From positions 744,001 to 808,000 of the forward strand of contig NC_023065.1 in NCBI RefSeq assembly GCF_000513295.1: a stretch of 64,000 nt of DNA, in the 5' to 3' direction. The notes beneath the pieces were generated by a model that was given only the letters and a program-made list of their open reading frames with translations, was not told the DNA's origin and searched no databases. The number at the start of each line of letters is the position of its first letter. The stretch's first letter is position 1. This DNA is from Magnetospirillum gryphiswaldense MSR-1 v2 (lineage in GTDB: Bacteria > Pseudomonadota > Alphaproteobacteria > Rhodospirillales > Magnetospirillaceae). Positions 1 through 64,000 of the stretch are shown piece after piece. Position numbers and translations under genes: made by a program.

Positions 1-303
1 TGTGGATTTCGGCCAGCGCGGCGGATCAGCCTGCAAATCCCGGAAGTATTTTTCAGTTTGAAATGGGGGCAAATCAGCGATACCCGCCGGTTCCTCTTTG
101 ACCCCGATGATCTCCGGGCGAAACCCTGGCAGCACATCTGGGTTTCGGCTTCTGGCCAACAGGTTACGGATCAAAGATGCGACAAAGACCGTTTTTCCCG
201 CGCGCCGCAACCCGGTAACCGCGATATCAGCACGGCGGCCCATGGCATGCTCCACGCTATCCACGATGCTCGTGATAGCATTCTTGCCATAGTTCTTATT
301 CAT
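1..303 (-). CDS. ycjX: YcjX-like P-loop GTPase, N-terminal 101 residues (runs off window)
   Basis: The reverse complement opens with ATG at 303 and stays open for 101 codons to the window edge. The protein has a Walker A motif GLRRAGKT near residues 30-37, followed by VFVASLIRNLL. It ends at the edge in LQADPPRWPKST. These features match the start of the YcjX/DUF463 family of stress-linked, dynamin-like nucleotide-binding proteins. The C-terminal three quarters lie outside the window. The start codon overlaps the stop of the small upstream gene (ATGA), so translation is probably coupled. The family call rests on the P-loop context and the LQADPP segment. Confidence 0.75.
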   Translation of the reverse strand, partial: MNKNYGKNAITSIVDSVEHAMGRRADIAVTGLRRAGKTVFVASLIRNLLARSRNPDVLPGFRPEIIGVKEEPAGIADLPPFQTEKYFRDLQADPPRWPKST

Positions 304-473
304 CCAATTTCCCCAAAGTGTCGTTTGCCCTGAGGTCTCGTCTCATGATCGGCTTCGACGAAGATATCGACGGTTTCCTCGCTGGAATGGATCTCGACAC
401 GAACGGGGGCATCCCCAAAATCCACCTCGTGGCGGCATCTGTTACTTCCCCGGATGATTGCGCTTGGCACCAT
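300..473 (-). CDS. Small 57-residue protein coupled to ycjX
   Basis: An ATG at 473 is preceded by AGGAGGG a few bases upstream, a strong ribosome-binding site. The frame runs 57 codons and its TGA overlaps the ycjX start by four bases. The product is acidic in its second half (HSSEETVDIFVEADHE) and shows no signal peptide, membrane segment or family motif I recognise. It sits between the S24 repressor gene, which ends 23 bases upstream, and ycjX, so the three could be one transcript. The strong SD and tight spacing support a real gene; function is unknown. Confidence 0.6.
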   Translation of the reverse strand: MVPSAIIRGSNRCRHEVDFGDAPVRVEIHSSEETVDIFVEADHETRPQGKRHFGEIG

Positions 474-496
474 GACCCTCCTGAAATTTGGCTGGC

Positions 497-1189
497 TTAA
501 AACTGCTTCGCCGCCCAGATGACGCGCCCAATGATGTTGACCTCGTCGGCGGTACGCTCGTAGGTCTGGTACTCCGGGTTGATTGACCGGATGACAACGG
601 TCGGCGGATCTGAGTGGGGGATGTGCTCGATCCGTTTGGTCACCAACCCCATGCCGTCCCAGATGACAAAGATACCCGGCGGAACCGGCACCTTCTGACT
701 AGTGTCAATGAGGATGCGATCCCCACTGGACAGGAGCGGTTCCATGGAATCGCCGGTGATGGTGATCATGCGAAGGTCACTTGGCTGAGCGCGAAATTCA
801 TAGCGGACCACCGCATCGGGAAATAACCAGGTCGCCTTGGTTTCTTCCAAGCCGTCATGCACGGCGCCGTACCCTGCTGAAGCACGAACATCAATCTCGG
901 AAACCGGCAGGAACCCATCCGGGAGAGCCAGACCCACATCGTCCCGCTGGTTCGGTGATCGTGGCTTGCGCGTCGGGATCTGCGAGTGACGTAGTTCGTC
1001 CTCTTCGACGGCCAAATGTTCCGCCAGCGCTTGGCGGACGTCTTCGGCCAGGATCTTCGGCGTTCCCCGAAACACGAACTGGTGCAGATAGGCGGCATTG
1101 CGCCCGATTGCCAGCGAGAGATTTTTCAGATCGGTCTTCTGCTCTTGCACGAGCTGGAGCAGGCGGAGGCGGACAGGGTCGAGGTCCAT
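497..1189 (-). CDS. S24-family (CI/LexA-like) phage repressor
   Basis: A 230-residue protein with an N-terminal helix-turn-helix region (about residues 1-65: LRLLQLVQEQKTDLKNLSLA, then NAAYLHQFVFRG). The C-terminal peptidase S24 domain has the nucleophile Ser in ITGDSMEPLL and the general-base Lys in LVTKRIEHIP. Such repressors silence lytic genes and cleave themselves when RecA is activated. The gene is divergent from a Cro-like gene, with matching inverted half-sites between them. Downstream on the same strand lie the 57-residue gene and ycjX. The domain call is firm; the phage origin follows from the neighbours. Confidence 0.88.
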   Translation of the reverse strand: MDLDPVRLRLLQLVQEQKTDLKNLSLAIGRNAAYLHQFVFRGTPKILAEDVRQALAEHLAVEEDELRHSQIPTRKPRSPNQRDDVGLALPDGFLPVSEIDVRASAGYGAVHDGLEETKATWLFPDAVVRYEFRAQPSDLRMITITGDSMEPLLSSGDRILIDTSQKVPVPPGIFVIWDGMGLVTKRIEHIPHSDPPTVVIRSINPEYQTYERTADEVNIIGRVIWAAKQF

Positions 1190-1215
1190 GCTGGTATCCC
1201 ATTGATTCGGCTATG

Positions 1216-1276
1216 TAGGAAATTAACAATCTTTTCCGTTTGACGCAAGAGGCGCATGCGGATTTTATATTTCCTA
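1216..1276. promoter_or_regulatory. Repressor/Cro divergent control region with paired operator half-sites
   Basis: TAGGAAAT at 1216-1223 and its exact inverse ATTTCCTA at 1269-1276 bracket the intergenic region. On the plus strand, TTGACG at 1240-1245 and TTTTAT at 1263-1268 form a -35/-10 pair with a 17-base spacer. That places transcription initiation almost at the ATG of the Cro-like gene (1279), so its mRNA may be leaderless. The half-sites fit binding by the S24 repressor and/or Cro-like protein. This is inferred from symmetry. Confidence 0.6.
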
Positions 1277-1278
1277 TC

Positions 1279-1509
1279 ATGAGCACATTAAGCGAACAGT
1301 TCCGCGCCACCGTCGAGGCTTTCCTCGCCAATAGCGGCTTCAAGCCCACCGAGTTTGGGCGTCAAGCCGTTGGCGATCCATCGTTTGTGCTCGGCTTACG
1401 ACGCGGCCGTTCACCGACATTGGCGACCGCCGACAAGGTGATGACCTTCATTCGGACGATCGAAACGACCGTCCCGCGAACGGCAAGGAATAGGAAGAAT
1501 GACGACTGA
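1279..1509 (+). CDS. Cro-like phage regulator
   Basis: A 76-residue protein beginning MSTLSEQFRATVEAFLANSG. The frame is open further upstream, but the earlier start falls inside the -35 element, so ATG 1279 is preferred. The sequence FGRQAVGDPSFVLGLRRGRS followed by a T-x-x-K-V-M helix resembles small alphaproteobacterial DNA-binding proteins with a compact helix-turn-helix. It is divergent from the S24 repressor and overlaps the next gene by 11 bases. A Cro/anti-repressor role is inferred from position. No SD is evident before the ATG, which fits a leaderless message. Confidence 0.6.
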   Translation: MSTLSEQFRATVEAFLANSGFKPTEFGRQAVGDPSFVLGLRRGRSPTLATADKVMTFIRTIETTVPRTARNRKNDD

Positions 1510-1714
1510 TCGTCCTATCTCTCACATCAATCAGGTCCAGCTCTCCCGCCGGTGGGGCTTGAGCCCCCGCACGCTGGAGAAGTGGCGCTGGCGCGGCAAA
1601 GGCCCTCGCTTTCTGAAGCTGGAAGGCAAGGTGGTCTATCGCTTGGACGATGTGGTCGCCTACGAGGCCGATCATATGCGCGAGCGGACCGGTGAAACGC
1701 GGGTCGCATCATGA
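1499..1714 (+). CDS. Small HTH (AlpA/excisionase-like) protein
   Basis: A 71-residue protein with an AGGAAG ribosome-binding site at 1491-1496. The segment LSRRWGLSPRTLEKWRWRGK followed by GPRFLKLEGKVVYRLDDVVA is the winged-helix pattern of MerR-like excisionase/AlpA proteins: a recognition helix, then a small wing ending in a V-Y-R-x-x-D-V strand. These proteins usually assist phage excision or regulate early genes. It overlaps the genes on both sides, so the three read as one phage early operon. Confidence 0.7.
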   Translation: MTTDRPISHINQVQLSRRWGLSPRTLEKWRWRGKGPRFLKLEGKVVYRLDDVVAYEADHMRERTGETRVAS

Positions 1715-2001
1715 TGCCCCTTACTCTGCCGATATTGAGCGAACGCAGCTTTCTTGCCTGGATTGATCAAGCCCAGCCTGGAGACCGCATCTCGTATCAC
1801 GAGGGGCTCCTGGCCGTTGATCGGGCACCTGGTCCATCGGCTTTGCACGGATCCGCTCGTTCCGAACTCGACCGTATTGCCGACCATGCCATGGCGCAGG
1901 CCAAAGACGGTTGCCTGCTGCTCGTGCAGCGCCGCATCGCCGAAGACCGCATCGCCTACATCGCCATCAAGGCGAGCGGCGACAAGCCCCGGAGGAACTA
2001 A
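1711..2001 (+). CDS. Phage early protein of unknown function
   Basis: A 96-residue protein whose ATG overlaps the stop of the excisionase-like gene (ATGA). It has no membrane segment. It contains FLAWIDQAQPGDRISYHEG near the N-terminus and a basic C-terminus. The PGDRISYHEGLL stretch is the kind of short conserved feature seen in uncharacterised alphaproteobacterial phage early proteins, but I cannot assign a role. The gene appears complete, and its stop lies two bases before the next ATG. Confidence 0.6.
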   Translation: MMPLTLPILSERSFLAWIDQAQPGDRISYHEGLLAVDRAPGPSALHGSARSELDRIADHAMAQAKDGCLLLVQRRIAEDRIAYIAIKASGDKPRRN

Positions 2002-2003
2002 TT

Positions 2004-2339
2004 ATGACCATCCCCAATCGTCCCAGCCTCGCCGACATGATGCGCCTGCCGCTGGGTGAGGCCGCCAGCCTGCCGGCGGAAATGCTGGCCCTGCTGCAGG
2101 AAGAAGCCGAGCAGACCGTGCGTCTCGCCAAGATGCAGAAGGACTGGCTCGACGGCGCGCTGACCCGCCGCTACGCCAACCTTGCCACCGAGCTGCGCAG
2201 CCGTGAGGGCAAGGATAGCGGCACTGTGCGGTTCGACGACGGCGACATCACCGTGGTAGCCGATCTGCCCAAGAAGGTGGAGTGGGACCAGTCGTTGCTG
2301 ACCGCCATCGTCGAGCGCATCCGCGCCAGCGGCGATGAA
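2004..2339 (+). pseudogene. Truncated phage early gene (5' part, about 112 codons)
   Basis: ATG 2004 has a GGAGGA ribosome-binding site at 1991-1996. The protein has normal-looking sequence through VADLPKKVEWDQSLLTAIVE and RIRASGDE near 2339. The phage family this resembles usually continues for another 40 or so residues. Here the reading frame stays open to 3098, but the sequence beyond about 2340 is the antisense of a different phage gene. I read this as a deletion fusion: a real 5' end joined to foreign sequence, giving a 364-codon composite frame. The exact junction is not resolved. Confidence 0.6.
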
Positions 2340-2399
2340 GCAACTGCAGCACGCGCCGGGCAAGACGGTGAGACCTTTGCCATGGGCGACATGGGAGAC

Positions 2400-3047
2400 C
2401 TCGAAAAGCTCTGGGAGAGATGCTTGCGTCTCGTCTGCCGCCCACTGCCAACGGAATTTCATGCCGTCGCCGGTGACGATCACAACGCCTTTATGGAAGC
2501 TGTCTGTGAGGGCTGGCGCCCAGAGGGCGTCAAAGGGCAGGCTAACGCCCTCGATGCTCTCCGCCTTGACCAGCGGATCGCGCACACGGGCGAAGTAATC
2601 CACCTTGCACAGCATGATTGCCGCCTTCTCGACGTCTTCAGGCAGCGTGCGTTCGTGCTCAGACGGCAAGAAATATCCAGCCGAATACGTCACCTCGATC
2701 ACATCGTTCGGCCAGCACACGTACTTGCCCTTGGTGTCGACGCGGTAGAGGATGCCCTTGTCAGCATCGGCCTCATACTCGCTCGCATCGAGGGCAGTCC
2801 CGCCGACGGTGACGGCCGAAACCGCCACCACCGGGAACCGGGACAGCACCATCTCAGGCTGGTAGCGATTGAGGCGGAATGTCTCCGATACCGTCTCGAC
2901 TGCAAACACCCGCCGGCACCAGCGGCTTATTACCGCCGACGCCCGGTCGATCACAGCAGCAAGCCACTCGTCATCACCCGAGCCAGTAATTCCCAGGTCG
3001 GCCTTGACGGTCGAGACGGTCGTCAAGCGGTGGTGGTCAGGCGACAT
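2400..3047 (-). pseudogene. Phage head-tail connector (gp6-like), 3' end lost or fused
   Basis: ATG 3047 opens a protein with TVKADLGITGSGDDEWLAAV, then IDRASAVISRWCRR, DVIEVTYSAGY and a YFARVRDPLVKAESIEGV segment. This is the profile of HK97 gp6-like head-tail connector proteins (about 100-190 residues). The frame continues to 1998, but beyond roughly 2400-2550 it is antisense to the truncated early gene. The true C-terminus is therefore unclear. The gene faces the early operon, and the genes that normally lie between them (replication, packaging, capsid) are missing. Confidence 0.6.
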
Positions 3048-3152
3048 TCCGCCCAGGGATATAAAAGCCCATGCCGCTTCGAGGCCAAAGCGGCATAAAC
3101 CGAGAAATGCTCTCCACTCTTTCCGGGCAAGTCCAACGTGGGATAGACGGAC

Positions 3153-4067
3153 TTAAAACACCACCCCATACACCAGCGGTAACCACAGCAATGCCGCCAG
3201 TGTCGACAGCGCCACCGCCACCGCCGCGCGGTCGGGGTGGATGTTGCGTAAGGTCGCGTGCACCACGGTGACCGCTGCCATCGGGGTCAGGCTTTCGATC
3301 AGCAACACCTGATGGCCGATGTTGGAAAAAGCGTGCAGCCACGCGCGGTCCAGAACAATAAAGCCCACGGCCAGGGCTGGCCAGATCACGAATTTCCAGC
3401 CAAACGCATAGGCGATGAAGCCCAGGTCAAGCCGGAACCGGGTCAATCCGGCCAGACCAAGGCCGACGATCATCATGCCGACAGCCGAGAATCCGCCGGC
3501 CAGCAAATCCACCGTTTGTGGGATGTAGCCGGGCAATACCACCTGATAGGCGTTCAGCGTCAACCCGATCCAGCAGGCGTGCAGGCCGGGATATTTCAGC
3601 ACGCGGGCCAGCGCGCCTTTCCAGGTAGCGTCGCCCCGGCTCATGATGAAAAAGCCGACCGAGTTTTCGTAAGCGGTGAAGCCGAACGACACCAGCACCA
3701 CGTACGGCAGTGATTCGGGGCCGATCAGCGACAGGCAGGCGGGGATGCCGAAAAAGCCGGTATTGCCGGTGGCCACGGTAAAGGCGCTCAGCCGTTCGCG
3801 TCCATCGTTCCAGAACCGGCTGGCCAGGGGCAGGGCCACCCAGGCGGCAAGGCAGGCCAGGGCCATGACGGCGAAGGGCAGCACCAGCATGGCGCCTTCC
3901 AGTTTGGCGGCGTAAAAGCCCTTGAACACCACCGCCGGCGACAGCACGTACAGCGACAATTTGCCGATTTCCTGGCTTTTCACCCCCAGAAACCGCCCCA
4001 GGGCAAAGCCGATGGCCACCAACAGATAAAGCGGGATCAGTTTCACCGCCAGCGAGGTCTCGGTCAT
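3153..4067 (-). CDS. AEC-family (auxin efflux carrier type) transporter
   Basis: A 304-residue, very hydrophobic protein with about ten predicted membrane segments. It begins MTETSLAVKLIPLYLLVAIG, then FALGRFLGV, as AEC permeases do. It retains the internal helix breaks of the family (YVLSPAVVFKGF in the N half, LLIESLTPMAAVTV in the C half). AEC members export or import small carboxylates across the inner membrane. Its ATG overlaps the stop of the glycerate kinase gene by four bases, so the two are one operon and the transported compound may be a glycerate-linked acid. That substrate is inference. Confidence 0.85.
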   Translation of the reverse strand: MTETSLAVKLIPLYLLVAIGFALGRFLGVKSQEIGKLSLYVLSPAVVFKGFYAAKLEGAMLVLPFAVMALACLAAWVALPLASRFWNDGRERLSAFTVATGNTGFFGIPACLSLIGPESLPYVVLVSFGFTAYENSVGFFIMSRGDATWKGALARVLKYPGLHACWIGLTLNAYQVVLPGYIPQTVDLLAGGFSAVGMMIVGLGLAGLTRFRLDLGFIAYAFGWKFVIWPALAVGFIVLDRAWLHAFSNIGHQVLLIESLTPMAAVTVVHATLRNIHPDRAAVAVALSTLAALLWLPLVYGVVF

Positions 4068-5299
4068 GGGATCAGCACTACCCTGAAATCGTTGACATTG
4101 GTCCGCGTCGGCCCGGTCAGCACCAGATCGCCCAGGGCCGCGAAAAAGCCATAGGCATCGTTGTTGTCCAGCATGGCCGCCCCGTTCAAGCCGGCCTTGG
4201 CGGCGCGGGCCAATGTGTCGGGGGTGAGGAGGGCGCCGGCATTGTCCTCGCTGCCGTCGATGCCGTCGGTGTCGGCGGCCAGGGCGTATACGCCGTCCAG
4301 CCCGTCGAGCGCAAGAGCCAAGGCCAGCAGGAATTCCGTATTGCGTCCACCGCGCCCGTGGCCGCGCAACGTTACCGAGGTTTCACCGCCCGAGATCAGC
4401 GCCACCGGCCCCGCCAGCGGTTGGCCGTGGTGGCGGATGGATTTGGCCATGCCGGCCATCACCCGGGCCACGTGGCGGGCTTCGCCCTCGATGCAATCAC
4501 CTAAGTTCAGCACCTGCCAACCCTGGGCTTGGGCCACGGTGCCGGCGGCGTTCAGGCTGGCCATGGCGGTGGCGATCACCCGGGCTTCGGCCCGTTGCAG
4601 GCGCGGGTCGCCCGGTTTGGGCGATTCGTCCAAGGCGGGGATGGGCAGGCCATAATGCCGCAAGATGGCCTGGGCCTGGGCGCAGGTGCTGGTATCGGCC
4701 ATGCCTGGGCCCGAGGCGATGATGGCCGGGTCGTCGCCGGGCACGTCGGAAATGGCCAGGGTGAGGAAGCGCGCCGGCCAGGCGGCGGCGGCCAGCCGTC
4801 CGCCCTTGATGGCCGACAGGTGTTTGCGCACGATGTTGATTTCGCCGATGCTGGCGCCGCTTTTCAGCAGGTCGCGGGTGATCGCCTGCTTGTCGTCCAG
4901 GCTCAGGCCCGGCGCCGGTAGCGGCAACAGGGCCGAGCCACCGCCCGAGACCAGGAACAGCACCAGATCGTCGGCACCAAGGTCGCGCACCATTTCCACC
5001 ATGTGGGTGGCCGCCTGCTGGCCGTATAGGTCGGGCAGGGGGTGACCGGCTTCCATCACCTGTACCGAACGACAGGCGACGCCATGTCCGTGACGGGTGA
5101 CCACCAGCCCTTCCAGCGGTATGCCATAATGATCCTCGGTCACTCGGGCCATGGCGGCGGCGGCCTTGCCGGCGCCCAGCACCAGCAACCGATTGCTGGG
5201 CAGCGGCGGCAGATGGGCGGGCAGGCACTGGGCCGGCAGGGCGGCGGCGATGGCGGTCTGCAACATCTGGCGCAAAAGTGTGGCGGCAAGCCTGTGCAT
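4064..5299 (-). CDS. Glycerate 2-kinase, MOFRL/GckA family
   Basis: A 411-residue protein of the size expected for glycerate kinase of the GckA/TtuD type, which phosphorylates D-glycerate to 2-phosphoglycerate with ATP. It carries LLVLGAGKAAAAMAR near residues 38-52, the FLVSGGGSALLPLP glycine loop, INIVRKHLSAIKGGRLA, and the C-terminal MOFRL motif region GHGRGGRNTEF and AADTDGIDGSEDNAGA. It overlaps the downstream AEC transporter. The divergent DapA-family gene starts 67 bases away. Together they suggest catabolism of sugar acids through pyruvate/tartronate semialdehyde and glycerate. Confidence 0.9.
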   Translation of the reverse strand: MHRLAATLLRQMLQTAIAAALPAQCLPAHLPPLPSNRLLVLGAGKAAAAMARVTEDHYGIPLEGLVVTRHGHGVACRSVQVMEAGHPLPDLYGQQAATHMVEMVRDLGADDLVLFLVSGGGSALLPLPAPGLSLDDKQAITRDLLKSGASIGEINIVRKHLSAIKGGRLAAAAWPARFLTLAISDVPGDDPAIIASGPGMADTSTCAQAQAILRHYGLPIPALDESPKPGDPRLQRAEARVIATAMASLNAAGTVAQAQGWQVLNLGDCIEGEARHVARVMAGMAKSIRHHGQPLAGPVALISGGETSVTLRGHGRGGRNTEFLLALALALDGLDGVYALAADTDGIDGSEDNAGALLTPDTLARAAKAGLNGAAMLDNNDAYGFFAALGDLVLTGPTRTNVNDFRVVLIP

Positions 5300-5366
5300 G
5301 GCGGCTCGGATAGGTTAGTGTTGGCGCTCCGCCACAGATGGTGCCCTTAAACGGAGCTTCACGGCA

Positions 5367-6278
5367 ATGGCCGCTTCGATCCGTCCGAACCGCATCACCG
5401 GGGTTCTGGCCCCGGTGCTCACCCCGTTCGACCGTCAATTGGTTCCCGATTCCAAGCGTTTTGTCGCTTTTTCCCGCGTGCTGACCAGCCTGGATATCGG
5501 TCTGGCGCCGTTCGGCACCACCAGCGAAGGCAATTCGCTGACGGTGAAGGAAAAGCTGGACCTGCTCGATGCGCTGGTCGGCGCCGGTATCGACATGGGC
5601 CGGGTGATGCCCGGCACCGGGGCCTGTGCGTTGCCCGATACGGTGGAGTTGACCCGCCGCGCCACCAAGCTGGGCTGCGGCGGTGTGCTGATGTTGCCGC
5701 CGTTTTATTATAAAGGGGTGTCCGATGACGGCCTGTTCCGCTCCTATTCCGAGGTGATCCAGCGGGTCGGTGACAAGAATTTGCGGGTCTATCTGTATCA
5801 CTTCCCCCGCCAAAGCGGGGTGCCGCTGTCCCTGGCCCTGATCGAACGTCTGCTCAAGGCCTATCCCGGCACGGTGGTGGGGATCAAGGACAGTTCGGGC
5901 GAATTTTCCAACATGGAAGCGATGATCCGCGCCTTTCCCGGTTTCGACATCTTCACCGGCACCGAGGCCTTGATGCTTAATTTGCTGCGCCTGGGCGGCG
6001 CCGGCTGCATTTCCGCCAATGCCAATGTCAACGGCGCCGCCATGGTCGAATTGTTCCGCAAATGGCGCGATGCCGAGGCCGAGGGCCTGCAAGAGGCGCT
6101 GACCGCCTTTCGTGTCGCCACCCAGGATTTTCCGCTGATTCCGTTGCTGAAAACCCTGGTGGCGCGGGCCAGCGGCGACCAAAGCTGGCGCGCCACCCGC
6201 CCGCCGTTGTTGGATTTGTCCATCGACGCCGAGGATCTGGCAGCTAAGCGTTTGGCCAAGGCCGGGTTTCCGGTTTAA
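5367..6278 (+). CDS. DHDPS/NAL-family aldolase or dehydratase
   Basis: A 303-residue TIM-barrel protein of the dihydrodipicolinate synthase/N-acetylneuraminate lyase superfamily. Visible active-site features are PFGTTSEGNSLT (substrate-binding loop, GTTGE-like), the Tyr in YLYHFPRQSG and the Schiff-base Lys in VVGIKDSSGEF. It is divergent from the glycerate kinase/AEC operon. This, together with the unusual SEGNS loop, argues for a 2-keto-3-deoxy acid substrate and against lysine synthesis; that part is inference. Its 3' end overlaps the convergent MFS gene by four bases. Confidence 0.85.
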   Translation: MAASIRPNRITGVLAPVLTPFDRQLVPDSKRFVAFSRVLTSLDIGLAPFGTTSEGNSLTVKEKLDLLDALVGAGIDMGRVMPGTGACALPDTVELTRRATKLGCGGVLMLPPFYYKGVSDDGLFRSYSEVIQRVGDKNLRVYLYHFPRQSGVPLSLALIERLLKAYPGTVVGIKDSSGEFSNMEAMIRAFPGFDIFTGTEALMLNLLRLGGAGCISANANVNGAAMVELFRKWRDAEAEGLQEALTAFRVATQDFPLIPLLKTLVARASGDQSWRATRPPLLDLSIDAEDLAAKRLAKAGFPV

Positions 6279-7675
6279 TCCGCCCGTTTCCAGCCGACAG
6301 TAAGGGCAAGCGCGGCGACGATGACGATCGCGGCGACGGCGAAGGTGGTACGCATGCCCGTGGCCACCGCGTCGGGCGTCGCCTGCGCCATGTCGGTGCC
6401 GGCCCAGGCCAGGGCGAACACTGCCCCCATGACCGAGGCGCCGGAGATCAGGCCCAGATTGCGCGACAGGTTGAGCAAGGCGGAAATCACGCCGCGCTGT
6501 TCGCTGCCGCCTTGGCTCATGATTCCGGTGTTGTTGGCGGTCTGGAACAGGGCATAGCCGGCGGTGACCATCACCAGCGGCGCGATATAGCCGAGAAGAC
6601 CAAGATTGGACGGGATGACGGCCAGGGCGGCGGTACCCGTGATCATGGCGCCCAGACCGGCCAGACTGGCGCGGTGGGTGCCGACGCGGTCGACCAGCCG
6701 CCCGGCGGGCATACCGGTCAGGGCGGCGACCAGCGGGCCGGCGGTCATGGCCAGTCCGACCATGGCCGGGCCCAGTCCCAGCGTGCGCGACAGATAGAAC
6801 GGCCCCACCACCAGCGTCGTCATGATCACCGTCGCCACCAAGGCGCTGGTGGCGAAACCGGTGCGTAGGCCTGCTTCGCCAAACAGGGTGAGCCGGATCA
6901 AGGGGGAGGCGGTCCGCCTCTCGACCATGACGAACAGCCCGGCCCCGACCAGGGCCGCCGCCAGCAAGGCCAGATTGAGCGGGCCGAACCTGCCGCCGCC
7001 CATGGTCATGGCCAGGGCATAGGCGGCCAGGGTCAGGGCCAGCAGCACCATGCCCGCATGGTCGAAAGCGGGGTGGCCGGACTCAGCCTTGGCGGCGATG
7101 GCCGGAAGATGGCGGTAACACAGAACGAAGGCCACCACCCCCAAGGGCAGGTTGACCAAAAAGATGGCCGGCCAGCCGAAGGCGCTGATCAGACCGCCGC
7201 CCAGCGACGGCCCCAAGGCGGTGCCCATGGCCGACATGGTCCCCAGCAATCCCATGGCGCTGCCGGTTTTGTCCTTGGGCAGGATGTCGCCGACAAAGGC
7301 CAGACCGAGGGCCATCATCACCGCCGCCCCCAGTCCTTGGACGGCGCGGATCGCCACCAGGGGCGCCAGCGCCGGGGCGGCGGCCCCCAGGGCAGAGGCC
7401 AGGGTGAACAAGGCGATACCGCCCAGCAACAGCCGGCGCCGTCCGCTCAGGTCGGCCAGCCGCCCGACACCGACGATCAGGGTGGTGATGGCGAGAAGAT
7501 AGGCGAGGACGACCCATTGAACCTGCTGGAACGGGGCGGCGAAGGCCTCGGCCAGGGTGGGAAGGGCGACATTGGCGATGCTGGTGCCCAAAGACGCCAG
7601 CAACACCGCCAGCGACAAGCCGGCCAAAGCGCCGTTGATCGAGGTGGGGCGGGGGAAGGGAAGGGGCTGCATCAT
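6275..7675 (-). CDS. MFS drug/solute exporter, DHA2 type
   Basis: A 466-residue integral membrane protein with 12-14 predicted helices. Motif A appears as GRLADLSGRRRLLLGG after helix 2, and the antiporter motif C as GTALGPSLGGGL in helix 5. These fit the EmrB/QacA-like DHA2 family of proton-driven exporters. It starts ATGATG at 7675; either Met could be used. The LysR-type gene is divergent from it across a 128-base gap, the classic layout for a regulator and its efflux target. The substrate cannot be read. Confidence 0.85.
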   Translation of the reverse strand: MMQPLPFPRPTSINGALAGLSLAVLLASLGTSIANVALPTLAEAFAAPFQQVQWVVLAYLLAITTLIVGVGRLADLSGRRRLLLGGIALFTLASALGAAAPALAPLVAIRAVQGLGAAVMMALGLAFVGDILPKDKTGSAMGLLGTMSAMGTALGPSLGGGLISAFGWPAIFLVNLPLGVVAFVLCYRHLPAIAAKAESGHPAFDHAGMVLLALTLAAYALAMTMGGGRFGPLNLALLAAALVGAGLFVMVERRTASPLIRLTLFGEAGLRTGFATSALVATVIMTTLVVGPFYLSRTLGLGPAMVGLAMTAGPLVAALTGMPAGRLVDRVGTHRASLAGLGAMITGTAALAVIPSNLGLLGYIAPLVMVTAGYALFQTANNTGIMSQGGSEQRGVISALLNLSRNLGLISGASVMGAVFALAWAGTDMAQATPDAVATGMRTTFAVAAIVIVAALALTVGWKRAD

Positions 7676-7803
7676 GGGACTCCATGTCCGGGCACCCCGG
7701 AAGTGGGGCTACCCCGACCTTAATCCGTCGCCATATGTGGCGGAACGCGCAGCATTTGCATTATATTGATGCATTGAACGCCATATATCGGCGGGGGGAT
7801 GTC

Positions 7804-8709
7804 ATGCCCGGACCTGATCTGAACCTGCTCTACCCCCTTGAGGCGCTGTTGAGCGAAGGCAGTGTCGCCGGGGCGGCGCGCCGCTTGCGGTTGAGCCCAT
7901 CGGCCATGAGCCGGGCCCTGGCCCGGCTGCGTGAAGCGACGGGTGATCCGCTGCTGGTGCGGTCTGGCCGCACTCTGGTTGCCACCCCGCGGGCGCTGGA
8001 ATTGCGCGAACGCATGGAGTTATTGGTGGCGGAGGCGCAAGCCGTGCTGCGCCCGGTGGAAAAGCTGGATCTTGCCCGGCTCGAGCGGGTGTTCACCCTG
8101 CGGACCGGTGAAGGGTTCGTCGACACTTTCGGTGCGGCGCTGATCGCCCGTCTCACCGCCCAGGCTCCCGGCGTGCGGCTGCGCTTCGTCGGCAAATCGG
8201 AACGCGGCCAAGCCTTGTTGCGCCATAACGATGTCGATCTGGAAACCGGGGTGGTGAGCGCGACCGATGGGCCGGAAATGCGGACCGTGGCCCTGTTCCA
8301 CGACCGCTTCGTCGGCGTCGTCCGCCACGGCCACCCGCTGGCAACGGGCGAGATCACCGCCGAACGCTATGCTGAGGGTGGCCATGTCCTGGTCTCGCGG
8401 CGCGGGCAGGAACGCGGCTTGGTCGATGACGCGCTGGCTGCCCTGGGGCTGCACCGCCGCATCGTCGCCATGGTCGGCGGTTTTTCGGCGGCTTTGGCCC
8501 TGGTCCGAGCCTCGGACCTGATCACCGCTGTTCCCGAGCGCCACACCACCGTGCCGAGGGCCGGATTGCACACTTTCCCGTTACCGGTATCGCTGGCGCC
8601 CCTGACCGTCAGCATGCTGTGGCATCCACGGCTGGATGCCGATGCCGGGCACCGCTGGCTGCGCGATTGCGTCCGTGCCGTCTGCGGGAGTGGTGAAAAT
8701 CAGCCGTAA
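7804..8709 (+). CDS. LysR-family transcriptional regulator
   Basis: ATG 7804 gives a 301-residue protein, normal for LysR. The frame is open further upstream but that part does not look coding. The N-terminal winged HTH is LNLLYPLEALLSEGSVAGAA, then RRLRLSPSAMSRALARLRE, with DPLLVRSGRTL in the wing. The C-terminal effector domain follows. The NodD/SyrM-like subgroup pattern (PDLNLLYPLEALL) differs slightly from the usual LRxF start. It probably controls the divergent MFS exporter. It overlaps the convergent radical SAM gene by ten bases. Confidence 0.88.
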   Translation: MPGPDLNLLYPLEALLSEGSVAGAARRLRLSPSAMSRALARLREATGDPLLVRSGRTLVATPRALELRERMELLVAEAQAVLRPVEKLDLARLERVFTLRTGEGFVDTFGAALIARLTAQAPGVRLRFVGKSERGQALLRHNDVDLETGVVSATDGPEMRTVALFHDRFVGVVRHGHPLATGEITAERYAEGGHVLVSRRGQERGLVDDALAALGLHRRIVAMVGGFSAALALVRASDLITAVPERHTTVPRAGLHTFPLPVSLAPLTVSMLWHPRLDADAGHRWLRDCVRAVCGSGENQP

Positions 8710-10013
8710 GGGTCGTCGCACTTGGAACACATGGGGATGCCGCTGACGTCGCCACAGCGGAAGGCATCGACGATCTTGCGGAATTCTGGACCCTGGCGGA
8801 TTTCCGCCAAGGTTTGCTCCATGATGTTGCCGATCTTCAACTCAGCATTGGAATCATAGCAGGCGCAGGCGGTCACCGTGCCGTCGCAGAACACGCCGAC
8901 GGCGCGCAGCAGCACGCGGCAGGGCATCAGCCGCTGGTGTTCGATGTTCTTCAGCGACCACACGCCCAGATGCTCGTGGAACTTGCCGTGTACCACGTTG
9001 CCGCCGAAATTGTTGGCGATGACGGTGAACACCTTGTCCACGCCATGGCCTTCCAGGAAGGCGCGGGTGCGGTCGCGCACCTCGGCCCAATTGTCGCCGG
9101 TACACACGGCTTTGACCATGAAGTTGGTCTTGGTGCCCTTGGTGGTCTCGGCCATCTTGTGCAAATTGGCCAAGGTGCGGTCGAACTTGGCCCCCACATA
9201 GGTGGCCTCGTAGCTGTCCTTGTCCCAGCCGGCGAAGGAAAACTGGATATAGGCGAGGCCTAGCTTGCCCAGTTTTTCGCAGCGTTCCGGCGTCAAGGGG
9301 GTGCCATTGGTGACGATGCCGACGTTGAAGCCCATGGCCACCGCTTTTTCCAGCATCTCGAAGACCTGGGGGTGCAGCATGGGCTCGCCCTGGCCCGACA
9401 GGATGTGCAGGGTGGTGATGCCGTTGGCCTTCGACTGCTCCAGGATGCGGTCGAACACCTCCATTTCCATGAAGCCGGAATTGCTTTTCCACACTTCATG
9501 GCCGCACATGGCGCAGCGCAGATTGCAGCGCCGGGAAATCTGCATGTAAAGCTCGGACGGCAGCAGGTTGCGGGCTTCCGATTGGGCGATGACATGGGCG
9601 CGGGCCTCGGCCAGCAGCTTGGCGGCGCGGTCCTTTTGCCCGGCCTGATCCAGGCCGATGCCGAGGAAATAGCGGGTGCGCCCGCCCGGCTGTGCCTTGT
9701 AGGCGGCTTCCAGCAGCGGGATGGCTTCCTTGGCCCGGTTCTGCTCGATCAGGGCGCCGGCCAGACCCATGGCGCTGTCGAAATGGCTGGGCGCCAGCTT
9801 GAGCAGGGCGCGGAACCCGGCTTCCGCCTCGGCCCAGCGTTCCAGGGTCATCAGGATGGCGGCGCGGCGGAAGACGCAATCGGGCACATGCGGGTACTGC
9901 GCCAGCAGCTTTTCCGCCTCATCCAGTTTCTGGCCGGCGGCCAGGGTTTGGGCGCGGGCCAGGGCCTGGGAAATCTCGGGCGGGAAAGCGGGCTGGGGGG
10001 CGGGCGAGGCCAT
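8700..10013 (-). CDS. TPR-radical SAM protein with SPASM-like tail
   Basis: A 437-residue protein from the ATG at 10013, which has GGAG about nine bases upstream; an ATG at 10031 is less well placed. Residues 1-140 are TPR-like helical repeats (ISQALARAQTLAAGQKLDEA; HFDSAMGLAGALIEQNRAKE). The radical SAM core has CNLRCAMC and the SAM-binding ILSGQGEPMLHP. The C-terminal region carries extra cysteines (CDGTVTACACYDSN; IPMCSKCDDPYG) typical of SPASM/auxiliary 4Fe-4S clusters. Such proteins modify peptides or sugars; the TPR part suggests a protein partner. No precursor peptide gene is evident nearby. Confidence 0.85.
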   Translation of the reverse strand: MASPAPQPAFPPEISQALARAQTLAAGQKLDEAEKLLAQYPHVPDCVFRRAAILMTLERWAEAEAGFRALLKLAPSHFDSAMGLAGALIEQNRAKEAIPLLEAAYKAQPGGRTRYFLGIGLDQAGQKDRAAKLLAEARAHVIAQSEARNLLPSELYMQISRRCNLRCAMCGHEVWKSNSGFMEMEVFDRILEQSKANGITTLHILSGQGEPMLHPQVFEMLEKAVAMGFNVGIVTNGTPLTPERCEKLGKLGLAYIQFSFAGWDKDSYEATYVGAKFDRTLANLHKMAETTKGTKTNFMVKAVCTGDNWAEVRDRTRAFLEGHGVDKVFTVIANNFGGNVVHGKFHEHLGVWSLKNIEHQRLMPCRVLLRAVGVFCDGTVTACACYDSNAELKIGNIMEQTLAEIRQGPEFRKIVDAFRCGDVSGIPMCSKCDDPYG

Positions 10014-10152
10014 CGGGACTCCGGTTACCATCTCAACGGGGCGGCATCTTACCAGCACTGGCCTTGATTTGGATATGTCATAAGCTCGGTGGGATTGTCC
10101 CTCGCCTGTGCATGGGGCATGATGGGCCGCTTGTGCGAAGGGAGATGAGCGC

Positions 10153-13100
10153 GTGGATTTTTCGGCGGACCCGAAACCCGAGGTTGCGGTAAGCGCGTCG
10201 GCGGATGAAGGCAAACGCCGGTACCGCTTCGGTATCCGCGCCAAGCTTCTGGTCGCCGTCGGCCTGGTGTCCGGCATGACCCTGATGGCCGGTTGGCTGG
10301 CCTGGAGCAGCTATTCCGAGGTCGGTCGCCTGCTGGCCACCGTCACCCGCGCCAATCTGCCCAGCGTGGCGGCGGCGTTGAAACTGTCGGAAGCCACCGC
10401 CCGTCTTGCTGCCGCCGCCCCGGCCTTGGATTCGTCGCAAAGCCAGTTTCAGCGGCAAAATAATTTCGTCGCCTTGCAACAGCAGGCGCAACGCCTGCGC
10501 AATTTGATCGAAGACCTGGAAGGCACCAGCATCAACCTGCCGCAATTGCAGGAATTGCGCACTCTGATGGTATCCATCGGCGACAATGTGGTCGGACGCA
10601 ACGCCCTGGTCGACCGTCGCCTGCAACAATCGGAACGTAGCCGCCAGCAGGGACTGGACTTGGCCAATCTGGATAATGCCGTGCGAACCTTGCTGGCGCG
10701 CAAGGGTACCGATGCCGATCTGGCGGTGGTGGCTCAGGCCTCCGACCTGTTGCGTCAGGCCCATGTCAGCCGCGACATGGACGGTTTGGGGGAAATGCGG
10801 CGCCGCTACGAAACCGTGTCGCGACGGCTGGCGGAAATGATCGACGATCCGCGCATCACCGATAGCGCCTTGCGCGACGCGGCGCGGGCGGCCATTACCC
10901 TGGGTAGCGGTCCGGAAAACGTGTTCGAGCTGCGCACCCGCGGCCTGATGACCGATGTCCGCCTGATCGCCGCCAATGAAGAGGGCCGTGATCTGGTGGC
11001 GCGCACCTCGTCGGTGGTGGGCCGCATCGTCTCGGAAACCGAGGCCGCCGCCATCGCCAACGAAAGACGGGCGGGCGCCGCCCTGACCACCGGGCGGCAG
11101 GTGATGATGGGCATCGCCGTGGTCACCGTGCTGGGGCCGCTGTTGTTCGTGTGGATGTATCTGGGCCGCAATATCGTCAACCGTCTGGCTGGCTTGGCCT
11201 CGGCCATGCATCGCATCGTCGAGGGCGATTACCACACCAAGGTGGAGGCGTCGGGCAATGACGAAATCGCCGACATGGCCGGCGAGTTGGTGGTGTTTCA
11301 GCGCGCCTTGGCCCAGTTGCAGGATTCCACCGACGCGCTGAAGGAAAGCGAGGGCCGGCTGCGCACCATTTTGGATACCTCGCCCTTGGCCCTGGCCATT
11401 AGCCGGGTGTCCGACAACGCCATCTTGTACGTCAATCCGCGCTGGTCGGAACTGTTCGGCTCGCGCCCCGATGACAGCAACGGCGTCGATGCCGCCTCGT
11501 TCTACGCCGATCCCGCCGACCGCGACCGGGTGGTCGAACTGGTCCGTGGTCAGGGCTATCTGGCCGATTACGAAAGCCGCATGCGCCGCGCCGACGGCTC
11601 GGAATTCTGGGCGATGATGTCGGCGGCGGCCATCGACATGGATGGCGAGCCGGCAGTGTGCGTGTCCACCGCCGACATCACCAAGCGCAAGGAACAGGAA
11701 GACGCCCTGGCCGAGGCCAAGCGGATTGCGGAAGATGCCAGCCAGGCCAAGTCCTTGTTTCTGGCCACCATGAGCCATGAAATCAGGACGCCCATGAACG
11801 GCGTGCTGACCATGGCGCAATTGCTGGAAGACATGCCGCTGGCCCAGGAACAGAAGGAAATGGCCCGCGTCATCCGCGATTCGGCCACCGCGCTTCTGAC
11901 CATCATCAACGATATCCTGGACTTCTCGAAGATCGAATCGGGCAAGCTCGAGCTTGAAATCATCGAGATGTCGCTGTCCGACGTCATCGAAAGCGTGGCC
12001 GAATTGCTGGCCCCGCGCGCGTCGGAAAAAGGCATCGGCCTGATGACCTTTATCGACCCGGCTTTGCCGGATCTGTTCATGGGCGACGCCACCCGCCTGC
12101 GTCAGATCGTCACCAATCTGGCCGGCAACGCCGTCAAGTTCACCGACAAGGGCTATGTGCGCATCAGCGCCGAAGCGGCGGCGGACGGCCATGTACGCTT
12201 TACCATCAGCGATACCGGCATCGGCCTGAACGGCGAGCAGCAGGCCAAGTTGTTCGAGCCGTTCAGTCAGGCCGATGCCTCCATTTCGCGCCGCTATGGC
12301 GGCACCGGCCTGGGCCTGTCCATCTGCCGCCGTCTGGTGGCGATGATGGACGGTGAGATCGGGGTGGACAGTCAGGTGGGCCAGGGGGCTAGCTTCTGGT
12401 TCTCCCTGCCGTTGGAACAGGTGGGCGAGGATGCCGCCGGCGGGCCCGATCTGGCCGGCATCGCCGTGCTGCTGCTGGCGGAAGGGCCGATGGCGGCGGA
12501 AATCCTGCGCAATTATCTGGGCCATCTGGGGGCGCAGGTGGCGGTGGTGGCCTCGACCGACGGTGCCTTGGCTGCCGTGCGCGCCGCTGCCCTGGCCGGT
12601 TGGAATTACGACGTGGTGCTGATGGATGCCGGGACGGAATATCAGACCCGGGTGCCCATGGCTGTGTCGTTGCGTGGCGCGGCCGGTGACGAATCCATGA
12701 CCCAGGTGGTCCTGATGGCGTCTCACGCCAGCTATCCGGCGGCGGCGGGGGCAGCGCGTGCAGCCGGGCTGTTCGCCACTTTGTCCAAGCCCATCCGCCG
12801 TACCGCCCTGTGGCGGGTGGTGGGGGCCGCCGCCAACCGCGCCTATCTGGCCGACGAGGCGGAAGAAGTCACCGATCTGTCGGAATCCTTCGTTCCCCCC
12901 ACCCGCGACGAAGCCGCCGCCGCCGGCTGCCTGATCCTGGTGGCCGAGGACAATCCGACCAATCAGGTGGTCATCCGCCGTCTGATGGAGCGCATGGGCT
13001 ATGCCATCGAGATCGTCCGCAACGGCCTGGAAGCGTGGGAATACATGCAGATCCGCGATTACGGCCTGCTGCTGACCGATTGCCACATGCCGGAAATGGA

Positions 13101-13704
13101 TGGCTATGAACTGACCGCGCGGGTGCGCGAGTGGGAGCGCGAAACCCTGACCCGCCTGCCCATCGTGGCGCTGACCGCCGACGCCCTGTCGGGCACCGCC
13201 AGCAAGTGCCTGGAATGCGGTATGGACGCGTTCCTGGCCAAACCCATCGACCGGGCGCAGATGGATGCGACCATCCGCAAATTGCTGCCGGCGGCGGTGG
13301 CCTTGCGCCGCCGTCGTTCGGTGTCGGAGAAACTGGCGGCGATTCCGGTGCTGGTCGGTAAGTCCGAGTTGACGGCCCCGGTGCTCGACCTTACCCCCAT
13401 GCGCGAGATTTTCGGTTCGATCACCGATGACGCGCGTGAATTGCTGACGCTGTTCGTCGACACCACCCGGCCTTTGGTGGAAGAAGCGGTGCGGCAATTG
13501 GATGCCGGCGACGCCGAAGCCGCGCGCGAGGCCACTCATGCGGCCAAGGGGGCTGGCAATTCAGCCGGTTGCTTCCGTTTCGCCGGTCTTTGCGCCGAGA
13601 TCGAGCATTTATGCGCGGAAGGCTATTTGCATCAGGCCCGTCCGCTGGCCGGCCAGATGGAAGCCGCCTTCGATGAAGCGGCAGCGGAGATCGCGGCGCT
13701 TTGA
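10153..13704 (+). CDS. Membrane hybrid sensor histidine kinase (HAMP-PAS-HisKA-HATPase-REC-REC-Hpt)
   Basis: GTG start with GGGAG upstream; 1183 residues. In order: TM1 (about 30-52), a long helical periplasmic sensor (53-310), TM2 (about 315-337), HAMP, one PAS with PAC, HisKA with phospho-acceptor His542 in MSHEIRTPMNGV, an HATPase domain (LAGNAVKFTDKG, ISDTGIGLNG), a degenerate receiver (about 775-890; VVLMDAGTEYQ), a canonical receiver with Asp976 in LLLTDCHMPEMDGYE, and a C-terminal Hpt with His1129 in ATHAAKGAGNSAG. It can run a full His-Asp-His relay internally. The single-domain receiver at 14.4-14.8 kb is a plausible final acceptor. Confidence 0.92.
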   Translation: MDFSADPKPEVAVSASADEGKRRYRFGIRAKLLVAVGLVSGMTLMAGWLAWSSYSEVGRLLATVTRANLPSVAAALKLSEATARLAAAAPALDSSQSQFQRQNNFVALQQQAQRLRNLIEDLEGTSINLPQLQELRTLMVSIGDNVVGRNALVDRRLQQSERSRQQGLDLANLDNAVRTLLARKGTDADLAVVAQASDLLRQAHVSRDMDGLGEMRRRYETVSRRLAEMIDDPRITDSALRDAARAAITLGSGPENVFELRTRGLMTDVRLIAANEEGRDLVARTSSVVGRIVSETEAAAIANERRAGAALTTGRQVMMGIAVVTVLGPLLFVWMYLGRNIVNRLAGLASAMHRIVEGDYHTKVEASGNDEIADMAGELVVFQRALAQLQDSTDALKESEGRLRTILDTSPLALAISRVSDNAILYVNPRWSELFGSRPDDSNGVDAASFYADPADRDRVVELVRGQGYLADYESRMRRADGSEFWAMMSAAAIDMDGEPAVCVSTADITKRKEQEDALAEAKRIAEDASQAKSLFLATMSHEIRTPMNGVLTMAQLLEDMPLAQEQKEMARVIRDSATALLTIINDILDFSKIESGKLELEIIEMSLSDVIESVAELLAPRASEKGIGLMTFIDPALPDLFMGDATRLRQIVTNLAGNAVKFTDKGYVRISAEAAADGHVRFTISDTGIGLNGEQQAKLFEPFSQADASISRRYGGTGLGLSICRRLVAMMDGEIGVDSQVGQGASFWFSLPLEQVGEDAAGGPDLAGIAVLLLAEGPMAAEILRNYLGHLGAQVAVVASTDGALAAVRAAALAGWNYDVVLMDAGTEYQTRVPMAVSLRGAAGDESMTQVVLMASHASYPAAAGAARAAGLFATLSKPIRRTALWRVVGAAANRAYLADEAEEVTDLSESFVPPTRDEAAAAGCLILVAEDNPTNQVVIRRLMERMGYAIEIVRNGLEAWEYMQIRDYGLLLTDCHMPEMDGYELTARVREWERETLTRLPIVALTADALSGTASKCLECGMDAFLAKPIDRAQMDATIRKLLPAAVALRRRRSVSEKLAAIPVLVGKSELTAPVLDLTPMREIFGSITDDARELLTLFVDTTRPLVEEAVRQLDAGDAEAAREATHAAKGAGNSAGCFRFAGLCAEIEHLCAEGYLHQARPLAGQMEAAFDEAAAEIAAL

Positions 13705-13798
13705 CGTTATCGCCACCATTCGCTTTTCCCCCTAACCGCCTTTTCATCGCCGTGGCGATATGGCAAGGTGCTACTCCTTTTGGTTTAGCTGGTGTGGA

Positions 13799-14383
13799 AT
13801 GGACTTTCTAAGCCGCGTAAAAAAAGAAATGAGCGAAGGCATCGCCCGCGCCATTTTCGAGGATGCGGGCTACCGGGTGATCGATGCCGGGGTTGAAAAA
13901 GTTTTTCGTGAGGTGGCGTGTCTGAGCCCGCTTGAATACGCCAAGCTGGCGATGCCCGACGCCGTTCGCAAGCTGCCCGATTTCATGGTCATGAACCGCG
14001 AGCAGGATCAGAAATATCTGATCGAGGTCAAATACCGCGATAGCTGGAGCAAGGCGGTACTGAGCGAGGTCAAGGATCAGGTCGCCCTGTTCGGTGAAAT
14101 GATTTTGCTGTCCATCAACGCCTCGGCCGACAATCCGCGCAAGTTCAAGGACAGCCCGTCGCGTTTCATCCGCTGTTGCGCCTTGCGCCTCAATGCCGGC
14201 GTCTACGAGATGGAGATGCGCAACAACCGTGGATGGGAGCCGGTGGATAAGCTCGACGATGATGCCGGCTTGTGGTGGGCCACGTGGCCGTTGTGGGAAA
14301 AGTTCCCGCAACTCAAGGAGGACGGGAACTCGAAGACCCTGTCCTTGGCGGTCAAGACGCTGAAGGGGATTTTGACCGAATAG
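13799..14383 (+). CDS. Uncharacterised PD-(D/E)XK-like protein
   Basis: ATG 13799 gives 194 residues, preferred over an earlier in-frame start that would add a non-coding-like, Cys/Trp-rich leader. The middle holds the signature KLPDFMVMNREQDQ, then KYLIEVKYRDSW: PD, a short gap, a beta strand and E-V-K. This is the PD-(D/E)XK nuclease-fold pattern. An upstream Glu/Asp in EDAGYRVIDAG is also family-like. The C-terminus has a WWATWPLWEKFP aromatic stretch. Many such small proteins act in restriction, repair or RNA ends, or are inactive relatives. The neighbours are signalling genes, so context does not settle it. Confidence 0.6.
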   Translation: MDFLSRVKKEMSEGIARAIFEDAGYRVIDAGVEKVFREVACLSPLEYAKLAMPDAVRKLPDFMVMNREQDQKYLIEVKYRDSWSKAVLSEVKDQVALFGEMILLSINASADNPRKFKDSPSRFIRCCALRLNAGVYEMEMRNNRGWEPVDKLDDDAGLWWATWPLWEKFPQLKEDGNSKTLSLAVKTLKGILTE

Positions 14384-14388
14384 GGCGG

Positions 14389-14781
14389 TCAGCCGCCCAT
14401 CACCTGGGTGATCTTTTCCTTGAGCGCCGGCGGCAGCACCGGCTTGGCCAGGAAGGCGCCGATATCCAGTTCTTTCGCCCGGCTGATGGTCGACGAATCG
14501 GTGTGTGCGGTCAGCATGATCACCGGGGTGTCGGCCACGCCCTCGGCGCCGCGCAACTGGCGAACAAAGCCGAAGCCGTCCATGGGGCGCATCTGGATGT
14601 CGCAGATGACCAAATCCGGCTTGTCGCGGATCACGCTTTCCATGCCGGAATTGCCGTCCTGGGCCTCAAGCACCGTGCCGGTGCCCAATTGTTGCAGCAT
14701 CTTCTTGACGATGGTGCGGACGAATTCCTGATCGTCGATCACCAAAATCTTCAGCGACGCGAAATCCACGGCCCCGGCCAT
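14389..14781 (-). CDS. Single-domain CheY-like response regulator
   Basis: A 130-residue receiver with no output domain. The acidic pair is Asp16-Asp17 in ILVIDDQEF, the phospho-acceptor is Asp61 in LVICDIQMRPMDGFG, followed by the Thr in VIMLTAHTD and the Lys in FLAKPVLPP. It lies five bases from the convergent PD-(D/E)XK-like gene. The hybrid kinase with its Hpt is upstream on the other strand. It could carry phosphate from that kinase or act on motility; the sequence does not decide which. Confidence 0.9.
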   Translation of the reverse strand: MAGAVDFASLKILVIDDQEFVRTIVKKMLQQLGTGTVLEAQDGNSGMESVIRDKPDLVICDIQMRPMDGFGFVRQLRGAEGVADTPVIMLTAHTDSSTISRAKELDIGAFLAKPVLPPALKEKITQVMGG

Positions 14782-14865
14782 GTTCCCCCCTTATCGGCAG
14801 CTTGCGCCACCAATACTAGCAGAACGAGGGCGGGGGCGATAGACGCCTCTGCCCTTCATTCATCC

Positions 14866-15492
14866 TCAACCGTTGGCTGCCAAGGCCTGCTGGCTGGCCC
14901 GTGCCGCTTCGCGGCCCAGCGAGAACGCCTTTTGGTTGACTTCGACCATGGCCGGCTTCCTGGCGCGGAAGCGTCCGACGATCTGTTCCTCAAGATCGTC
15001 CGCCGGGAAGGGCAGGTAATCGGCGATGGCGCCGAGCATGATGGTGTTGACCAGACGCAGATCGCCCAACGCGCGGGCGATGGCGCCGCCGTCGAAATCA
15101 TACACGGTCACCCCGGCGGCGCGCATCTGCGCCACCGGATCGTCGGGGTACTTGAACAGACCCACCGACACCACCGGCGGGGTCAGGCGGATGGTGTTGA
15201 CCATGGCGACGCCACCGGGGCGCAGCATGTCGGCCCAGCGCGAGCCTTCCGCCACCTCGAAGCCGACCAGGATGTCGGCGGTACCCGGGGTGATCACCGG
15301 CGACCACACCTTTTTGCCGAAGCGCACATGGCTGGTGACGACGCCGCCACGCTGGGCCATGCCGGCCACTTCCGACTTCTTGACGTCGAAGCCCTTGGCG
15401 ATGGCGGTTTGCGCCAGGATTTCCGCCGCCGTCATCACGCCTTGGCCGCCGATGCCGCAGACCAGGATGTTGGTGATGATGTTGTCGCTCAT
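14866..15492 (-). CDS. iorB: Indolepyruvate oxidoreductase subunit beta
   Basis: A 208-residue protein from MSDNIITNILVCGIGGQGVM, the gamma-domain-type fold of 2-oxoacid:ferredoxin oxidoreductases. It contains KKSEVAGMAQRGGVVTSHVR, typical of IorB. With IorA it oxidatively decarboxylates aryl pyruvates (from Trp, Phe, Tyr) to aryl-acetyl-CoA with ferredoxin reduction. Its ATG overlaps the iorA stop by four bases. It is the last gene of the paaK-GNAT-iorA-iorB set. Confidence 0.93.
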   Translation of the reverse strand: MSDNIITNILVCGIGGQGVMTAAEILAQTAIAKGFDVKKSEVAGMAQRGGVVTSHVRFGKKVWSPVITPGTADILVGFEVAEGSRWADMLRPGGVAMVNTIRLTPPVVSVGLFKYPDDPVAQMRAAGVTVYDFDGGAIARALGDLRLVNTIMLGAIADYLPFPADDLEEQIVGRFRARKPAMVEVNQKAFSLGREAARASQQALAANG

Positions 15493-17354
15493 TGCGCCGC
15501 CTCCTTCAGCGAGTGCAGGGGGACGATGGCCTTGGGACCGCAGGAATCGACGCACATATGGCAGCCGGTGCACATGGCGGTGTCGATGGTGGTGAATTTC
15601 AGCTCGACGTCGGGCATGCCGGGGCGTTGGCGTACACCGGTGCGGCTGACGGTGATGGCCGGGCAGCCGACATTCAGGCAGTTGCTGCAGCCGTTGCAAT
15701 CGTTGTCGACCACCGCATAGGGCTTGAAGCCGTCATAGAATTCCGACAGCACGCACGGCCGGTCGGTGATGATCACCGACGGTTCCTTGACCTCGATCTC
15801 GTCCTTGATGGCCTTGAACAACACCGGCAGCTTATAGGGATCGACCTTCTTGATGCGCTCGGGCTTGACCCCCAGGGCTTCGCACAATTTGGCGAAATCC
15901 ACGCGCGGCGCGTCCTCGCCGTGCAGATCCTTGCCGGTGCCGGCATGGTTCTGGCCGCCGGTCATGCCGGTGGAGCGGTTGTCGAGCAAAAGCGTGGTGA
16001 CGTTGCCGCGGTTATAGACGATGTCCAGCAGGCCCTGCATGCCCATGTGCAGGAAGGTGGAATCGCCGATGACCGAAACCACCGCCTTGTCCTTGGTTTC
16101 CTCGCTTCGCGCCTTGTCCATGCCCAGCGCGATGCCCATGGAGGCACCCATGGAAATGGTGGTGTCGAGCGCGTTCCACGGATGGCCGGCGCCCAGGGTG
16201 TAACAGCCGATATCGCCGGAAATCTGCACCCGCTTCCTTAAGCGCGAAAGCGTGTAATAGACCCCCATATGCGGGCAGGCCGGGCACATGGTCGGCGGCC
16301 TGGGGAACGGATCGATCTTGGCATAGGCGGAAGGCGGCGGCGGTTCCTGGCCCAGCAGCTTGGCGATGGCCGGCAGCAGGACGTTGGGGGTCAACTCACC
16401 CAGACGCGGCAAGGTGTCCTTGCCGTGGATGTCGTAAAGACCGGCGGCCTTCAATTCGTTTTCGATCAAAGGCTCGGTTTCTTCCACCACCACCAGGACG
16501 TCCACCTGGGCGCGGAAGGCCTTGATCGCCTCGATAGGCAGCGGATAGGTGAAGCCCAGCTTGAGCACGGGGGCGTCGGGGAAGCTGTCGCGCACATGCA
16601 TGAAGGCGGGGCCCGAGGTGACGAAACCGACCCGACGGTCGGAACCGGGATCGATCACGTTCAAGGGCGACTTTTCGGCGCAGGCGCGCAAGGATTCCTC
16701 GCGGGCGATCTGTTTGGGCAGGGCGAATTTGGCGTTGGCCGGGGTCAGCACCCAGCGCTTGGCATCCAGCTTGAAACCGGTGATGGCGCGGTCGTCGCGT
16801 TCGCCCACGGTGACCATGGCCTTGACGTGGCAGATGCGGGTGGTCAGGCGCAGGATAACCGGGGTGTTGAATTCCTCCGACAGGTCAAAGGCGACTTTGA
16901 CCATCTCGTAGGCTTCCTGGCTGTCCGCCGGCTCCAGGATCGGCACATGGGCGAAGCGGCCCCAAAAGCGCGAATCCTGCTCGTTTTGCGACGACGACAG
17001 GCCGACGTCATCGGCCACCGCCACCACCATGCCGCCGACCACGCCGGCCAGGGTCAGGGTCATGAAGGCATCCGAGGCGACGTTCATGCCCACATGCTTC
17101 ATGGCGCAGAACGAGCGGGCGCCGGACATGGACGCGCCGATGGCCACTTCCATGGACACCTTCTCGTTCACCGACCATTCGGCGTACAGATCAGGGTACT
17201 GGGCGATGTTTTCCAGGATTTCCGTCGATGGTGTGCCGGGATAGGCGGCGGCGACCTTGCAGCCGGCCTCCCACACGCCGCGGGCAATGGCTTCGTTACC
17301 GGAAAGCAGCAGACGCGTGGCGGCCTTGGCCTGAACGGCAGCGGACATGGACAT
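15489..17354 (-). CDS. iorA: Indolepyruvate ferredoxin oxidoreductase subunit alpha
   Basis: A 621-residue protein with the N-terminal pyrimidine-binding half (LLLSGNEAIARGVWEAGCKV, then AAYPGTPSTEI), a TPP-binding domain (VIGDSTFLHMGMQGLLDIVY; LLDNRSTGMTGGQ) and a C-terminal ferredoxin-like domain with CNGCSNCLNVGCP and CTGCHMCVDSCG for two 4Fe-4S clusters. It catalyses oxidative decarboxylation of indolepyruvate and related aryl 2-oxoacids. Two ATGs occur six bases apart; AAGGA lies six bases before the second (MSAAVQ) and directly abuts the first, so the second may be the true start. Confidence 0.95.
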   Translation of the reverse strand: MSMSAAVQAKAATRLLLSGNEAIARGVWEAGCKVAAAYPGTPSTEILENIAQYPDLYAEWSVNEKVSMEVAIGASMSGARSFCAMKHVGMNVASDAFMTLTLAGVVGGMVVAVADDVGLSSSQNEQDSRFWGRFAHVPILEPADSQEAYEMVKVAFDLSEEFNTPVILRLTTRICHVKAMVTVGERDDRAITGFKLDAKRWVLTPANAKFALPKQIAREESLRACAEKSPLNVIDPGSDRRVGFVTSGPAFMHVRDSFPDAPVLKLGFTYPLPIEAIKAFRAQVDVLVVVEETEPLIENELKAAGLYDIHGKDTLPRLGELTPNVLLPAIAKLLGQEPPPPSAYAKIDPFPRPPTMCPACPHMGVYYTLSRLRKRVQISGDIGCYTLGAGHPWNALDTTISMGASMGIALGMDKARSEETKDKAVVSVIGDSTFLHMGMQGLLDIVYNRGNVTTLLLDNRSTGMTGGQNHAGTGKDLHGEDAPRVDFAKLCEALGVKPERIKKVDPYKLPVLFKAIKDEIEVKEPSVIITDRPCVLSEFYDGFKPYAVVDNDCNGCSNCLNVGCPAITVSRTGVRQRPGMPDVELKFTTIDTAMCTGCHMCVDSCGPKAIVPLHSLKEAAQ

Positions 17355-17441
17355 TCCTTACACCCTGACCTGTTATGTTTTCATCGCCGGTGGCGGGAAG
17401 GGCAAGACCCTAGCATTATTCCGGTCAATTCTGAACTATCT

Positions 17442-17972
17442 TCAAACGGCTTGTGTATCGCTTTCCTTGAGCTTGGTCAGGCGGCGGCACAGATACAGAT
17501 TGCCGCGGCCATAGCTGTCGAGACGGCGCTGCAACTGGTCGTCGCAGGGGCGGAAATCCTGGAATCCCTTGCCGCGCCAATAGCCATCCTTGCCGGCGAT
17601 GGCGATCAGGCTCAGCACGTCGATGCTGTCGGCCAGGGCCAGCGCTTGCAGATGGTCCAGATACACATCCACCCGCCCGGCCCCTTGCGCCTGCGGCATA
17701 AGGGCGACATCGTGCAGGTGCAGGCAATCCTTGCCAGCGGGCAGGGCACCCAAAGGGGTATCAAGCAAGGGCGGCAGGCCCAGGCTCCAGACATGGGCGA
17801 AGCCGTAGCCGAAAACGGCGTCGTCCTCGGCCAGCATCTGACAGCCAGCAGGATAGAAGGCCAGCTTGTCGGCGAAGATTTCCTGCCGTTCCGGGTAGCC
17901 AGGGTGCAAATGCGCGGCGATCGCCATCACCTGGGGCAGGTCGTCGGCCCGCATGGGGCGCCAATGCATCAT
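17442..17972 (-). CDS. GNAT-family N-acetyltransferase
   Basis: A 176-residue protein beginning MHWRPMRADDLPQVMAIAAH, a typical GNAT first strand and helix. It continues with LHDVALMPQAQGAGRVDVYL (beta4 and the CoA-binding turn, here Q-A-Q-G-A-G) and ends with IAIAGKDGYWRGKGFQDF. GNAT enzymes transfer acetyl from acetyl-CoA to an amine. It overlaps the paaK stop by four bases and precedes iorA. The shared transcript suggests the acceptor is an aryl-acid pathway metabolite or enzyme; that is inference. Confidence 0.85.
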   Translation of the reverse strand: MMHWRPMRADDLPQVMAIAAHLHPGYPERQEIFADKLAFYPAGCQMLAEDDAVFGYGFAHVWSLGLPPLLDTPLGALPAGKDCLHLHDVALMPQAQGAGRVDVYLDHLQALALADSIDVLSLIAIAGKDGYWRGKGFQDFRPCDDQLQRRLDSYGRGNLYLCRRLTKLKESDTQAV

Positions 17973-19282
17973 GCCTTGCGCATGTCCCTGACCCGGACTG
18001 CCTTGCCCTGGCTACGCGGCAATTCCCCCGGCGCCCGCACCAAAACTTCACAGGTGACGCCGACCATGGATTTCAGGTGATGACGGACCTGATGGGCCAG
18101 CAGCTTGCGCGCATCCTCGTCGCGGTCTGCATCGGCTTCGGCCTCGACGGTCAGATGGTCCATGCTGCCTTGGCGGGTGATCACCAATTGATAATGCGGG
18201 GCGATGCCGGGGAAGCCGACCAGCACCGCTTCGATCTGGCTGGGGTAAAGGTTGACGCCCCTGATGATCAGCATGTCGTCGTTGCGCCCGGTCACCCGCA
18301 TGATGCGCACATGGGTGCGGCCACAGGCGCAGGGCTCGTCCACCAGCCGGGTGATGTCGCGGGTACGGTAGCGCACCATGGGCAGGGCCTGTTTGGTCAA
18401 TGTGGTGATGACCAGTTCGCCCGGCTCGCCCATGGGGACCGGCTCCATGGTGTCGGGGTTGACCACCTCGAAGACGAACTGGTCTTCCCAGCCGTGCAGG
18501 CCCAGGCGATAGGTGCATTCCATCGCCACGCCCGGCCCCATGATTTCCGACAGGCCATAGGTGTCGCAGGCGCGGATGCCCAGGCGGCGGTCCAGTTCCG
18601 CCCGCATGGTCTCCGACCACGGTTCGGCGCCGAAGGTGCCGACACGCAATGGACCATTGGCCAGATCGACGCCCATCTGCTCGGCCACTTCCACCAGATT
18701 AAGGGCATAGGACGGCGTCGCCGCCAGCACGGTGGCGCCGAAATCCATCATCAGCGCGATCTGGCGCTCGGTCTGACCGCCGGAAACCGGGGTGACCGTG
18801 CATTTCAGCCGCTCGGCCCCGGCATGAAAGCCCAGGCCGCCGGTGAACAGGCCGTAACCATAGGCATTGTGCATGCAATCACCCGGGCGCACCCCGGCAC
18901 AGGCGAGCGAGCGGGCCATCAGATCGGCCCACATATTAAGGTCGGCCTCGGTATAGCCGACCACGGTGGGCTTGCCGGTGGTGCCTGAACTGGCATGCAG
19001 ACGGATCACCTGTTCTCGCGGCACCGCGAACAGGCCGAAGGGGTAATTGTCGCGCAGATCGGTCTTGATGGTGAAGGGGAAGCGGGCCAGATCCTCAAGG
19101 TGCTTCAGATCGTCGGGGTGCACGCCCTTGGCATCGAAGGCCCGGCGATAATGGGCCACGTTGGCATAGGCGTGGGCCAGAGCATGGCGCAGGCGGTCCA
19201 GTTGCAGCCGGGCCAGGGCGGCACGGTCCATGCGCTCGATCTCGGGGGCGAACATGAAACCACTGGCAGCCGGGACGGTCAT
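17969..19282 (-). CDS. paaK: Phenylacetate-CoA ligase (aryl-acid CoA ligase)
   Basis: From the ATG at 19282 (GGAAG about six bases upstream) the protein has 437 residues, normal for PaaK. A frame extension to 19351 is not needed. It has the ATP/AMP loop LHASSGTTGKPTVVGYT, GAEPWSETMRAELD, DTYGLSEIMGPGVAMEC and the C-terminal GRNDDMLIIRGVNLYPSQIE hinge. It forms aryl-acetyl-CoA from the free acid, CoA and ATP. It leads the paaK-GNAT-iorA-iorB set: PaaK salvages free aryl acids while IorAB makes the CoA ester from aryl pyruvates. An orphan LuxR gene is 101 bases upstream on the same strand. Confidence 0.93.
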   Translation of the reverse strand: MTVPAASGFMFAPEIERMDRAALARLQLDRLRHALAHAYANVAHYRRAFDAKGVHPDDLKHLEDLARFPFTIKTDLRDNYPFGLFAVPREQVIRLHASSGTTGKPTVVGYTEADLNMWADLMARSLACAGVRPGDCMHNAYGYGLFTGGLGFHAGAERLKCTVTPVSGGQTERQIALMMDFGATVLAATPSYALNLVEVAEQMGVDLANGPLRVGTFGAEPWSETMRAELDRRLGIRACDTYGLSEIMGPGVAMECTYRLGLHGWEDQFVFEVVNPDTMEPVPMGEPGELVITTLTKQALPMVRYRTRDITRLVDEPCACGRTHVRIMRVTGRNDDMLIIRGVNLYPSQIEAVLVGFPGIAPHYQLVITRQGSMDHLTVEAEADADRDEDARKLLAHQVRHHLKSMVGVTCEVLVRAPGELPRSQGKAVRVRDMRKA

Positions 19283-19383
19283 TTTCACTTCCTTGTAAAC
19301 ATCCGTCCAGGCGGTGTACGCCGTTGGCCGCGCCGACGCAATATTCGGCACGGCTTTATTTGAAGATCATAATTGTTCTGATT

Positions 19384-20097
19384 TTAAGGCGCGATCAGCC
19401 CTTCGGCGATGGCCTTGTGCACCGCTTGGGCGGTGGTGGCGGCGCCCAGTTTATCCCGGGCGCTGCGTAAACTGGAGGTGACGTCGGATTCCGGGCGGTG
19501 CAGCAGGCCGGATATCTCCCACAACGACCGCCCATCGGCCAGAAAGGTCAGGCATTGCCGTTCCATCGCCGACAATTCGTCGTCGGGGATTTCCACTTCC
19601 AAAAGCCGTTCGATGGCGGTGTGGTAGTAAAGCGCCAGCAGCTTCAGGCGCGGCTGCATATTGGCGAAATGCTCCATCTCGGCGCGCGAGCGGAAGGCGA
19701 AGGACATGGCGGCGATACAGCCGTTATCGCTGTGGAACGGGATGGTGAAGCCGTCGCGGATACCGTATTTGGCCGCCTCGGCGAACAGCAATTTCTGTTC
19801 CGGGCTCATGGCGCCGGGACGGTTGAGCAGGAAGCGCCAGGCAAAGGGCAGGTGGCTGCGCTGGGCCTCCAGCACCACCGGGTCGATGAACTGGTAGCGG
19901 TTGGCGAAATAATGCTCCATCCATTCGGTCGGATAGGTGGCGTCCCAATAGGGATTTTCCAGGCCCGGGCGGCTGTTGCCATAGGCGAAAAAATCCACAT
20001 TGGCCAGCTTGGCCAGCCGCCGCAAGGAATCCTGGGCCGAGGAAATGTCCTCGACCCACAGCAATTCCTCGGTCATTTCGCTGATCCAGGAATCCAT
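19384..20097 (-). CDS. Orphan LuxR-type regulator with autoinducer-binding domain
   Basis: A 237-residue protein. The N-terminal autoinducer-binding domain retains the usual pocket residues: Trp59 and Tyr63 (TEWMEHYFANRYQF), Asp72-Pro73 (IDPVV), Trp87 (LPFAW) and Gly near 112-116. The C-terminal GerE-type HTH (LSAMERQCLTFLADGRSLWE, then ISGLLHRPES) is less canonical than in the LuxR at 42 kb. No luxI lies next to it; the only synthase here is about 23 kb away. It sits just upstream of paaK-iorAB, a plausible target. A TTCCC-CTT-GGGAA dyad at 20110-20122 overlaps its translation start region. Confidence 0.88.
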   Translation of the reverse strand: MDSWISEMTEELLWVEDISSAQDSLRRLAKLANVDFFAYGNSRPGLENPYWDATYPTEWMEHYFANRYQFIDPVVLEAQRSHLPFAWRFLLNRPGAMSPEQKLLFAEAAKYGIRDGFTIPFHSDNGCIAAMSFAFRSRAEMEHFANMQPRLKLLALYYHTAIERLLEVEIPDDELSAMERQCLTFLADGRSLWEISGLLHRPESDVTSSLRSARDKLGAATTAQAVHKAIAEGLIAP

Positions 20098-20170
20098 CGG
20101 CTCCTCCCATTCCCCTTGGGAAGGTTAGATCAATTCCTAAAAAATATCCAGCAATGGTTGTGATTATGAC

Positions 20171-21631
20171 CTAAGACAACCCACCCATGCAGAGGTATTT
20201 GATCTCGAGGAAATCGTCCATGCCGTACTTGCTGCCCTCGCGCCCGATACCCGATTCCTTGACGCCGCCAAAGGGGGCGACCTCGGTCGAGATGATGCCT
20301 TCGTTGATGCCGACGATGCCGTATTCCAACGCTGCCGACACCCGCCAGCAGCGGCCGATATCGCGGGAATAGAAATAGGCGGCCAGACCGAACTCGGTAT
20401 CGTTGGCCATCCGCACCGCCTGTTCCTCGCTGTCGAAGCGGAACAGGGGGGCCACCGGGCCGAAGGTTTCCTCGCGCGCCACCAACATGTCGGGCGTGAT
20501 GCCGGTCAGGATGGTGGGCTGGAAGAAGGTGCCGCCCAGATCATGGCGCTTGCCGCCGGTGAGCACTTTGGCCCCCTTGGCGACAGCGTCGGCGATGTGG
20601 CGTTCGACCTTTTCTACCGCTTGCTCGTTGATCAGCGGGCCTTGATGGGTTTCGCCCAGCAGGCCGGGGCCGACCACCAGCTTGGCCACCGCCTGGGCCA
20701 GCTTGGCGGCGAAGGCATCATAGACCGATGATTGCACCAGGATGCGGTTGGCGCAGACGCAGGTCTGGCCGGTGTTGCGGTATTTCGACGCCATGGCCCC
20801 GGCCACCGCCGCATCCAAATCGGCATCGTCGAAGACGATGAAGGGAGCGTTGCCGCCCAGTTCGAAGCTGACCTTCTTCATGGTGTCGGCGCATTGGCGC
20901 ATCAGGTGCTTGCCCACCTCGGTCGAGCCGGTGAAGCTGAGCTTGCGTACCAGCGGGTTGCGGGTCAGCTCGTCGCCCACCGGCACCGGATCGGTGCAGG
21001 GCAACACGTTGAACACACCCGCCGGAATGCCGGCGCGCTTGGCCAGTTCGGCCAGGGCCAGGGCGGATAGCGGCGTGTCTTCCGCCGGCTTGACCACCAC
21101 GGTGCAGCCGGCGGCCAAAGCGGGCGCGCATTTGCGGGTGATCATGGCGTTGGGGAAGTTCCAAGGGGTGATGGCGGCGACGACGCCGATGGGCTCCTTG
21201 GTCACTACGATGCGGCGGCCCAGGGCGTTTTCCGGGATGACGTCGCCATAGACGCGCTTGGCTTCCTCGGCGAACCATTCGACGAACGAGGCGCCGTAAA
21301 CCACCTCGCCCTTGGATTCGGCCAAGGGCTTGCCCTGCTCGGCGGTCATCAGCGTGGCCAGATCATCGGCATTGGCCAGGATCAGCTCGAACCACTTACG
21401 CAAAATGGCGGCACGTTCCTTGGCCGTCTTCGCCCGCCAGCCGGGCAGGGCACGGGCGGCGGCGTCGATGGCGCGGCGGGTTTCCGCCTGACCCATGGAC
21501 GCCACCTGGGCGATGATTTGGCCGTTGGCGGGGTTGGTGACGGCGAAGACCGCCCCCGAATCCGCATGGATCCATTTGCCATCCACGTGGCCGTGATTGC
21601 GCAGCAAGGTGAAATCGGCAAGGTCCAGCAT
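20171..21631 (-). CDS. gabD: NAD(P)-aldehyde dehydrogenase, succinate-semialdehyde type
   Basis: ATG 21631 (GGAAG upstream) gives 486 residues, the usual GabD length; the frame extends further upstream without need. It contains the cofactor-binding [25 protein letters not shown], the catalytic Glu in [13 protein letters not shown] and the catalytic Cys in [12 protein letters not shown]. GabD oxidises succinate semialdehyde to succinate; close relatives act on glutarate semialdehyde and other aldehydes. It is divergent from an alpha/beta hydrolase across 75 bases. Substrate assignment is by overall resemblance. Confidence 0.88.
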
Positions 21632-21706
21632 TGTCGTCTTCCTGAAAGACAAGGATCGGCAAACAGATATACTCGCGCCAGACCGAAAACACCAAGGGGC
21701 CGTCCC

Positions 21707-22546
21707 ATGTCCGCCAGAACTTCGCATTACCTGTCCGTCGCCGGCCATGAAATCCATGTCAGCGAATGGGGCGACAAGGATGCCCCGGCTTTGGTCATGT
21801 GGCACGGACTGGCCCGCACCGGGCGCGATTTCGACATCGCCGCCGCCCATTTCGCCGATCGTTATCGGGTCATCTGCCCCGATACCATCGGGCGTGGTTT
21901 GTCCAGTTGGTCGGGCAATCCCGACACCGATTATACCGTGCCGGTCTATTGCGCCATCGCCCTGGGTCTGTTGGACCAATTAGGCGTGCAGAACTGCGCT
22001 TGGGTCGGCACCTCCATGGGCGGGCTGATCGGCATGGCCCTGGCCGGCAGCGACATGGGGCGCGACCGCATCACCAAGCTGGTGGTCAACGATATCGGCC
22101 CGGTGTTGAACGCCGAGGCGATCAATCGCATCAAGGCCTATGTCAGCATGGTGCCGGAATTCACCACCATGGTCGAATTCGAGAAATTCCTGCGCGTTGT
22201 CTATGCGCCCTTCGGCCAATTAAGTGATGCCGAGTGGCGGTCGATGGCGGAAACATCGGTGCGCCGCCGTGACAACGGCAAGCTGTCGTCGCATTTCGAC
22301 CCGGCGGTGATGCGGGTGTTCTGCGAGCAGTTCGACGGCTCCGATGCCTGGGAATTGTGGGACGCCATCACCTGTCCGACCTTGGTCCTGCGCGGCGAAT
22401 CCTCGGACCTGATCCTGGCGGAAACAGCAGAGGAAATGACCGGGCGCGGTCCCAAACCCAAATTGATCACCGTGCCCGGTTGCGGCCATGCGCCGGCCCT
22501 GAATACCCAAGCGCAATTAGGTATCTTAAATGATTTTTTACTGTGA
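21707..22546 (+). CDS. Alpha/beta-fold hydrolase
   Basis: ATG 21707 gives 279 residues. It has the oxyanion segment [15 protein letters not shown], the nucleophile elbow [13 protein letters not shown], an Asp in [11 protein letters not shown] and the C-terminal catalytic His in [10 protein letters not shown]. These fit a serine esterase/lactonase-like alpha/beta hydrolase. The real substrate is not readable. It is divergent from the aldehyde dehydrogenase, and the pair may act on related carbonyl compounds. Because the genome makes acyl-homoserine lactones, a lactonase or acylase side role is possible but unsupported. Confidence 0.85.
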
Positions 22547-22637
22547 CCATTAAGGTCGGTGCGGTCTAGGTGTGCAATTCTTTGTGTTTTCTCTGTCGTA
22601 CTTTGGTACTACCCTGGCCAGGGGTGGAGGTACGAAA

Positions 22638-25600
22638 ATGAGTAAACGCGAGACAAATCGCAAATCGTCCGACCGGCGGTATGATGGCGCACCGGTCCCT
22701 TTTATCGTCGGGATCGGCGCTTCAGCCGGAGGGCTTGAGGCGCTCGAGCGGTTTTTCGAGCATATGCCCCCGGCCCCCACCGGCATGGCTTTCGTCGTTG
22801 TCCAGCATCTTTCTCCCGATCACAAAAGTCTGATGGTCGATCTGCTGTCGAAGCGGACATCCCTGCCGGTGTTGCAGGTTGAAGAGAACATGCGGGTGAA
22901 TGCCGACACGGTTTATGTGCTGCCACCCGGCAAGACCCTGGTCATCCGTGACAGACATTTGCGCCTGGCGGCCAAGGATCAACGCAACGGCATCGTCTTG
23001 CCCATCGATATCTTTTTGCATTCCCTCGCCTTGGATCAGGGGGGGATGGCGGCAGCGGTGATCTTGTCGGGGACCGGGAGCGACGGTACCCGGGGGGTTC
23101 GGGCCATCCACGAACAAGGCGGCATGGTGGTGGTGCAAAACCCCGAGACAGCGCGCTTTGACGGTATGCCGCGCTCGGCCATCGATACCGGTATTGTCGA
23201 CGAAATATTGCCCCCTGACGAAATCGCTCTGCGATTGCAGTCCTTCGTCAGTCAGGCGGCGACGGTGCATCCGGCGGAACAGTCGCAAAAGCAGATGCAA
23301 GGCGGCGCGGATGAGGTGGACCGGATCATCCGGGTCTTGCTGTCGCAGACCGGAACCGATTTTTCCCATTATCGGCGCGGCACCTTGGTTCGGCGGATCG
23401 AGCGGCGCATGCATCTCAATCAAGTGGAGCACTATACGGATTACGCCGTGCAACTGGCCGCCAGCCCGCAGGAAGCGGCCAATCTGCGCAAGGAATTGCT
23501 GATCAGCGTCACGGCTTTTTTCCGCGATCCCATAATGTTCGAGGATTTGCGGGCAAGCGTGCTTGAGCCGTTGGTGAAGCGGACGCCATCGGGGGCATCA
23601 ATCCGCTTGTGGGTCTGCGGTTGTGCAACCGGCGAAGAAGCCTATTCCTTGGCTATTTTGTTGGCTGAGGCGGTGTCTGTAAGTAAAAAAGAAATTGATG
23701 TAAAAGTATTTGCCACGGATATCGATCGAAACGCCATGGATTTTGCCAGCGTAGGTATCTACGCTGAGAGCACAGTTGCTGATGTGTCTCCTGAGCTTCT
23801 TGATAAATATTTTATTAAGATTGGTGATAATTATAAGGTTGTTCCGCAAATCCGGCGTATGGTTTTGTTCGCCGCACATAATGTCATCAAGGATCCGCCC
23901 TTCACCAAGATTGACTTGGTGTCGTGCCGCAATCTGTTGATTTATTTCGAGCCTGAATTGCAGCAAGCCGTTCTGTCTCGGCTGCAATTTTCGCTCAAGG
24001 TTGGTGGCCATCTGATGCTGGGGTCAAGCGAGACCCTGGGTGGCATGGCGGATAATTTTGACGCTGTCAGTGGTAAAAATCGGATATTCCGTCTGACCTG
24101 TCAGCCGCCCTTGCCGCTTTCCGGTGTCGGCACGGCGACGGATAACGTTGGCCGGATGCTCCCCACTTTGGTGGCGCGGGGACGCGCGTCGCCTGGAATT
24201 GCCGTCGAGGAAGCCACCCAGGCCTTGTTGCGGTCCACCTGCCCGCCGACCCTGCTGGTGAATGAAGCCTTTGAAATGGTTCATAATTTTGGTGGGGTCG
24301 AGCGGTTTTTGCGCTTGCCGACCGGGGCCATCTCGCTGGATCTGCTGAAGCATTTGCCGTCCGGATTATCCGCCTTGTTGGCCGCCACCTTGCACCGGGT
24401 CTTCCGGGAATGGCAGGAAATCCATCTCCAAAACACCGTCATCGAGAACCAGGCGGGTGAGAGCGAGACGATCAAGCTGATCTTGCAACCGGTGCCAAGT
24501 CCCGGTGGCCTGCGGCGCCATGTCCTGGTGATGTTCATGGCCTGCACGCCCCGCGATGGCGATGCCATTACCATCGATGTGGATCAGGTCGCCAGCGAAC
24601 GCATCCGGACGCTGGAGAACGAACTGCAAAGCAGCCGCGAAAGCCAGCAGACCGTCATCGAGGAACTGGAAACCACTAACGAGGAATTGCAGGCCACCAA
24701 CGAGGAAATGTTGGCAGCCAATGAAGAATTGCAAAGCGCCAATGAAGAACTTCAGTCGGTGAATGAGGAACTTTACACCGTAAACGCCGAACTGAATGAA
24801 AAGGTGGATGAACTCACGCGCTTGAACAGCGACTTGGACACGCTGATGGAAGCGACCGATATCGGCATCGTCTTCCTTGACAATGCGGGCCTCGTCCGTC
24901 GATTCACGCCCATGGCCGGCAAGATCATCAATCTGATGGATCGCGATATCGGTCGGCCCATCTTCAATCTGTCCAACAATCTGGATTATCCGGATTTGTC
25001 CGACGACATCCGCTTGGTTCTGGCCAATTCCCAGTTTCTGGAACGTGAGGCGACAATCGCCGACGGCTCGTCGACCATGTTGATCCGCATGCATCCCTAT
25101 CGAAGCGATCAGGGCGCGGCTGCCGGTATGATTTTAACGTTTGTCGATGTCACCCCCATCAAGGGGGCGGAACGGCGCTTGCAGATGTACCTAGATTCCC
25201 TGCCTTACGAGATGGCGGTTTTGGAGAAGGACGGGCAGATCTCGTTGGTGAATGCCGCCTGGCGTGGTTTTGCCGCCGCCAACGGCATCAACCCCGAACG
25301 GGTCGGGGTCGGATGCAATTACTTCGGCGTCTGTCGTGCCACCGATGGGCCGGATCGGGCCTTGGCGGAAACGGCCGAAGCCGGGGTGCGGGCGGTCCTG
25401 GAAGGGCGTGCGCCCAGCTTCATGCTGGAATATCCTTGCCACTCCCCCAACGAATACCGCTGGTTCATGATGAATGCCGGTCCGACCGACACCGGCGGGG
25501 CGGTGGTCAGTCACATCAACATCACCGACCGCAAACGCGGGGAAGAAAAGCTGCGTCTGGCCGCCAGTGTGTTTGAATGCAGCGGCGAGGCCATTCTGAT

Positions 25601-26615
25601 CGCCGATTCGGAGGAGCGGATCATTTCCGTCAATCGGGCCTTTGTCGAGATGACCGGTTATCAGCCCCAGGATATTTTGGGCAAGACACCGCGGACCCTG
25701 GCCTCGGGCCGCCACGATCACAGCTTTTATCATGCCATGTGGGATGAACTCAGAACCCGTGGCATCTGGCGCGGCGAGGTGTGGAACCGTCGCCGCAACG
25801 GCCAAGTCTATCCGGAATGGCTCACCATCAGCGCCGTGAAAAACCAGATGGGGAGCATCCTCAACTACGTGGCGGTATTCACCGATATCAGCGAGCGCAA
25901 GGCGGCCGAGCAGCGTCTGATGGACATCAATGCCGAACTGGAGCAATTCGCCTATGTCGCCAGCCACGATCTGCGCGAGCCTTTGCGCATGGTCAATTCC
26001 TATCTGACCTTGATCGAACGGCGTTTGGGGGAAAGGCTGGATGCCGAAACCCAGGAATTCATGCGCTTCGCCACCGATGGCGCCAAACGCATGGATTCCC
26101 TTATTTTGCATCTGTTGGAATATTCCCGCATCGGTCGGATGTCGAGCCCAAGTCGCCTGATCAGTATCAACGAATTGCTGGCTCCTTTCATGGCCGGCCT
26201 GATGCCCATGCAGGATCAACGGCAAGGTGAGATTACGGTAACTGGCGGTGAGTGCTCGGTTTTCGTCCATGAAAGCGAATGCACGCGCCTGTTCCAGAAC
26301 GTCATCGGCAATGCCCTGAAATATTGTGATCCCGATCAAAACCCGCGCATCACCATTACCTGTCAGAATACCGGCGAATTTGTTCTGGTGGCGGTGGCCG
26401 ATAACGGCATCGGCATCGCCATGGATCAGCAGGACAAGGTGTTTCGCATGTTCCAGCGGCTGCACCCGCGCGAGGCCTATGGCGGCGGCACCGGCATTGG
26501 CCTAGCCGTATGCAAGAAGATCGTGGAAAACCATGGCGGTCGCATGTGGTTTGAATCAAGGGCCGGCGAGGGGGCGACGTTCTATTTCACCTTGCCGACC
26601 AAGTCCGACGAATGA
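22638..26615 (+). CDS. CheB-CheR-PAS-histidine kinase fusion
   Basis: ATG 22638 follows GGAGG at the right distance, giving 1325 residues. Domains in order: CheB methylesterase with Ser29 (GIGASAGG), His57 (VVQHLSPDH) and Asp149 (GTGSDGT); CheR methyltransferase (about 225-470; [31 protein letters not shown]); a coiled coil of repeated N-E-E-L-Q units (about 680-735); three PAS regions; HisKA with His1110 in [12 protein letters not shown]; and a C-terminal ATPase ([16 protein letters not shown]). It lacks a receiver on CheB, so control must come from the PAS/coil region. A short AT-rich patch lies inside the CheR part. Confidence 0.93.
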
Positions 26616-26662
26616 TGTCGATGGTCTGACAGGGGCGGAAAAACACCTGTTTTCTTTCGTCG

Positions 26663-26730
26663 TTCCCGCGCAGGCGGGAATCCATGAGTGGCGAAAAAGG
26701 TGGTGGTGCACCCTCCCGCCTTCGCGGGAG
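26663..26730. repeat. Pair of REP-like hairpins
   Basis: Two hairpins share a CCCGC core: TTCCCGC-GCAG-GCGGGAA at 26663-26680 and CTCCCGC-CTTC-GCGGGAG at 26713-26730, each with a seven-base perfect stem. The surrounding CGTTCCCGCG-AGGCGGGAATCCA-type sequence is the dispersed intergenic repeat known from many proteobacteria. It lies between the convergent hybrid-kinase and cyclase genes and may also stop transcription from either side. Confidence 0.75.
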
Positions 26731-26774
26731 CGATGGCTCAGAAAGTGGCAAGCAGAGTTATTCCGCAGCCTGTT

Positions 26775-29072
26775 CTACGTCCCCGGCCAATGCAGGGTTT
26801 CGCCGTCGGCCAGACTGATGACGTCGTGGGCGGTGGGGGTCTTGCTCTTGCGACCGCCCTTGCGCTTGGGCGGCTCGGTTTCCGAGCGCTCCATCATGCG
26901 GGCGACGGTTTCCAGCACCGATCCCACGGACGTGGCCGGGGTTTCGGTGATGCCGCTGTTGTCGGCGGCTTCCAGCATCGCCGGTACCACGGTTTCCATG
27001 GCCGCCGGCATAGCGTTTTCGCCAAGACTGCGGCGGCGCAGGTGGTAAACGGTCTGCTTGCCGAAATCCTTGGCCAGCGACAGCACGCCCACATATTCGG
27101 AAATGTACTTGTCCTCGAACGGCGCGCCGTTATTGACCGCTTCGGTGCGCATGGCCGATTGTTCGGCGGTGAGCACGGCGACGAATTGCTGGGTGGCGTA
27201 GACGTGGCCGATCACCGTCACCGGCTCCAGGCGGGCGGCGCGGTTGATGTGGCTGCCGTAGAAGTTCTTGTTGTTGCGGATGGGGTCGATGGCCTCGAAC
27301 ACCGGACCGGCGTGCAAGGAAATGCGCAAGGTCAGCGGGTTGGTCAGCCGGTCCTTCATCTCGACGCCCAGCCGCGCCACCACTTCTTGCATGGTCAGCG
27401 CGTATTCGGCCATGGGGGTGGCCTTGTCCATGACCACGAAGATGGCGTCGCCCCAGGTGTTGATGGATTTCGGCTCGATCCCGGACGCTGCCAAGCCGTC
27501 TTTCAGGCGTGACAGGAAGTCCAGGAAGTCGGGGATATGCTCTTCCTTGAGCTTGGAATAGCCGGCGATGTCGCAAAACAGCATGGAGCGGATGACGCGG
27601 CCCTGGCCTTCCTCGTCGTCGTCGGCGGCACCGCCGAAATCCAGGTTGGGCATGGCCGGACCATCGGGACACAGTTCCGGGTTCTGGGTCAGCAGGTTGT
27701 CCAGATCGATGATGCGCAGGCGCGAGATGTCTTCCCACTGGTCGATGAAGTCGCCGGCGCCGCCGACCAGCGATCCGGGCATCATGTCCCACACCGCCAG
27801 CAGATAGGGGCTGGTGCGCAGAAAGCCCGAGCGCAACGTCGCCAGACCGTGCAGGCACTGATTGGCGAAACGGTACAGCATTTCGTGGCCGAGGAAGCGT
27901 TCCTCGGTGGCATAGGTCACCGAGGCCGCCAGTTTCAGCGCGTTCTTGAAGCGCATCTCCCAGCGCGGGCCGCCATAGCGCACGTCCTCGGCGATGAAAT
28001 CGTCGATGGCGAAGGGCATGACCACGTTGACCTCGGCGCCCCTTTCCAGCATGGCCTCGATGAACAAAAGATCGGCGCCGCAGGCGGCGGTGGAATAGCC
28101 GATCTGGGCGTTCAGTTCGTCGAGTTGCTTGGCGATTTCGGCGCGGACCACCGCTTCCAGGGCGGGGGGGAAGTGCGGCCCCTCGCCCGGACGATCCAGC
28201 GCATGGCCGGTGAACACCACCACGGTGGGCGGCTTGACCACGTCGGCCAGTTCGGCGGGGACGGGAACACCGCCTTGCTGCAGCAATTCAATCTGCTTCA
28301 AGGCCGAGACGACGCGGCCATAATGCACGCCTTCCAGGGCATGGGCCCATTGGAAGGTGCCGATGGCCGCCTCGGTTTCGCCCAGCAGCAATTGCGCCTG
28401 CCCCAAGGTCGCCATCATGCGATAGCGGATATCGGCGGTCAGGGTGGGGTCGATCTCGCCATGGGCCAGCAGGTCGTTGACGCGGGCGGCCAAGGTCTGG
28501 GCCTGGGGCATGTCGCCCAGCATCACCGACATGATGGCGGCATCGATGCCGTCGCGGGCATTGCCGCCGACGGCGAAGGCGCGCAAAAACAATTGCCGGC
28601 AATGTTCCAGGTCCGAGCGCGCCCCCGAGGCCAACCACGCCTCGCGGAAGACGCGGGCCAGGGCGTTATAGGTCTCGGCGTCGGCATCGGCTTCCAGCTT
28701 CTTGCCGCGCACCATTTCCATGGCCTCGGCCAGTTCGGCCATGGCTTCCAGGGCGTCGTCGGAATGGCTTTGGTCCAAGGCCAGCACCGCCCGCTTCAAC
28801 GATGATTGCAGGCGGCGGAACGGGCCTTCATCGATCAGGATGGCGTCGAGCACCGGCGCCAGCAGCCTGCGCGCTTCGTCCACCGCGCCGGTCTGTGACA
28901 GGGCGATGGCACCGAAGATGGCCAGTTTGAAGCTGTTGGGGAAATAGCGCAGGCCGTCGCGGCAGACGTCGTGGGCCAGGAAGTTCTGGCCGTCGTCCAG
29001 CAACGCCCTGGCGGCGCGCTCCCATTCGTCCTGGTTTCTCGGCATCCCCGTCATCGCAGCGGATTCGGCCAT
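26775..29072 (-). CDS. TPR/SLOG-like protein fused to a class III nucleotide cyclase
   Basis: A 765-residue soluble protein. Residues 1-280 are helical TPR/TRAFs-binding-like repeats. Residues 284-460 look like a SLOG-type Rossmann sensor (VVVFTGHALDRPG; STAACGADLLFIEAMLERGA; VVMPF). Residues 494-680 are a class III cyclase with metal Asp501 (LFCDIAGYSKL), Asp542 (NTWGDAIF) and the transition-state pair Asn610/Arg614 (INRAARLEP). The usual purine-selecting Lys and Asp positions are both Asn here (INTWGD; NFYGS), so ATP cannot be assumed as substrate. No membrane segment is visible. It is convergent to the CheB-CheR kinase gene. Confidence 0.8.
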   Translation of the reverse strand: MAESAAMTGMPRNQDEWERAARALLDDGQNFLAHDVCRDGLRYFPNSFKLAIFGAIALSQTGAVDEARRLLAPVLDAILIDEGPFRRLQSSLKRAVLALDQSHSDDALEAMAELAEAMEMVRGKKLEADADAETYNALARVFREAWLASGARSDLEHCRQLFLRAFAVGGNARDGIDAAIMSVMLGDMPQAQTLAARVNDLLAHGEIDPTLTADIRYRMMATLGQAQLLLGETEAAIGTFQWAHALEGVHYGRVVSALKQIELLQQGGVPVPAELADVVKPPTVVVFTGHALDRPGEGPHFPPALEAVVRAEIAKQLDELNAQIGYSTAACGADLLFIEAMLERGAEVNVVMPFAIDDFIAEDVRYGGPRWEMRFKNALKLAASVTYATEERFLGHEMLYRFANQCLHGLATLRSGFLRTSPYLLAVWDMMPGSLVGGAGDFIDQWEDISRLRIIDLDNLLTQNPELCPDGPAMPNLDFGGAADDDEEGQGRVIRSMLFCDIAGYSKLKEEHIPDFLDFLSRLKDGLAASGIEPKSINTWGDAIFVVMDKATPMAEYALTMQEVVARLGVEMKDRLTNPLTLRISLHAGPVFEAIDPIRNNKNFYGSHINRAARLEPVTVIGHVYATQQFVAVLTAEQSAMRTEAVNNGAPFEDKYISEYVGVLSLAKDFGKQTVYHLRRRSLGENAMPAAMETVVPAMLEAADNSGITETPATSVGSVLETVARMMERSETEPPKRKGGRKSKTPTAHDVISLADGETLHWPGT

Positions 29073-29143
29073 GATCGCGCCCTACAGCCTTTGATTTCCC
29101 CGATGGTCAAGGTTTAACACGCGGGACGACCGTGGGCGAGCCT

Positions 29144-30856
29144 TTATGCCGCGCGCGCCCTATCCAACAAGTCGGGGTTGCGCATCTGGGCGACGAAGTG
29201 ATCCACCGCCTGTTGCAGACGGTTGGCGCCATGGGCCAAGCCGGCGGCGGTGTCCAGCACCTGGGCCGAGGCGGTGCCAGCCTGATCGGCGGCCTGGGCC
29301 AGATGGCCGACGCCCTGGGACACCGCCATGGTGCCCTGGGCCGCCTGATCGACGTTGCGGGCGATTTCGTCGGTGGCCGCCTCTTGCTGGCGTACCGATT
29401 GGGCGACGGTTTCGGAAATGGTGTTGAGGCGGGCAACGATGCCGGACACATGGCCGATGGACTGCACCGCGCGGTCGGTTTCCGCCTGCACCGCTTCGAT
29501 ATGGCTGGAAATCTCGGCGGTGGCCTGGGCGGTTTGGGTGGCCAGGTTCTTCACTTCATGTGCCACCACGGCAAAGCCTTTGCCGGCCTCGCCGGCGCGG
29601 GCCGCTTCGATGGTGGCGTTCAGCGCCAGCAGATTGGTTTGCCGGGCGATGGTTTCGATCAAGGTGACGATCTGGCCGATGCGGGCGGTAGCCCCCGACA
29701 GATCGGCGATGATGGCGTTGCTGCTGGCGGCTTCGGCGGCGGCAAGGGCGGCAATGCGGTTGCTTTCCGCCACCTGCTCGGCGATGGCGGCGATGGAGGC
29801 CGACAATTCCTCGGTGGCGGCGGCGACACGGGCGGTATTGCCCGAGGCATCGCGGGCCGCCCTGTCGACCCCTTGCGCATCTTGCTGTGCTTGACTGGAT
29901 ACCTGCGACAGCGAGCGCGCCGCCTGCTCCAGGCTGGTGGCACCGTCGGCCACCGCGTTCAGCACGTCGCGGACGCCATCGTCGAATTCCTCGGCCATGC
30001 GGATGCGGGCTTGGCGACGTTCGGCGCTGGCGGCGCTGGCCTGTTCCGCCTGTTGGGTGCGCAAGCTCTCGCGCTCGATGGCATTGTCCTTGAAAGTGGC
30101 GACGGCGCGGGCGATGTCGCCGATCTCGTCGACGCGATCGGTGCCGGTGACGGCGACCGAGGTGTCGCCGCGGGCCAGAGTGCGCATGGTGGCGATGGCG
30201 GCGGCGATGGGGGTGGTGATGGAACGACCGATGATCAAGGTGACCAGGGCCAGCGCCGCCAGACCGGCGGCGATGACCAGACCGGCGGTCAGGCTGGCCC
30301 GGTTCCAGGCGTGCATGGCGCCGTCGAATTGGACGCGGGCCAAGCCGATCTGCATGTCGGTCAGCTTGCGTAAGGATTCCGCCGCCGCTTCATAGGTTTG
30401 GGCATCGGCTTCACCCAGGTTTTCCCGCGCGCCGAAGGCGTCGCCCTGGGCCAGCATGGCCAGGGTCTGGCCATAGGCCTGACGCCATTGCTTCAATTCG
30501 GTCTGGAACTGCTCGCCCAGGCGGGTTTCTTCCGCATCGTGGGGCAATTGGCGGTATTGCGCCCACAACTCGTCCATGGTCTTGCTGCTGGCGCTGATAT
30601 CGGTGGACAGCCGGTCCAGGGTCAGCCGGCTTTCACTTTGCACGATTTGGACGACATGGCCGCGCACATGGTGCACGTGGTCGAGGATGCGGGCCAACTG
30701 GCCCATGGCCACCACCCGCTGCGCATGCACCGCTTCGGCCCCCTGGGCCAGTTGGCGTCCGCCCAGCATGGCGGTCAGGCCGACAATCGCCAATAGAATG
30801 ATGGCTGAAGCCAGAAGGATCAAAAGGCGATGAGAGAATTTAATGCGGTGCAGCAT
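29144..30856 (-). CDS. Methyl-accepting chemotaxis protein, 4HB-type sensor
   Basis: ATG 30856 (GGAG seven bases upstream) gives 570 residues; the frame opens slightly earlier without an SD. TM1 is at about 10-32, followed by a periplasmic four-helix-bundle sensor of about 150 residues, TM2 at about 190-215, HAMP, and the cytoplasmic signalling domain with the tip [18 protein letters not shown] and [13 protein letters not shown]. It senses a ligand and controls CheA. No che genes adjoin it, and there is no C-terminal NWETF-type tether. Confidence 0.93.
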
Positions 30857-30983
30857 GTCCCGGCTCCCCAGGCGCACGATAACAACTGTGCGCAGGGAGG
30901 CGGTTTTACATTTCCGGTATGATCATGCGCAATTGCGGGAATCCACAGCCGCTTTACGATACTGTCCTATCCATAGGTTTAAT

Positions 30984-31754
30984 TCAGTCTTCGCTATTGT
31001 GACTTTTGCCCTTGCGATGGCGGTAGGTCACCAGTTCATGGACGATACCGTGCAGGGTCTGTACTTCCTGGCCGGTCAGATGGGCGCGCTGGAACAGGTT
31101 GCGGATATTGCGCACCATCACCGGGCGCTTGTCGGCAATGCGCAGGAAACCGCATTCGTCCAATTCGCGTTCCAGATGATCAAAGAAATGCTGCAGCTTT
31201 TCCTTGGTCGCCGGCGGCTCGGCCCCCTTGGTCATGTGCCGCTCGGGCAGGGTGGGGGCGGCGGCCTGATACCATTCATAGGCCACCAGCAGCACGCATT
31301 GCGCCAGGTTCAGCGATGAATAATCCGGGTTCAGGGGCACGGTGACGACGGTATCGGCCAGGGCGACGTCGTCGTTTTCCAGCCCGGTGCGTTCGGGGCC
31401 GAACATGACGCCGAATTTCTGCCCGTCGGCATCAAGGCTGCGCATGGCCTGGGCGGCACTCTTCGGCGTATCCACCGGCTTGACCATGAAGCGGTTGCGC
31501 GCGGTGGTCGCCCATACCCGGTTGAGATCGGCTACCGCCTCGGCGGTGGTGTCGAAGATCTTGGCCCCCAGCACCACCCGGTCGGCGCCCGAGGCGGCGG
31601 CGATGGCGCGATCAGACAGCCAGTCGGGCCGCGGCGCCACCAGCCGCAAATCGGTCAAACCGTTATTGAGCATGGCCCGGGCGGCGGTGCCGATGTTTTC
31701 GGACAATTGCGGCCGCACCAGGATGATGGCGGGGCCGGAAACAGCTTCGGTCAA
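30984..31754 (-). CDS. trmJ: tRNA (cytidine/uridine-2'-O-)-methyltransferase TrmJ
   Basis: A SPOUT-family methyltransferase of 256 residues starting at TTG 31754, which overlaps the upstream stop (TTGA) and implies coupled translation. The frame itself extends far upstream. The sequence has AIILVRPQLSENIGTAARAM, FGVMFGPERTGLENDDV and VPLNPDYSSLNLAQCVLLVA, the three SPOUT knot motifs. TrmJ 2'-O-methylates position 32 of tRNAs. A C-terminal helical extension (LQHFFDHLERELDECGFL) is typical. Confidence 0.92.
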   Translation of the reverse strand: MTEAVSGPAIILVRPQLSENIGTAARAMLNNGLTDLRLVAPRPDWLSDRAIAAASGADRVVLGAKIFDTTAEAVADLNRVWATTARNRFMVKPVDTPKSAAQAMRSLDADGQKFGVMFGPERTGLENDDVALADTVVTVPLNPDYSSLNLAQCVLLVAYEWYQAAAPTLPERHMTKGAEPPATKEKLQHFFDHLERELDECGFLRIADKRPVMVRNIRNLFQRAHLTGQEVQTLHGIVHELVTYRHRKGKSHNSED

Positions 31755-32434
31755 TGTAGAACACCCATGATATAGCCGATGAAGACGCCGAGCACGGTCA
31801 TCAAGGGCAGGCCGAAACCGGCCAGCAGCTTGCGCACCTTGGCGTCCTTCTTGGTGGTGAAGACGAAATGGCGCTGCATGGAGCGCACCACCACCTCGAC
31901 GGCGGCGGCGCCGGCGAAATCGGTGAACACCCCGGTCACCGCCCACGGTCCGCAGGCGCCGTCCTCGAAGGTGTTGACCACGGCGCGGCTGGACTTGTCG
32001 TTTTCGTCCAGGAAGGTTTCCCAGCAGGCCTTGACCTTGCGGCCCTGCACCTTGTCCATCTGCGGCTCGATGCGCTGGAAGGTGTAGGTGGTGTCGATGA
32101 CGCGGACGATGCGCGAGTTGGGTTCCGGCTTGGGCGGCGGCGGCGGTGCCGGCGGCTTTTCCTCGGGCGGCGGGCCGCCGCCCATCACCGCGTGGATGGG
32201 GTGATCGGCGGGCGCCAGCATCTGCCAGCGCTTGATCGCCTCGCGCGCCACGTCCAGATGGCCCTTGGCCACCAGCAACTCGGCCACCGCCTGCCAGTAA
32301 TCGGCGGGGCCGGGCGGGTCGCCGTTTTCGGCCCGGGCATTGTTGAGGGCGGCCAGCAACTCGGTGCGCAGGGGCGGGGGGCCATAGATGGCCACCCAAT
32401 CCTGCATCTGCGCCAGAAGGTCGGCCTGAGCCAT
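31751..32434 (-). CDS. Conserved tail-anchored hypothetical protein
   Basis: A 227-residue protein. Residues 1-85 form a helical domain (LLAQMQDWVAIYGPPPLRTE). A proline-rich linker (PPPEEKPPAPPPPPKPEP) follows, then a basic globular region with SRIVRVIDTTYTFQR and VKACWETFLDEN. A single C-terminal membrane segment (about 205-225; LPLMTVLGVFIGYIMGV) ends it. It is translated between cimA (three-base gap) and trmJ (overlap). I do not recognise a family; the architecture suggests an inner-membrane, cytoplasm-facing protein. Confidence 0.7.
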   Translation of the reverse strand: MAQADLLAQMQDWVAIYGPPPLRTELLAALNNARAENGDPPGPADYWQAVAELLVAKGHLDVAREAIKRWQMLAPADHPIHAVMGGGPPPEEKPPAPPPPPKPEPNSRIVRVIDTTYTFQRIEPQMDKVQGRKVKACWETFLDENDKSSRAVVNTFEDGACGPWAVTGVFTDFAGAAAVEVVVRSMQRHFVFTTKKDAKVRKLLAGFGLPLMTVLGVFIGYIMGVLH

Positions 32435-32437
32435 GGC

Positions 32438-34081
32438 CTAATCCCTGTCCGCGAAGCGATAGAGCATATAGGCGATGGAATCCTGCAAGGCTTCCAGCGA
32501 CGCCTCCAAAACGTTGGAATGCACGCCCACCGTGGTCCAGCGATGGCCCTGGCCGTCGGTGCTTTCGATGGTGACGCGGGTCCGGGCCGCGGTGCCGGCG
32601 GTGCTTTCGACGATGCGCACGCGGTAATCGGCCAGTTCCAGGGCTTCCAATTGCGGGAAGGGGCCGGTCAGCACCTGACGTAGCGCGGTGTCGAAGGCGT
32701 GGACCGGGCCGTCGCCTTCGCCCACCTGGATGTATTCGCGCCCACCCACTTCCACCTTGACGGTGGCTTCCGACAGGGTGACCCAATGGCCGACGGCGTT
32801 GCGGCGGCGTTCGTCGATGACGCGATAGCGTTCCAGGCGGAAGTAATCGGGGACTTGGCCCAGCGCCCGGCGCACCAGCAATTCAAAGCTGGCGGCGGCG
32901 GTGTCGTAGGCATAGCCCTCGTGTTCCAGCCGCTTGATCAGATCGACCAGATCGGCCACCTCGCGCGGGTCGAAATCCACCTGCATCTGCTCGACCACGT
33001 TGATCAGCGCGTCCTTCTTGACGCTGGCGATGTCGATACCCAGATCGGCCATGCGGGCGACGATGTTGGAGCGCCCGGCCTGATCGGACACCACGATCTG
33101 GCGCACATTGCCGACCCGGGCCGGGTCGACGTGTTCGTAGCAGCTGGGATCCTTGGCCACCGCCGACACATGCAGCCCGCCCTTATGGGCGAAGGCCGAA
33201 CTGCCCACATAGGGCTGCGAGCGGTTGGGCTTCCTGTCCAGGACCTCGTCCAGCGCCCGGCTGACGCGGACCAGATTTTTCAGGTTGTCCAGGCTGACAC
33301 CGGTCTCGAAGCCCATCTTCAGCATCAGGTTGGGGATGATGCTGACCAGATTGGCGTTGCCGCAGCGTTCGCCCAGGCCGTTGATGGTGCCTTGGACCTG
33401 CCGCACCCCGGCCTTGACCGCCGCCAGGCTGTTGGCTACCGCCGCTTCGGTGTCGTTGTGGCAATGGATGCCCAGATGCGAGCCGGGGATGCCGGCCTTG
33501 ATGACTTCACCGACGATGCGCTCGATATCGTGCGGCAGTGAGCCGCCATTGGTGTCGCACAGCACCATCCAGCGGGCACCGTTGTCATAGGCGGCCTTCA
33601 GGGCTTGCAGGGCATAGGCCGGATTGGCCTTGTAGCCGTCGAAGAAATGCTCGGCGTCGTACAGCACCTCGGGCACCTTCTTGCCCAACTGGGCGATGGA
33701 TTCGCCGATCATGCGCAGGTTTTCGTCCAACTCGATGCCCAAGGCCACGGTGACCTGAAAGTCCCACGACTTGCCGACCATGGTCACCGCGCCGACCGGA
33801 TGCTGGGTCAGGGCGGCAAGACCGGGGTCGTTGTCGGCGGAGCGACCGGCGCGCCGGGTCATGCCGAAGGCGCACAGCTTGGACTGGCTGAACTTGGGCG
33901 GCGCGGCGAAAAAGGCATCGTCGGTGGGGTTGGCACCGGGCCAGCCACCTTCGATATAGTCAATACCCAGCGAATCCAGCTCCCGAGCAATCTTGGCCTT
34001 GTCCGCGGCCGAGAAATCGACGCCCTGAGTTTGGGCACCATCGCGCAGGGTGGTATCGTAGATATAGACGCGGTTGCTCAT
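32438..34081 (-). CDS. cimA: (R)-citramalate synthase
   Basis: From ATG 34081 the protein is 547 residues, fitting the CimA type related to 2-isopropylmalate synthase. The HMGL-like TIM barrel has IYDTTLRDGAQTQGVDFS, GGWPGANPTD and the metal-binding HxH in LGIHCHNDTEAAVANS. The C-terminal LeuA-type regulatory domain includes VTLSEATVKVEVGGREY and DYRVRIVESTAGTAA. It condenses pyruvate and acetyl-CoA to citramalate, the first step of the threonine-independent isoleucine route. It heads the cimA-hypothetical-trmJ operon. Confidence 0.93.
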   Translation of the reverse strand: MSNRVYIYDTTLRDGAQTQGVDFSAADKAKIARELDSLGIDYIEGGWPGANPTDDAFFAAPPKFSQSKLCAFGMTRRAGRSADNDPGLAALTQHPVGAVTMVGKSWDFQVTVALGIELDENLRMIGESIAQLGKKVPEVLYDAEHFFDGYKANPAYALQALKAAYDNGARWMVLCDTNGGSLPHDIERIVGEVIKAGIPGSHLGIHCHNDTEAAVANSLAAVKAGVRQVQGTINGLGERCGNANLVSIIPNLMLKMGFETGVSLDNLKNLVRVSRALDEVLDRKPNRSQPYVGSSAFAHKGGLHVSAVAKDPSCYEHVDPARVGNVRQIVVSDQAGRSNIVARMADLGIDIASVKKDALINVVEQMQVDFDPREVADLVDLIKRLEHEGYAYDTAAASFELLVRRALGQVPDYFRLERYRVIDERRRNAVGHWVTLSEATVKVEVGGREYIQVGEGDGPVHAFDTALRQVLTGPFPQLEALELADYRVRIVESTAGTAARTRVTIESTDGQGHRWTTVGVHSNVLEASLEALQDSIAYMLYRFADRD

Positions 34082-34151
34082 GTTCGCCTTGGTTCCGGCT
34101 TTGGAAAGAAGAGAGGAAATGTGCCCCATGCCGGCTGCCGGGGCAAGACTA

Positions 34152-34655
34152 TTAGGGTTTTTCCGTCGCCAGCCGGAACAGCGTCTTCATCATCGCCGGG
34201 ATTTCGCGCAGATGCGCCATCACCCATTCGGCGCTGACACTCTCGGGCCGTGCCCCCGACAACGCCACCTTCAGGCCGTGATGGGCGAAGATCAGCCGGG
34301 CACGCGGCAGGTGGAAGCTGTCGGTGACCAGCAACAGCCGGGTCCAGCCTTGGGCGACGATGATGGGGGCGCAATAGCGGGCATTGCCGATGGTGTTGCG
34401 TGATTGGTCCTCGACGACGATGCGATCGGCGTCGATGCCGGCGGCCATGGCCAGATCGCGCATGACTTGCGCCTCGGGGGTGGGGTGGTTGACGGCGCCG
34501 CCGCTCATCAGCAGATGCGCTACCCGCCCGCTGTGCACCAGAGTGGCGGCATGGGCGACGCGGCGGGCCAAGGCGGGGGAAGGCGTGCCGTCGGCCATTA
34601 CCTTGGCGCCCAGGACGATGGCGCAATGGAACTCGACATTCATCAGATTTTTCAT
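34152..34655 (-). CDS. YdcF-like DUF218 protein
   Basis: A 167-residue protein with the DUF218 pattern: CAIVLGAKVMADGTPSPALA, RVAHLLMSGGAVN, EDQSRNTIGNARYCAPI and LLLVTDSFHLPRARLIF. The DUF218/SanA-like fold binds nucleotides or acts in envelope work; no signal peptide or membrane segment is present here. Its start is 35 bases from the divergent methyltransferase start, so the promoters must overlap. Confidence 0.85.
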   Translation of the reverse strand: MKNLMNVEFHCAIVLGAKVMADGTPSPALARRVAHAATLVHSGRVAHLLMSGGAVNHPTPEAQVMRDLAMAAGIDADRIVVEDQSRNTIGNARYCAPIIVAQGWTRLLLVTDSFHLPRARLIFAHHGLKVALSGARPESVSAEWVMAHLREIPAMMKTLFRLATEKP

Positions 34656-34690
34656 ATATGCATCGTGTGGTCTGAAAAAAGGAAAACGTC

Positions 34691-35374
34691 ATGCAGCGCC
34701 GCCGCAATTCCGATGTGATTGTCGAGACCCTGGAGCTGGAAGGCAAGCGCGTCATCGACGTCGGCTGCGGCGATGGCCATCTGTCCCGGCTGCTGGCCAA
34801 GAACGGCGCCCAGGTACTGGGGGTGGAATGTTCGCCGCGTCAATTGGCCAAGGCCCGCGCTGCCGAGCCCATGGCGGGGGTCGAGATCGTCGATGGGGTC
34901 GGTCAGAACCTGCCGGCGGATGATGAAAGCGCCGACATCGTGGTCTTCTTCAATTCCCTGCATCATGTGCCGGCGGACTTCATGCAAGCCGCCTTGGCCG
35001 AGGCCCGCCGGGTGCTGAAGCCCGGCGGATTGGTCTATGTGTCGGAACCGATAGCCGAAGGGCTGTTTTTCCAGACCTGCAAGCCGGTGGACGATGAAAC
35101 CCAGGTGCGGGCTTTGGCCCAAGAGGCGGTGCAAGGCGCGCCCGGATTGGATGTGGTTGACGAAATCGCTTATCTGCACGCCATCAGCATGCGCGATTAC
35201 GATGCCTTCCGTGATCGCATCATTTCCGCCAATGCCGAACGCGAGGCCAAATTCGCGGCCATCGACGGCGACATGCGCGCCCTGTTCGCCGCCAATGGCC
35301 GCGCCAATGCCGAAGGCGGCATGGATTTCGACCAGCCCATGCGGGTCAACGTCTTACGTAAATCAGATGCCTAA
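34691..35374 (+). CDS. Class I SAM-dependent methyltransferase
   Basis: A 227-residue protein with AAGGA upstream of ATG 34691. Motif I is [16 protein letters not shown], the acidic end of strand 2 is in GVECSPRQL, and the post-I motif is [16 protein letters not shown] with [13 protein letters not shown]. This is a typical Methyltransf_11 small-molecule methyltransferase. The substrate is not readable. It overlaps the convergent MCP gene by four bases. Confidence 0.88.
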
Positions 35375-37332
35375 ATCGCCTTGATGCTGTCGAGGAAGCT
35401 TTCGGTTTCCCGGCTCATGGCCCCGGCTTCCACCTTCAAGTCATCGGCGGCCTGGCTGAGTTGGCCGGCCAATTGGCCGGTGGCGCCGGCTTCGTCGCTG
35501 ACCTCGCCGATGCTGCGGGTGACGATGGCGTTGGCCCCGGCCACTTCCTGGACATTGCGGGCGATTTCCTGGGTGGCGGCGTTTTGCTCTTCCACCGCGG
35601 CGGCGATGGAGGTGACCACCTGATCCACCTGGCGGATGGTGCTGGTGGTGCGGCCGATGACCGCGACCACGTTACGGGTGATGCCTTGGATGTCGCCGAT
35701 CTGGGCCTGGATTTCGCTGGTGGCCTTGGCGGTCTGGTTGGCCAGCGATTTGACTTCGCCGGCGACCACGGCGAAGCCTTTGCCGGTCTCACCGGCGCGC
35801 GCCGCCTCGATGGTGGCGTTCAAGGCCAACAGATTGGTCTGACTGGCGATGGCCTCGATCAGGCGGACCACTTCGCCGATGCGGATGGCCACCTGCTGCA
35901 ATTCCTCCACCGTCCGGGTGGTTTCCTCGATATGTTCGACGGCGGTCTGCGAAATGACCGAGGTTTCCTGCACCCGGCGGCTGATTTCGCTGGTCGAGGC
36001 CGACAATTCGTCGGTGGCCGAGGCCACGGTCTGCACATTGGCCGAGGTTTCCTCCGCCGCCGAGGTCACGGTGATGCTGCGTTCGCCCGTCTGCTGGGCC
36101 GAATGGCGCAAATTGCCCGACGCGCCATGCACCTGCTCGACGGTGGCATTAACTCGGGCCAGCAATTGTCCGACCGCCGCGTCATAGGCGGCGACCACTT
36201 CGTCGCGGCGCTGGGCTCGGGCAATTTCCGCCATATTTTTTTCCCGCGCTTGCGCTTCCAGCCGCTCGGCCTGGATCAGACCTTGCTTAAAGGTCTCGAC
36301 CGAGCGGGCCATCTCGCCGATTTCATCCGTTTTCTCGACGAAGGGCACGGCGATGTCGCGGCGACCGCCGCTGAGCTCGCTCATTACCGTGGTCATGGCG
36401 CGGACCGGGGCGGTGATGGAGCGGGCGATGCGCCACGCCACCAGCGCCGACGCGGCGATACCGGCCAGGGACGCCAGGGCGATCAGCCCTTTGATGCGAT
36501 CATCCATCTCGTCCATCTGCGCATGCTCCAGCGCGGTCTGGGCGACGCCGAATTCACCTATTTTGTCGATGGCGGGGGCGAAGGCCCCATAAGTCTTGCT
36601 CAGACTTTGGATGGCGTCGTTGGTGGTTTCGGTCTGGGCAACCAGACGGCGCAAGGCGTCCATGTAGGTGTCAAGCAGGGCCTTGGCGTCGCGCTGCTGA
36701 TCGGCGCTGAGGATTGAACCGGCCAGGATGTGCTGGAAGTGTGCGGCTTCTTCCGCCGCTTTTTTCAGGTATTCGGGGTTTTCCCGCAGCAGGAAATCCT
36801 TTTCGTGTCGTCGCAGTGTCAGCATGGACGCATTCAGGCGGACATCGTTGGCCGATTTCAGCATGGTTTCCAGCGTATGGACGGCCTTGCGCAATTCGCC
36901 CTGTGCGCCCGTTTCATGGGTCAGTCCCTTGGCCGTCATGTTATCGACCAGGACGTCGAAAGCCTTGGCGTAAGCGGCAAGGCCGTCGGCCACGGTGTCG
37001 ATGTCCGTGGCGATGGCGGCAGCCATTTCATGGCCCTTCAGGGCAGTGCTCAGGTGGGCGGCATCCTGCTGGGCCTTGCGGTTCCTGTCCGCATAGGACG
37101 ATTCGGACCGCAGCAGAAAATCCTTTTCCGCCCGGCGGATTTCCAGGCCGGCGATGCGCAGGTCCTTGGACAGGATTTCCATCTCGGTGAAGGCGGCCAC
37201 CCGTTGGTCGGCCTTGTCCATCTGCACCAAGGCCCAGGCGAACAGGCCGCACAGTGCCACCGCCAGGGCGATGCCCATGCCGGCCAAGGCCATGATCCGG
37301 TCGCCGATTTGCAAAGAACGCGTTCCGACCAT
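35371..37332 (-). CDS. Methyl-accepting chemotaxis protein with HBM sensor domain
   Basis: ATG 37332 gives 653 residues; a TTG twelve bases earlier is an alternative. TM1 is at about 14-36 and TM2 at about 290-310. The periplasmic domain carries the paired signature [10 protein letters not shown] and [10 protein letters not shown] about 115 residues apart. This marks the helical bimodular (HBM) domain known to bind organic acids such as TCA intermediates. HAMP and the signalling tip [18 protein letters not shown] follow. The IS630 element ends only 28 bases upstream of the ATG, so the native promoter is probably displaced. Confidence 0.93.
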
Positions 37333-37360
37333 ATCGCCTGCCAATCCATGCTGATGTCTA

Positions 37361-37380
37361 GAGCATTTTCACATCGAGCG
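37361..37380 (+). repeat. IS630 left terminal inverted repeat
   Basis: GAGCATTTTCACATCGAGCG. It matches the complement of the right end at 16 of 20 positions; differences are at positions 5, 6, 13 and 14. The transposase stop codon lies inside this repeat. Confidence 0.9.
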
Positions 37381-38330
37381 TCCATATCCGTCGTGGGCGA
37401 AGAAATTGGCGCATTCCTCGGGCGGAAACAGGTCGATGAGTTTTCCGATCACGTCCCATAAGGTGTTGATGGTGCGGGCTTGCGCCTTTCGCAGCAGGCT
37501 CTTGAGCTTGGCGAAGGCGAGCTCGATGGGATTGAGGTCTGGGGAGTAGGGCGGCAGATACCGCAGGGTGGCCCCTCGGGCTTCGATGAGTTGCTTGACC
37601 CCTGCCACCTTGTGGGCGGGCAGATTGTCCATTACGACGATGTCGCCGGGCCGCAAGGTCGGAGCCAGGACCTGCTCGACATAGGCCAGGAAGATCGCGC
37701 CATTCATCGCCTTGTCGATGACGAAGGGGGCGGAGATTCCGTCATGCCGGAGCGCCCCGACGAAGGTGGTCATTTTCCAATGACCGTGCGGCACCGCAGC
37801 CAGCAGCCGCTGACCGCGCGGCGCCCGTCCGTAGCGCCGGGTCATGTTGGTCGATGCCCCGGTTTCATCAAGGAAGACCAAGCGGGTTGGGTCCAGCGCC
37901 GGCTGCTCGGCTCGCCAGGCGATGCGTCCTTCGGCTACGTCGGGACGTTCCTGCTCGGCAGCATGCGCACTCTTTTTTTCAGACTGAGGTCGAGCCGCTC
38001 AAGCGTGTTCCACAGGCCGCCGACGCTGATCGACACGCCCAATTCGGCCAGAACCCAGGCGCGCAACTCAGCCAGCGTGGCATCGGGCTCGACCTTGATC
38101 TGCGCCTGCAACGCCTCAAGGTGAGCCGCCAGCTTCTGTCCTGGCCGCCCAGGCCGTGGCTTCACCGTCGTCTCGCCGGTGGCCCGGCGGCGGCCTTGGG
38201 CCTTGTAGATGTACGAAACGCTCACCCGGAACAGCGGCGCCACCTCGTAGGCGCTCATGCCGCTGTCCACAGCCGCCAAAACTCTATCGCGCAAGTCCTG
38301 AGAATAGGACTGCCCTGAGCGCCACGTCAT
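37369..38330 (-). CDS. IS630 transposase, two frames joined by a -1 shift
   Basis: The first frame starts at ATG 38330 with an HTH region ([20 protein letters not shown], then [15 protein letters not shown]) and stops at 37935. The second frame, from about 37975 to 37369, has the DDE catalytic core: [22 protein letters not shown] and [16 protein letters not shown] run of seven A residues on the coding strand (37973-37979) lies where a -1 slip turns LSLKKR into [12 protein letters not shown], the normal IS630 continuation. This is either programmed frameshifting, common in the family, or a single-base mutation. Confidence 0.9.
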
Positions 38331-38406
38331 CGCATCATCCTCGGGAGCGTTGTTACCGAAGATGTTGAATCACAAAATGACCTCAGGGGGAATCCTCTAC
38401 CGATTC

Positions 38407-38426
38407 CGCTCGGCGTGAAACCGCTC
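38407..38426 (-). repeat. IS630 right terminal inverted repeat
   Basis: On the minus strand it reads GAGCGGTTTCACGCCGAGCG. TA follows immediately at 38427-38428. Confidence 0.9.
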
Positions 38427-38574
38427 TAATTCTTTAGTAATAATTAAACTGAGAGTAAGGCGCAATTGCGCGAAGGCATATGAATTCTGGGCTTTTAGTC
38501 GGAGATGTCCCTTGCCCCCTGCCGTGCTTCGGCGGTAGGAGAAGCGCGGCCCGAATCCAAGGACGTCTTGCGCC

Positions 38575-39237
38575 ATGATGCTGACCCCCATCGACCACGG
38601 CACCTTGTTGCCGCTGCTGCCCGAATTTTCCGCCGCCTTGGTGGGCGACCCGCTGGCGCGCACGGTATTCGAGCGGGTCACCGCCATCATTCCCGACAGT
38701 GATCTGATGACCCTGTCCACCGATGAAACCCACCACGCCCAGGGGGTGGAATTGTGCCGTCAGTTCGGTTTCGGCATCCTTGACGTCGATCCCAAAAGCC
38801 ATTGGACCTGGGATGGCGAAAACGTCGCCATCCGCATGGAACCCAGCGTGTTGATCCACGAGGTGGCTCATTATCAATGCGCCGCCCCCGACCGCCGGGC
38901 GGTGATCGATTTCGGCCTGGGCTGTGGCCCGGAAAGCGGCAAGCGGGAACAGGCTGACAGGGTACAGACCCTGTTCTGCCCGGAACGCGACGTGGAAGAG
39001 GCGCTGTGTTCGCTGCTGGGCATCCTGTGGGAGGCGGAACTGGGCCAGCCGGCGGTATTGGCCTTTCTCGAGCAGAACTGGATGGAAGGTGGCGCCAGTC
39101 TGCACAATGTCGCCCATTTCACCAAAATCGTGCGCTGGCTGCGGGCCATGGACCTGATCGACGACGAGGGCCGGCCCACCCGCACTCTGCGGCATGAAAG
39201 CGACGACACCTTCTTCGTCCGCTGGTTCGCCGAATAA
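38575..39237 (+). CDS. EpmC-like (EF-P hydroxylase-type) HExxH protein
   Basis: A 220-residue soluble protein. The centre reads SVLIHEVAHYQCAAPDRR, then AVIDFGLGCGPESG: His95-Glu96-x-x-His99 followed by an acidic DFG stretch and an E-x-x-x-E-x-x-L segment. This is the layout of EpmC, the iron-dependent hydroxylase of modified elongation factor P. The match is to the pattern and not full length, so another HExxH metal enzyme is possible. Its stop overlaps the start of a hydrogenase-type protease gene (TAATG). Starts at 38575 or 38578 are equivalent. Confidence 0.55.
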   Translation: MMLTPIDHGTLLPLLPEFSAALVGDPLARTVFERVTAIIPDSDLMTLSTDETHHAQGVELCRQFGFGILDVDPKSHWTWDGENVAIRMEPSVLIHEVAHYQCAAPDRRAVIDFGLGCGPESGKREQADRVQTLFCPERDVEEALCSLLGILWEAELGQPAVLAFLEQNWMEGGASLHNVAHFTKIVRWLRAMDLIDDEGRPTRTLRHESDDTFFVRWFAE

Positions 39238-39698
39238 TGAAAGTCCTGGTCGTCGGTATCGGCCATGCGTTTCGCCGCGACGACGGCATCGGCCCGCTGG
39301 TGGCCGAGCGGCTGGCGGCCATGGCCTTGGATGGCGTCGAGGTGCTGATCCATCACGGCGAAGGCACCGATCTGATGACCCGTTGGCGCGGTTATGATCT
39401 GGTGGTGCTGGTGGATGCCACACTTTCCGGTGCCGCCGCCGGGACTGTGCAAAGCTGGGACGGGGCGGAGCCGCTACCCACATCCTGTTTCGCCAAGACC
39501 AGTCACGTCTTCGGTCTGGCCGAGGCGGTAGAAATGGCCCGTCTGCTGGGGGATCTGCCGCCACGCCTACGCATCATCGGTATTGAGGGGGCGGATTTTT
39601 CCCCCGGTCAGACCATCACCCCATCCGTCCTGGAAAGTCTGGATGAGGTTATCATGATGGTTGTGGCTTTCATTCGGACTAATCCCCATAGTAAGTGA
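39237..39698 (+). CDS. Hydrogenase maturation protease (HyaD/HycI family)
   Basis: A 153-residue protein starting MKVLVVGIGHAFRRDDGIGP, the family's N-terminal strand with its metal-binding acidic residue. LVVLVDATLSG supplies the central Asp and CFAKTSHVFGLAE the His; these three positions bind the Ni site of the hydrogenase large subunit. The enzyme removes the C-terminal peptide after Ni-Fe insertion. No hydrogenase structural genes are in the window. It is translationally coupled to the EpmC-like gene. Confidence 0.85.
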   Translation: MKVLVVGIGHAFRRDDGIGPLVAERLAAMALDGVEVLIHHGEGTDLMTRWRGYDLVVLVDATLSGAAAGTVQSWDGAEPLPTSCFAKTSHVFGLAEAVEMARLLGDLPPRLRIIGIEGADFSPGQTITPSVLESLDEVIMMVVAFIRTNPHSK

Positions 39699-39725
39699 GC
39701 AAATATATCCGGGGATGGGGGGATC

Positions 39726-40166
39726 ATGGTTCGTTTTGCTTTGGTGGTGGCGCTTTTGCTGGTCGGCCCGGCGGTCACGGCGGCCGAGATCGCCGGTCAG
39801 GTCAAGACCTTGGAGGGCTCGGCCAAAGTGGTGCGCGACGGCGTGACGCTGCCGTTGCTGGCCGGTGCCGACATCCATGCCGCCGACGAGATCATCACTG
39901 CCGACAAGTCGCGGTTGGGGCTGATCCTGCGCGATGACACCACCTTGTCCATGGGGCCGTCCAGCCGCATGGTGGTCGAGCGCCTGGAATTCGAGCCCGC
40001 CGCCGACAAACTGGAACAAGGCCTTGCCTTCACTGCCGGCACCTTTTCGGTTCAGGCCGGACAGATCGCCAAATTGGCCCCCAACCGCACCGATATCCGC
40101 ACCCCGCAGATGACTATCGGCATTCGCGGCACTTCGTTCCTGGTCAAGGTCGATGGCAATGATTAA
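39726..40166 (+). CDS. Periplasmic FecR-domain protein
   Basis: A 146-residue protein with a signal peptide (about 1-19; VRFALVVALLLVGPAVTAAE). The FecR-type beta-rich domain contains VKTLEGSAKVVRDGVTLPLL, IITADKSRLGLILRDDTTLS and a C-terminal TPQMTIGIRGTSFLVKV, the usual FecR/LysM-like end. It is probably secreted. Its 3' end overlaps the OmpA-type gene, so the pair forms an envelope-related operon. Here the domain stands alone, so no sigma/anti-sigma role should be assumed. Confidence 0.8.
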   Translation: MVRFALVVALLLVGPAVTAAEIAGQVKTLEGSAKVVRDGVTLPLLAGADIHAADEIITADKSRLGLILRDDTTLSMGPSSRMVVERLEFEPAADKLEQGLAFTAGTFSVQAGQIAKLAPNRTDIRTPQMTIGIRGTSFLVKVDGND

Positions 40167-40749
40167 GCGCGTTTTCGCCATGGCCCTGCTGGTCTCTACC
40201 GCCGCCTGCGCGCCGCAAAGCACGGTGGTGCTGATCCCCGATGCCGACGGTCATGTGGGCCGTATCCAGGTGGAAGGCGCCGGCGGTGCCGTGCTTCTGG
40301 AGCAGCCCAATACCGCCAGCATCGCCAGTGCCGGCGAAAAGCCGTCGCCGGCCAAGCCGCTGGACGAGGCCAGGATCAAGCAGACCTGGGCCGATGCCCT
40401 GGCGGCCATGCCCGATCGCCCGGTGACCTTCCAGTTGTACTTCTCCAGTGGTACCGCTGATTTGCTGCCCGAAGCGATGGAATTGGTGGTCCAAGCCGTC
40501 GATCTGGCCAAGAAGCGCCCCCATGTCTTCATTATGATCGCCGGCCATGCCGATGCGGTGGGCTCGGACGAGGTCAACGACCGTATTTCCCGCCGCCGCG
40601 CCGAGGTTGTACGCAATCTGGTGGTAGAGCGGGGCTTGCCACCGCGGGCCATCGTCGCGTCATCCCATGGCAAACGCAACCCGCTGGTTCCCACTAAGGA
40701 TGGCGTCGCCGAGCCGCGCAACCGTCGGGTAACCTTAACCCTTCAATAA
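40159..40749 (+). CDS. OmpA-family envelope protein, probable lipoprotein
   Basis: ATG 40159 is preferred over 40153 because AAGG lies nine bases upstream. The 196 residues begin with a signal sequence ending VSTAAC, a weak lipobox with the Cys as possible lipid site. The C-terminal 110 residues form an OmpA peptidoglycan-binding domain (YFSSGTADLLPEAMELV; IAGHADAVGSDEVNDRISRR, then RAEVVRNLV; ending EPRNRRVTLTLQ). It probably anchors the outer membrane to peptidoglycan. It overlaps the FecR gene. Confidence 0.85.
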   Translation: MIKRVFAMALLVSTAACAPQSTVVLIPDADGHVGRIQVEGAGGAVLLEQPNTASIASAGEKPSPAKPLDEARIKQTWADALAAMPDRPVTFQLYFSSGTADLLPEAMELVVQAVDLAKKRPHVFIMIAGHADAVGSDEVNDRISRRRAEVVRNLVVERGLPPRAIVASSHGKRNPLVPTKDGVAEPRNRRVTLTLQ

Positions 40750-40901
40750 ATTGTGATTTTTTCTTTTCTGACCCCAACGGGCGGTAATGATGGGGTTACG
40801 GCATAAAACAAAAGTTTGTATTTATTGCAACAAGAGGTTGCCTTTGTCGGCGAAAGTGTCGAGAATGCGGATGTGGGGCATAGCCACAGGAAATTGCACA
40901 A

Positions 40902-41387
40902 ATGATCTCTACCGCCAACAATGACGTGAAAAGTCCGGGTCGCCGCGTCTCCAGTCGTGGTCGCACCCCTTCCGGGAAACCCAACCCCATTGATGTTCAT
41001 GTGGGTGCCCGGGTCCGCTTGCGCCGTACCCTTTTGGGCATGAGCCAGGAAAAGCTGGGCGAGGCCCTGGGGTTGACCTTCCAGCAGGTGCAGAAGTATG
41101 AACGCGGCGCCAACCGCGTCGGTGCCTCGCGCTTGTTCGACCTGTCGCGTGTGCTCGACGTGCCGGTCAGCTTTTTCTTCGACGACATGTCGGAAGAGGT
41201 CGAGGCGTTGTCGCCGCGGCTGATTTCCGGCTTGGCCGAAGAACCCGCTTCGTTCGAGACCGACCCCATGACCAAGCGCGAAACCTTGGAACTGGTACGG
41301 GCCTATTACCGCATCACCGATCCGCATGTGCGCAAGCGTGTGCTGGATCTGGCCAAGGCCTTGGGGGCGGTCACCGATATCGGCTGA
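40902..41387 (+). CDS. XRE-family regulator A
   Basis: A 161-residue protein. After a basic leader (residues 1-30) the HTH is HVGARVRLRRTLLGMSQEKL, then GEALGLTFQQVQKYERGANR, a canonical Cro/CI helix-turn-helix. LSRVLDVPVSFFFDDM follows, and the C-terminal helix is RETLELVRAYYRITDPHVRK. It faces XRE regulator B, with which it shares most of this layout. This type is widespread in alphaproteobacteria, where members control metabolism, stress or motility. The lux genes lie just beyond regulator B. Confidence 0.88.
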   Translation: MISTANNDVKSPGRRVSSRGRTPSGKPNPIDVHVGARVRLRRTLLGMSQEKLGEALGLTFQQVQKYERGANRVGASRLFDLSRVLDVPVSFFFDDMSEEVEALSPRLISGLAEEPASFETDPMTKRETLELVRAYYRITDPHVRKRVLDLAKALGAVTDIG

Positions 41388-41436
41388 TGATCCAATCCTA
41401 TCCGGCGGCGGCCTCGTGCCGCCGCATGGATCGGTT

Positions 41437-41898
41437 TTATTCTGCTGACGGATTTTCCGACAGCTTTTGCGCCAGTTGGTGGACCATCTGGCGTTTTTTT
41501 TCGTCCGAAATGGCAAGATAGGCGCGGACCAGTTCCAGTGCTTCGCGCATGTCGTCGCCGACCGGGTCGCAATCGTCGAACGGCGTGCCGGGAAAGTCCG
41601 CGTCCAGTTCACGCGGCATGCCATCGAAGAAATAACCGAACGGTACGTCCAAAACGATGCTTAGGCGGTGCAGCAAGTGCGGGCCGACGCGTTGACTCCC
41701 GTTTTCCATGGCCAACAGGGTTTCCGTCGCCACAGCCATTGCTTGGGCCAGATCCTCGAGGGACAGCCCAATGGCGTTGCGCCGTGCACGGATGCGCTTG
41801 CCCAGATGGAGGTCCAACGGAGTCGGGCGAATTTCTGCGGGAATGGGGTCCGTCACGGCACACGCAAGATTGATTGGCATTCCTGCTGTGTATACCAT
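41437..41898 (-). CDS. XRE-family regulator B
   Basis: A 153-residue protein (an in-frame Met at 41880 is an alternative start). The HTH region is HLGKRIRARRNAIGLSLEDL, then AQAMAVATETLLAMENGSQR, followed by LSIVLDVPFGYFFDGM and ALELVRAYLAISDEKKRQM. The order and the VLDVPxxxFF and ALELVRAY motifs match XRE regulator A, so the two look like diverged duplicates placed tail to tail. Its recognition helix is less canonical. It is divergent from luxR with only 41 bases between starts, so it could bind and control that promoter. Confidence 0.85.
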   Translation of the reverse strand: MVYTAGMPINLACAVTDPIPAEIRPTPLDLHLGKRIRARRNAIGLSLEDLAQAMAVATETLLAMENGSQRVGPHLLHRLSIVLDVPFGYFFDGMPRELDADFPGTPFDDCDPVGDDMREALELVRAYLAISDEKKRQMVHQLAQKLSENPSAE

Positions 41899-41939
41899 AC
41901 GCGTCCAAGCTGTAAAACCAAGCCGTGGTGCGAGGTAAC

Positions 41940-42668
41940 ATGGTCGGTGACAATTTTCGCCTGGGCGACTTCATTGAACGGACGTTGCGGGCCGACACCG
42001 CGCCTGCCTTGATGAGCGAACTGAAATCCGCCTTGGTCCATTGGGGTTTTCCACACATGGCCTGCGGCGCCTTCGGCGAGCCCGAGCGCCCCTTGGACGA
42101 CATGTCGGTTCCTGCGGTGGTGGTGGATTATCCCGAGGAATGGCAGAAATATTACTTCGAGAAGAATTACGTTACTATTGATCCAGTGATTACTCGGGCT
42201 TGCCAAGCCTATGTTCCCTATCGCTGGGACCAATTGCGTGATCTGACCAACCCGCAAAAGCGTATGTTCAAGGAGGCGACCGAGGCCGGCTTGCGGCACG
42301 GTATCACCGTGCCGGTACACGGTCCCAACGGCAGCATTTTCGTTGCCAGTGTCGCCAGCCCCCATACCGATATCGACCATCTGCGCAGCCTGTCGGTGGC
42401 TAATGTTTTGGTAACCCAGGTTTATTCGGTGCTGGTGGGAATGCGGCATCCGGGGGCCCCAAGTGCCCCAGTGTCGCTGACGGCGCGTGAACGCGAGTGC
42501 CTGATCTGGAGCGCGCGCGGAAAATCGTCGTGGGATATCGGGGTGATCTTGAACATTTCGGACAACACGGTGAATTTTCATCTCAAGAACGCCATGGGGA
42601 AATTAAAGGCTTCGACCCGCGTCTTGGCCATTGTCAAAGCTATTCGCATGGGTTTGATCGTTCCGTAA
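41940..42668 (+). CDS. luxR: LuxR-family quorum-sensing regulator
   Basis: ATG 41940 with GAGGT upstream gives 242 residues. The autoinducer pocket residues are present: Trp68 and Tyr72 (PEEWQKYYFEKNYV), Asp81-Pro82 (IDPVI), Trp96 (VPYRWDQL) and Gly121 (GLRHGITV). The HTH is LTARERECLIWSARGKSSWD, then IGVILNISDNTVNFHLKNA. It binds an acyl-homoserine lactone and the lux boxes. The lux-box-like dyad begins directly after its stop codon, and luxI follows 80 bases later. Confidence 0.93.
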   Translation: MVGDNFRLGDFIERTLRADTAPALMSELKSALVHWGFPHMACGAFGEPERPLDDMSVPAVVVDYPEEWQKYYFEKNYVTIDPVITRACQAYVPYRWDQLRDLTNPQKRMFKEATEAGLRHGITVPVHGPNGSIFVASVASPHTDIDHLRSLSVANVLVTQVYSVLVGMRHPGAPSAPVSLTARERECLIWSARGKSSWDIGVILNISDNTVNFHLKNAMGKLKASTRVLAIVKAIRMGLIVP

Positions 42669-42686
42669 CCTCTCAACCTTGGCAGG
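42669..42686 (+). promoter_or_regulatory. Candidate lux box upstream of luxI
   Basis: CCTCTCAACCTTGGCAGG: half-sites CCTCTCAA and TTGGCAGG, matching at six of eight symmetric positions, with a two-base centre. The centre is about 71 bases before the luxI ATG. It shares 12 of 18 bases with the dyad at 43859-43876. The right half is close to the classical lux-box half TGGCAGG. Confidence 0.6.
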
Positions 42687-42748
42687 ATGTAATAATACTC
42701 AATTCGCCTTCTTCTAGCGCTTAGAGATTTTAGCGCCAGGAGGGGTTG

Positions 42749-43372
42749 ATGATTGAGGTTGTAAATTGGGGCAACTCACACGCATTCGGCGACTCACTTG
42801 CCGCTCACCATAGGCTGCGCCACAAATGCTTTGTTGAGCGCAATGGTTGGTCCGTTCCCAGCCATGAGGGCATGGAATACGATCAGTTCGATACGCCGGC
42901 CGCCACCTATCTGATCCATCGTCACGGCAACGGCCCGGTTCAGGGCGTTGCCCGTCTGATCCCCACCACCCGCCCTTACATGCTGAAGGAATTGTGGCCC
43001 GATCTGCTGGGCGGCGACGTCCCGGTCAGTACCCAGGTGTGGGAAGCCACCCGCTTCGGCATCGACGACGATCTGGAACCGGCGGTCAAGCGCCGGGTGG
43101 CGGCGGAAATCGTGCTGGGCTGTCTGGAGTTTGGCATGTCCATGGGCATCAACCGCTATCTGGTGTTGATGCCGCACCTGATCATCCGTCGTACCATCGG
43201 CGGTGCCGGCTGCAATTTCCGCTTTCTCGGCGAAACCCGCGCCCTGGCCGATTATCCGGTAGCGGCGGCGGAAATCGAGGTCAACGCCCAGGCCTTGGCG
43301 TCGGCTCGGGCCAAGATCGGCTTTCATGGTTCGCTGCTGCGTCGGCACGACCAAGCGGCGGTGGCGGCGTGA
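42749..43372 (+). CDS. luxI: LuxI-family acyl-homoserine-lactone synthase
   Basis: ATG 42749 follows AGGAGG at five bases; 207 residues. The invariant residues are present: Arg24 and Phe28 (HRLRHKCFVERNGW with Trp34), Asp45 and Asp48 (EYDQFDTP), Arg69 (GVARLIPT), Glu99 and Arg102 (VWEATRFG). The FVERNGW and DQFDTPAATYL wording resembles the alphaproteobacterial branch that includes BjaI/RpaI-type synthases, some of which use acyl- or aryl-CoA rather than acyl-ACP. Placement in that branch is inference. The stop overlaps a small downstream gene. Confidence 0.93.
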   Translation: MIEVVNWGNSHAFGDSLAAHHRLRHKCFVERNGWSVPSHEGMEYDQFDTPAATYLIHRHGNGPVQGVARLIPTTRPYMLKELWPDLLGGDVPVSTQVWEATRFGIDDDLEPAVKRRVAAEIVLGCLEFGMSMGINRYLVLMPHLIIRRTIGGAGCNFRFLGETRALADYPVAAAEIEVNAQALASARAKIGFHGSLLRRHDQAAVAA

Positions 43373-43572
43373 TGGGCGCGCTGCCTTTCCCCCGTCATTA
43401 TCCTGGCGCCACCCTGCCGCTGGCCGGTGACGCCGCCATCATCGGCAAGGCGTTGGAAGCCTTGGCCAGCCATGCCCGCGATGCCGGTCTGGGCGAGTTG
43501 GCCCAGTCCATCCTGGAACTGGGTCTGGAAGCGGCCGAGATTGCGCGGCATACCGGCAAGCTCAGTCATTGA
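43372..43572 (+). CDS. Small helical protein coupled to luxI (66 residues)
   Basis: ATG 43372 overlaps the luxI TGA (ATGA). The product has a Pro/Gly-rich leader (PFPRHYPGATLPLAGD), then an amphipathic helical region GKALEALASHARDAGLGELA, then QSILELGLEAAEIARH. This helical part aligns with the 52-residue protein encoded on the other strand at 43640-43798: about 9 identities in 20 positions from LEAL/LDYL onward, then a shared L-x-A-A-E. No known family is recognised. Coupling to luxI suggests a role in the quorum-sensing circuit. Confidence 0.65.
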   Translation: MGALPFPRHYPGATLPLAGDAAIIGKALEALASHARDAGLGELAQSILELGLEAAEIARHTGKLSH

Positions 43573-43581
43573 ACGCGAAAA

Positions 43582-43606
43582 TCCCGCCCGGCAAGGCCGG
43601 GCGGGA
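43582..43606 (-). terminator. Hairpin terminator between the two small genes
   Basis: An eleven-base perfect stem, TCCCGCCCGGC-AAG-GCCGGGCGGGA, followed on the minus strand by ATTTTCGC. It fits termination of the minus-strand small gene, and the hairpin may also stop luxI-operon transcription from the other side. Confidence 0.75.
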
Positions 43607-43639
43607 CGACGCCGATGGCGGGGCCGTTTATTTTATTGC

Positions 43640-43798
43640 TTAGTGCACGGTTTCGCTGGCGTCTTCGGCGGCTAGGCAGGCAACCTCGATCAACTCGGCC
43701 ACTTCGCGCAAATCCGATTCCCGCGCTTCACGGGCCAGATAATCCAGGCAATGCTTGATCGCCTTGGCGTTTTCACTGCGGTTCTTGGCTTCGTTCAT
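43640..43798 (-). CDS. Small helical protein (52 residues), related to the luxI-coupled protein
   Basis: ATG 43798 has a near-perfect GGAGGAA ribosome-binding site seven bases upstream; a longer frame to 43840 is not needed. The product MNEAKNRSENAKAIKHCLDY continues LAREARESDLREVAELIEVA and ends in an acidic tail. It is predicted to be fully helical and shares the LAxxARxxxLxEhAxxI pattern with the 66-residue protein. A lux-box-like dyad lies about 70 bases upstream, the same distance as the luxI box from luxI. Function is unknown; regulator or antiactivator roles are possible. Confidence 0.7.
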   Translation of the reverse strand: MNEAKNRSENAKAIKHCLDYLAREARESDLREVAELIEVACLAAEDASETVH

Positions 43799-43858
43799 CT
43801 TGAATTCCTCCGTGGCAAGGCAACGCTGAAGCCTAGGCATTCGCCCGCCCTTTTGGTA

Positions 43859-43876
43859 CCTACCAGACTTGGTGGG
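43859..43876. promoter_or_regulatory. Second lux-box-like dyad
   Basis: CCTACCAGACTTGGTGGG: CCTACCA and TGGTGGG are inverted repeats at six of seven positions around GACT. It lies in the divergent gap between the 52-residue gene (centre about 70 bases from its ATG) and the radical SAM gene (about 102 bases). It shares CCT..CA..CTTGG..GG with the luxI box. Confidence 0.55.
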
Positions 43877-43969
43877 GAAAAACCCTACAAGGGCAGTTGT
43901 TGAGATGGATTCTAGATGCGGCTATCGTGCCGGTTATCTAGTCAACGGCAGCACCGAAGCGGGGTTTTG

Positions 43970-45679
43970 ATGAACCGGCAGGCCAATATCGCCATCTGTC
44001 CGTTTTCCTTTCCGGCCAGTCTGCCGTTGGGGCCGTCCATCATCAAGGCCTTCGCCGAGGAACATTCCGATTTCAAGGTTACCTGCATCGACTTGAATGC
44101 CGAATGGTACAACACTTTCGTCGATGCGGCCCTGGCCGGCAAAAGCTTTGTCCAGTTCTCCCCCGAGGCCAAGGCGGATTTCGCCAAGGCGGCGAAAATG
44201 TTCCGCGACGGCGGCGACGTGTTCTGGGACGAGGCGGAATACCAGCGGCTGTCGCGCTTTTTCGAAAGCACCATCCGCAAGGTGGAAAACGTCTTCCTCG
44301 ACGGCTTCGAGCGCGCCTGCGCCCATGGCGAATACGTGCCGCCGATCAAGGCCTATGCCGAGCACGCTGCCCGCAAGCTGATCGCCAACGATCCGTCGGT
44401 GGTCGGCTTTTCCCTGATGTTCCGCGAACAATACATGCCGTCGGTGCTGATCGCCTATTACGTCAAGGCGTTGAAACCCGACGTCAAGATCGTCTTCGGC
44501 GGCGGCTATACCAGCGCCTGCCATCCGTCCATCTTGTTCGCCAATCCGTTCATCGACTTCGTTGTCTTCAATGAAGGCGAGGGCGGTTTCCATGCCTTGC
44601 TGATGGCCTTGGACGAGGGTAAGACCAGCTTTGACGGCATCGCCAACCTGATCTGGCGTAACCCCGAGGCGGAAGACGGCTGGGTCAAGAACGCCAAATC
44701 GCCGTCGGTGGATTTCAAGACCCAGCCTTACCCGGATTTCTCCGATTACAAGCTGGGGGCCTATTTCCAGCCCGAGCCAGTGTTCCCGATCATGAGTTCC
44801 AAGGGCTGTGCCTGGGATAAGTGCACGTTTTGCACCCATCATCGCTCTTATTCGGGGGCGCATCGCGCCGCTGCCACCGACCGGGTGGTGGGCGAGATCG
44901 AGCACATGGTCAACACCTATGGAGTCAAGCGTTTCGCCTTCGTCGACGAGATGATTTCGCCCGGTCGCTTCCGCCGCATCTCCGAGGATCTGATCGAAAA
45001 GAATATCGACATCACCTGGTACGCCCTGGCCAAGCCCGATCTGATCTATACCGAGGAAATCCTGGAGATCATGCACAAGGGAGGCTGCCGCTATCTTCTG
45101 TGGGGGGTGGAATCGGCCAATCAGCGCATCATCGACCTGATGGACAAAGGCACCACCCCTGACGGTGTCGCCGAGGTGCTGGCCCGCTCGACCCGTGCCG
45201 GTATCAGGAACCACCTGTTCATCATCGTCGGCTTCCCCTCGGAAACCGAGGCGGAATACCTGGAAACCATGGAATTCCTGTACCAGAACCGCGACAACGT
45301 CCACCGTATCCTGGCCTGCGGCTTTTCCCTCGACAACGGTTCGATCATTTTCAAGGAGCCGGAACGCTTCGGCATTTCGCGCATCTGGGACGTCTCCAAC
45401 ATCGCCACAATCAGTGTCAAATACGATGTCGAGCGTGGGGTCGGCTGCTTTGACACGGAAAAGCACGCCTTGTTCTGGAAGAACAATTTCTTCGACCATT
45501 TCGAGGCCTTCAAGGGCGATCTGGGGCTGTTCCGCAATCACGCCCTGCTGCATTATACCTATCCAGACCGGATCAAGCCGGTGGGGGGACGACGGGTGCC
45601 CAACCCGCGCAAGCTGAAACCGCCGCCTTATCAGGCCGGGCCGGGGGGCAAGTCGGACCGCAAGGTGCTGACCAAATAG
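43970..45679 (+). CDS. B12-binding-type radical SAM protein
   Basis: ATG 43970 gives 569 residues; a longer frame to 43916 lacks support. The N-terminal 230 residues resemble a cobalamin-binding Rossmann domain (VVGFSLMFREQYMPSVLIAY; VFGGGYTSA; NEGEGGFHALL) but without the usual DxHxxG, so base-on B12 binding is doubtful. The radical SAM core has SKGCAWDKCTFCTHHRSYSG with the three cluster cysteines, FVDEMISPGRF and LLWGVESANQR. It probably performs a methylation or rearrangement on a specialised metabolite. It may be quorum-regulated from the dyad upstream. Confidence 0.83.
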   Translation: MNRQANIAICPFSFPASLPLGPSIIKAFAEEHSDFKVTCIDLNAEWYNTFVDAALAGKSFVQFSPEAKADFAKAAKMFRDGGDVFWDEAEYQRLSRFFESTIRKVENVFLDGFERACAHGEYVPPIKAYAEHAARKLIANDPSVVGFSLMFREQYMPSVLIAYYVKALKPDVKIVFGGGYTSACHPSILFANPFIDFVVFNEGEGGFHALLMALDEGKTSFDGIANLIWRNPEAEDGWVKNAKSPSVDFKTQPYPDFSDYKLGAYFQPEPVFPIMSSKGCAWDKCTFCTHHRSYSGAHRAAATDRVVGEIEHMVNTYGVKRFAFVDEMISPGRFRRISEDLIEKNIDITWYALAKPDLIYTEEILEIMHKGGCRYLLWGVESANQRIIDLMDKGTTPDGVAEVLARSTRAGIRNHLFIIVGFPSETEAEYLETMEFLYQNRDNVHRILACGFSLDNGSIIFKEPERFGISRIWDVSNIATISVKYDVERGVGCFDTEKHALFWKNNFFDHFEAFKGDLGLFRNHALLHYTYPDRIKPVGGRRVPNPRKLKPPPYQAGPGGKSDRKVLTK

Positions 45680-45688
45680 GATGGGCTG

Positions 45689-46324
45689 ATGACGCAAGCG
45701 CGGGCCTGGGTTTTGCTGCGGTCCAAGCGGCGTTTCGATCTGTTGAATCCGACGCCCTTGGATTGGGAATTGTCCGATCTGGCCGAAGGCGAGGCCCGCA
45801 CCTTCCGCTGGGGCGGTTCATCGGTATGGGACTGGCCGCTGTCGGTGGCTCAGCACAGCCTGTTGACCCTGGAAATCCACCGCGCCGCCGCCCCTACCGG
45901 GCTGTCCACAGCCCTGGAACTGGCCAATCTGGTCCATGACGGCGCCGAGGCGCTGGGGGTGCGCTGGGATCCCATAACCCCGGTGAAGCCGTTCCTGGGT
46001 GAAGGCTTTCACGCCATGGACCGAGCCATCCAGCGGGCCATTCATCTGCGCCTGGGGTTGCCGCCCGATCTGCCGGTCGAGTGGAAAAAGGCGATCAAGG
46101 ATGCCGATCGCCGTGCCGCCGCTGCCGAAGCCCTGCATGTCGCCGGCTGGAGCCCGCAGGAAATCCGCACCACCTTGAAAATCCGTCTGGCACCGTTGAT
46201 GGATGACCCGCTGGTGCGCCGTTATGGCGGTACCCCGTGGGAGCCCTGGCCCATGCGGCTGGCGGAAGAACGCTTCCTGACCGAGTTGGAGCGGCTGTTG
46301 CGCCGCCATTGTCCGGGCAACTGA
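45689..46324 (+). CDS. HD-domain phosphohydrolase, YfbR-like
   Basis: A 211-residue protein starting nine bases after the radical SAM stop. The HD metal-site pattern is WPLSVAQHSLLTLE (first His) and LANLVHDGAEALGV (His-Asp pair), then a later Asp in KAIKDADRRAAAAEALH. This fits the YfbR/5'-deoxynucleotidase type acting on nucleoside monophosphates. The close spacing suggests co-transcription with the radical SAM gene. The nucleotide substrate is not readable. Confidence 0.78.
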   Translation: MTQARAWVLLRSKRRFDLLNPTPLDWELSDLAEGEARTFRWGGSSVWDWPLSVAQHSLLTLEIHRAAAPTGLSTALELANLVHDGAEALGVRWDPITPVKPFLGEGFHAMDRAIQRAIHLRLGLPPDLPVEWKKAIKDADRRAAAAEALHVAGWSPQEIRTTLKIRLAPLMDDPLVRRYGGTPWEPWPMRLAEERFLTELERLLRRHCPGN

Positions 46325-46403
46325 TCCCTCCTTCTGTTTGGAACGCTTCCAGTATGGTGGAGGCTAAGGGCGTATTACCCTGAGCGGGGGAAGTGTCCGT
46401 CGG

Positions 46404-46463
46404 TTAATCGATTAAATCGATTTTTGTAACAAGTAAAACTCGTTTCCTCAATATGATGGAAAC
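46404..46463 (+). promoter_or_regulatory. Palindromic elements in the ahpC promoter
   Basis: Two AATCGATT octamers (46406-46413 and 46415-46422) are separated by one A. Further on, GTTTCC at 46442-46447 and GGAAAC at 46458-46463 form a perfect six-base dyad around TATGAT (46452-46457), a good -10 box. No good -35 is seen at the right distance, as is usual for activator-dependent oxidative-stress promoters. Which regulator binds (OxyR or other) cannot be read. Confidence 0.45.
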
Positions 46464-46511
46464 CCATAGGATCACCCCTGTTCCGAACCCCAACGCTGTG
46501 GAGATAGCGAA

Positions 46512-47075
46512 ATGTCTTTGATCAACACCGAAATCAAGCCCTTCAAGGCCTCTGCCTTCAAGAACGGCAAGTTCATCGACGTGACCGATGCCGACCTGAA
46601 GGGCAAGTGGTCGGTGGTGTTCTTCTATCCGGCCGACTTCACCTTCGTCTGCCCGACCGAGTTGGAAGATCTGGCCGACAATTACGCCGAGTTCCAGGGT
46701 CTGGGCGTTGAAATCTACTCGGTGTCCACCGACACCCACTTCGCCCACAAGGCCTGGCACGACACCTCGGACGCGGTGAAGAAGATCCAGTACACCATGG
46801 TCGGTGACCCGACCGGCACCATCAGCCGCAATTTCGGCGTGATGATCGAGGACGTCGGTCTGGCCGATCGCGGCACCTTCGTCATCGATCCCGACGGCAA
46901 GATCCAGATTGTCGAAATCAATGCCGGCGGTGTTGGCCGCGACGCCAAGGAACTGCTGCGCAAGGTCAAGGCCGCCCAGTACGTCGCCTCGCATCCGGGT
47001 GAAGTTTGCCCGGCCAAGTGGAAGGAAGGCGAGAAGACCTTGGCCCCGTCGCTGGATCTGGTCGGCAAGATCTAA
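46512..47075 (+). CDS. ahpC: Alkyl hydroperoxide reductase subunit C (peroxiredoxin)
   Basis: A 187-residue typical 2-Cys peroxiredoxin with GGAG eight bases before the ATG. The peroxidatic Cys is in [16 protein letters not shown] and the resolving Cys in [13 protein letters not shown]. It reduces H2O2, organic peroxides and peroxynitrite, with electrons from AhpF, encoded next. Complete length and motifs. Confidence 0.97.
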
Positions 47076-47195
47076 GACCTGAGCCCTAAGGGTCATTTCC
47101 CCAGCGCGGACCGTCCCGGTTCCGACCATGTCGGAGCCGGGGTGGGCCGAGCCGGGCCGGCGCCTCCGTCCCACCCCATCAGGAAAGCCTTTGAC

Positions 47196-48770
47196 ATGTT
47201 AGACGATACGATGAAGACCCAGTTGAAGGCCTATCTCGAGATGGTCGAGCAACCCATCCAGTTGGTTGCTTCCCTCGACGATGGCGCCAAGTCCCAGGAA
47301 TTGCGGGAATTGCTGGCCGAAATCGCGGCCCTTTCCGCCAAAATCACCGTCGTCGACGGTGCCGACGCGCGCACGCCGTCCTTCGCCATCACCCGCCCCG
47401 GGTCCGACGTGTCGGTGCGTTTCGCCGGCATTCCCCTGGGCCATGAATTCACTTCGCTGGTCCTGGCCCTGTTGCAGGTGTCGGGCCGCGCCCCCAAGGT
47501 CGAAGCCGACGTGATCGAGCAGATCAAGGCGCTGGATGGCGAGTACAGCTTCCAGACCTATTTCTCGCTGTCGTGCCAGAACTGCCCCGATCTGGTGCAG
47601 GCGCTCAACCTGATGAGCGTGGTCAATCCGCGCATCAAGCATGTGGCCATTGACGGTGCCCTGTTCCAGGCCGAGGTCGAGGCGCTGAAGGTGATGGCGG
47701 TGCCTGCTGTCTTCCTCAACGGCCAGCCCTTCGCCCAAGGCCGCATGGGCCTCGAGGAAATCCTGGCCAAGCTCGATACCGGCGCCGCCGCCCGCGATGC
47801 CGCCAAGATCAACGCCAAGGACGCTTTCGAGGTGCTGGTGGTCGGCGGTGGTCCGGCTGGCGCCGCCTCGGCCATCTATGCCGCCCGCAAGGGCATCCGT
47901 ACCGGCGTGGTGGCCGAACGTTTCGGCGGTCAGGTGCTGGACACCATGGCCATCGAGAATTTCATCTCGGTCAGCCATACCGAAGGCCCCAAGCTGGGCG
48001 CGGCGCTGGAACAGCACGTCAAGGAATACGACGTCGACATCATGAACGTGCAGCGGGCGGAAAAGCTGATCCCGGCCTCCAGCCTCGGCGGTCTGATCCA
48101 GGTGCAACTGGCCAGCGGCGCCACCCTTCAGGCCCGTTCGGTCATCGTCGCCACCGGTGCGCGCTGGCGCTCCATGAACGTGCCGGGCGAGACCGAGTAC
48201 CGCAACAAGGGCGTGGCCTATTGCCCCCATTGTGATGGTCCGTTGTTCAAGGGCAAGCGGGTGGCGGTGATCGGCGGTGGCAATTCCGGTGTCGAAGCGG
48301 CCATCGATCTGGCCGGTATCGTCGCCCATGTGACCTTGATCGAATTCGACTCGCAATTGCGCGCCGATGCGGTGTTGCAGGCCAAGCTGCGCAGCCTGCC
48401 CAATGTGGCGGTGATCACCTCGGCCCTGACCACCGAGGTGCATGGCGACGGTGCCAAGGTGGTGGGGCTGTCCTACAAGGACCGCACTACCGAGCAGGTG
48501 CATCGGGTCGAGTTGGAAGGCATCTTCGTCCAGATCGGTCTGGTGCCCAATAGCGAATGGCTGAAGGGCACCATGGCGCTGAGTGCGCGCGGCGAGATCG
48601 AAGTGGATGCCCGTGGCCAGACTTCGGTGCCCGGCGTGTTCGCCGCCGGCGACGTCACCACGGTGCCCTACAAGCAGATCATCATCGCCATGGGCGAGGG
48701 CGCCAAGGCGGCGCTGTCGGCCTTTGACCACCTGATCCGCCTGCCGGCCGCCACCGAAGCGGCGGCTTGA
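47196..48770 (+). CDS. ahpF: Alkyl hydroperoxide reductase subunit F
   Basis: ATG 47196 (AGGAAA upstream) gives 524 residues. The N-terminal double thioredoxin-fold domain carries [14 protein letters not shown]. The flavoprotein part has the FAD loop [15 protein letters not shown], the redox pair in [14 protein letters not shown], the NADH loop [19 protein letters not shown] and the C-terminal [17 protein letters not shown]. It passes electrons from NADH through FAD and two disulfides to AhpC. It lies 120 bases downstream of ahpC. Confidence 0.97.
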
Positions 48771-48792
48771 TCGGCAGCAACCCATGGGCCAT

Positions 48793-48825
48793 CCTACCCC
48801 GGCGCGGAACTCGCGCCGGGGTAGG
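48793..48825 (+). terminator. Strong hairpin after ahpF
   Basis: A 14-base perfect stem, CCTACCCCGGCGCG / CGCGCCGGGGTAGG, with loop GAACT, followed by AGCTTTT. The AGGAG at its 3' end also looks like the ribosome-binding site of the next gene. Confidence 0.88.
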
Positions 48826-48833
48826 AGCTTTTG

Positions 48834-49574
48834 GTGCATAAGGACAGGGCCGAAATCTGGTGGATGGAGGTGGCCGCAATCACCGACGATCAGTGGCAGC
48901 GGATGGAAACCTGGCTCGATCAGGCCGAACGCGACCGTGCTGGCCGTTTCAAATTCGCGTCCGACCGTCACACCTATGTGGCCGCCCATGTGCTGGGGCG
49001 GTTTTTGCTGTCGTCATGGCAGTCCCAAGTGATGCCGGTCGAGTGGCGTTTCAGTCTTGGTGATCATGGCAAGCCGGAAGTGGTGGTGGCCGAGGCCATG
49101 CCGCGCTATCGCCTCAATCTGTCCCATACCGGCGGCTTGGCCGCCGCCGCCCTGACCATCGATCATCCCATCGGCATCGATGTGGAATGGCTGGATCGTC
49201 GTCCCCCCGATTGTCTGGCCCTGGCCGAGCGCTTTTTTGCCGCCAGCGAATGCGATCTGGTGCGGCAAACGGCGCCGGATCAGCGGATGCTCACCTTTCT
49301 CGGGTTGTGGACGCTGAAAGAGGCTTACGTCAAGGCCATCGGCAAGGGACTGGCCCAGCCGTTGGATGCCTTCGCCTTCACCCTTGATCCCGTCGCAATC
49401 CGCTTTGATGGCGACGACGATCCGGGGCGCTGGCTGTTTCGCCGTTTTTCCCCCACGCCGCGCCATTTGATGGCCTTGGCCTTGGGTCATGACCAACCGG
49501 CACAGGTGGAAGTCACCGCTCGGCCCGTGACCTTTGCTCAATTGGCCGGCGGCGGTGCGATCAGATCGCCATAG
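48834..49574 (+). CDS. 4'-phosphopantetheinyl transferase, Sfp type
   Basis: GTG 48834 has AGGAG six bases upstream (shared with the preceding terminator); TTG 48831 is an alternative. The 246 residues carry the three P-Pant motifs: PIGIDVEWLDRR (metal/CoA), RFFAASECDL and FLGLWTLKEAYVKAIGKGLA. Sfp-type enzymes activate carrier domains of PKS/NRPS or lysine and fatty-acid pathways, so the genome may make such products; none is in this window. The gene overlaps the convergent DUF2189 gene by 37 bases. Confidence 0.92.
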   Translation: MHKDRAEIWWMEVAAITDDQWQRMETWLDQAERDRAGRFKFASDRHTYVAAHVLGRFLLSSWQSQVMPVEWRFSLGDHGKPEVVVAEAMPRYRLNLSHTGGLAAAALTIDHPIGIDVEWLDRRPPDCLALAERFFAASECDLVRQTAPDQRMLTFLGLWTLKEAYVKAIGKGLAQPLDAFAFTLDPVAIRFDGDDDPGRWLFRRFSPTPRHLMALALGHDQPAQVEVTARPVTFAQLAGGGAIRSP

Positions 49575-50335
49575 GCGTGCCAACTGGCGTGGCCGATCAC
49601 CGGCAGCGCCACCACCAGTCCAAGAAACAAGGGCAAGATGCCCAGGCCGATGACGGCGACGATGATCATGGCCCACAGGGCCATGGGGGCAGGGTTGCGG
49701 ACCACCGCCAGCACCGACATCAGGGCGGCGCTGAAGATATCGACCTTCTGGTCCAGCATCATGGGCAGCGAGACGACGCAGGTGACGAAGACCAGGGCGG
49801 CGAATCCCGCCCCCAGCACCAGCATGAACAAGGTGAAGCTGATGCCGGCCATGGTCAGCGATTGAGCCAGGAAGCTGTCCACGCTCATGCTCTGATAAGG
49901 CAGGAAGATGGCGAACAGGACGATGGACAATCTGGCCCAGATCATCACCACCAGCATCAGCACCAACCCTGCGGTCATGATGTGGAAGGTGTTGGCCCGC
50001 CACGCCAGCAGCGCCTGGATCAGGCCGATGGGCCGGCCTTGGGCGTGGGCGCGGGAAATGGCGTAAAGCCCCAGGGCCAGCAACGGCCCGATCAGCAAAA
50101 AGCCGCCGATCATCGGCGTGATCAGATAGGGCCAGCCCAGCCAGGCGAGACCGAAGGTGATGAAAATGCCGCCAGCGGCGAATAGGCCACCATAGGCGGC
50201 GCTGACCCAGCCGGATCGGCGGTAATCGGCCCAGCCCAAGGCCAGCCAGCGCCACACATGGGTGATGGTGACGCCATGGATGCGGTCGGCGAAGGGAAGG
50301 GGGGAACCGGATTGCGGATGGGGTGCCTGGGCCAT
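49538..50335 (-). CDS. DUF2189 multi-pass membrane protein
   Basis: A 265-residue protein with six or seven predicted membrane segments after a 30-residue leader. RIHGVTITHVWRWLALGWAD is the usual DUF2189 opening, and LQALLAWRANTF and DQKVDIFSAALMSVLAVVRN are in the conserved loops. Members are often near cytochrome c oxidase genes, but none is here. Function is unknown. Confidence 0.85.
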   Translation of the reverse strand: MAQAPHPQSGSPLPFADRIHGVTITHVWRWLALGWADYRRSGWVSAAYGGLFAAGGIFITFGLAWLGWPYLITPMIGGFLLIGPLLALGLYAISRAHAQGRPIGLIQALLAWRANTFHIMTAGLVLMLVVMIWARLSIVLFAIFLPYQSMSVDSFLAQSLTMAGISFTLFMLVLGAGFAALVFVTCVVSLPMMLDQKVDIFSAALMSVLAVVRNPAPMALWAMIIVAVIGLGILPLFLGLVVALPVIGHASWHAYGDLIAPPPAN

Positions 50336-50504
50336 GCTCGTCTCGCACCGAAATCATATGCCTGCACATGGGGGCGAGAGACGCACAAGTAAAGGTGGGC
50401 GGTCGAAGAGATGACTGCTTGCGATGGTCGGGGGACTTGACCAAAATGGCATAGACATTTTTCCCGACACCGGTTCATCCGGTACAAGCAAGGCTTTCAT
50501 CCGC

Positions 50505-53030
50505 ATGCACGGAATTGCAATGGTAATGCTGGGGGTCACCGGGCTTTTGGCTTTGGTGACCTTGCTGGTGCCGGTGGCGGCGCGGGCCAACGTGGCGTTT
50601 TCATTGGTCCTGGCGGCGGCGGGCATCGCTTTGGGCGTGCTCATCGATCAGATCCCGCACTTGGGGCTGGGTGGTCCCATCGATGATTTCTTCAGCGCCT
50701 TGGGGCATTTCGACCTGTCGTCGGAAGCCTTCATTCTGGTGTTTCTGCCGGTTCTGTTGTTCGAGACCGCCATCGCCATCGATGTGCGCCGGCTGGTGGA
50801 CGATGTGGCGCCGATCCTGTTGCTGGCGGTGGTGGCGGTGTTGCTGTCCACCTTCATCGTCGGTTTTTCCCTGGCGGCGGTCACCGACATGGGGGTGATC
50901 GCCTGCCTGTTGCTGGCGGCCATCGTCTCGACCACCGACCCCATCGCCGTGGTCGGGATTTTCCGTGATCTGGGCGTTCCCCATCGCCTGAGTTTGCTGG
51001 TCGAGGGCGAAAGCCTGTTCAACGATGCCGCCGCCATTTCGCTGTTCGCTCTGTTCGTCGGCATGATGACCGGCGAGCGTCAGGCCGACGTGCTGACCGG
51101 CGTGCTGGCCTTCGCCCGCGGTTTCGCCGGCGGCCTGCTGTTCGGCTATGTCTGCGGGCGGTTGGTGTGCTGGAGTTTCATTCTGTTGCGCGGCCAGTCG
51201 GCGGCGGAAATCACCCTGACGGTGGCGGCGGCCTATCTGGTGTTCCTGCTGGGTGAACATTATCTGCATGTGTCGGGCGTGGTAGCGGTGGTGACCACCG
51301 CCCTGGTCATCAGCTACGAGGGCCGCACCCGGGTTTCGGCGGAGACCTGGACCAGTCTGATCGATGTTTGGCGGCAGGTGGGCTATTGGGCCAGTTGCCT
51401 GATCTTCCTGCTGGCGACCATGCGGGTGCCGGAAATGCTGGCCGGCATGACCGGTAGCGACATTGTGGCCTTGGCGGTCCTCATCGGCTCGGCTCTGCTG
51501 GCCCGCGCCTTGGTGTTGTTCGGGCTGTTTCCCGGTCTGGCCGCCTTGGGCTGGGCCGAGCCCATTTCGGCCCCCTTGCGCGCGGTGGTGCTGTGGGGCG
51601 GCTTGCGCGGGGCCATTTCCCTGGCCCTGGCCCTGGCGGTACTGGAAAACCCCCATATCCCGGACACGGTGAAGTCCTTCGTCTCGGTCATGTGTACCGG
51701 CTTCGTGCTGTTCACCTTGTTCGTCAACGCCCCCTTGCTGCGTCCGCTGATCCGCCTGTTCGGACTGGACCGGCTGTCGCCGTCGGATATGACCGTGCGC
51801 GGCCGCGCCATCGCCGCCGCCTTGGCCGAAGTGCGCCACCGGGTCACCGATGCCGCCGCCGATTACGGTATCGATCACGGTTCGGCGGTGGCCTTGGCCG
51901 ATTCCTATACCGGTCGTCTGAGTGCCGCCGAACTGGAAATGGCCCAAACCGCGACCCCGACCATCGCCGAGGATACCCGCAGCGGTCTGATGATGTTGGC
52001 GGCGCGCGAACACGGCATTTATCTGCGCCATTACCGTGACGGTAAGATATCGGGGCGGATCACCCGGACCTTGCTGTCCTGCGCCGCCCGCTTGCAGGAC
52101 GGCGTCAAGATCGACGGGGCCGCCGGCTATGATGCCGCCAGCAGCGCCATCCTGGCATTTTCCCGCAAGTTCCGTCTGGCCTTGGCCCTGCACCGGCGGT
52201 TTGGCCTGGAAGGCATATTGTCGGACGAGATCGCCAATCGCTTCGAGGTGCTGTTGATGTTGCAAGCGGCCATCCGCGAATTGTCGGATTTCGCCGCCAA
52301 CAAACTGCCGTTGATGGTGGCCGAGGATGCGGTCGGTCGTATCACCGCTACCATCGCCGTGCGCATGGATGCGGTGGACACCGCCTTGGCGGCGTTGCGG
52401 CTGCAATATTCCGACTTCTCCCAGGCCTTGCAGTTGCAATACCTGGAACGCGCCGCCATCCGCATCGAAGAGGCGGAATACGCCCGCCTGCGCTCCGAGG
52501 CGGTGGTCGGCCATGAAGTGTACAGCAATCTGATGGCGGAACTGGACCTGCGCAAGCAGCGTCTGGCCCACCGCCCGGCCATGGATTTGCAGCTCGGTCC
52601 GCGTAAATTGGTGGAAGGGGTGCCGTTGTTCAAGACGCTGTCGCCGGAACAGCTGTCGCGGATCATCGATTTGCTGCACCCCATGTTGGCGGTGCCCGGC
52701 GATTTCATCATCCGTAAGGGCGAGGTGGGCGACGGCATGTTTTTCGTCGCTTCCGGCGCGGTCGAGGTCCGAACCGAAACCAATCGCCTGCGCCGCGGCA
52801 GTGGCGACTTTTTCGGCGAAATGGCGCTGCTGTCCCATGCCCCGCGCAATGCTGACGTGGTGGCCTTGGGCTTTTGTTCGCTGCTGGTGCTGCATGCCCG
52901 CGATTTCAGCGCGCTCTTGAACACCAGCGCCGAAATTCGCGATTGCATCCATGAAACCTCGCGCCTCCGTGCTGCCAGTTTGCCCGAGACCCCGATGGCC
53001 GAGGCCGAGCCACTGCCGGCACCGTCGTAA
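50505..53030 (+). CDS. CPA1-type Na+/H+ antiporter with C-terminal cyclic-nucleotide-binding domain
   Basis: ATG 50505, just before the first membrane helix, is preferred over 50424; the product is then 841 residues. The membrane half has about 12 helices with the CPA1 features VSTTDPIAVVGIFRDLGVPH and VEGESLFNDAAAISLFALFV (the conserved ND motif). A 250-residue helical cytoplasmic region follows. The last 150 residues are a CNB domain (FKTLSPEQLSRIIDLLHPML; GDFFGEMALLSHAPRNADVV), so transport may respond to a cyclic nucleotide. This could link to the cyclase at 26.8-29.1 kb. Confidence 0.9.
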   Translation: MHGIAMVMLGVTGLLALVTLLVPVAARANVAFSLVLAAAGIALGVLIDQIPHLGLGGPIDDFFSALGHFDLSSEAFILVFLPVLLFETAIAIDVRRLVDDVAPILLLAVVAVLLSTFIVGFSLAAVTDMGVIACLLLAAIVSTTDPIAVVGIFRDLGVPHRLSLLVEGESLFNDAAAISLFALFVGMMTGERQADVLTGVLAFARGFAGGLLFGYVCGRLVCWSFILLRGQSAAEITLTVAAAYLVFLLGEHYLHVSGVVAVVTTALVISYEGRTRVSAETWTSLIDVWRQVGYWASCLIFLLATMRVPEMLAGMTGSDIVALAVLIGSALLARALVLFGLFPGLAALGWAEPISAPLRAVVLWGGLRGAISLALALAVLENPHIPDTVKSFVSVMCTGFVLFTLFVNAPLLRPLIRLFGLDRLSPSDMTVRGRAIAAALAEVRHRVTDAAADYGIDHGSAVALADSYTGRLSAAELEMAQTATPTIAEDTRSGLMMLAAREHGIYLRHYRDGKISGRITRTLLSCAARLQDGVKIDGAAGYDAASSAILAFSRKFRLALALHRRFGLEGILSDEIANRFEVLLMLQAAIRELSDFAANKLPLMVAEDAVGRITATIAVRMDAVDTALAALRLQYSDFSQALQLQYLERAAIRIEEAEYARLRSEAVVGHEVYSNLMAELDLRKQRLAHRPAMDLQLGPRKLVEGVPLFKTLSPEQLSRIIDLLHPMLAVPGDFIIRKGEVGDGMFFVASGAVEVRTETNRLRRGSGDFFGEMALLSHAPRNADVVALGFCSLLVLHARDFSALLNTSAEIRDCIHETSRLRAASLPETPMAEAEPLPAPS

Positions 53031-53062
53031 CCGGACGAAGCGGCCATGCCGCCATATGGTTC

Positions 53063-53091
53063 TTGAATAAAGTTTACTAGGAAACTATATT
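53063..53091 (+). promoter_or_regulatory. MarR promoter with operator in the spacer
   Basis: TTGAAT (53063-53068) and TATATT (53086-53091) are separated by 17 bases, a good sigma-70 promoter. The spacer holds AGTTTACTAGGAAACT (53071-53086), symmetric at 14 of 16 positions. A palindrome between -35 and -10 just before a MarR gene is the classic autorepression layout. Confidence 0.8.
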
Positions 53092-53124
53092 GGCCGCACC
53101 CTCTGTTCGTATGGAGATCAGGTC

Positions 53125-53583
53125 GTGGCCGATGCCGATATTTCGCCCCTTACGGCCCATCTTGGCTATTGGTTGCGCTTGGTCTCCAACCATGTCTCGC
53201 ATGCTTTCGCCGGCAAGTTGGAAGGGCGGGGGGTAACGGTGGCCGAGTGGGTCTTGTTGCGCGAGGTCCACGATCACCGATCGATCAGCCCCAGTCGTTT
53301 GGCGGATCGACTGAGCCTGACCCGAGGCGCCGTCAGCAAGTTGGCCGACCGTTTGATCGACAAGGGTTTGCTTGGGCGCGAGCCCAGCCCCGAGGACGGT
53401 CGGGCGCATTCCCTGGCGTTGACGGCGGACGGCCGCACCTTGGTCCCTGAATTGGCCGGGTTGGCCGACAGCAATGACGCGGAATTCTTTGGCGATCTGA
53501 CGCCCGATGACCGCGCCACCATGGAACGTGTGCTCAAATCCGTCGTCGCCGGATGCGGACTGAAAACACCTCCGCTCTTGTGA
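53125..53583 (+). CDS. MarR-family transcriptional regulator
   Basis: GTG start; 152 residues. The winged HTH is SISPSRLADRLSLTRGAVSK, then LADRLIDKGLLGREPSPEDG, with RAHSLALTADG in the wing. Flanking helices form the dimer domain. It probably represses itself through the palindrome upstream and also the DUF1398 gene that follows after 17 bases. The ligand is unknown. Confidence 0.9.
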   Translation: MADADISPLTAHLGYWLRLVSNHVSHAFAGKLEGRGVTVAEWVLLREVHDHRSISPSRLADRLSLTRGAVSKLADRLIDKGLLGREPSPEDGRAHSLALTADGRTLVPELAGLADSNDAEFFGDLTPDDRATMERVLKSVVAGCGLKTPPLL

Positions 53584-53599
53584 AGAGAGGCAAGACCAG

Positions 53600-54007
53600 A
53601 TGGACGATCATCAGCAAAACATCGCCCGCCAATGCCTGGAGGGGGCGGAACGGGGCAGCATGAGCTTTCCCCAGATCATCGGCAGGCTGATCGAGGCCGG
53701 CTTTGAAAGCTACAGTGTGGATTTTCGCCGTGCGACCGCCGTCTACTACCTGCCCGATGGCCAGGGGATCGAACTGGTCTGCCGCGCCAGCACCGTGGCG
53801 GTGGCTCCGGATTTCGATGTCGCCGCCATTCGCGTGGCCATCGGCGAGGCCCAGGCGCTGGTTCCCGGTTATAGCTACAATGGGTTCTGCGATAAGGTCA
53901 GGCGGGCGGGTTGCGCCGGCTATATGGTGTCGTTCCCCGGTCGGCGCGCTGTTTATTATGGTCGCACGGCGGAAACCCACGTGGAAACGTTTCCACCCCA
54001 GGCATAA
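53600..54007 (+). CDS. DUF1398 (YbcV-like) protein
   Basis: A 135-residue protein matching the YbcV/DUF1398 outline: MSFPQIIGRLIEAGFESYSV, DFRRATAVYYLPDG, and a C-terminal AGCAGYMVSFPGRRAVYYGR, then TAETHVETFP. Members occur in enterobacteria and prophages and have no assigned biochemical role. It lies directly downstream of the MarR gene, so it is the likely co-repressed target. Confidence 0.78.
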   Translation: MDDHQQNIARQCLEGAERGSMSFPQIIGRLIEAGFESYSVDFRRATAVYYLPDGQGIELVCRASTVAVAPDFDVAAIRVAIGEAQALVPGYSYNGFCDKVRRAGCAGYMVSFPGRRAVYYGRTAETHVETFPPQA

Positions 54008-54047
54008 TCACCGCTTGATCATCGAAACTTGGGAAAGGAAGAGGAGA

Positions 54048-54122
54048 TGGTGGGCGATGCAGGGATTGAACCTGCGACCCCACCCGTGTGAAGGGTGTGC
54101 TCTACCGCTGAGCTAATCGCCC
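54048..54122 (-). tRNA. tRNA-Val(CAC), with encoded CCA
   Basis: The minus strand folds into a full cloverleaf: acceptor GGGCGAT/ATCGCCC, D stem GCTC/GAGC, anticodon stem CACCC/GGGTG around loop TTCACAC (anticodon CAC, reading GUG), and T stem GCAGG/CCTGC with loop TTCAATC. The discriminator A is followed by CCA in the DNA. Without CCA it is 72 nt. Confidence 0.97.
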
Positions 54123-54192
54123 ATCTCCTGGGCTCGACCGGGTATGTTCCACGCGTCGAGAGGCGGCTTTATAGAACCCGGGGGCGGGGCTG

Positions 54193-54774
54193 TCAAGCGG
54201 TCTCCTTCGCAATTATCTTGACCACTTGCGGCGCCTCATAGGCGGCGAATCCATCCAGCAAAGTCGCCGGGTCGCCGGCCACCGCCACCATATCGCGATG
54301 ACGTGGTTTCAGGAAACCTTCCGCCGTCATATGGTCAAGAAAGGCGTTCAGATGGCCATAGAAACCGGCGACGTCAAGAAAACCGGCGGGTTTGGCGTGC
54401 AGGCCCAACTGGCCCCAGGTCCACACCTCGAAAATCTCCTCCATGGTGCCGATGCCGCCGGGCAGGGCGATGAAGGCGTCGGCCAGTTCCGCCATCATTG
54501 CCTTGCGTTCGTGCATGGAGCCGACCACCCGCAATTCGGTGACGTTGCGGTGGCCCACTTCCAGCCGCATCAATGCCTCGGGGATGATGCCGATGACCTC
54601 GCCGCCGGCCGCCATGGCCGCATCGGCGACGATGCCCATCAGGCCGACATTGCCGCCGCCATAGACCAGTCCCAGGCCGCGCTGGGCCAGCAAGGCGCCC
54701 AAGGCGCGGGCGGCTTCGGCGTATTCGGGCCGCTGGCCGGGATTGGAGCCGCAAAAGACGCAGATGCGACGCAT
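54193..54774 (-). CDS. LOG-family (TIGR00730) phosphoribohydrolase
   Basis: A 193-residue protein with [14 protein letters not shown] at the start, [20 protein letters not shown], the catalytic region [20 protein letters not shown] and [16 protein letters not shown] (PGGxGTxxE). LOG proteins cleave nucleoside 5'-monophosphates to base and ribose 5-phosphate; they were first annotated as lysine decarboxylases. It is six bases from thiE on the same strand. Confidence 0.93.
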
Positions 54775-54779
54775 GGCGA

Positions 54780-55412
54780 TCAGCCCTCGTTCATCCGCTT
54801 TTCAAACGCCTTGACCGCCGCCGCCGGACCTTCCGGATGGTTCCACACGCCGCCCGACACCGCCAGGAAGTCGGCACCGGCCCGGATGATCGGCTGGCAA
54901 TTGTCCACGGTGATGCCGCCGATGGCCACCGAGGGGACGGTGAACAGCGGGCTCCACCATTCCAGGATTTCCGGCTCGGCCTTGAACTCGGTCTCCTTGG
55001 TGTCGGTGGGGTAGAAGGCGCCGAAAGCCACGTAATCGGCGCCCTTTTCGCCGGCTTCCATGGCCAGATGGCGGGAATTGTGGCAGGTCATGCCGACGAT
55101 GCCGTCGCCCAGCGCCTTGCGCGCCGCTTCATAGCTGCCGTCGGTCTGGCCGATATGGACGCCGTCGCAGCCGGTCTCGAAGGCCAGATCGGGGCGGTCG
55201 TTCAACAAAACGGCGATGCCGCGGCGCTGCGCCGGCGGGCGCAATACGTCGACGGCCCGGCACAGGGCGTCGTCGTCCAACCCCTTCAGCCTGATCTGCA
55301 CGCAGGCGATGTCGCCGCCATCCAGGGCCTGTTCCCATATCGGCAGCCATTGGAACGGATTGTCGATCACCGGCGGCGTGATCAGGTACAGGCGGCAGGA
55401 ATTGGAGCTCAA
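54780..55412 (-). CDS. thiE: Thiamine-phosphate synthase
   Basis: A 210-residue TIM barrel. Features are [40 protein letters not shown] and Q in the phosphate/pyrimidine site ([14 protein letters not shown]), [33 protein letters not shown] and [11 protein letters not shown]. It joins HMP-PP and thiazole phosphate. Two substitutions from the classical text (VQIRLKG for VQLRxK; MTCHNS for xSxH) are common in alphaproteobacteria. No TPP riboswitch was seen upstream. Confidence 0.92.
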
Positions 55413-55527
55413 GACCGGGTACTCCCAAAGGGCATGCGATTGCGGCGATCAAGCCTGAACGGCACGGCAAAAGCAACCTTGCCCACAAATGGCCACAATT
55501 CGCCCATATTGCCGCCATCTCTGCCGG

Positions 55528-55977
55528 TCATGATCCGCCCTGTCGAACAGGTTGCTCCTCCCTCGACCGTTGAAGGAACTCCCGGCAGGACAGGCCGGGA
55601 TCATGGGCGCCGAGCAGATCGAGGCTGTCGTATCCCCACCGACCCTCCCCCCAAGCCTCTTTCTGCTCGGCCGCTTCCCGCACCGCCCTATGGGCGGGAC
55701 CATCCCCCGTCAGCACGATCAATCCCGCCTCGGCCCGCAACGCCGCCATGGCCCAGCCCGGGCAGTCGCCGCAATCGAGGATGGCGGTGAAAGGAGCGTC
55801 GGGGAAGTCGCGGCGCAGCCGGTCCAGCAATCGTTTCCACCATTCCACCCCGTGCAGGGCAGCGGCGCCGCTTGGGCTTCGCAAGATGATGTCGCGTCCC
55901 TGGGCGGCCTTCAGGGCGGCCCGGGCGTGGTCAAGGCCGTGGATGATGATGCATGGCGGCAAGGCGGGGGTGGACAT
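55528..55977 (-). CDS. Conserved hypothetical protein
   Basis: A 149-residue soluble protein. It begins PCIIIHGLDHARAALKAAQG, then RDIILRSPSGAAALHGVEWW, and has FTAILDCGDCPGWAMAALRA, then GLIVLTGD, suggesting an alternating alpha/beta fold. Two cysteines in DCGDCPG could bind metal. It lies upstream of thiE, separated by 115 bases, and is divergent from the zapA pair. I do not recognise a family. Confidence 0.65.
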   Translation of the reverse strand: MSTPALPPCIIIHGLDHARAALKAAQGRDIILRSPSGAAALHGVEWWKRLLDRLRRDFPDAPFTAILDCGDCPGWAMAALRAEAGLIVLTGDGPAHRAVREAAEQKEAWGEGRWGYDSLDLLGAHDPGLSCREFLQRSREEQPVRQGGS

Positions 55978-56063
55978 GGCATTGGTCCCGGTCGCAACGT
56001 TGACACTGTCCCCTATCGGCCCTAACCTCGCGCTGCAATCAAATTCGTGCGGGGGAAACCGCT

Positions 56064-56288
56064 TTGTCAGGAGCTTTGGGCCGTACCGAGACGGCCATTC
56101 AACGGCTGGGCAGCGCCATCGACCGCCTGGAGGCCGCCGCCGCCCGCGTCGGTGCCGGTGATCTGCTGCTGGCCGGGGAATTGCGCGATGCCCGCGAACA
56201 GCACGCGGCGCTCGAGGACACCACTCGGGTGGTGTCGCAGCGCCTTGACGGTGCCATCACCCGCCTGCGTCATTTGTTGGAGGCCTGA
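56064..56288 (+). CDS. Small coiled-coil protein (DUF4164-like)
   Basis: A 74-residue protein with TTG start at 56064. It is almost entirely heptad-like: TAIQRLGSAIDRLEAAAARV and TRVVSQRLDGAITRLRHLLE. In alphaproteobacteria a gene of this type often sits directly before zapA. It is three bases from zapA, so the two are co-translated. A role in the Z-ring scaffold is inferred. Confidence 0.75.
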   Translation: MSGALGRTETAIQRLGSAIDRLEAAAARVGAGDLLLAGELRDAREQHAALEDTTRVVSQRLDGAITRLRHLLEA

Positions 56289-56291
56289 GCC

Positions 56292-56618
56292 ATGGCCCTG
56301 GTCAACCTGTCCATCAACGGACGCTTGCATGAAATCGCCTGCGACGATTCCCAGGTGGCCCGCGTCCATGTGCTGGGGCAGATGGTCGACGGCATCGCCC
56401 AGGATCTGCTGCGTCAGCTTGGCAATGTGCCCGACACCCGATTGATGGTGATGGTGGCGCTGTCCTTGGCCGACGAACTGGCCGAAGCGCGCGAGAACCT
56501 GAATGCGCTCAACGACGACCTGTCCAACCTGGATCAGGGCGACGAACGGATGGCCCAGGGCATCGAAACCCTGGCCGAACGTATCGAAGCCATTGCGGAA
56601 CGCCTGGAAAGGCCTTAG
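56292..56618 (+). CDS. zapA: Cell division protein ZapA
   Basis: A 108-residue protein. The N-terminal globular part MALVNLSINGRLHEIACDDS and MVMVALSLADELAEARENLN, with a long C-terminal coiled coil (GIETLAERIEAIAERLE), is the ZapA layout. It promotes FtsZ bundling at the division site. 6S RNA and 5-formyl-THF cyclo-ligase follow in the conserved order. Confidence 0.9.
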   Translation: MALVNLSINGRLHEIACDDSQVARVHVLGQMVDGIAQDLLRQLGNVPDTRLMVMVALSLADELAEARENLNALNDDLSNLDQGDERMAQGIETLAERIEAIAERLERP

Positions 56619-56631
56619 GTTCATCCCTAGG

Positions 56632-56754
56632 AGCGGTCTGCTGCACGGTGCGTCAGGCAGCTAATGTCCCTGGGGCGATACTTCTCCTTTGGGAGCTGTC
56701 TCTGACGGGGCTCTGGCCTCGTTATATGGCGCCCACCTGCATAGTCAGGCCACG
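56632..56754 (+). ncRNA. ssrS: 6S RNA
   Basis: The 184-base gap between zapA and 5-formyl-THF cyclo-ligase is the conserved 6S RNA locus. The ends pair in an imperfect closing stem: GGTCTG (56635-56640) with CAGGCC (56746-56751), TGCA and GGTG next to it with CACC and TGCA. Inside, GTCCCTGGGGCGATACTTCT is followed by an apical CTCC-TTT-GGGAG hairpin, giving the long rod with a central bubble that mimics an open promoter. The exact ends are approximate. 6S RNA binds the sigma-70 holoenzyme. Confidence 0.85.
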
Positions 56755-56802
56755 GAGGACTTACAACGCCAACGGCCGAGGCGGCGCCGCTCCGCATTAT
56801 TC

Positions 56803-57405
56803 ATGACAGCATCTCACGATCCCCACCCGGAACTGACTGCCGCCAAGGCTCAGGCCCGCGCCCACGCGGTGGCCGTGCGCCGACTGGCCCATGCCGATTA
56901 CGGCAAGCTGGCGGCAGAAAAGCTGGCCATCCATTTGGATTGCATCCCCTTCGCCGTCGGTACGGTGGTCGCCGGCTATTGGCCCATGGGCGACGAGATC
57001 GATCCTTTACCCTTGCTGGAAGCCCTGGGCGGGCGCGGCTGCACCCTGGCCTTGCCGGTGGTGTCCGCCCGCGGCCAGCCCCTGACCTTCCGCGCCTGGA
57101 GCATGGGCGAGGCACTCGAGCCCGGCCCTCATGGCACCAAACATCCCCTGGCCACCGCCCCGATGCTCATCCCCCAGGTGCTGCTGCTGCCGCTGCTGGC
57201 CTTTGACGCCGCCGGCTATCGCCTGGGCTATGGCGGCGGTTATTATGACCGCACCCTCGATCAACTGCGTCGCCAGTCCCATGTTACCGCCATCGGCGTC
57301 GCCTTTGCCGCCCAGCGGGTGGGGGCGGTGCCGCGCGGTCCACATGACCAGACGTTGGATTTGATCCTGACCGAAAACGGTCCGCTGCAGCCGGAGAACG
57401 CATGA
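56803..57405 (+). CDS. 5-formyltetrahydrofolate cyclo-ligase
   Basis: ATG 56803 gives 200 residues; the longer frame runs through the 6S RNA and is rejected. It contains VVAGYWPMGDEIDPLPLLEA, TKHPLATAPMLIPQVLLLPL and LAFDAAGYRLGYGGGYYDRT, the ATP and folate sites of the MTHFS family. It converts 5-formyl-THF to 5,10-methenyl-THF. Adjacent 6S RNA is the conserved arrangement. The stop overlaps the next gene. Confidence 0.93.
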   Translation: MTASHDPHPELTAAKAQARAHAVAVRRLAHADYGKLAAEKLAIHLDCIPFAVGTVVAGYWPMGDEIDPLPLLEALGGRGCTLALPVVSARGQPLTFRAWSMGEALEPGPHGTKHPLATAPMLIPQVLLLPLLAFDAAGYRLGYGGGYYDRTLDQLRRQSHVTAIGVAFAAQRVGAVPRGPHDQTLDLILTENGPLQPENA

Positions 57406-58220
57406 GACTTCTGTATTTGGGCGATATCGTCGGTCGGGCCGGTCGGGACGTTGTGGTGGCCAATCTGCCCACGGCACGCGAGCGTCTGCGGCTGGATTTT
57501 GTCGTCGCCAATGGCGAGAACGCCGCCCACGGTTTCGGCATTACCCCCAAGCTGTGCGACGATCTGTACGCGGCGGGCGTCGATGTGGTCACCTTGGGCA
57601 ATCACACCTGGGACCAGCGCGAGATCGTCCCCCATCTGGATGCCGAGCCGCGCCTGTTGCGGCCCTTGAACTATCCCGCCGGCACGCCGGGCAAGGGGGT
57701 GGGGATCTACGAGGCGCCGCGCGGCAAGAAGGTGATGGTGGTCCAGGTCATGGGCCGGCTGTTCATGGACCCGCTGGATTGCCCGTTCGCCGCGGTGGAA
57801 AAGGAATTGCGCAAAATTCGCCTGGGGCCGGGCGGCGCCGATGCCATCATCGTCGATGTCCATGCCGAGGCCACCAGCGAAAAGATGGCCCTGGGCCATG
57901 TGTGCGACGGTCGCGCCTCGCTGGTGGTGGGCGGGCATTCGCACATTCCCACCGCCGATGCCCAGATTTTCACCGGCGGTACCGCTTATCAGACCGATGC
58001 CGGCATGTGCGGCGACTATAACTCGGTCATCGGCATGAAGAAGGATGCGGCCATCCACAAATTCGTCCGCAAAACCCCAGGCGAGCGATTGTCGCCCGCC
58101 GATGGCGACGGCACCTTGTGCGCGGTGTTCGTGGAAACCGACGACCGCACCGGTCTGGCGCTCAGGGTGGCACCGTTGCGCATCGGTCCTAGGCTGGCGG
58201 AAAACTGGCCGGATGCCTGA
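57402..58220 (+). CDS. YmdB-type metallophosphoesterase (TIGR00282)
   Basis: A 272-residue calcineurin-like phosphoesterase: LLYLGDIVGRAGRDVV (metal Asp), VVANGENAAHGFGI, DVVTLGNHTWDQREI (Asn-His), VDVHAEATSEKMALG and VVGGHSHIPTADAQ. The Bacillus relative YmdB is a 2',3'-cyclic phosphodiesterase affecting gene expression and biofilm choice. It overlaps the cyclo-ligase gene (ATGA) and, at the 3' end, the convergent NrsF gene by 32 bases. Confidence 0.92.
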   Translation: MRLLYLGDIVGRAGRDVVVANLPTARERLRLDFVVANGENAAHGFGITPKLCDDLYAAGVDVVTLGNHTWDQREIVPHLDAEPRLLRPLNYPAGTPGKGVGIYEAPRGKKVMVVQVMGRLFMDPLDCPFAAVEKELRKIRLGPGGADAIIVDVHAEATSEKMALGHVCDGRASLVVGGHSHIPTADAQIFTGGTAYQTDAGMCGDYNSVIGMKKDAAIHKFVRKTPGERLSPADGDGTLCAVFVETDDRTGLALRVAPLRIGPRLAENWPDA

Positions 58221-58851
58221 CTAGGCGCGGTCCGGCCAGGGCCGCCAGGGCGCTGATCAGCCCGGCGCCGCCCACATGCCAGGTCAAGGTGACCCAGGCG
58301 GTGTCGCCGCCATGAAATAATGACAGCGCCGCCGAGCCGATGGCCGCCGCCGCCAGGGCCGCGAGCCCGGCGGTCAGGCCGGGATGCAGGCTGGCACCGC
58401 GACGGCTGAGCACGATCAGGGCCAAGGCCGGGATCAACCCGGTGCCGATGATCTCGGGCAGGCATTTCTGGTGCAGGATCGAGTCCAGGCCGGACCAGCC
58501 GCTGAGCTGCCATTGGCGCCAGCAGCCCTCGCCGGCGCTGATCAGCCAGACCAGGGCCGGGACCAGGGGCAGGGCGATGACCGGCAGGCGGGAAAAGCCC
58601 GGTACGGTGGTGGCCAGGGCGGCCCAAGCGGCGGCGATGCCGGTCAGCAGGGCCGCCGTGTTACCGATGATGAAACGTTGATCGGCCAGGCATTGGGCCA
58701 GATCGGGGCGCAGGCCGAACAGCAAGGCGATGGTCATCAGACAGGGCAGCGAAACCGCCAGCCACAAGGCCAGCCGATGGCGGACCGGCGGCAGGCGGCG
58801 GACCGGGGCCAGATCGGCGGACAGGCTGTGGATCAGGTCTTCGGTCTTCAT
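58189..58851 (-). CDS. NrsF-type membrane anti-sigma factor (DUF1109)
   Basis: A 220-residue protein with six predicted membrane segments and a short N-terminal cytoplasmic part (MKTEDLIHSLSADLAPVRRL). HQKCLPEIIGTGLIPA carries a conserved Cys; in the Caulobacter homologue, cysteines sense heavy metals or oxidants. Its ATG overlaps the sigma factor stop. It should hold the ECF factor inactive at the membrane until stress. Confidence 0.9.
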   Translation of the reverse strand: MKTEDLIHSLSADLAPVRRLPPVRHRLALWLAVSLPCLMTIALLFGLRPDLAQCLADQRFIIGNTAALLTGIAAAWAALATTVPGFSRLPVIALPLVPALVWLISAGEGCWRQWQLSGWSGLDSILHQKCLPEIIGTGLIPALALIVLSRRGASLHPGLTAGLAALAAAAIGSAALSLFHGGDTAWVTLTWHVGGAGLISALAALAGPRLVRHPASFPPA

Positions 58852-59399
58852 GGTCCCAGCAACCCTTTCAACGTCTTCACCGCCCGGTGCATGGCCACCT
58901 TCAGCGCGGCGACGCTTTGCCCCGATGCCGTCGATGCCTCGTTCAGCGACATCTCTTGCAGTTTCAGCAATTCGACCGCCTGGCGTTGGCCCGGCGGCAG
59001 CTTGGCCACCGCCTTGCGCAGATCCATGGCATCGGTCGTCTTCGTATTCGCCGGTCGGGCCAGAAAAGTTTCAGGAATTTCGTCGATGGCGGTTTCCCGG
59101 CCCTGATGGCGGCGGCGTTTGCGCAAGGCATCCTTGACCCGGTGATCGACGATGGCGGCGAACCACGGCAGGAACGGGCGGCTGGAATCATAGGTGTGGC
59201 GGATGGTGTGCAAGGTCAGCAGGATATCCTGGACCACGTCCTCCACATCCTCGTTCCGGCCCCAGGCTTTCACCGCCATGCGCCGTGCCACCGGCGCCAG
59301 CTCGGCCAGCAGGCGGCCATAGGCGGCGCCGTCGCCCTGTTGGGCCGCCGCCAGCCAGCCGCTCCAGCGGGCGCTGTCATCGTGGTGCGAGGTGTTCAT
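58848..59399 (-). CDS. ECF sigma factor, SigF-like
   Basis: ATG 59399 gives 183 residues; the longer frame adds an unlikely basic leader. Region 2 is NEDVEDVVQDILLTLHTIRH and TYDSSRPFLPWFAAIVDHRV. Region 4 is LPPGQRQAVELLKLQEMSLN, then EASTASGQSVAALKVAMHRA. It is paired with its NrsF anti-sigma. A matching promoter lies on the opposite strand just in front of the thioredoxin-CcdA operon. Confidence 0.93.
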   Translation of the reverse strand: MNTSHHDDSARWSGWLAAAQQGDGAAYGRLLAELAPVARRMAVKAWGRNEDVEDVVQDILLTLHTIRHTYDSSRPFLPWFAAIVDHRVKDALRKRRRHQGRETAIDEIPETFLARPANTKTTDAMDLRKAVAKLPPGQRQAVELLKLQEMSLNEASTASGQSVAALKVAMHRAVKTLKGLLGP

Positions 59400-59431
59400 G
59401 GCGGCAGGATAAAAGAAAAATCGGCGACGGC

Positions 59432-59457
59432 GTAACCTTTGCCGTATGCGGGGCGAA
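59432..59457 (+). promoter_or_regulatory. SigF-type ECF promoter
   Basis: GTAACC at 59432-59437 and CGAA at 59454-59457 are separated by exactly 16 bases, the motif described for Caulobacter SigF-type promoters. It points towards the thioredoxin/CcdA operon, whose first ATG is 38 bases downstream. Confidence 0.75.
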
Positions 59458-59494
59458 ATCCCTGTCATCGACATCGCGAACGGGAGCTTCCGTC

Positions 59495-59860
59495 ATGAAC
59501 AAAATCCTGATTGCCGCCGCCACCTGTGCCGGCCTGGTGTTCAGCCTGCCGGCCCTGGCCGCCGAGGCCTTCACCAAGGCTGCCTTCATGCAGGCGCAAG
59601 AGGCCGGCTCGAAGATATTGCTGCATGTGCATGCGCCCTGGTGTCCGACCTGCAAGGCGCAGGAACCCGGCGTGGCCATGCTGGAACGCGACGACCCCAT
59701 GCTCAAGGTTTTCCGCGTCGATTTCGACAGCCAAAAAGACGTGCTGCGCGAGTTGAAGGTCAGTGCGCAAAGCACCCTGATCGTCTTCAAGGGCAAGATG
59801 GAAACCTCGCGCATGACCGGGGTGACCGAGCCCATGGCCCTGGCCGCCTTGGTGAAATAG
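59495..59860 (+). CDS. Periplasmic thioredoxin-fold protein
   Basis: ATG 59495 (GGGAG eight bases upstream) gives 121 residues with a signal peptide (about 1-22, cut after LPALAA). The thioredoxin motif is HAPWCPTCKAQEPG (WCPTC). The fold is short, lacking the usual C-terminal helix extension. It should work in periplasmic disulfide exchange with electrons from the adjacent CcdA-type protein. It is under the ECF promoter, so it is probably a stress-induced repair pathway. Confidence 0.88.
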   Translation: MNKILIAAATCAGLVFSLPALAAEAFTKAAFMQAQEAGSKILLHVHAPWCPTCKAQEPGVAMLERDDPMLKVFRVDFDSQKDVLRELKVSAQSTLIVFKGKMETSRMTGVTEPMALAALVK

Positions 59861-59870
59861 GGGCAACGCC

Positions 59871-60575
59871 ATGGCCACCGCGATCGCCGCCTATCTGGCC
59901 GGCATCCTGTCCACCCTGTCGCCCTGCGTCCTGCCGTTGATCCCGGTGTTGCTGGGCAGTGCCTTGCAAAGCCATCGGCTGGGGCCGGTGGCCCTGGCCG
60001 CCGGTCTGGCACTGTCCTTCGCCGCTCTGGGGGTTTTGCTGGCGACGGCGGGTTTCGCCCTGGGGGTGGATAGCGCCATGGTCCGCATGGCGGCGGCGGT
60101 GGTCATGGGTCTGTTCGGTCTGGTCTTGCTGGTCCCGGCCCTGGGGCGGCAATTCGCCGTCGCCGCCGCTCCCTTGGCCGGGCAAGGCAATCAATTGCTG
60201 GGACGGGTGTCCGGCGACGGCCTGGGCGGCCAATTCGCCCTTGGTTTGCTGCTGGGCGCGGTGTGGTCGCCGTGCACCGGCCCCACCTTGGGCGCGGCGG
60301 TGGGTTTGGCCGGGGCCAGCGGCACCGCCGGTCAGGCGGTGGTGATCATGGTGATCTTCGCCTTGGGGGCGGCCAGTCCGGTGCTGTTGCTGGCCTATGG
60401 CCTGTCGTCGTGGCGCCATGGCCTGGCCCGGCTGGCGGCACGGGCCAAGCCGGTGATGGGCGGGATTTTACTGGCGGTGGCGGTGCTGGTGCTCAGCGGT
60501 CTGGACAAGGCGTTGGAAACCGCTTTGGTCGCTGGCATGCCGGAATGGCTGGTGGCCCTGACGGTCAAATATTGA
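59871..60575 (+). CDS. ccdA: CcdA/DsbD-type transmembrane thiol transporter
   Basis: A 234-residue protein with six predicted membrane helices and the two redox Cys motifs [15 protein letters not shown] and [14 protein letters not shown]. It carries reducing equivalents from cytoplasmic thioredoxin to the periplasm. It lies 10 bases after the periplasmic thioredoxin gene, its obvious partner. The pair is probably controlled by the ECF sigma factor. Confidence 0.92.
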
Positions 60576-60605
60576 TTGCGGCACTGCGACAACAAGCTGT
60601 GGCGA

Positions 60606-60620
60606 GGGCCTGTCAGGCCC
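60606..60620 (+). terminator. Short hairpin after ccdA
   Basis: GGGCC-TGTCA-GGCCC followed after five bases by CTTTT. Modest stem, plausible as an intrinsic terminator. Confidence 0.55.
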
Positions 60621-60690
60621 ATGGCCTTTTGCCCACAAGATATGGTATAGGCAGCGTTTATTCGCATGCCCAACCGAGGTTGTCGAGAGA

Positions 60691-61440
60691 ATGGCCGGTC
60701 ATTCCCAGTTTAAGAACATCATGCACCGCAAGGGTGCCCAGGACGCCAAGCGTGCCAAGGTTTTCACCAAGCTGATCCGCGAATTGACGGTTTCGGCCAA
60801 GTCGGGCCAGCCCGATCCGGCCATGAATCCGCGTCTGCGCGCAGCCATCCAGGCCGCGCGTGCCGCCAACATGCCGAAAGATACCATGGACCGCGCCATC
60901 AAGCGCGGTGCCGGCGGCGAAGACGGCGCCAATTACGAGGAAGTGCGCTATGAAGGCTATGGCCCCGGTTCGGTGGCCATCATCGTCGAGGGGTTGACCG
61001 ACAACCGCAACCGCACCGCCTCCGAAGTGCGCTCGGCCTTCTCGAAGAATGGCGGCGCCCTGGGTGAATCCAACTCGGTGTCGTTCATGTTCGACCGCAT
61101 CGGCGCCATCCGTTACGCGACCGAATCCGCTGGAGCCGAGGCCATGTTCGAAGCGGCGCTGGAAGCCGGTGCCGATAACGTCGAATCGTCGGAAGACGGC
61201 CACGAGATCACCTGTTCCCCCGACGATCTGGCCACCGTGCGCGATGCGTTGGAAGCCACCTTCGGCACGCCGGAATACGCCCGGCTGGACTGGAAGCCGC
61301 AGACCAGCGTGCCGGTGGCCGACGAAAATGTCGCCAAGACCCTGCTGAAGCTGCTGGATACCTTGGAAGACAATGACGACGTCCAGCGGGTGTCGGCCAA
61401 TTTCGAGATTCCCGACGACATCATGGAAAAGCTGGGCTGA
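60691..61440 (+). CDS. yebC: YebC/PmpR-family protein
   Basis: A 249-residue protein beginning [20 protein letters not shown], the highly conserved YebC start. It has [36 protein letters not shown] and [17 protein letters not shown]. YebC proteins were described as transcriptional regulators and more recently as translation factors that relieve ribosome stalling. It precedes ruvC by two bases, the usual alphaproteobacterial order. Confidence 0.96.
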
Positions 61441-61442
61441 CC

Positions 61443-61940
61443 ATGCGCGTGTTGGGCCTTGATCCCGGGTTGCGCATCACCGGTTGGGGGATGATCGAAA
61501 TGATCGACAACCGACTGCGTTACCTGGGCGACGGGACCATCCGCTCGGATGACAAGCTGTCCCTGGCCGAACGGCTGGGGCAGTTGCATCGCGGGGTGTT
61601 GCGGGTCATTGCCGATTGGTCGCCGGATGCGGCGGGGGTCGAGCAGACCTTCGTCAACAAGAACCCGGAAAGCACGCTGAAATTGGGTCAGGCCAGGGGG
61701 GTGGTGCTGCTGGCCCCGGCCCTGGCCGGTCTGGAGGTGGGCGAATACGCTCCCACCCAGGTCAAGCAGGCGGTGGTCGGCACCGGTCGTGCCGCCAAGG
61801 AACAGGTGGGGATGATGGTGCGGACCTTGCTGCCCGGATGTCTGGTGACCAGTGCCGATGCCGCCGATGCCTTGGCGGTGGCCATCTGCCATGCCCATCA
61901 CGCCGCCACCGCCCGACGGCTGAAGGCGGGGGTGCGATGA
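61443..61940 (+). CDS. ruvC: Holliday junction resolvase RuvC
   Basis: A 165-residue protein. The acidic catalytic residues are visible in [25 protein letters not shown] and [16 protein letters not shown]. It cuts four-way junctions delivered by RuvAB. It overlaps ruvA by four bases. Confidence 0.97.
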
Positions 61941-62566
61941 TCGCCAAACTGAAGGGCCTGATCGATTCCTTAGGCGACGATTTCGCCGTCGTCGATGTCG
62001 GCGGCGTCGGCTATCTGGTGTTCTGCTCGGGTCGCACCCTGGGGCGGTTGCAGGTCGGGATTGCGGCGGCCTTGCACGTGGAAACCCATGTGCGCGAGGA
62101 TCACATCCATCTTTACGGCTTCCTTGAGCCGGGCGAGCGCGACTGGTTCAACCTGTTGATCACGGTGCAAGGGGTGGGGGCCAAGGTGGCCTTGGCCATC
62201 CTGTCGGTGGCGACACCGGAGCAATTGCTGCAAACCATCGCCGCCCAGGACAAGGTCATGCTGACCCGGGCCAGCGGCGTCGGCCCCAAGCTGGCACTGC
62301 GCATCCTGACCGAGTTGAAGGACAAGGCCGGCAAGATGAGCCTGGGCGGTTTTGCGTCCAGTGCTGGAACCGCCGTCATTGCCACCCCGGCGGGCGATGG
62401 CGGGCTGATGGAAGACGCCATCTCGGCCCTGGTCAATCTGGGCTACAAGCGGCTGGAAGCCTTCGAGGCGGTGGGCATCGTCGCCAAGGAATTGGGCGAG
62501 GGGGCTGATTCGTCGACCCTGATCCGCCATGCGTTGAAGCGTCTGGGCAAGGATCTGGTGCGATGA
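61937..62566 (+). CDS. ruvA: Holliday junction branch migration protein RuvA
   Basis: ATG 61937 gives 209 residues. [20 protein letters not shown] is the OB-fold start, followed by two helix-hairpin-helix units ([38 protein letters not shown]) and the flexible linker and C-terminal RuvB-binding domain ([19 protein letters not shown]). The tetramer holds the junction in a square-planar form. Confidence 0.97.
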
Positions 62567-63606
62567 ACGACCGCATGGTCGCTCCCCAGCTCAATCCGGG
62601 CGACGTGGAAACCCATCTGCGTCCGCAGGTGCTGGACGATTTCATCGGCCAGCAGGCGGTGCGCGAAAACCTGAAGATTTTCATTTCCGCCGCCAAGGCG
62701 CGCGGCGAGGCCCTGGACCATACCTTGTTTTTCGGTCCGCCCGGTCTGGGCAAGACGACCTTGGCCCAGATCGTGTCGCGGGAATTGGGCGTGGGCTTTC
62801 GCGCCACCTCGGGGCCGGTGATCGCCCGGGCCGGCGATCTGGCGGCGCTCTTGACCAATCTGGAGCCCAGGGACGTTCTGTTCATCGACGAAATCCACCG
62901 CCTTAATCCTGCCATAGAGGAAGTGCTCTATCCTGCCATGGAGGACTTTCAACTCGACCTCATCATCGGCGAGGGACCGGCGGCGCGGTCCGTTCGTATC
63001 GATCTGCCGCCCTTCACCTTGGTGGGGGCGACCACGCGTTCGGGCCTGTTGACCACGCCCTTGCGCGAACGCTTCGGCATTCCGTGCCGGATGAACTACT
63101 ACACCCCGCAGGAACTGGAACTGATCGTCGCCCGTGGCGCCCGTGTACTGGGCTTCGACGTCACCCCGGATGGCGCCGCCGAAGTGGCGCGCCGCGCCCG
63201 CGGTACGCCGCGCGTGGCCGGTCGCCTGCTGCGCCGGGTGCGCGACTTCGCCGCCGTCGCCGGTCAAAGCCCGGTGGATGCCCAGGTCGCCGACCGGGCG
63301 TTGACCCGGCTGGAAGTGGACCAGATGGGCCTTGATGCCATGGACCGCCGCTATCTCAAATGCATCGCCGACAATTATGGCGGCGGGCCGGTGGGCGTCG
63401 ATACCCTGGCCGCTGCCCTGTCGGAAAGCCGCGACACCTTGGAAGAAGTGGTGGAACCCTATCTGCTGCAACAGGGCCTGATCCAGCGCACCCCGCGCGG
63501 ACGTATGCTGTCGGCGGCGGGATTCAAGCATATCGGCCTCAATCCGCCCAGCGAGGTGCTGGTGCAGTTGGACCTGCTGGCGCAGATGGGGGGCGACGAC
63601 GAATGA
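62563..63606 (+). CDS. ruvB: Holliday junction helicase RuvB
   Basis: A 347-residue AAA+ motor: [20 protein letters not shown], Walker A in [16 protein letters not shown], Walker B in [16 protein letters not shown], sensor I in [20 protein letters not shown] and the C-terminal winged helix ([17 protein letters not shown]). It overlaps both neighbours by four bases. Confidence 0.98.
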
Positions 63607-64000
63607 GTCCGCATCTGCACCAGATCCGTGTCTATTGGGAAGACACCGATGCCGGCGGCATCGTCTATCATTCCAATTATCTGAACTTCGCCGAGCGGGC
63701 GCGCACCGAAATGGTCCGCGCCATGGGCCTGAAGCAATCGGAACTGGCGAACGCGGGCAAGGGCCATGTGTTCGCCGTGCGCCGGGCCGAGATCGACTTC
63801 CTGAAGCCGGCGCGGCTGGACGATCTGTTGCAGGTGGAAACCACGGTCACCGCCCTGGGCGGCGCCTCGATGGAGCTGTCCCAGACCATCAGACGACTTG
63901 ACGACGGCGCCGATTTGGCGTGTCTGCACATCAAACTTGCCTTCATCACCCTGGACGACGGGCGCCCGGCCCGTATCCCCGGGTGGATGAAGGACCAATT
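63603..64000 (+). CDS. ybgC: YbgC-type acyl-CoA thioesterase (runs off window)
   Basis: ATG 63603 overlaps the ruvB stop (ATGA) and the frame runs to the window end, about 132 residues. It has the hotdog active site [20 protein letters not shown] with the catalytic Asp, [14 protein letters not shown] and [18 protein letters not shown]. It is the usual first gene of the ybgC-tolQRAB-pal cluster, so tolQ should follow outside the window. Confidence 0.94.

Follow-up and report, generated by a model that had tools for sequence, protein, structure and literature searches.

The quorum-sensing cassette of Magnetospirillum gryphiswaldense MSR-1 v2 encodes two homologous small helical proteins that are probably LuxR-induced antirepressors of the PraR-type repressors carried in the same cassette. 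The locus was studied in a window of 64,000 nt (the whole 64-kb stretch analysed; NC_023065.1, positions 744,001-808,000), whose coordinates are used throughout (Table 1). The luxR and luxI genes claimed in a preliminary description both score above the Pfam cut-offs, and the 66-residue and 52-residue ORFs that it listed are present. An alternative in-frame GTG start of luxR is possible at position 41925. The locus was compared within three sets: 149 genomes of closer relatives, which hold 67 luxI genes; the six genomes that have the cassette (the own genome and five relatives); and 81 wide loci of 799 kb in total. No account of the locus was found in the open-access literature, searched at the level of listings for luxI/Rhodospirillum small proteins and for Magnetospirillum AHL.

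Table 1. Features of the cassette in window coordinates.
Feature	Position	Strand	Remarks
PraR-type operator CAACAAGAGGTTG (CAAC-N5-GTTG), putative	40828..40840	.	61 b upstream of XRE-A
XRE-A, PraR-type Cro/C1 HTH regulator, 161 aa	40902..41387	+	Pfam HTH_3 7.3e-13
XRE-B, diverged PraR-like HTH regulator, 153 aa	41437..41898	-	Pfam HTH_3 7.1e-8
luxR, AHL receptor/activator	41940..42668	+	Pfam Autoind_bind 3.3e-29, GerE 6.5e-18
Dyad 1, lux-box-like	42669..42686	.	upstream of luxI and 66-aa gene
luxI, AHL synthase	42749..43372	+	Pfam Autoind_synth 1.5e-23
66-aa small helical protein, candidate antirepressor	43372..43572	+	start overlaps luxI stop
52-aa small helical protein, candidate antirepressor	43640..43798	-	same family as 66-aa protein
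Dyad 2, lux-box-like	43859..43876	.	between 52-aa gene and radical-SAM gene
B12-binding radical SAM enzyme, possible output gene	43970..45679	+	Radical_SAM 1.2e-15, B12-binding 5.5e-12

The two small genes are homologous and under coding selection. Among the six genomes dN/dS is 0.125 for the 52-aa gene and 0.20 over the last 51 codons of the 66-aa gene, a signal that vanishes for both ORFs in shifted frames. The 66-aa gene had been described as coupled to luxI by an ATGA; the overlap is real and kept in all six genomes, but its sequence is TGATG, with one shared base. The earlier count of 9 identities in 20 positions of the helical parts holds on reading the two sequences side by side, and the view that the proteins are diverged copies agrees with profile searches, which end in nearly the same family set from either protein; homology is the firmer because these searches link the two through intermediates. 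At E ≤ 1e-3 the two profiles gave 75 and 73 matches in real frames, against 0 and 0 in reversed frames and 1 and 1 in shuffled frames. The 52-aa protein matches the family profile with an E-value of 7e-19 (8e-17 in a further search), and the 66-aa protein with 9e-8 when the profile was seeded with that protein itself (2e-6 in a further search). When 25 random frames were iterated like the small proteins, 22 ended at 1-2 members and the remaining three reached 5, 9 and 70 members, with no overlap with the small-protein family. The set of 70 lies, by position, antisense to luxR. The 52-aa protein is predicted to form a two-helix hairpin (single-sequence prediction, mean pLDDT 89.6).

Family members were found in 61 of the 149 relatives' genomes. 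Recurrence beside luxI, suggested beforehand as a check, is extensive: a member lies within 1.5 kb downstream of 44 of the 67 luxI genes; in 42 of these cases it is encoded on the luxI strand no more than 220 b away, and the other 23 luxI genes have no detectable member. For a wider class sample the search profile drew on the closer relatives alone. With the own genome and one genome of the same family left out of the count, it gave 23 matches at E ≤ 1e-5, of which 10 adjoin luxI, five of these ten coming from one family. No family of Pfam or NCBIfam covers the small proteins, and 66 members searched at E ≤ 0.01 gave no match of the TraM, RsaM or RsaL type. The wider family also seems to lack a published description, none having been found in the open-access literature, mostly searched at listing level. 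Several weak matches were attributed to chance: that of the 66-aa protein to Pfam HTH_IclR (a sub-threshold E of 0.0076, seen in one of the 66 members), a tblastn match of the 52-aa protein inside traA of a Sphingomonas plasmid (the only one on plasmids), and 14 matches of the family profile in a PDB sequence search (best E 0.031, sulerythrin).

The dyads CCTCTCAACCTTGGCAGG and CCTACCAGACTTGGTGGG match at 12 of 18 positions (counted by hand), as reported before. Both are kept in all six genomes that have the locus; in the five relatives dyad 1 differs by at most one base and dyad 2 by at most two, within diverged spacers. Dyad 2 stands at a nearly fixed distance from the start of the 52-aa gene, and its distance to the radical-SAM gene is ~100 b longer in one genome (G005). 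A combined dyad pattern was found with 0 mismatches and at the same distance in G060, a genome of another family, which is the sole independent match because the pattern derives from the two dyads. Beyond the cassette and G060, the best sites upstream of other luxI genes have at least two mismatches of 13, and shuffled sequences do as well as the sites with four mismatches; in genome G026 a candidate lux-box-like site with two mismatches accompanies the copy of the 52-aa gene. Both transcription units are preceded by a conserved lux-box-like dyad, as would fit AHL/LuxR-dependent expression.

XRE-A can be assigned by full-length similarity to the PraR family. It is 83% identical to a paralogue at position 3211484 of its own genome, which sits between lnt (Pfam) and a metK-like frame (metK judged by eye), and 56% identical over residues 25-159 to PraR of R. 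johnstonii 3841, encoded between lnt and metK. The own genome has XRE-A, three full-length paralogues and XRE-B (41% identical to XRE-A); a PraR-family XRE regulator is present as a possible CinS-type partner. Among 45 PraR-like places in the 81 wide loci, only six resemble XRE-B more than XRE-A, and all six belong to the cassette. The PraR operator consensus is described as CAAC-N5-GTTG (PMC5527310), and the window has a single perfect match to it, the site that precedes XRE-A, where chance alone would give 0.83. In 10 of the 81 wide loci, which contain 18 sites overall, a perfect site precedes an XRE-A-like gene by 57-77 b, and an operator upstream of such a gene also occurs in four other genomes with different surroundings; the conserved site is a putative operator. 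A perfect operator close upstream is absent for the lnt-linked PraR genes of the own genome and 3841 and for two further paralogues, and no PraR site within one mismatch occurs in the spacers that precede luxR, luxI, the 52-aa gene and the radical-SAM gene. Neither the PraR-likeness of the two XRE genes nor this operator formed part of the preliminary description.

Within the order, the small genes recur beside PraR-like genes. For 25 of the 67 luxI genes a PraR-like XRE gene is found no more than 3 kb away. Of the 36 luxI-free copies of the small gene, 15 were examined, and 10 of these have a PraR-like gene in the locus; we estimate that a PraR-like gene would be nearby at about 1% of random places. 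None was detected at E ≤ 1e-4 in 30 loci of the class search with flanks of 1.5 kb or less, among which the window's own locus counts as a negative because its XRE genes fall outside the flank.

From this arrangement we infer LuxR control, protein binding, antirepression and output genes as follows. At low density XRE-A, perhaps together with XRE-B, would act at the CAAC-N5-GTTG site to repress its own gene, and would repress further genes too. As AHL accumulates, LuxR-AHL would bind dyads 1 and 2 and so activate luxI along with the 66-aa gene coupled to it; the 52-aa gene would be activated separately. Both hairpin proteins would then bind XRE-A, XRE-B and possibly PraR paralogues elsewhere in the genome, and repression would be lifted. 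A bolder version, which is conceivable though we doubt it, has the small proteins form an undescribed two-helix antirepressor superfamily that is the standard luxI companion in alphaproteobacteria. In this lineage it would have been combined with PraR paralogues and an operator of its own into a self-contained "sense, then derepress" cassette in which two differently promoted antirepressors silence XRE-A and XRE-B; the luxI-free copies beside PraR-like genes would be signal-independent versions of the switch.

The small proteins might instead act on LuxR as TraM does on TraR, as antiactivators whose binding delays or weakens the quorum response. TraM is a small helical protein acting on TraR, and the predicted hairpin of the 52-aa protein resembles it to that extent; the adjacency of the small genes to luxR-luxI and the conserved dyads upstream would suit this role too. 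We consider it unlikely, given that 10 of the 15 luxI-free copies examined adjoin a PraR-like gene, that a comparison of seven luxI-free loci with the window LuxR showed a LuxR gene in one of them, and that CinS and MmaP, both of the studied luxI-following proteins in this class, are described as binding PraR. Less likely still is a division of labour in which the 66-aa protein is matched to XRE-B and the 52-aa protein to XRE-A as two insulated antirepressor-repressor pairs. In its favour, XRE-B-type genes were seen, among the 81 loci, only in the six cassettes with the luxI-coupled 66-aa gene, and in G026 the 52-aa gene occurs together with an XRE-A-like gene, with no XRE-B in the 15 kb examined and no match of the 66-aa protein genome-wide. 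Co-inheritance in one clade is weak evidence, however, and in two loci of genus g7 homologues of the 66-aa protein adjoin an XRE gene product ~79% identical to XRE-A, with no XRE-B.

The radical-SAM gene, a possible output gene, could also suggest a role of the small proteins as RiPP-like substrates for the neighbouring enzyme, which is most similar among NCBIfam models to TIGR03975, a RiPP C-methyltransferase. It scores 166 bits, well under the cut-off of 282, and the small sequences look like plain amphipathic helices with no evident core peptide. Orthologues (88-98% identical) occur in six of the 149 genomes, the same six that have the whole cassette, as against 61 for the small family; because of this difference in distribution the precursor idea was rejected as very improbable. 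The radical-SAM gene may belong to the LuxR regulon, as the preliminary description allowed: the orthologue is tied to the locus, yet the spacing of dyad 2 is kept toward the 52-aa gene instead. Chance can yield short ORFs and weak dyads in GC-rich DNA, but an accidental origin of the dyads and a lack of any relation between the small ORFs are scarcely credible in view of the purifying selection, the recurrence and the conserved dyads.

The textbook picture of AHL regulation stops at LuxR and the promoters on which it acts. A second arm, in which a quorum-induced small protein binds a PraR-type regulator, became apparent from CinS and MmaP, each a single case. If antirepression by the small proteins is true, this arm would be general, 44 of the 67 luxI genes in the relatives having such a gene, and in many bacteria cell density would control the PraR-type regulons, which in the species studied comprise attachment, swarming or R-body genes. 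The family profile also offers a tool for seeking the undiscovered antirepressors suggested by a 2023 paper on Caulobacter PraR relatives, in which BLAST is reported to have found no CinS (PMC10688885).

Quorum sensing is also tuned by TraM, RsaM and RsaL, small proteins whose genes lie near luxR/luxI; the present family differs from them by its lack of database matches to such families and by a context that favours an XRE partner. SinI mimics the C-terminal hairpin of SinR; a like mimicry of the PraR C-terminal hairpin by the small family was discarded after a profile comparison gave no similarity. The SinI-SinR pair of Bacillus subtilis, described as a small antirepressor and its XRE-type repressor (PMC4149787, PMC10688885), resembles the proposed pairing and differs in having no tie to AHL signalling. 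BCAM1871 of Burkholderia cenocepacia is likewise downstream of and cotranscribed with a luxI-type gene, cepI, but has 254 residues and is reported to lack CinS homology, in a species said to have no CinS homologue (PMC3356288).

The closest parallels are CinS and MmaP. CinS (67 residues, PMC3356288) is described as cotranscribed with cinI and as inactivating PraR (PMC4149787). A 67-aa protein beside luxI in strain 3841 fits CinS and is predicted, like the 52-aa protein, to be a two-helix hairpin. Alignment of the family with CinS by hhalign gave P 0.036 and a probability of 1.4% in a first run, and P 0.0056 and 6.5% after the family was enlarged, when 2 of 150 column-shuffled controls were equally good; this weak alignment superposes the predicted turns of CinS and the 52-aa protein, and homology to CinS is only suggestive. 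In genomic context, the small gene overlaps the luxI-type gene by 4 bases in the R. leguminosarum plasmid copy, as the 66-aa gene overlaps luxI here; the 52-aa gene, though close by, has no such overlap because it is on the other strand. The partner in Rhizobium leguminosarum and R. johnstonii 3841 is of the PraR family, to which XRE-A also belongs. MmaP of Methylobacterium fujisawaense (59 aa) is, by its description, encoded directly downstream of mmaI and binds PraR, with praR as a separate locus (PMC10790750). In 3841, cinS (~3.55 Mb) and praR (~0.42 Mb) are likewise far apart on the chromosome, whereas here the PraR-type genes are inside the cassette, which also encodes a second small protein with a separate dyad for its gene. 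The small proteins had been proposed as a new class of modulators comparable to RsaL, RsaM or antiactivators; their context points rather to the CinS/MmaP-PraR type, with an XRE regulator and not LuxR as partner, and therefore to a wider, cassette-encoded form of CinS-PraR.

The quorum-sensing cassette of the window (see table) lies on a single contig of 4,365,796 bp, and its preliminary description stands. The genes, their selection and homology, their linkage and the conserved sites are shown; binding, regulation and outputs are inferred. Both small genes are genuine and homologous to each other. Among the six genomes that carry the locus, dN/dS is 0.125 for the 52-aa gene and, for the 66-aa gene, 0.20 across its final 51 codons, a signal that vanishes in shifted frames for both. 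Searches identified relatives of each protein among 149 related genomes. Iterated profiles seeded with either protein converge on near-identical member sets, with 75 and 73 matches in real frames at E≤1e-3 versus none in reversed and one per profile in shuffled control frames. Of the 66 aligned members, NCBIfam recognises none at E≤0.01, and Pfam gives a match, below its cut-off, for just one. One luxI was found in the window's genome versus three genes with an AHL-binding LuxR domain; the second of these is at window 19615-20040 (−) (locus L001; E 1.6e-37) and the third at 4116000 of the same contig.

Features of the quorum-sensing cassette (window positions)
Feature	Position	Strand	Remark
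XRE-A	40902-41387	+	PraR-like Cro/C1 HTH regulator gene; first gene of the island
XRE-B	41437-41898	−	PraR-like Cro/C1 HTH regulator gene
luxR	41940-42668	+	
Dyad 1	42669-42686		lux-box-like; upstream of luxI
luxI	42749-43372	+	
66-codon gene	43372-43572	+	66-aa protein
52-codon gene	43640-43798	−	52-aa protein
Dyad 2	43859-43876		lux-box-like
Radical-SAM gene	43970-45679	+	B12-binding; last gene of the island

Recurrence of the small genes beside luxI, a check suggested by the preliminary description, was assessed for 67 luxI genes (69 matches listed in the 149 relatives, two weak partial ones in G063 being left out). Family members were called near luxI at E≤0.02 in a local search. A member lies within 1.5 kb downstream of 44 of the 67 genes, in 42 cases within 220 bp on the same strand, and none was found at this distance and threshold for the other 23. 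Two or more members accompany 14 of the 44 (the facing luxI pair of G010 is counted twice). In a whole-genome profile search at E≤1e-5, 61 of the 149 genomes yielded 94 members: 50 immediately downstream of luxI, another 8 no further than 6 kb away and 36 elsewhere. This linkage is partly circular because the profile was built from luxI-side loci. A class sample of 387 genomes, nearly all unused for building the profile, gave at least 23 matches at E≤1e-5 (own genome and one same-family genome excluded); its counts are lower bounds since no more than 18 candidates were scored in many genomes. Of these 23, nine sit immediately downstream of a listed luxI and a tenth adjoins a luxI fragment where a contig ends; five of these ten belong to one family (f62). 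Three weaker matches (G227, G310, G157) are likewise directly downstream of luxI. As luxI is present in 61 of the 387 genomes, the majority of luxI genes in this sample are without a detectable family member; the link is common rather than universal. Loci L220, L243, L240, L216 and L228, from distant genomes, carry other short ORFs immediately after luxI that give no match or a weak match to the family profile and are possibly further CinS-like lineages.

The two dyads match each other at 12 of their 18 bases. All six genomes retain them amid otherwise diverged spacers, with no more than one difference in dyad 1 and two in dyad 2. In front of luxI in these genomes, the 13-position pattern derived from the dyads has 0-1 mismatches, as its derivation requires. 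In G060, from another family, it has none at the same distance from luxI, and 0 of 40 shuffles were as good; the other loci shown usually have four mismatches, a level that shuffled sequence reaches equally well. The spacing from dyad 2 to the 52-aa gene is kept while the radical-SAM side is ~100 bp longer in G005, and nothing links dyad 2 to the radical-SAM gene rather than to the 52-aa gene. The radical-SAM gene, whose orthologue is found in 6 of the 149 genomes, each time within this cassette, may be an output. Its homologues at 35-39% occur in five other genomes; four of these have luxI, and there the homologue and luxI are on separate contigs. Between dyad 2 and the radical-SAM gene, the block CAGTTGTTGAGATGGATT (window 43894-43911) is near-identical in the six genomes and has no PraR site within one mismatch.

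Judged by sequence comparison, XRE-A is a PraR. Its best match in R. johnstonii 3841 (56%) is situated between lnt and metK, and metK downstream is the reported neighbourhood of PraR (PMC10790750). Its other full-length relatives in the own genome have 83, 74 and 60% identity, the first being flanked by lnt (Pfam) and a metK-like frame (judged by eye). The 81 loci surveyed hold 45 PraR-like places, and genes of the XRE-B type were seen in the six cassettes and nowhere else. The PraR site is reported from SELEX as CAAC-N5-GTTG (PMC5527310), and R. leguminosarum promoters bound by PraR are described as containing TTGCAA (PMC4149787). Both motifs are present in TTGCAACAAGAGGTTG, a candidate PraR operator 61 bp upstream of XRE-A and the only CAAC-N5-GTTG in the window (0.83 expected). 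The 799 kb of fetched loci contain 18 such sites, 10 of which precede an XRE-A-like gene by 57-77 bp; this cassette accounts for six of the ten, and G026, G010, G009 and G002 for one each. A perfect site is absent close upstream of the other PraR genes examined (L115, L116, L117, L294).

Of the 67 luxI genes, 25 have a PraR-like gene within 3 kb, and such a gene is also present in 10 of the 15 small-gene loci without luxI that were fetched (drawn from 36; two genus-g7 loci among them represent one arrangement). Genomes of the set carry 0 to 13 PraR-like genes, so that chance proximity is estimated at ~1%. By contrast, no PraR-like gene was found in any of the 30 class-search loci, with flanks of 1.5 kb or less. 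At L107:3604-3726 (−) a small-family gene is placed between a PraR-like gene and luxR, directly upstream of the former on the same strand, and another copy follows luxI at this locus. Homologues of the 66-aa protein occur ~2.3 kb from a PraR-like gene at L111:4804-4929, at L112:4772-4903 and in other genus-g7 genomes; no luxI was found by search in several genus-g7 genomes with such homologues.

The small proteins are better read as CinS-like antirepressors of the PraR proteins encoded in the cassette than as a new class of LuxR modulators; by analogy with described systems, this is most likely how the cassette works. LuxR-AHL would induce luxI together with the 66-aa gene, and also the 52-aa gene; the two small proteins would bind XRE-A, XRE-B or further PraR paralogues. 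CinS, reported to be cotranscribed with cinI and to inactivate the repressor PraR (PMC4149787; review PMC5977203), is given as 67 residues (PMC3356288). The 67-aa protein encoded beside luxI in strain 3841, retrieved via the R. leguminosarum plasmid copy, is taken as CinS from strain, size and position, no record bearing that name. The plasmid-borne luxR-luxI-cinS-like set is at L251:3501-3704 (NZ_CP022567.1, R. leguminosarum pSK03); that of strain 3841 is chromosomal (record NC_008380). Homology between the small family and CinS is no more than hinted at by profile comparison. Both the 67-aa protein (H2-34, H37-66; mean pLDDT 85.8) and the 52-aa protein (H3-27, H31-50; 89.6) are predicted two-helix hairpins, whose turns coincide in the weak profile alignment. 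MmaP, a 59-aa protein, is reported to bind PraR and to be encoded directly downstream of mmaI (PMC10790750). The arrangement in the window is similar to those of the CinS and MmaP systems, with the difference that the likely partner gene is added in the cassette.
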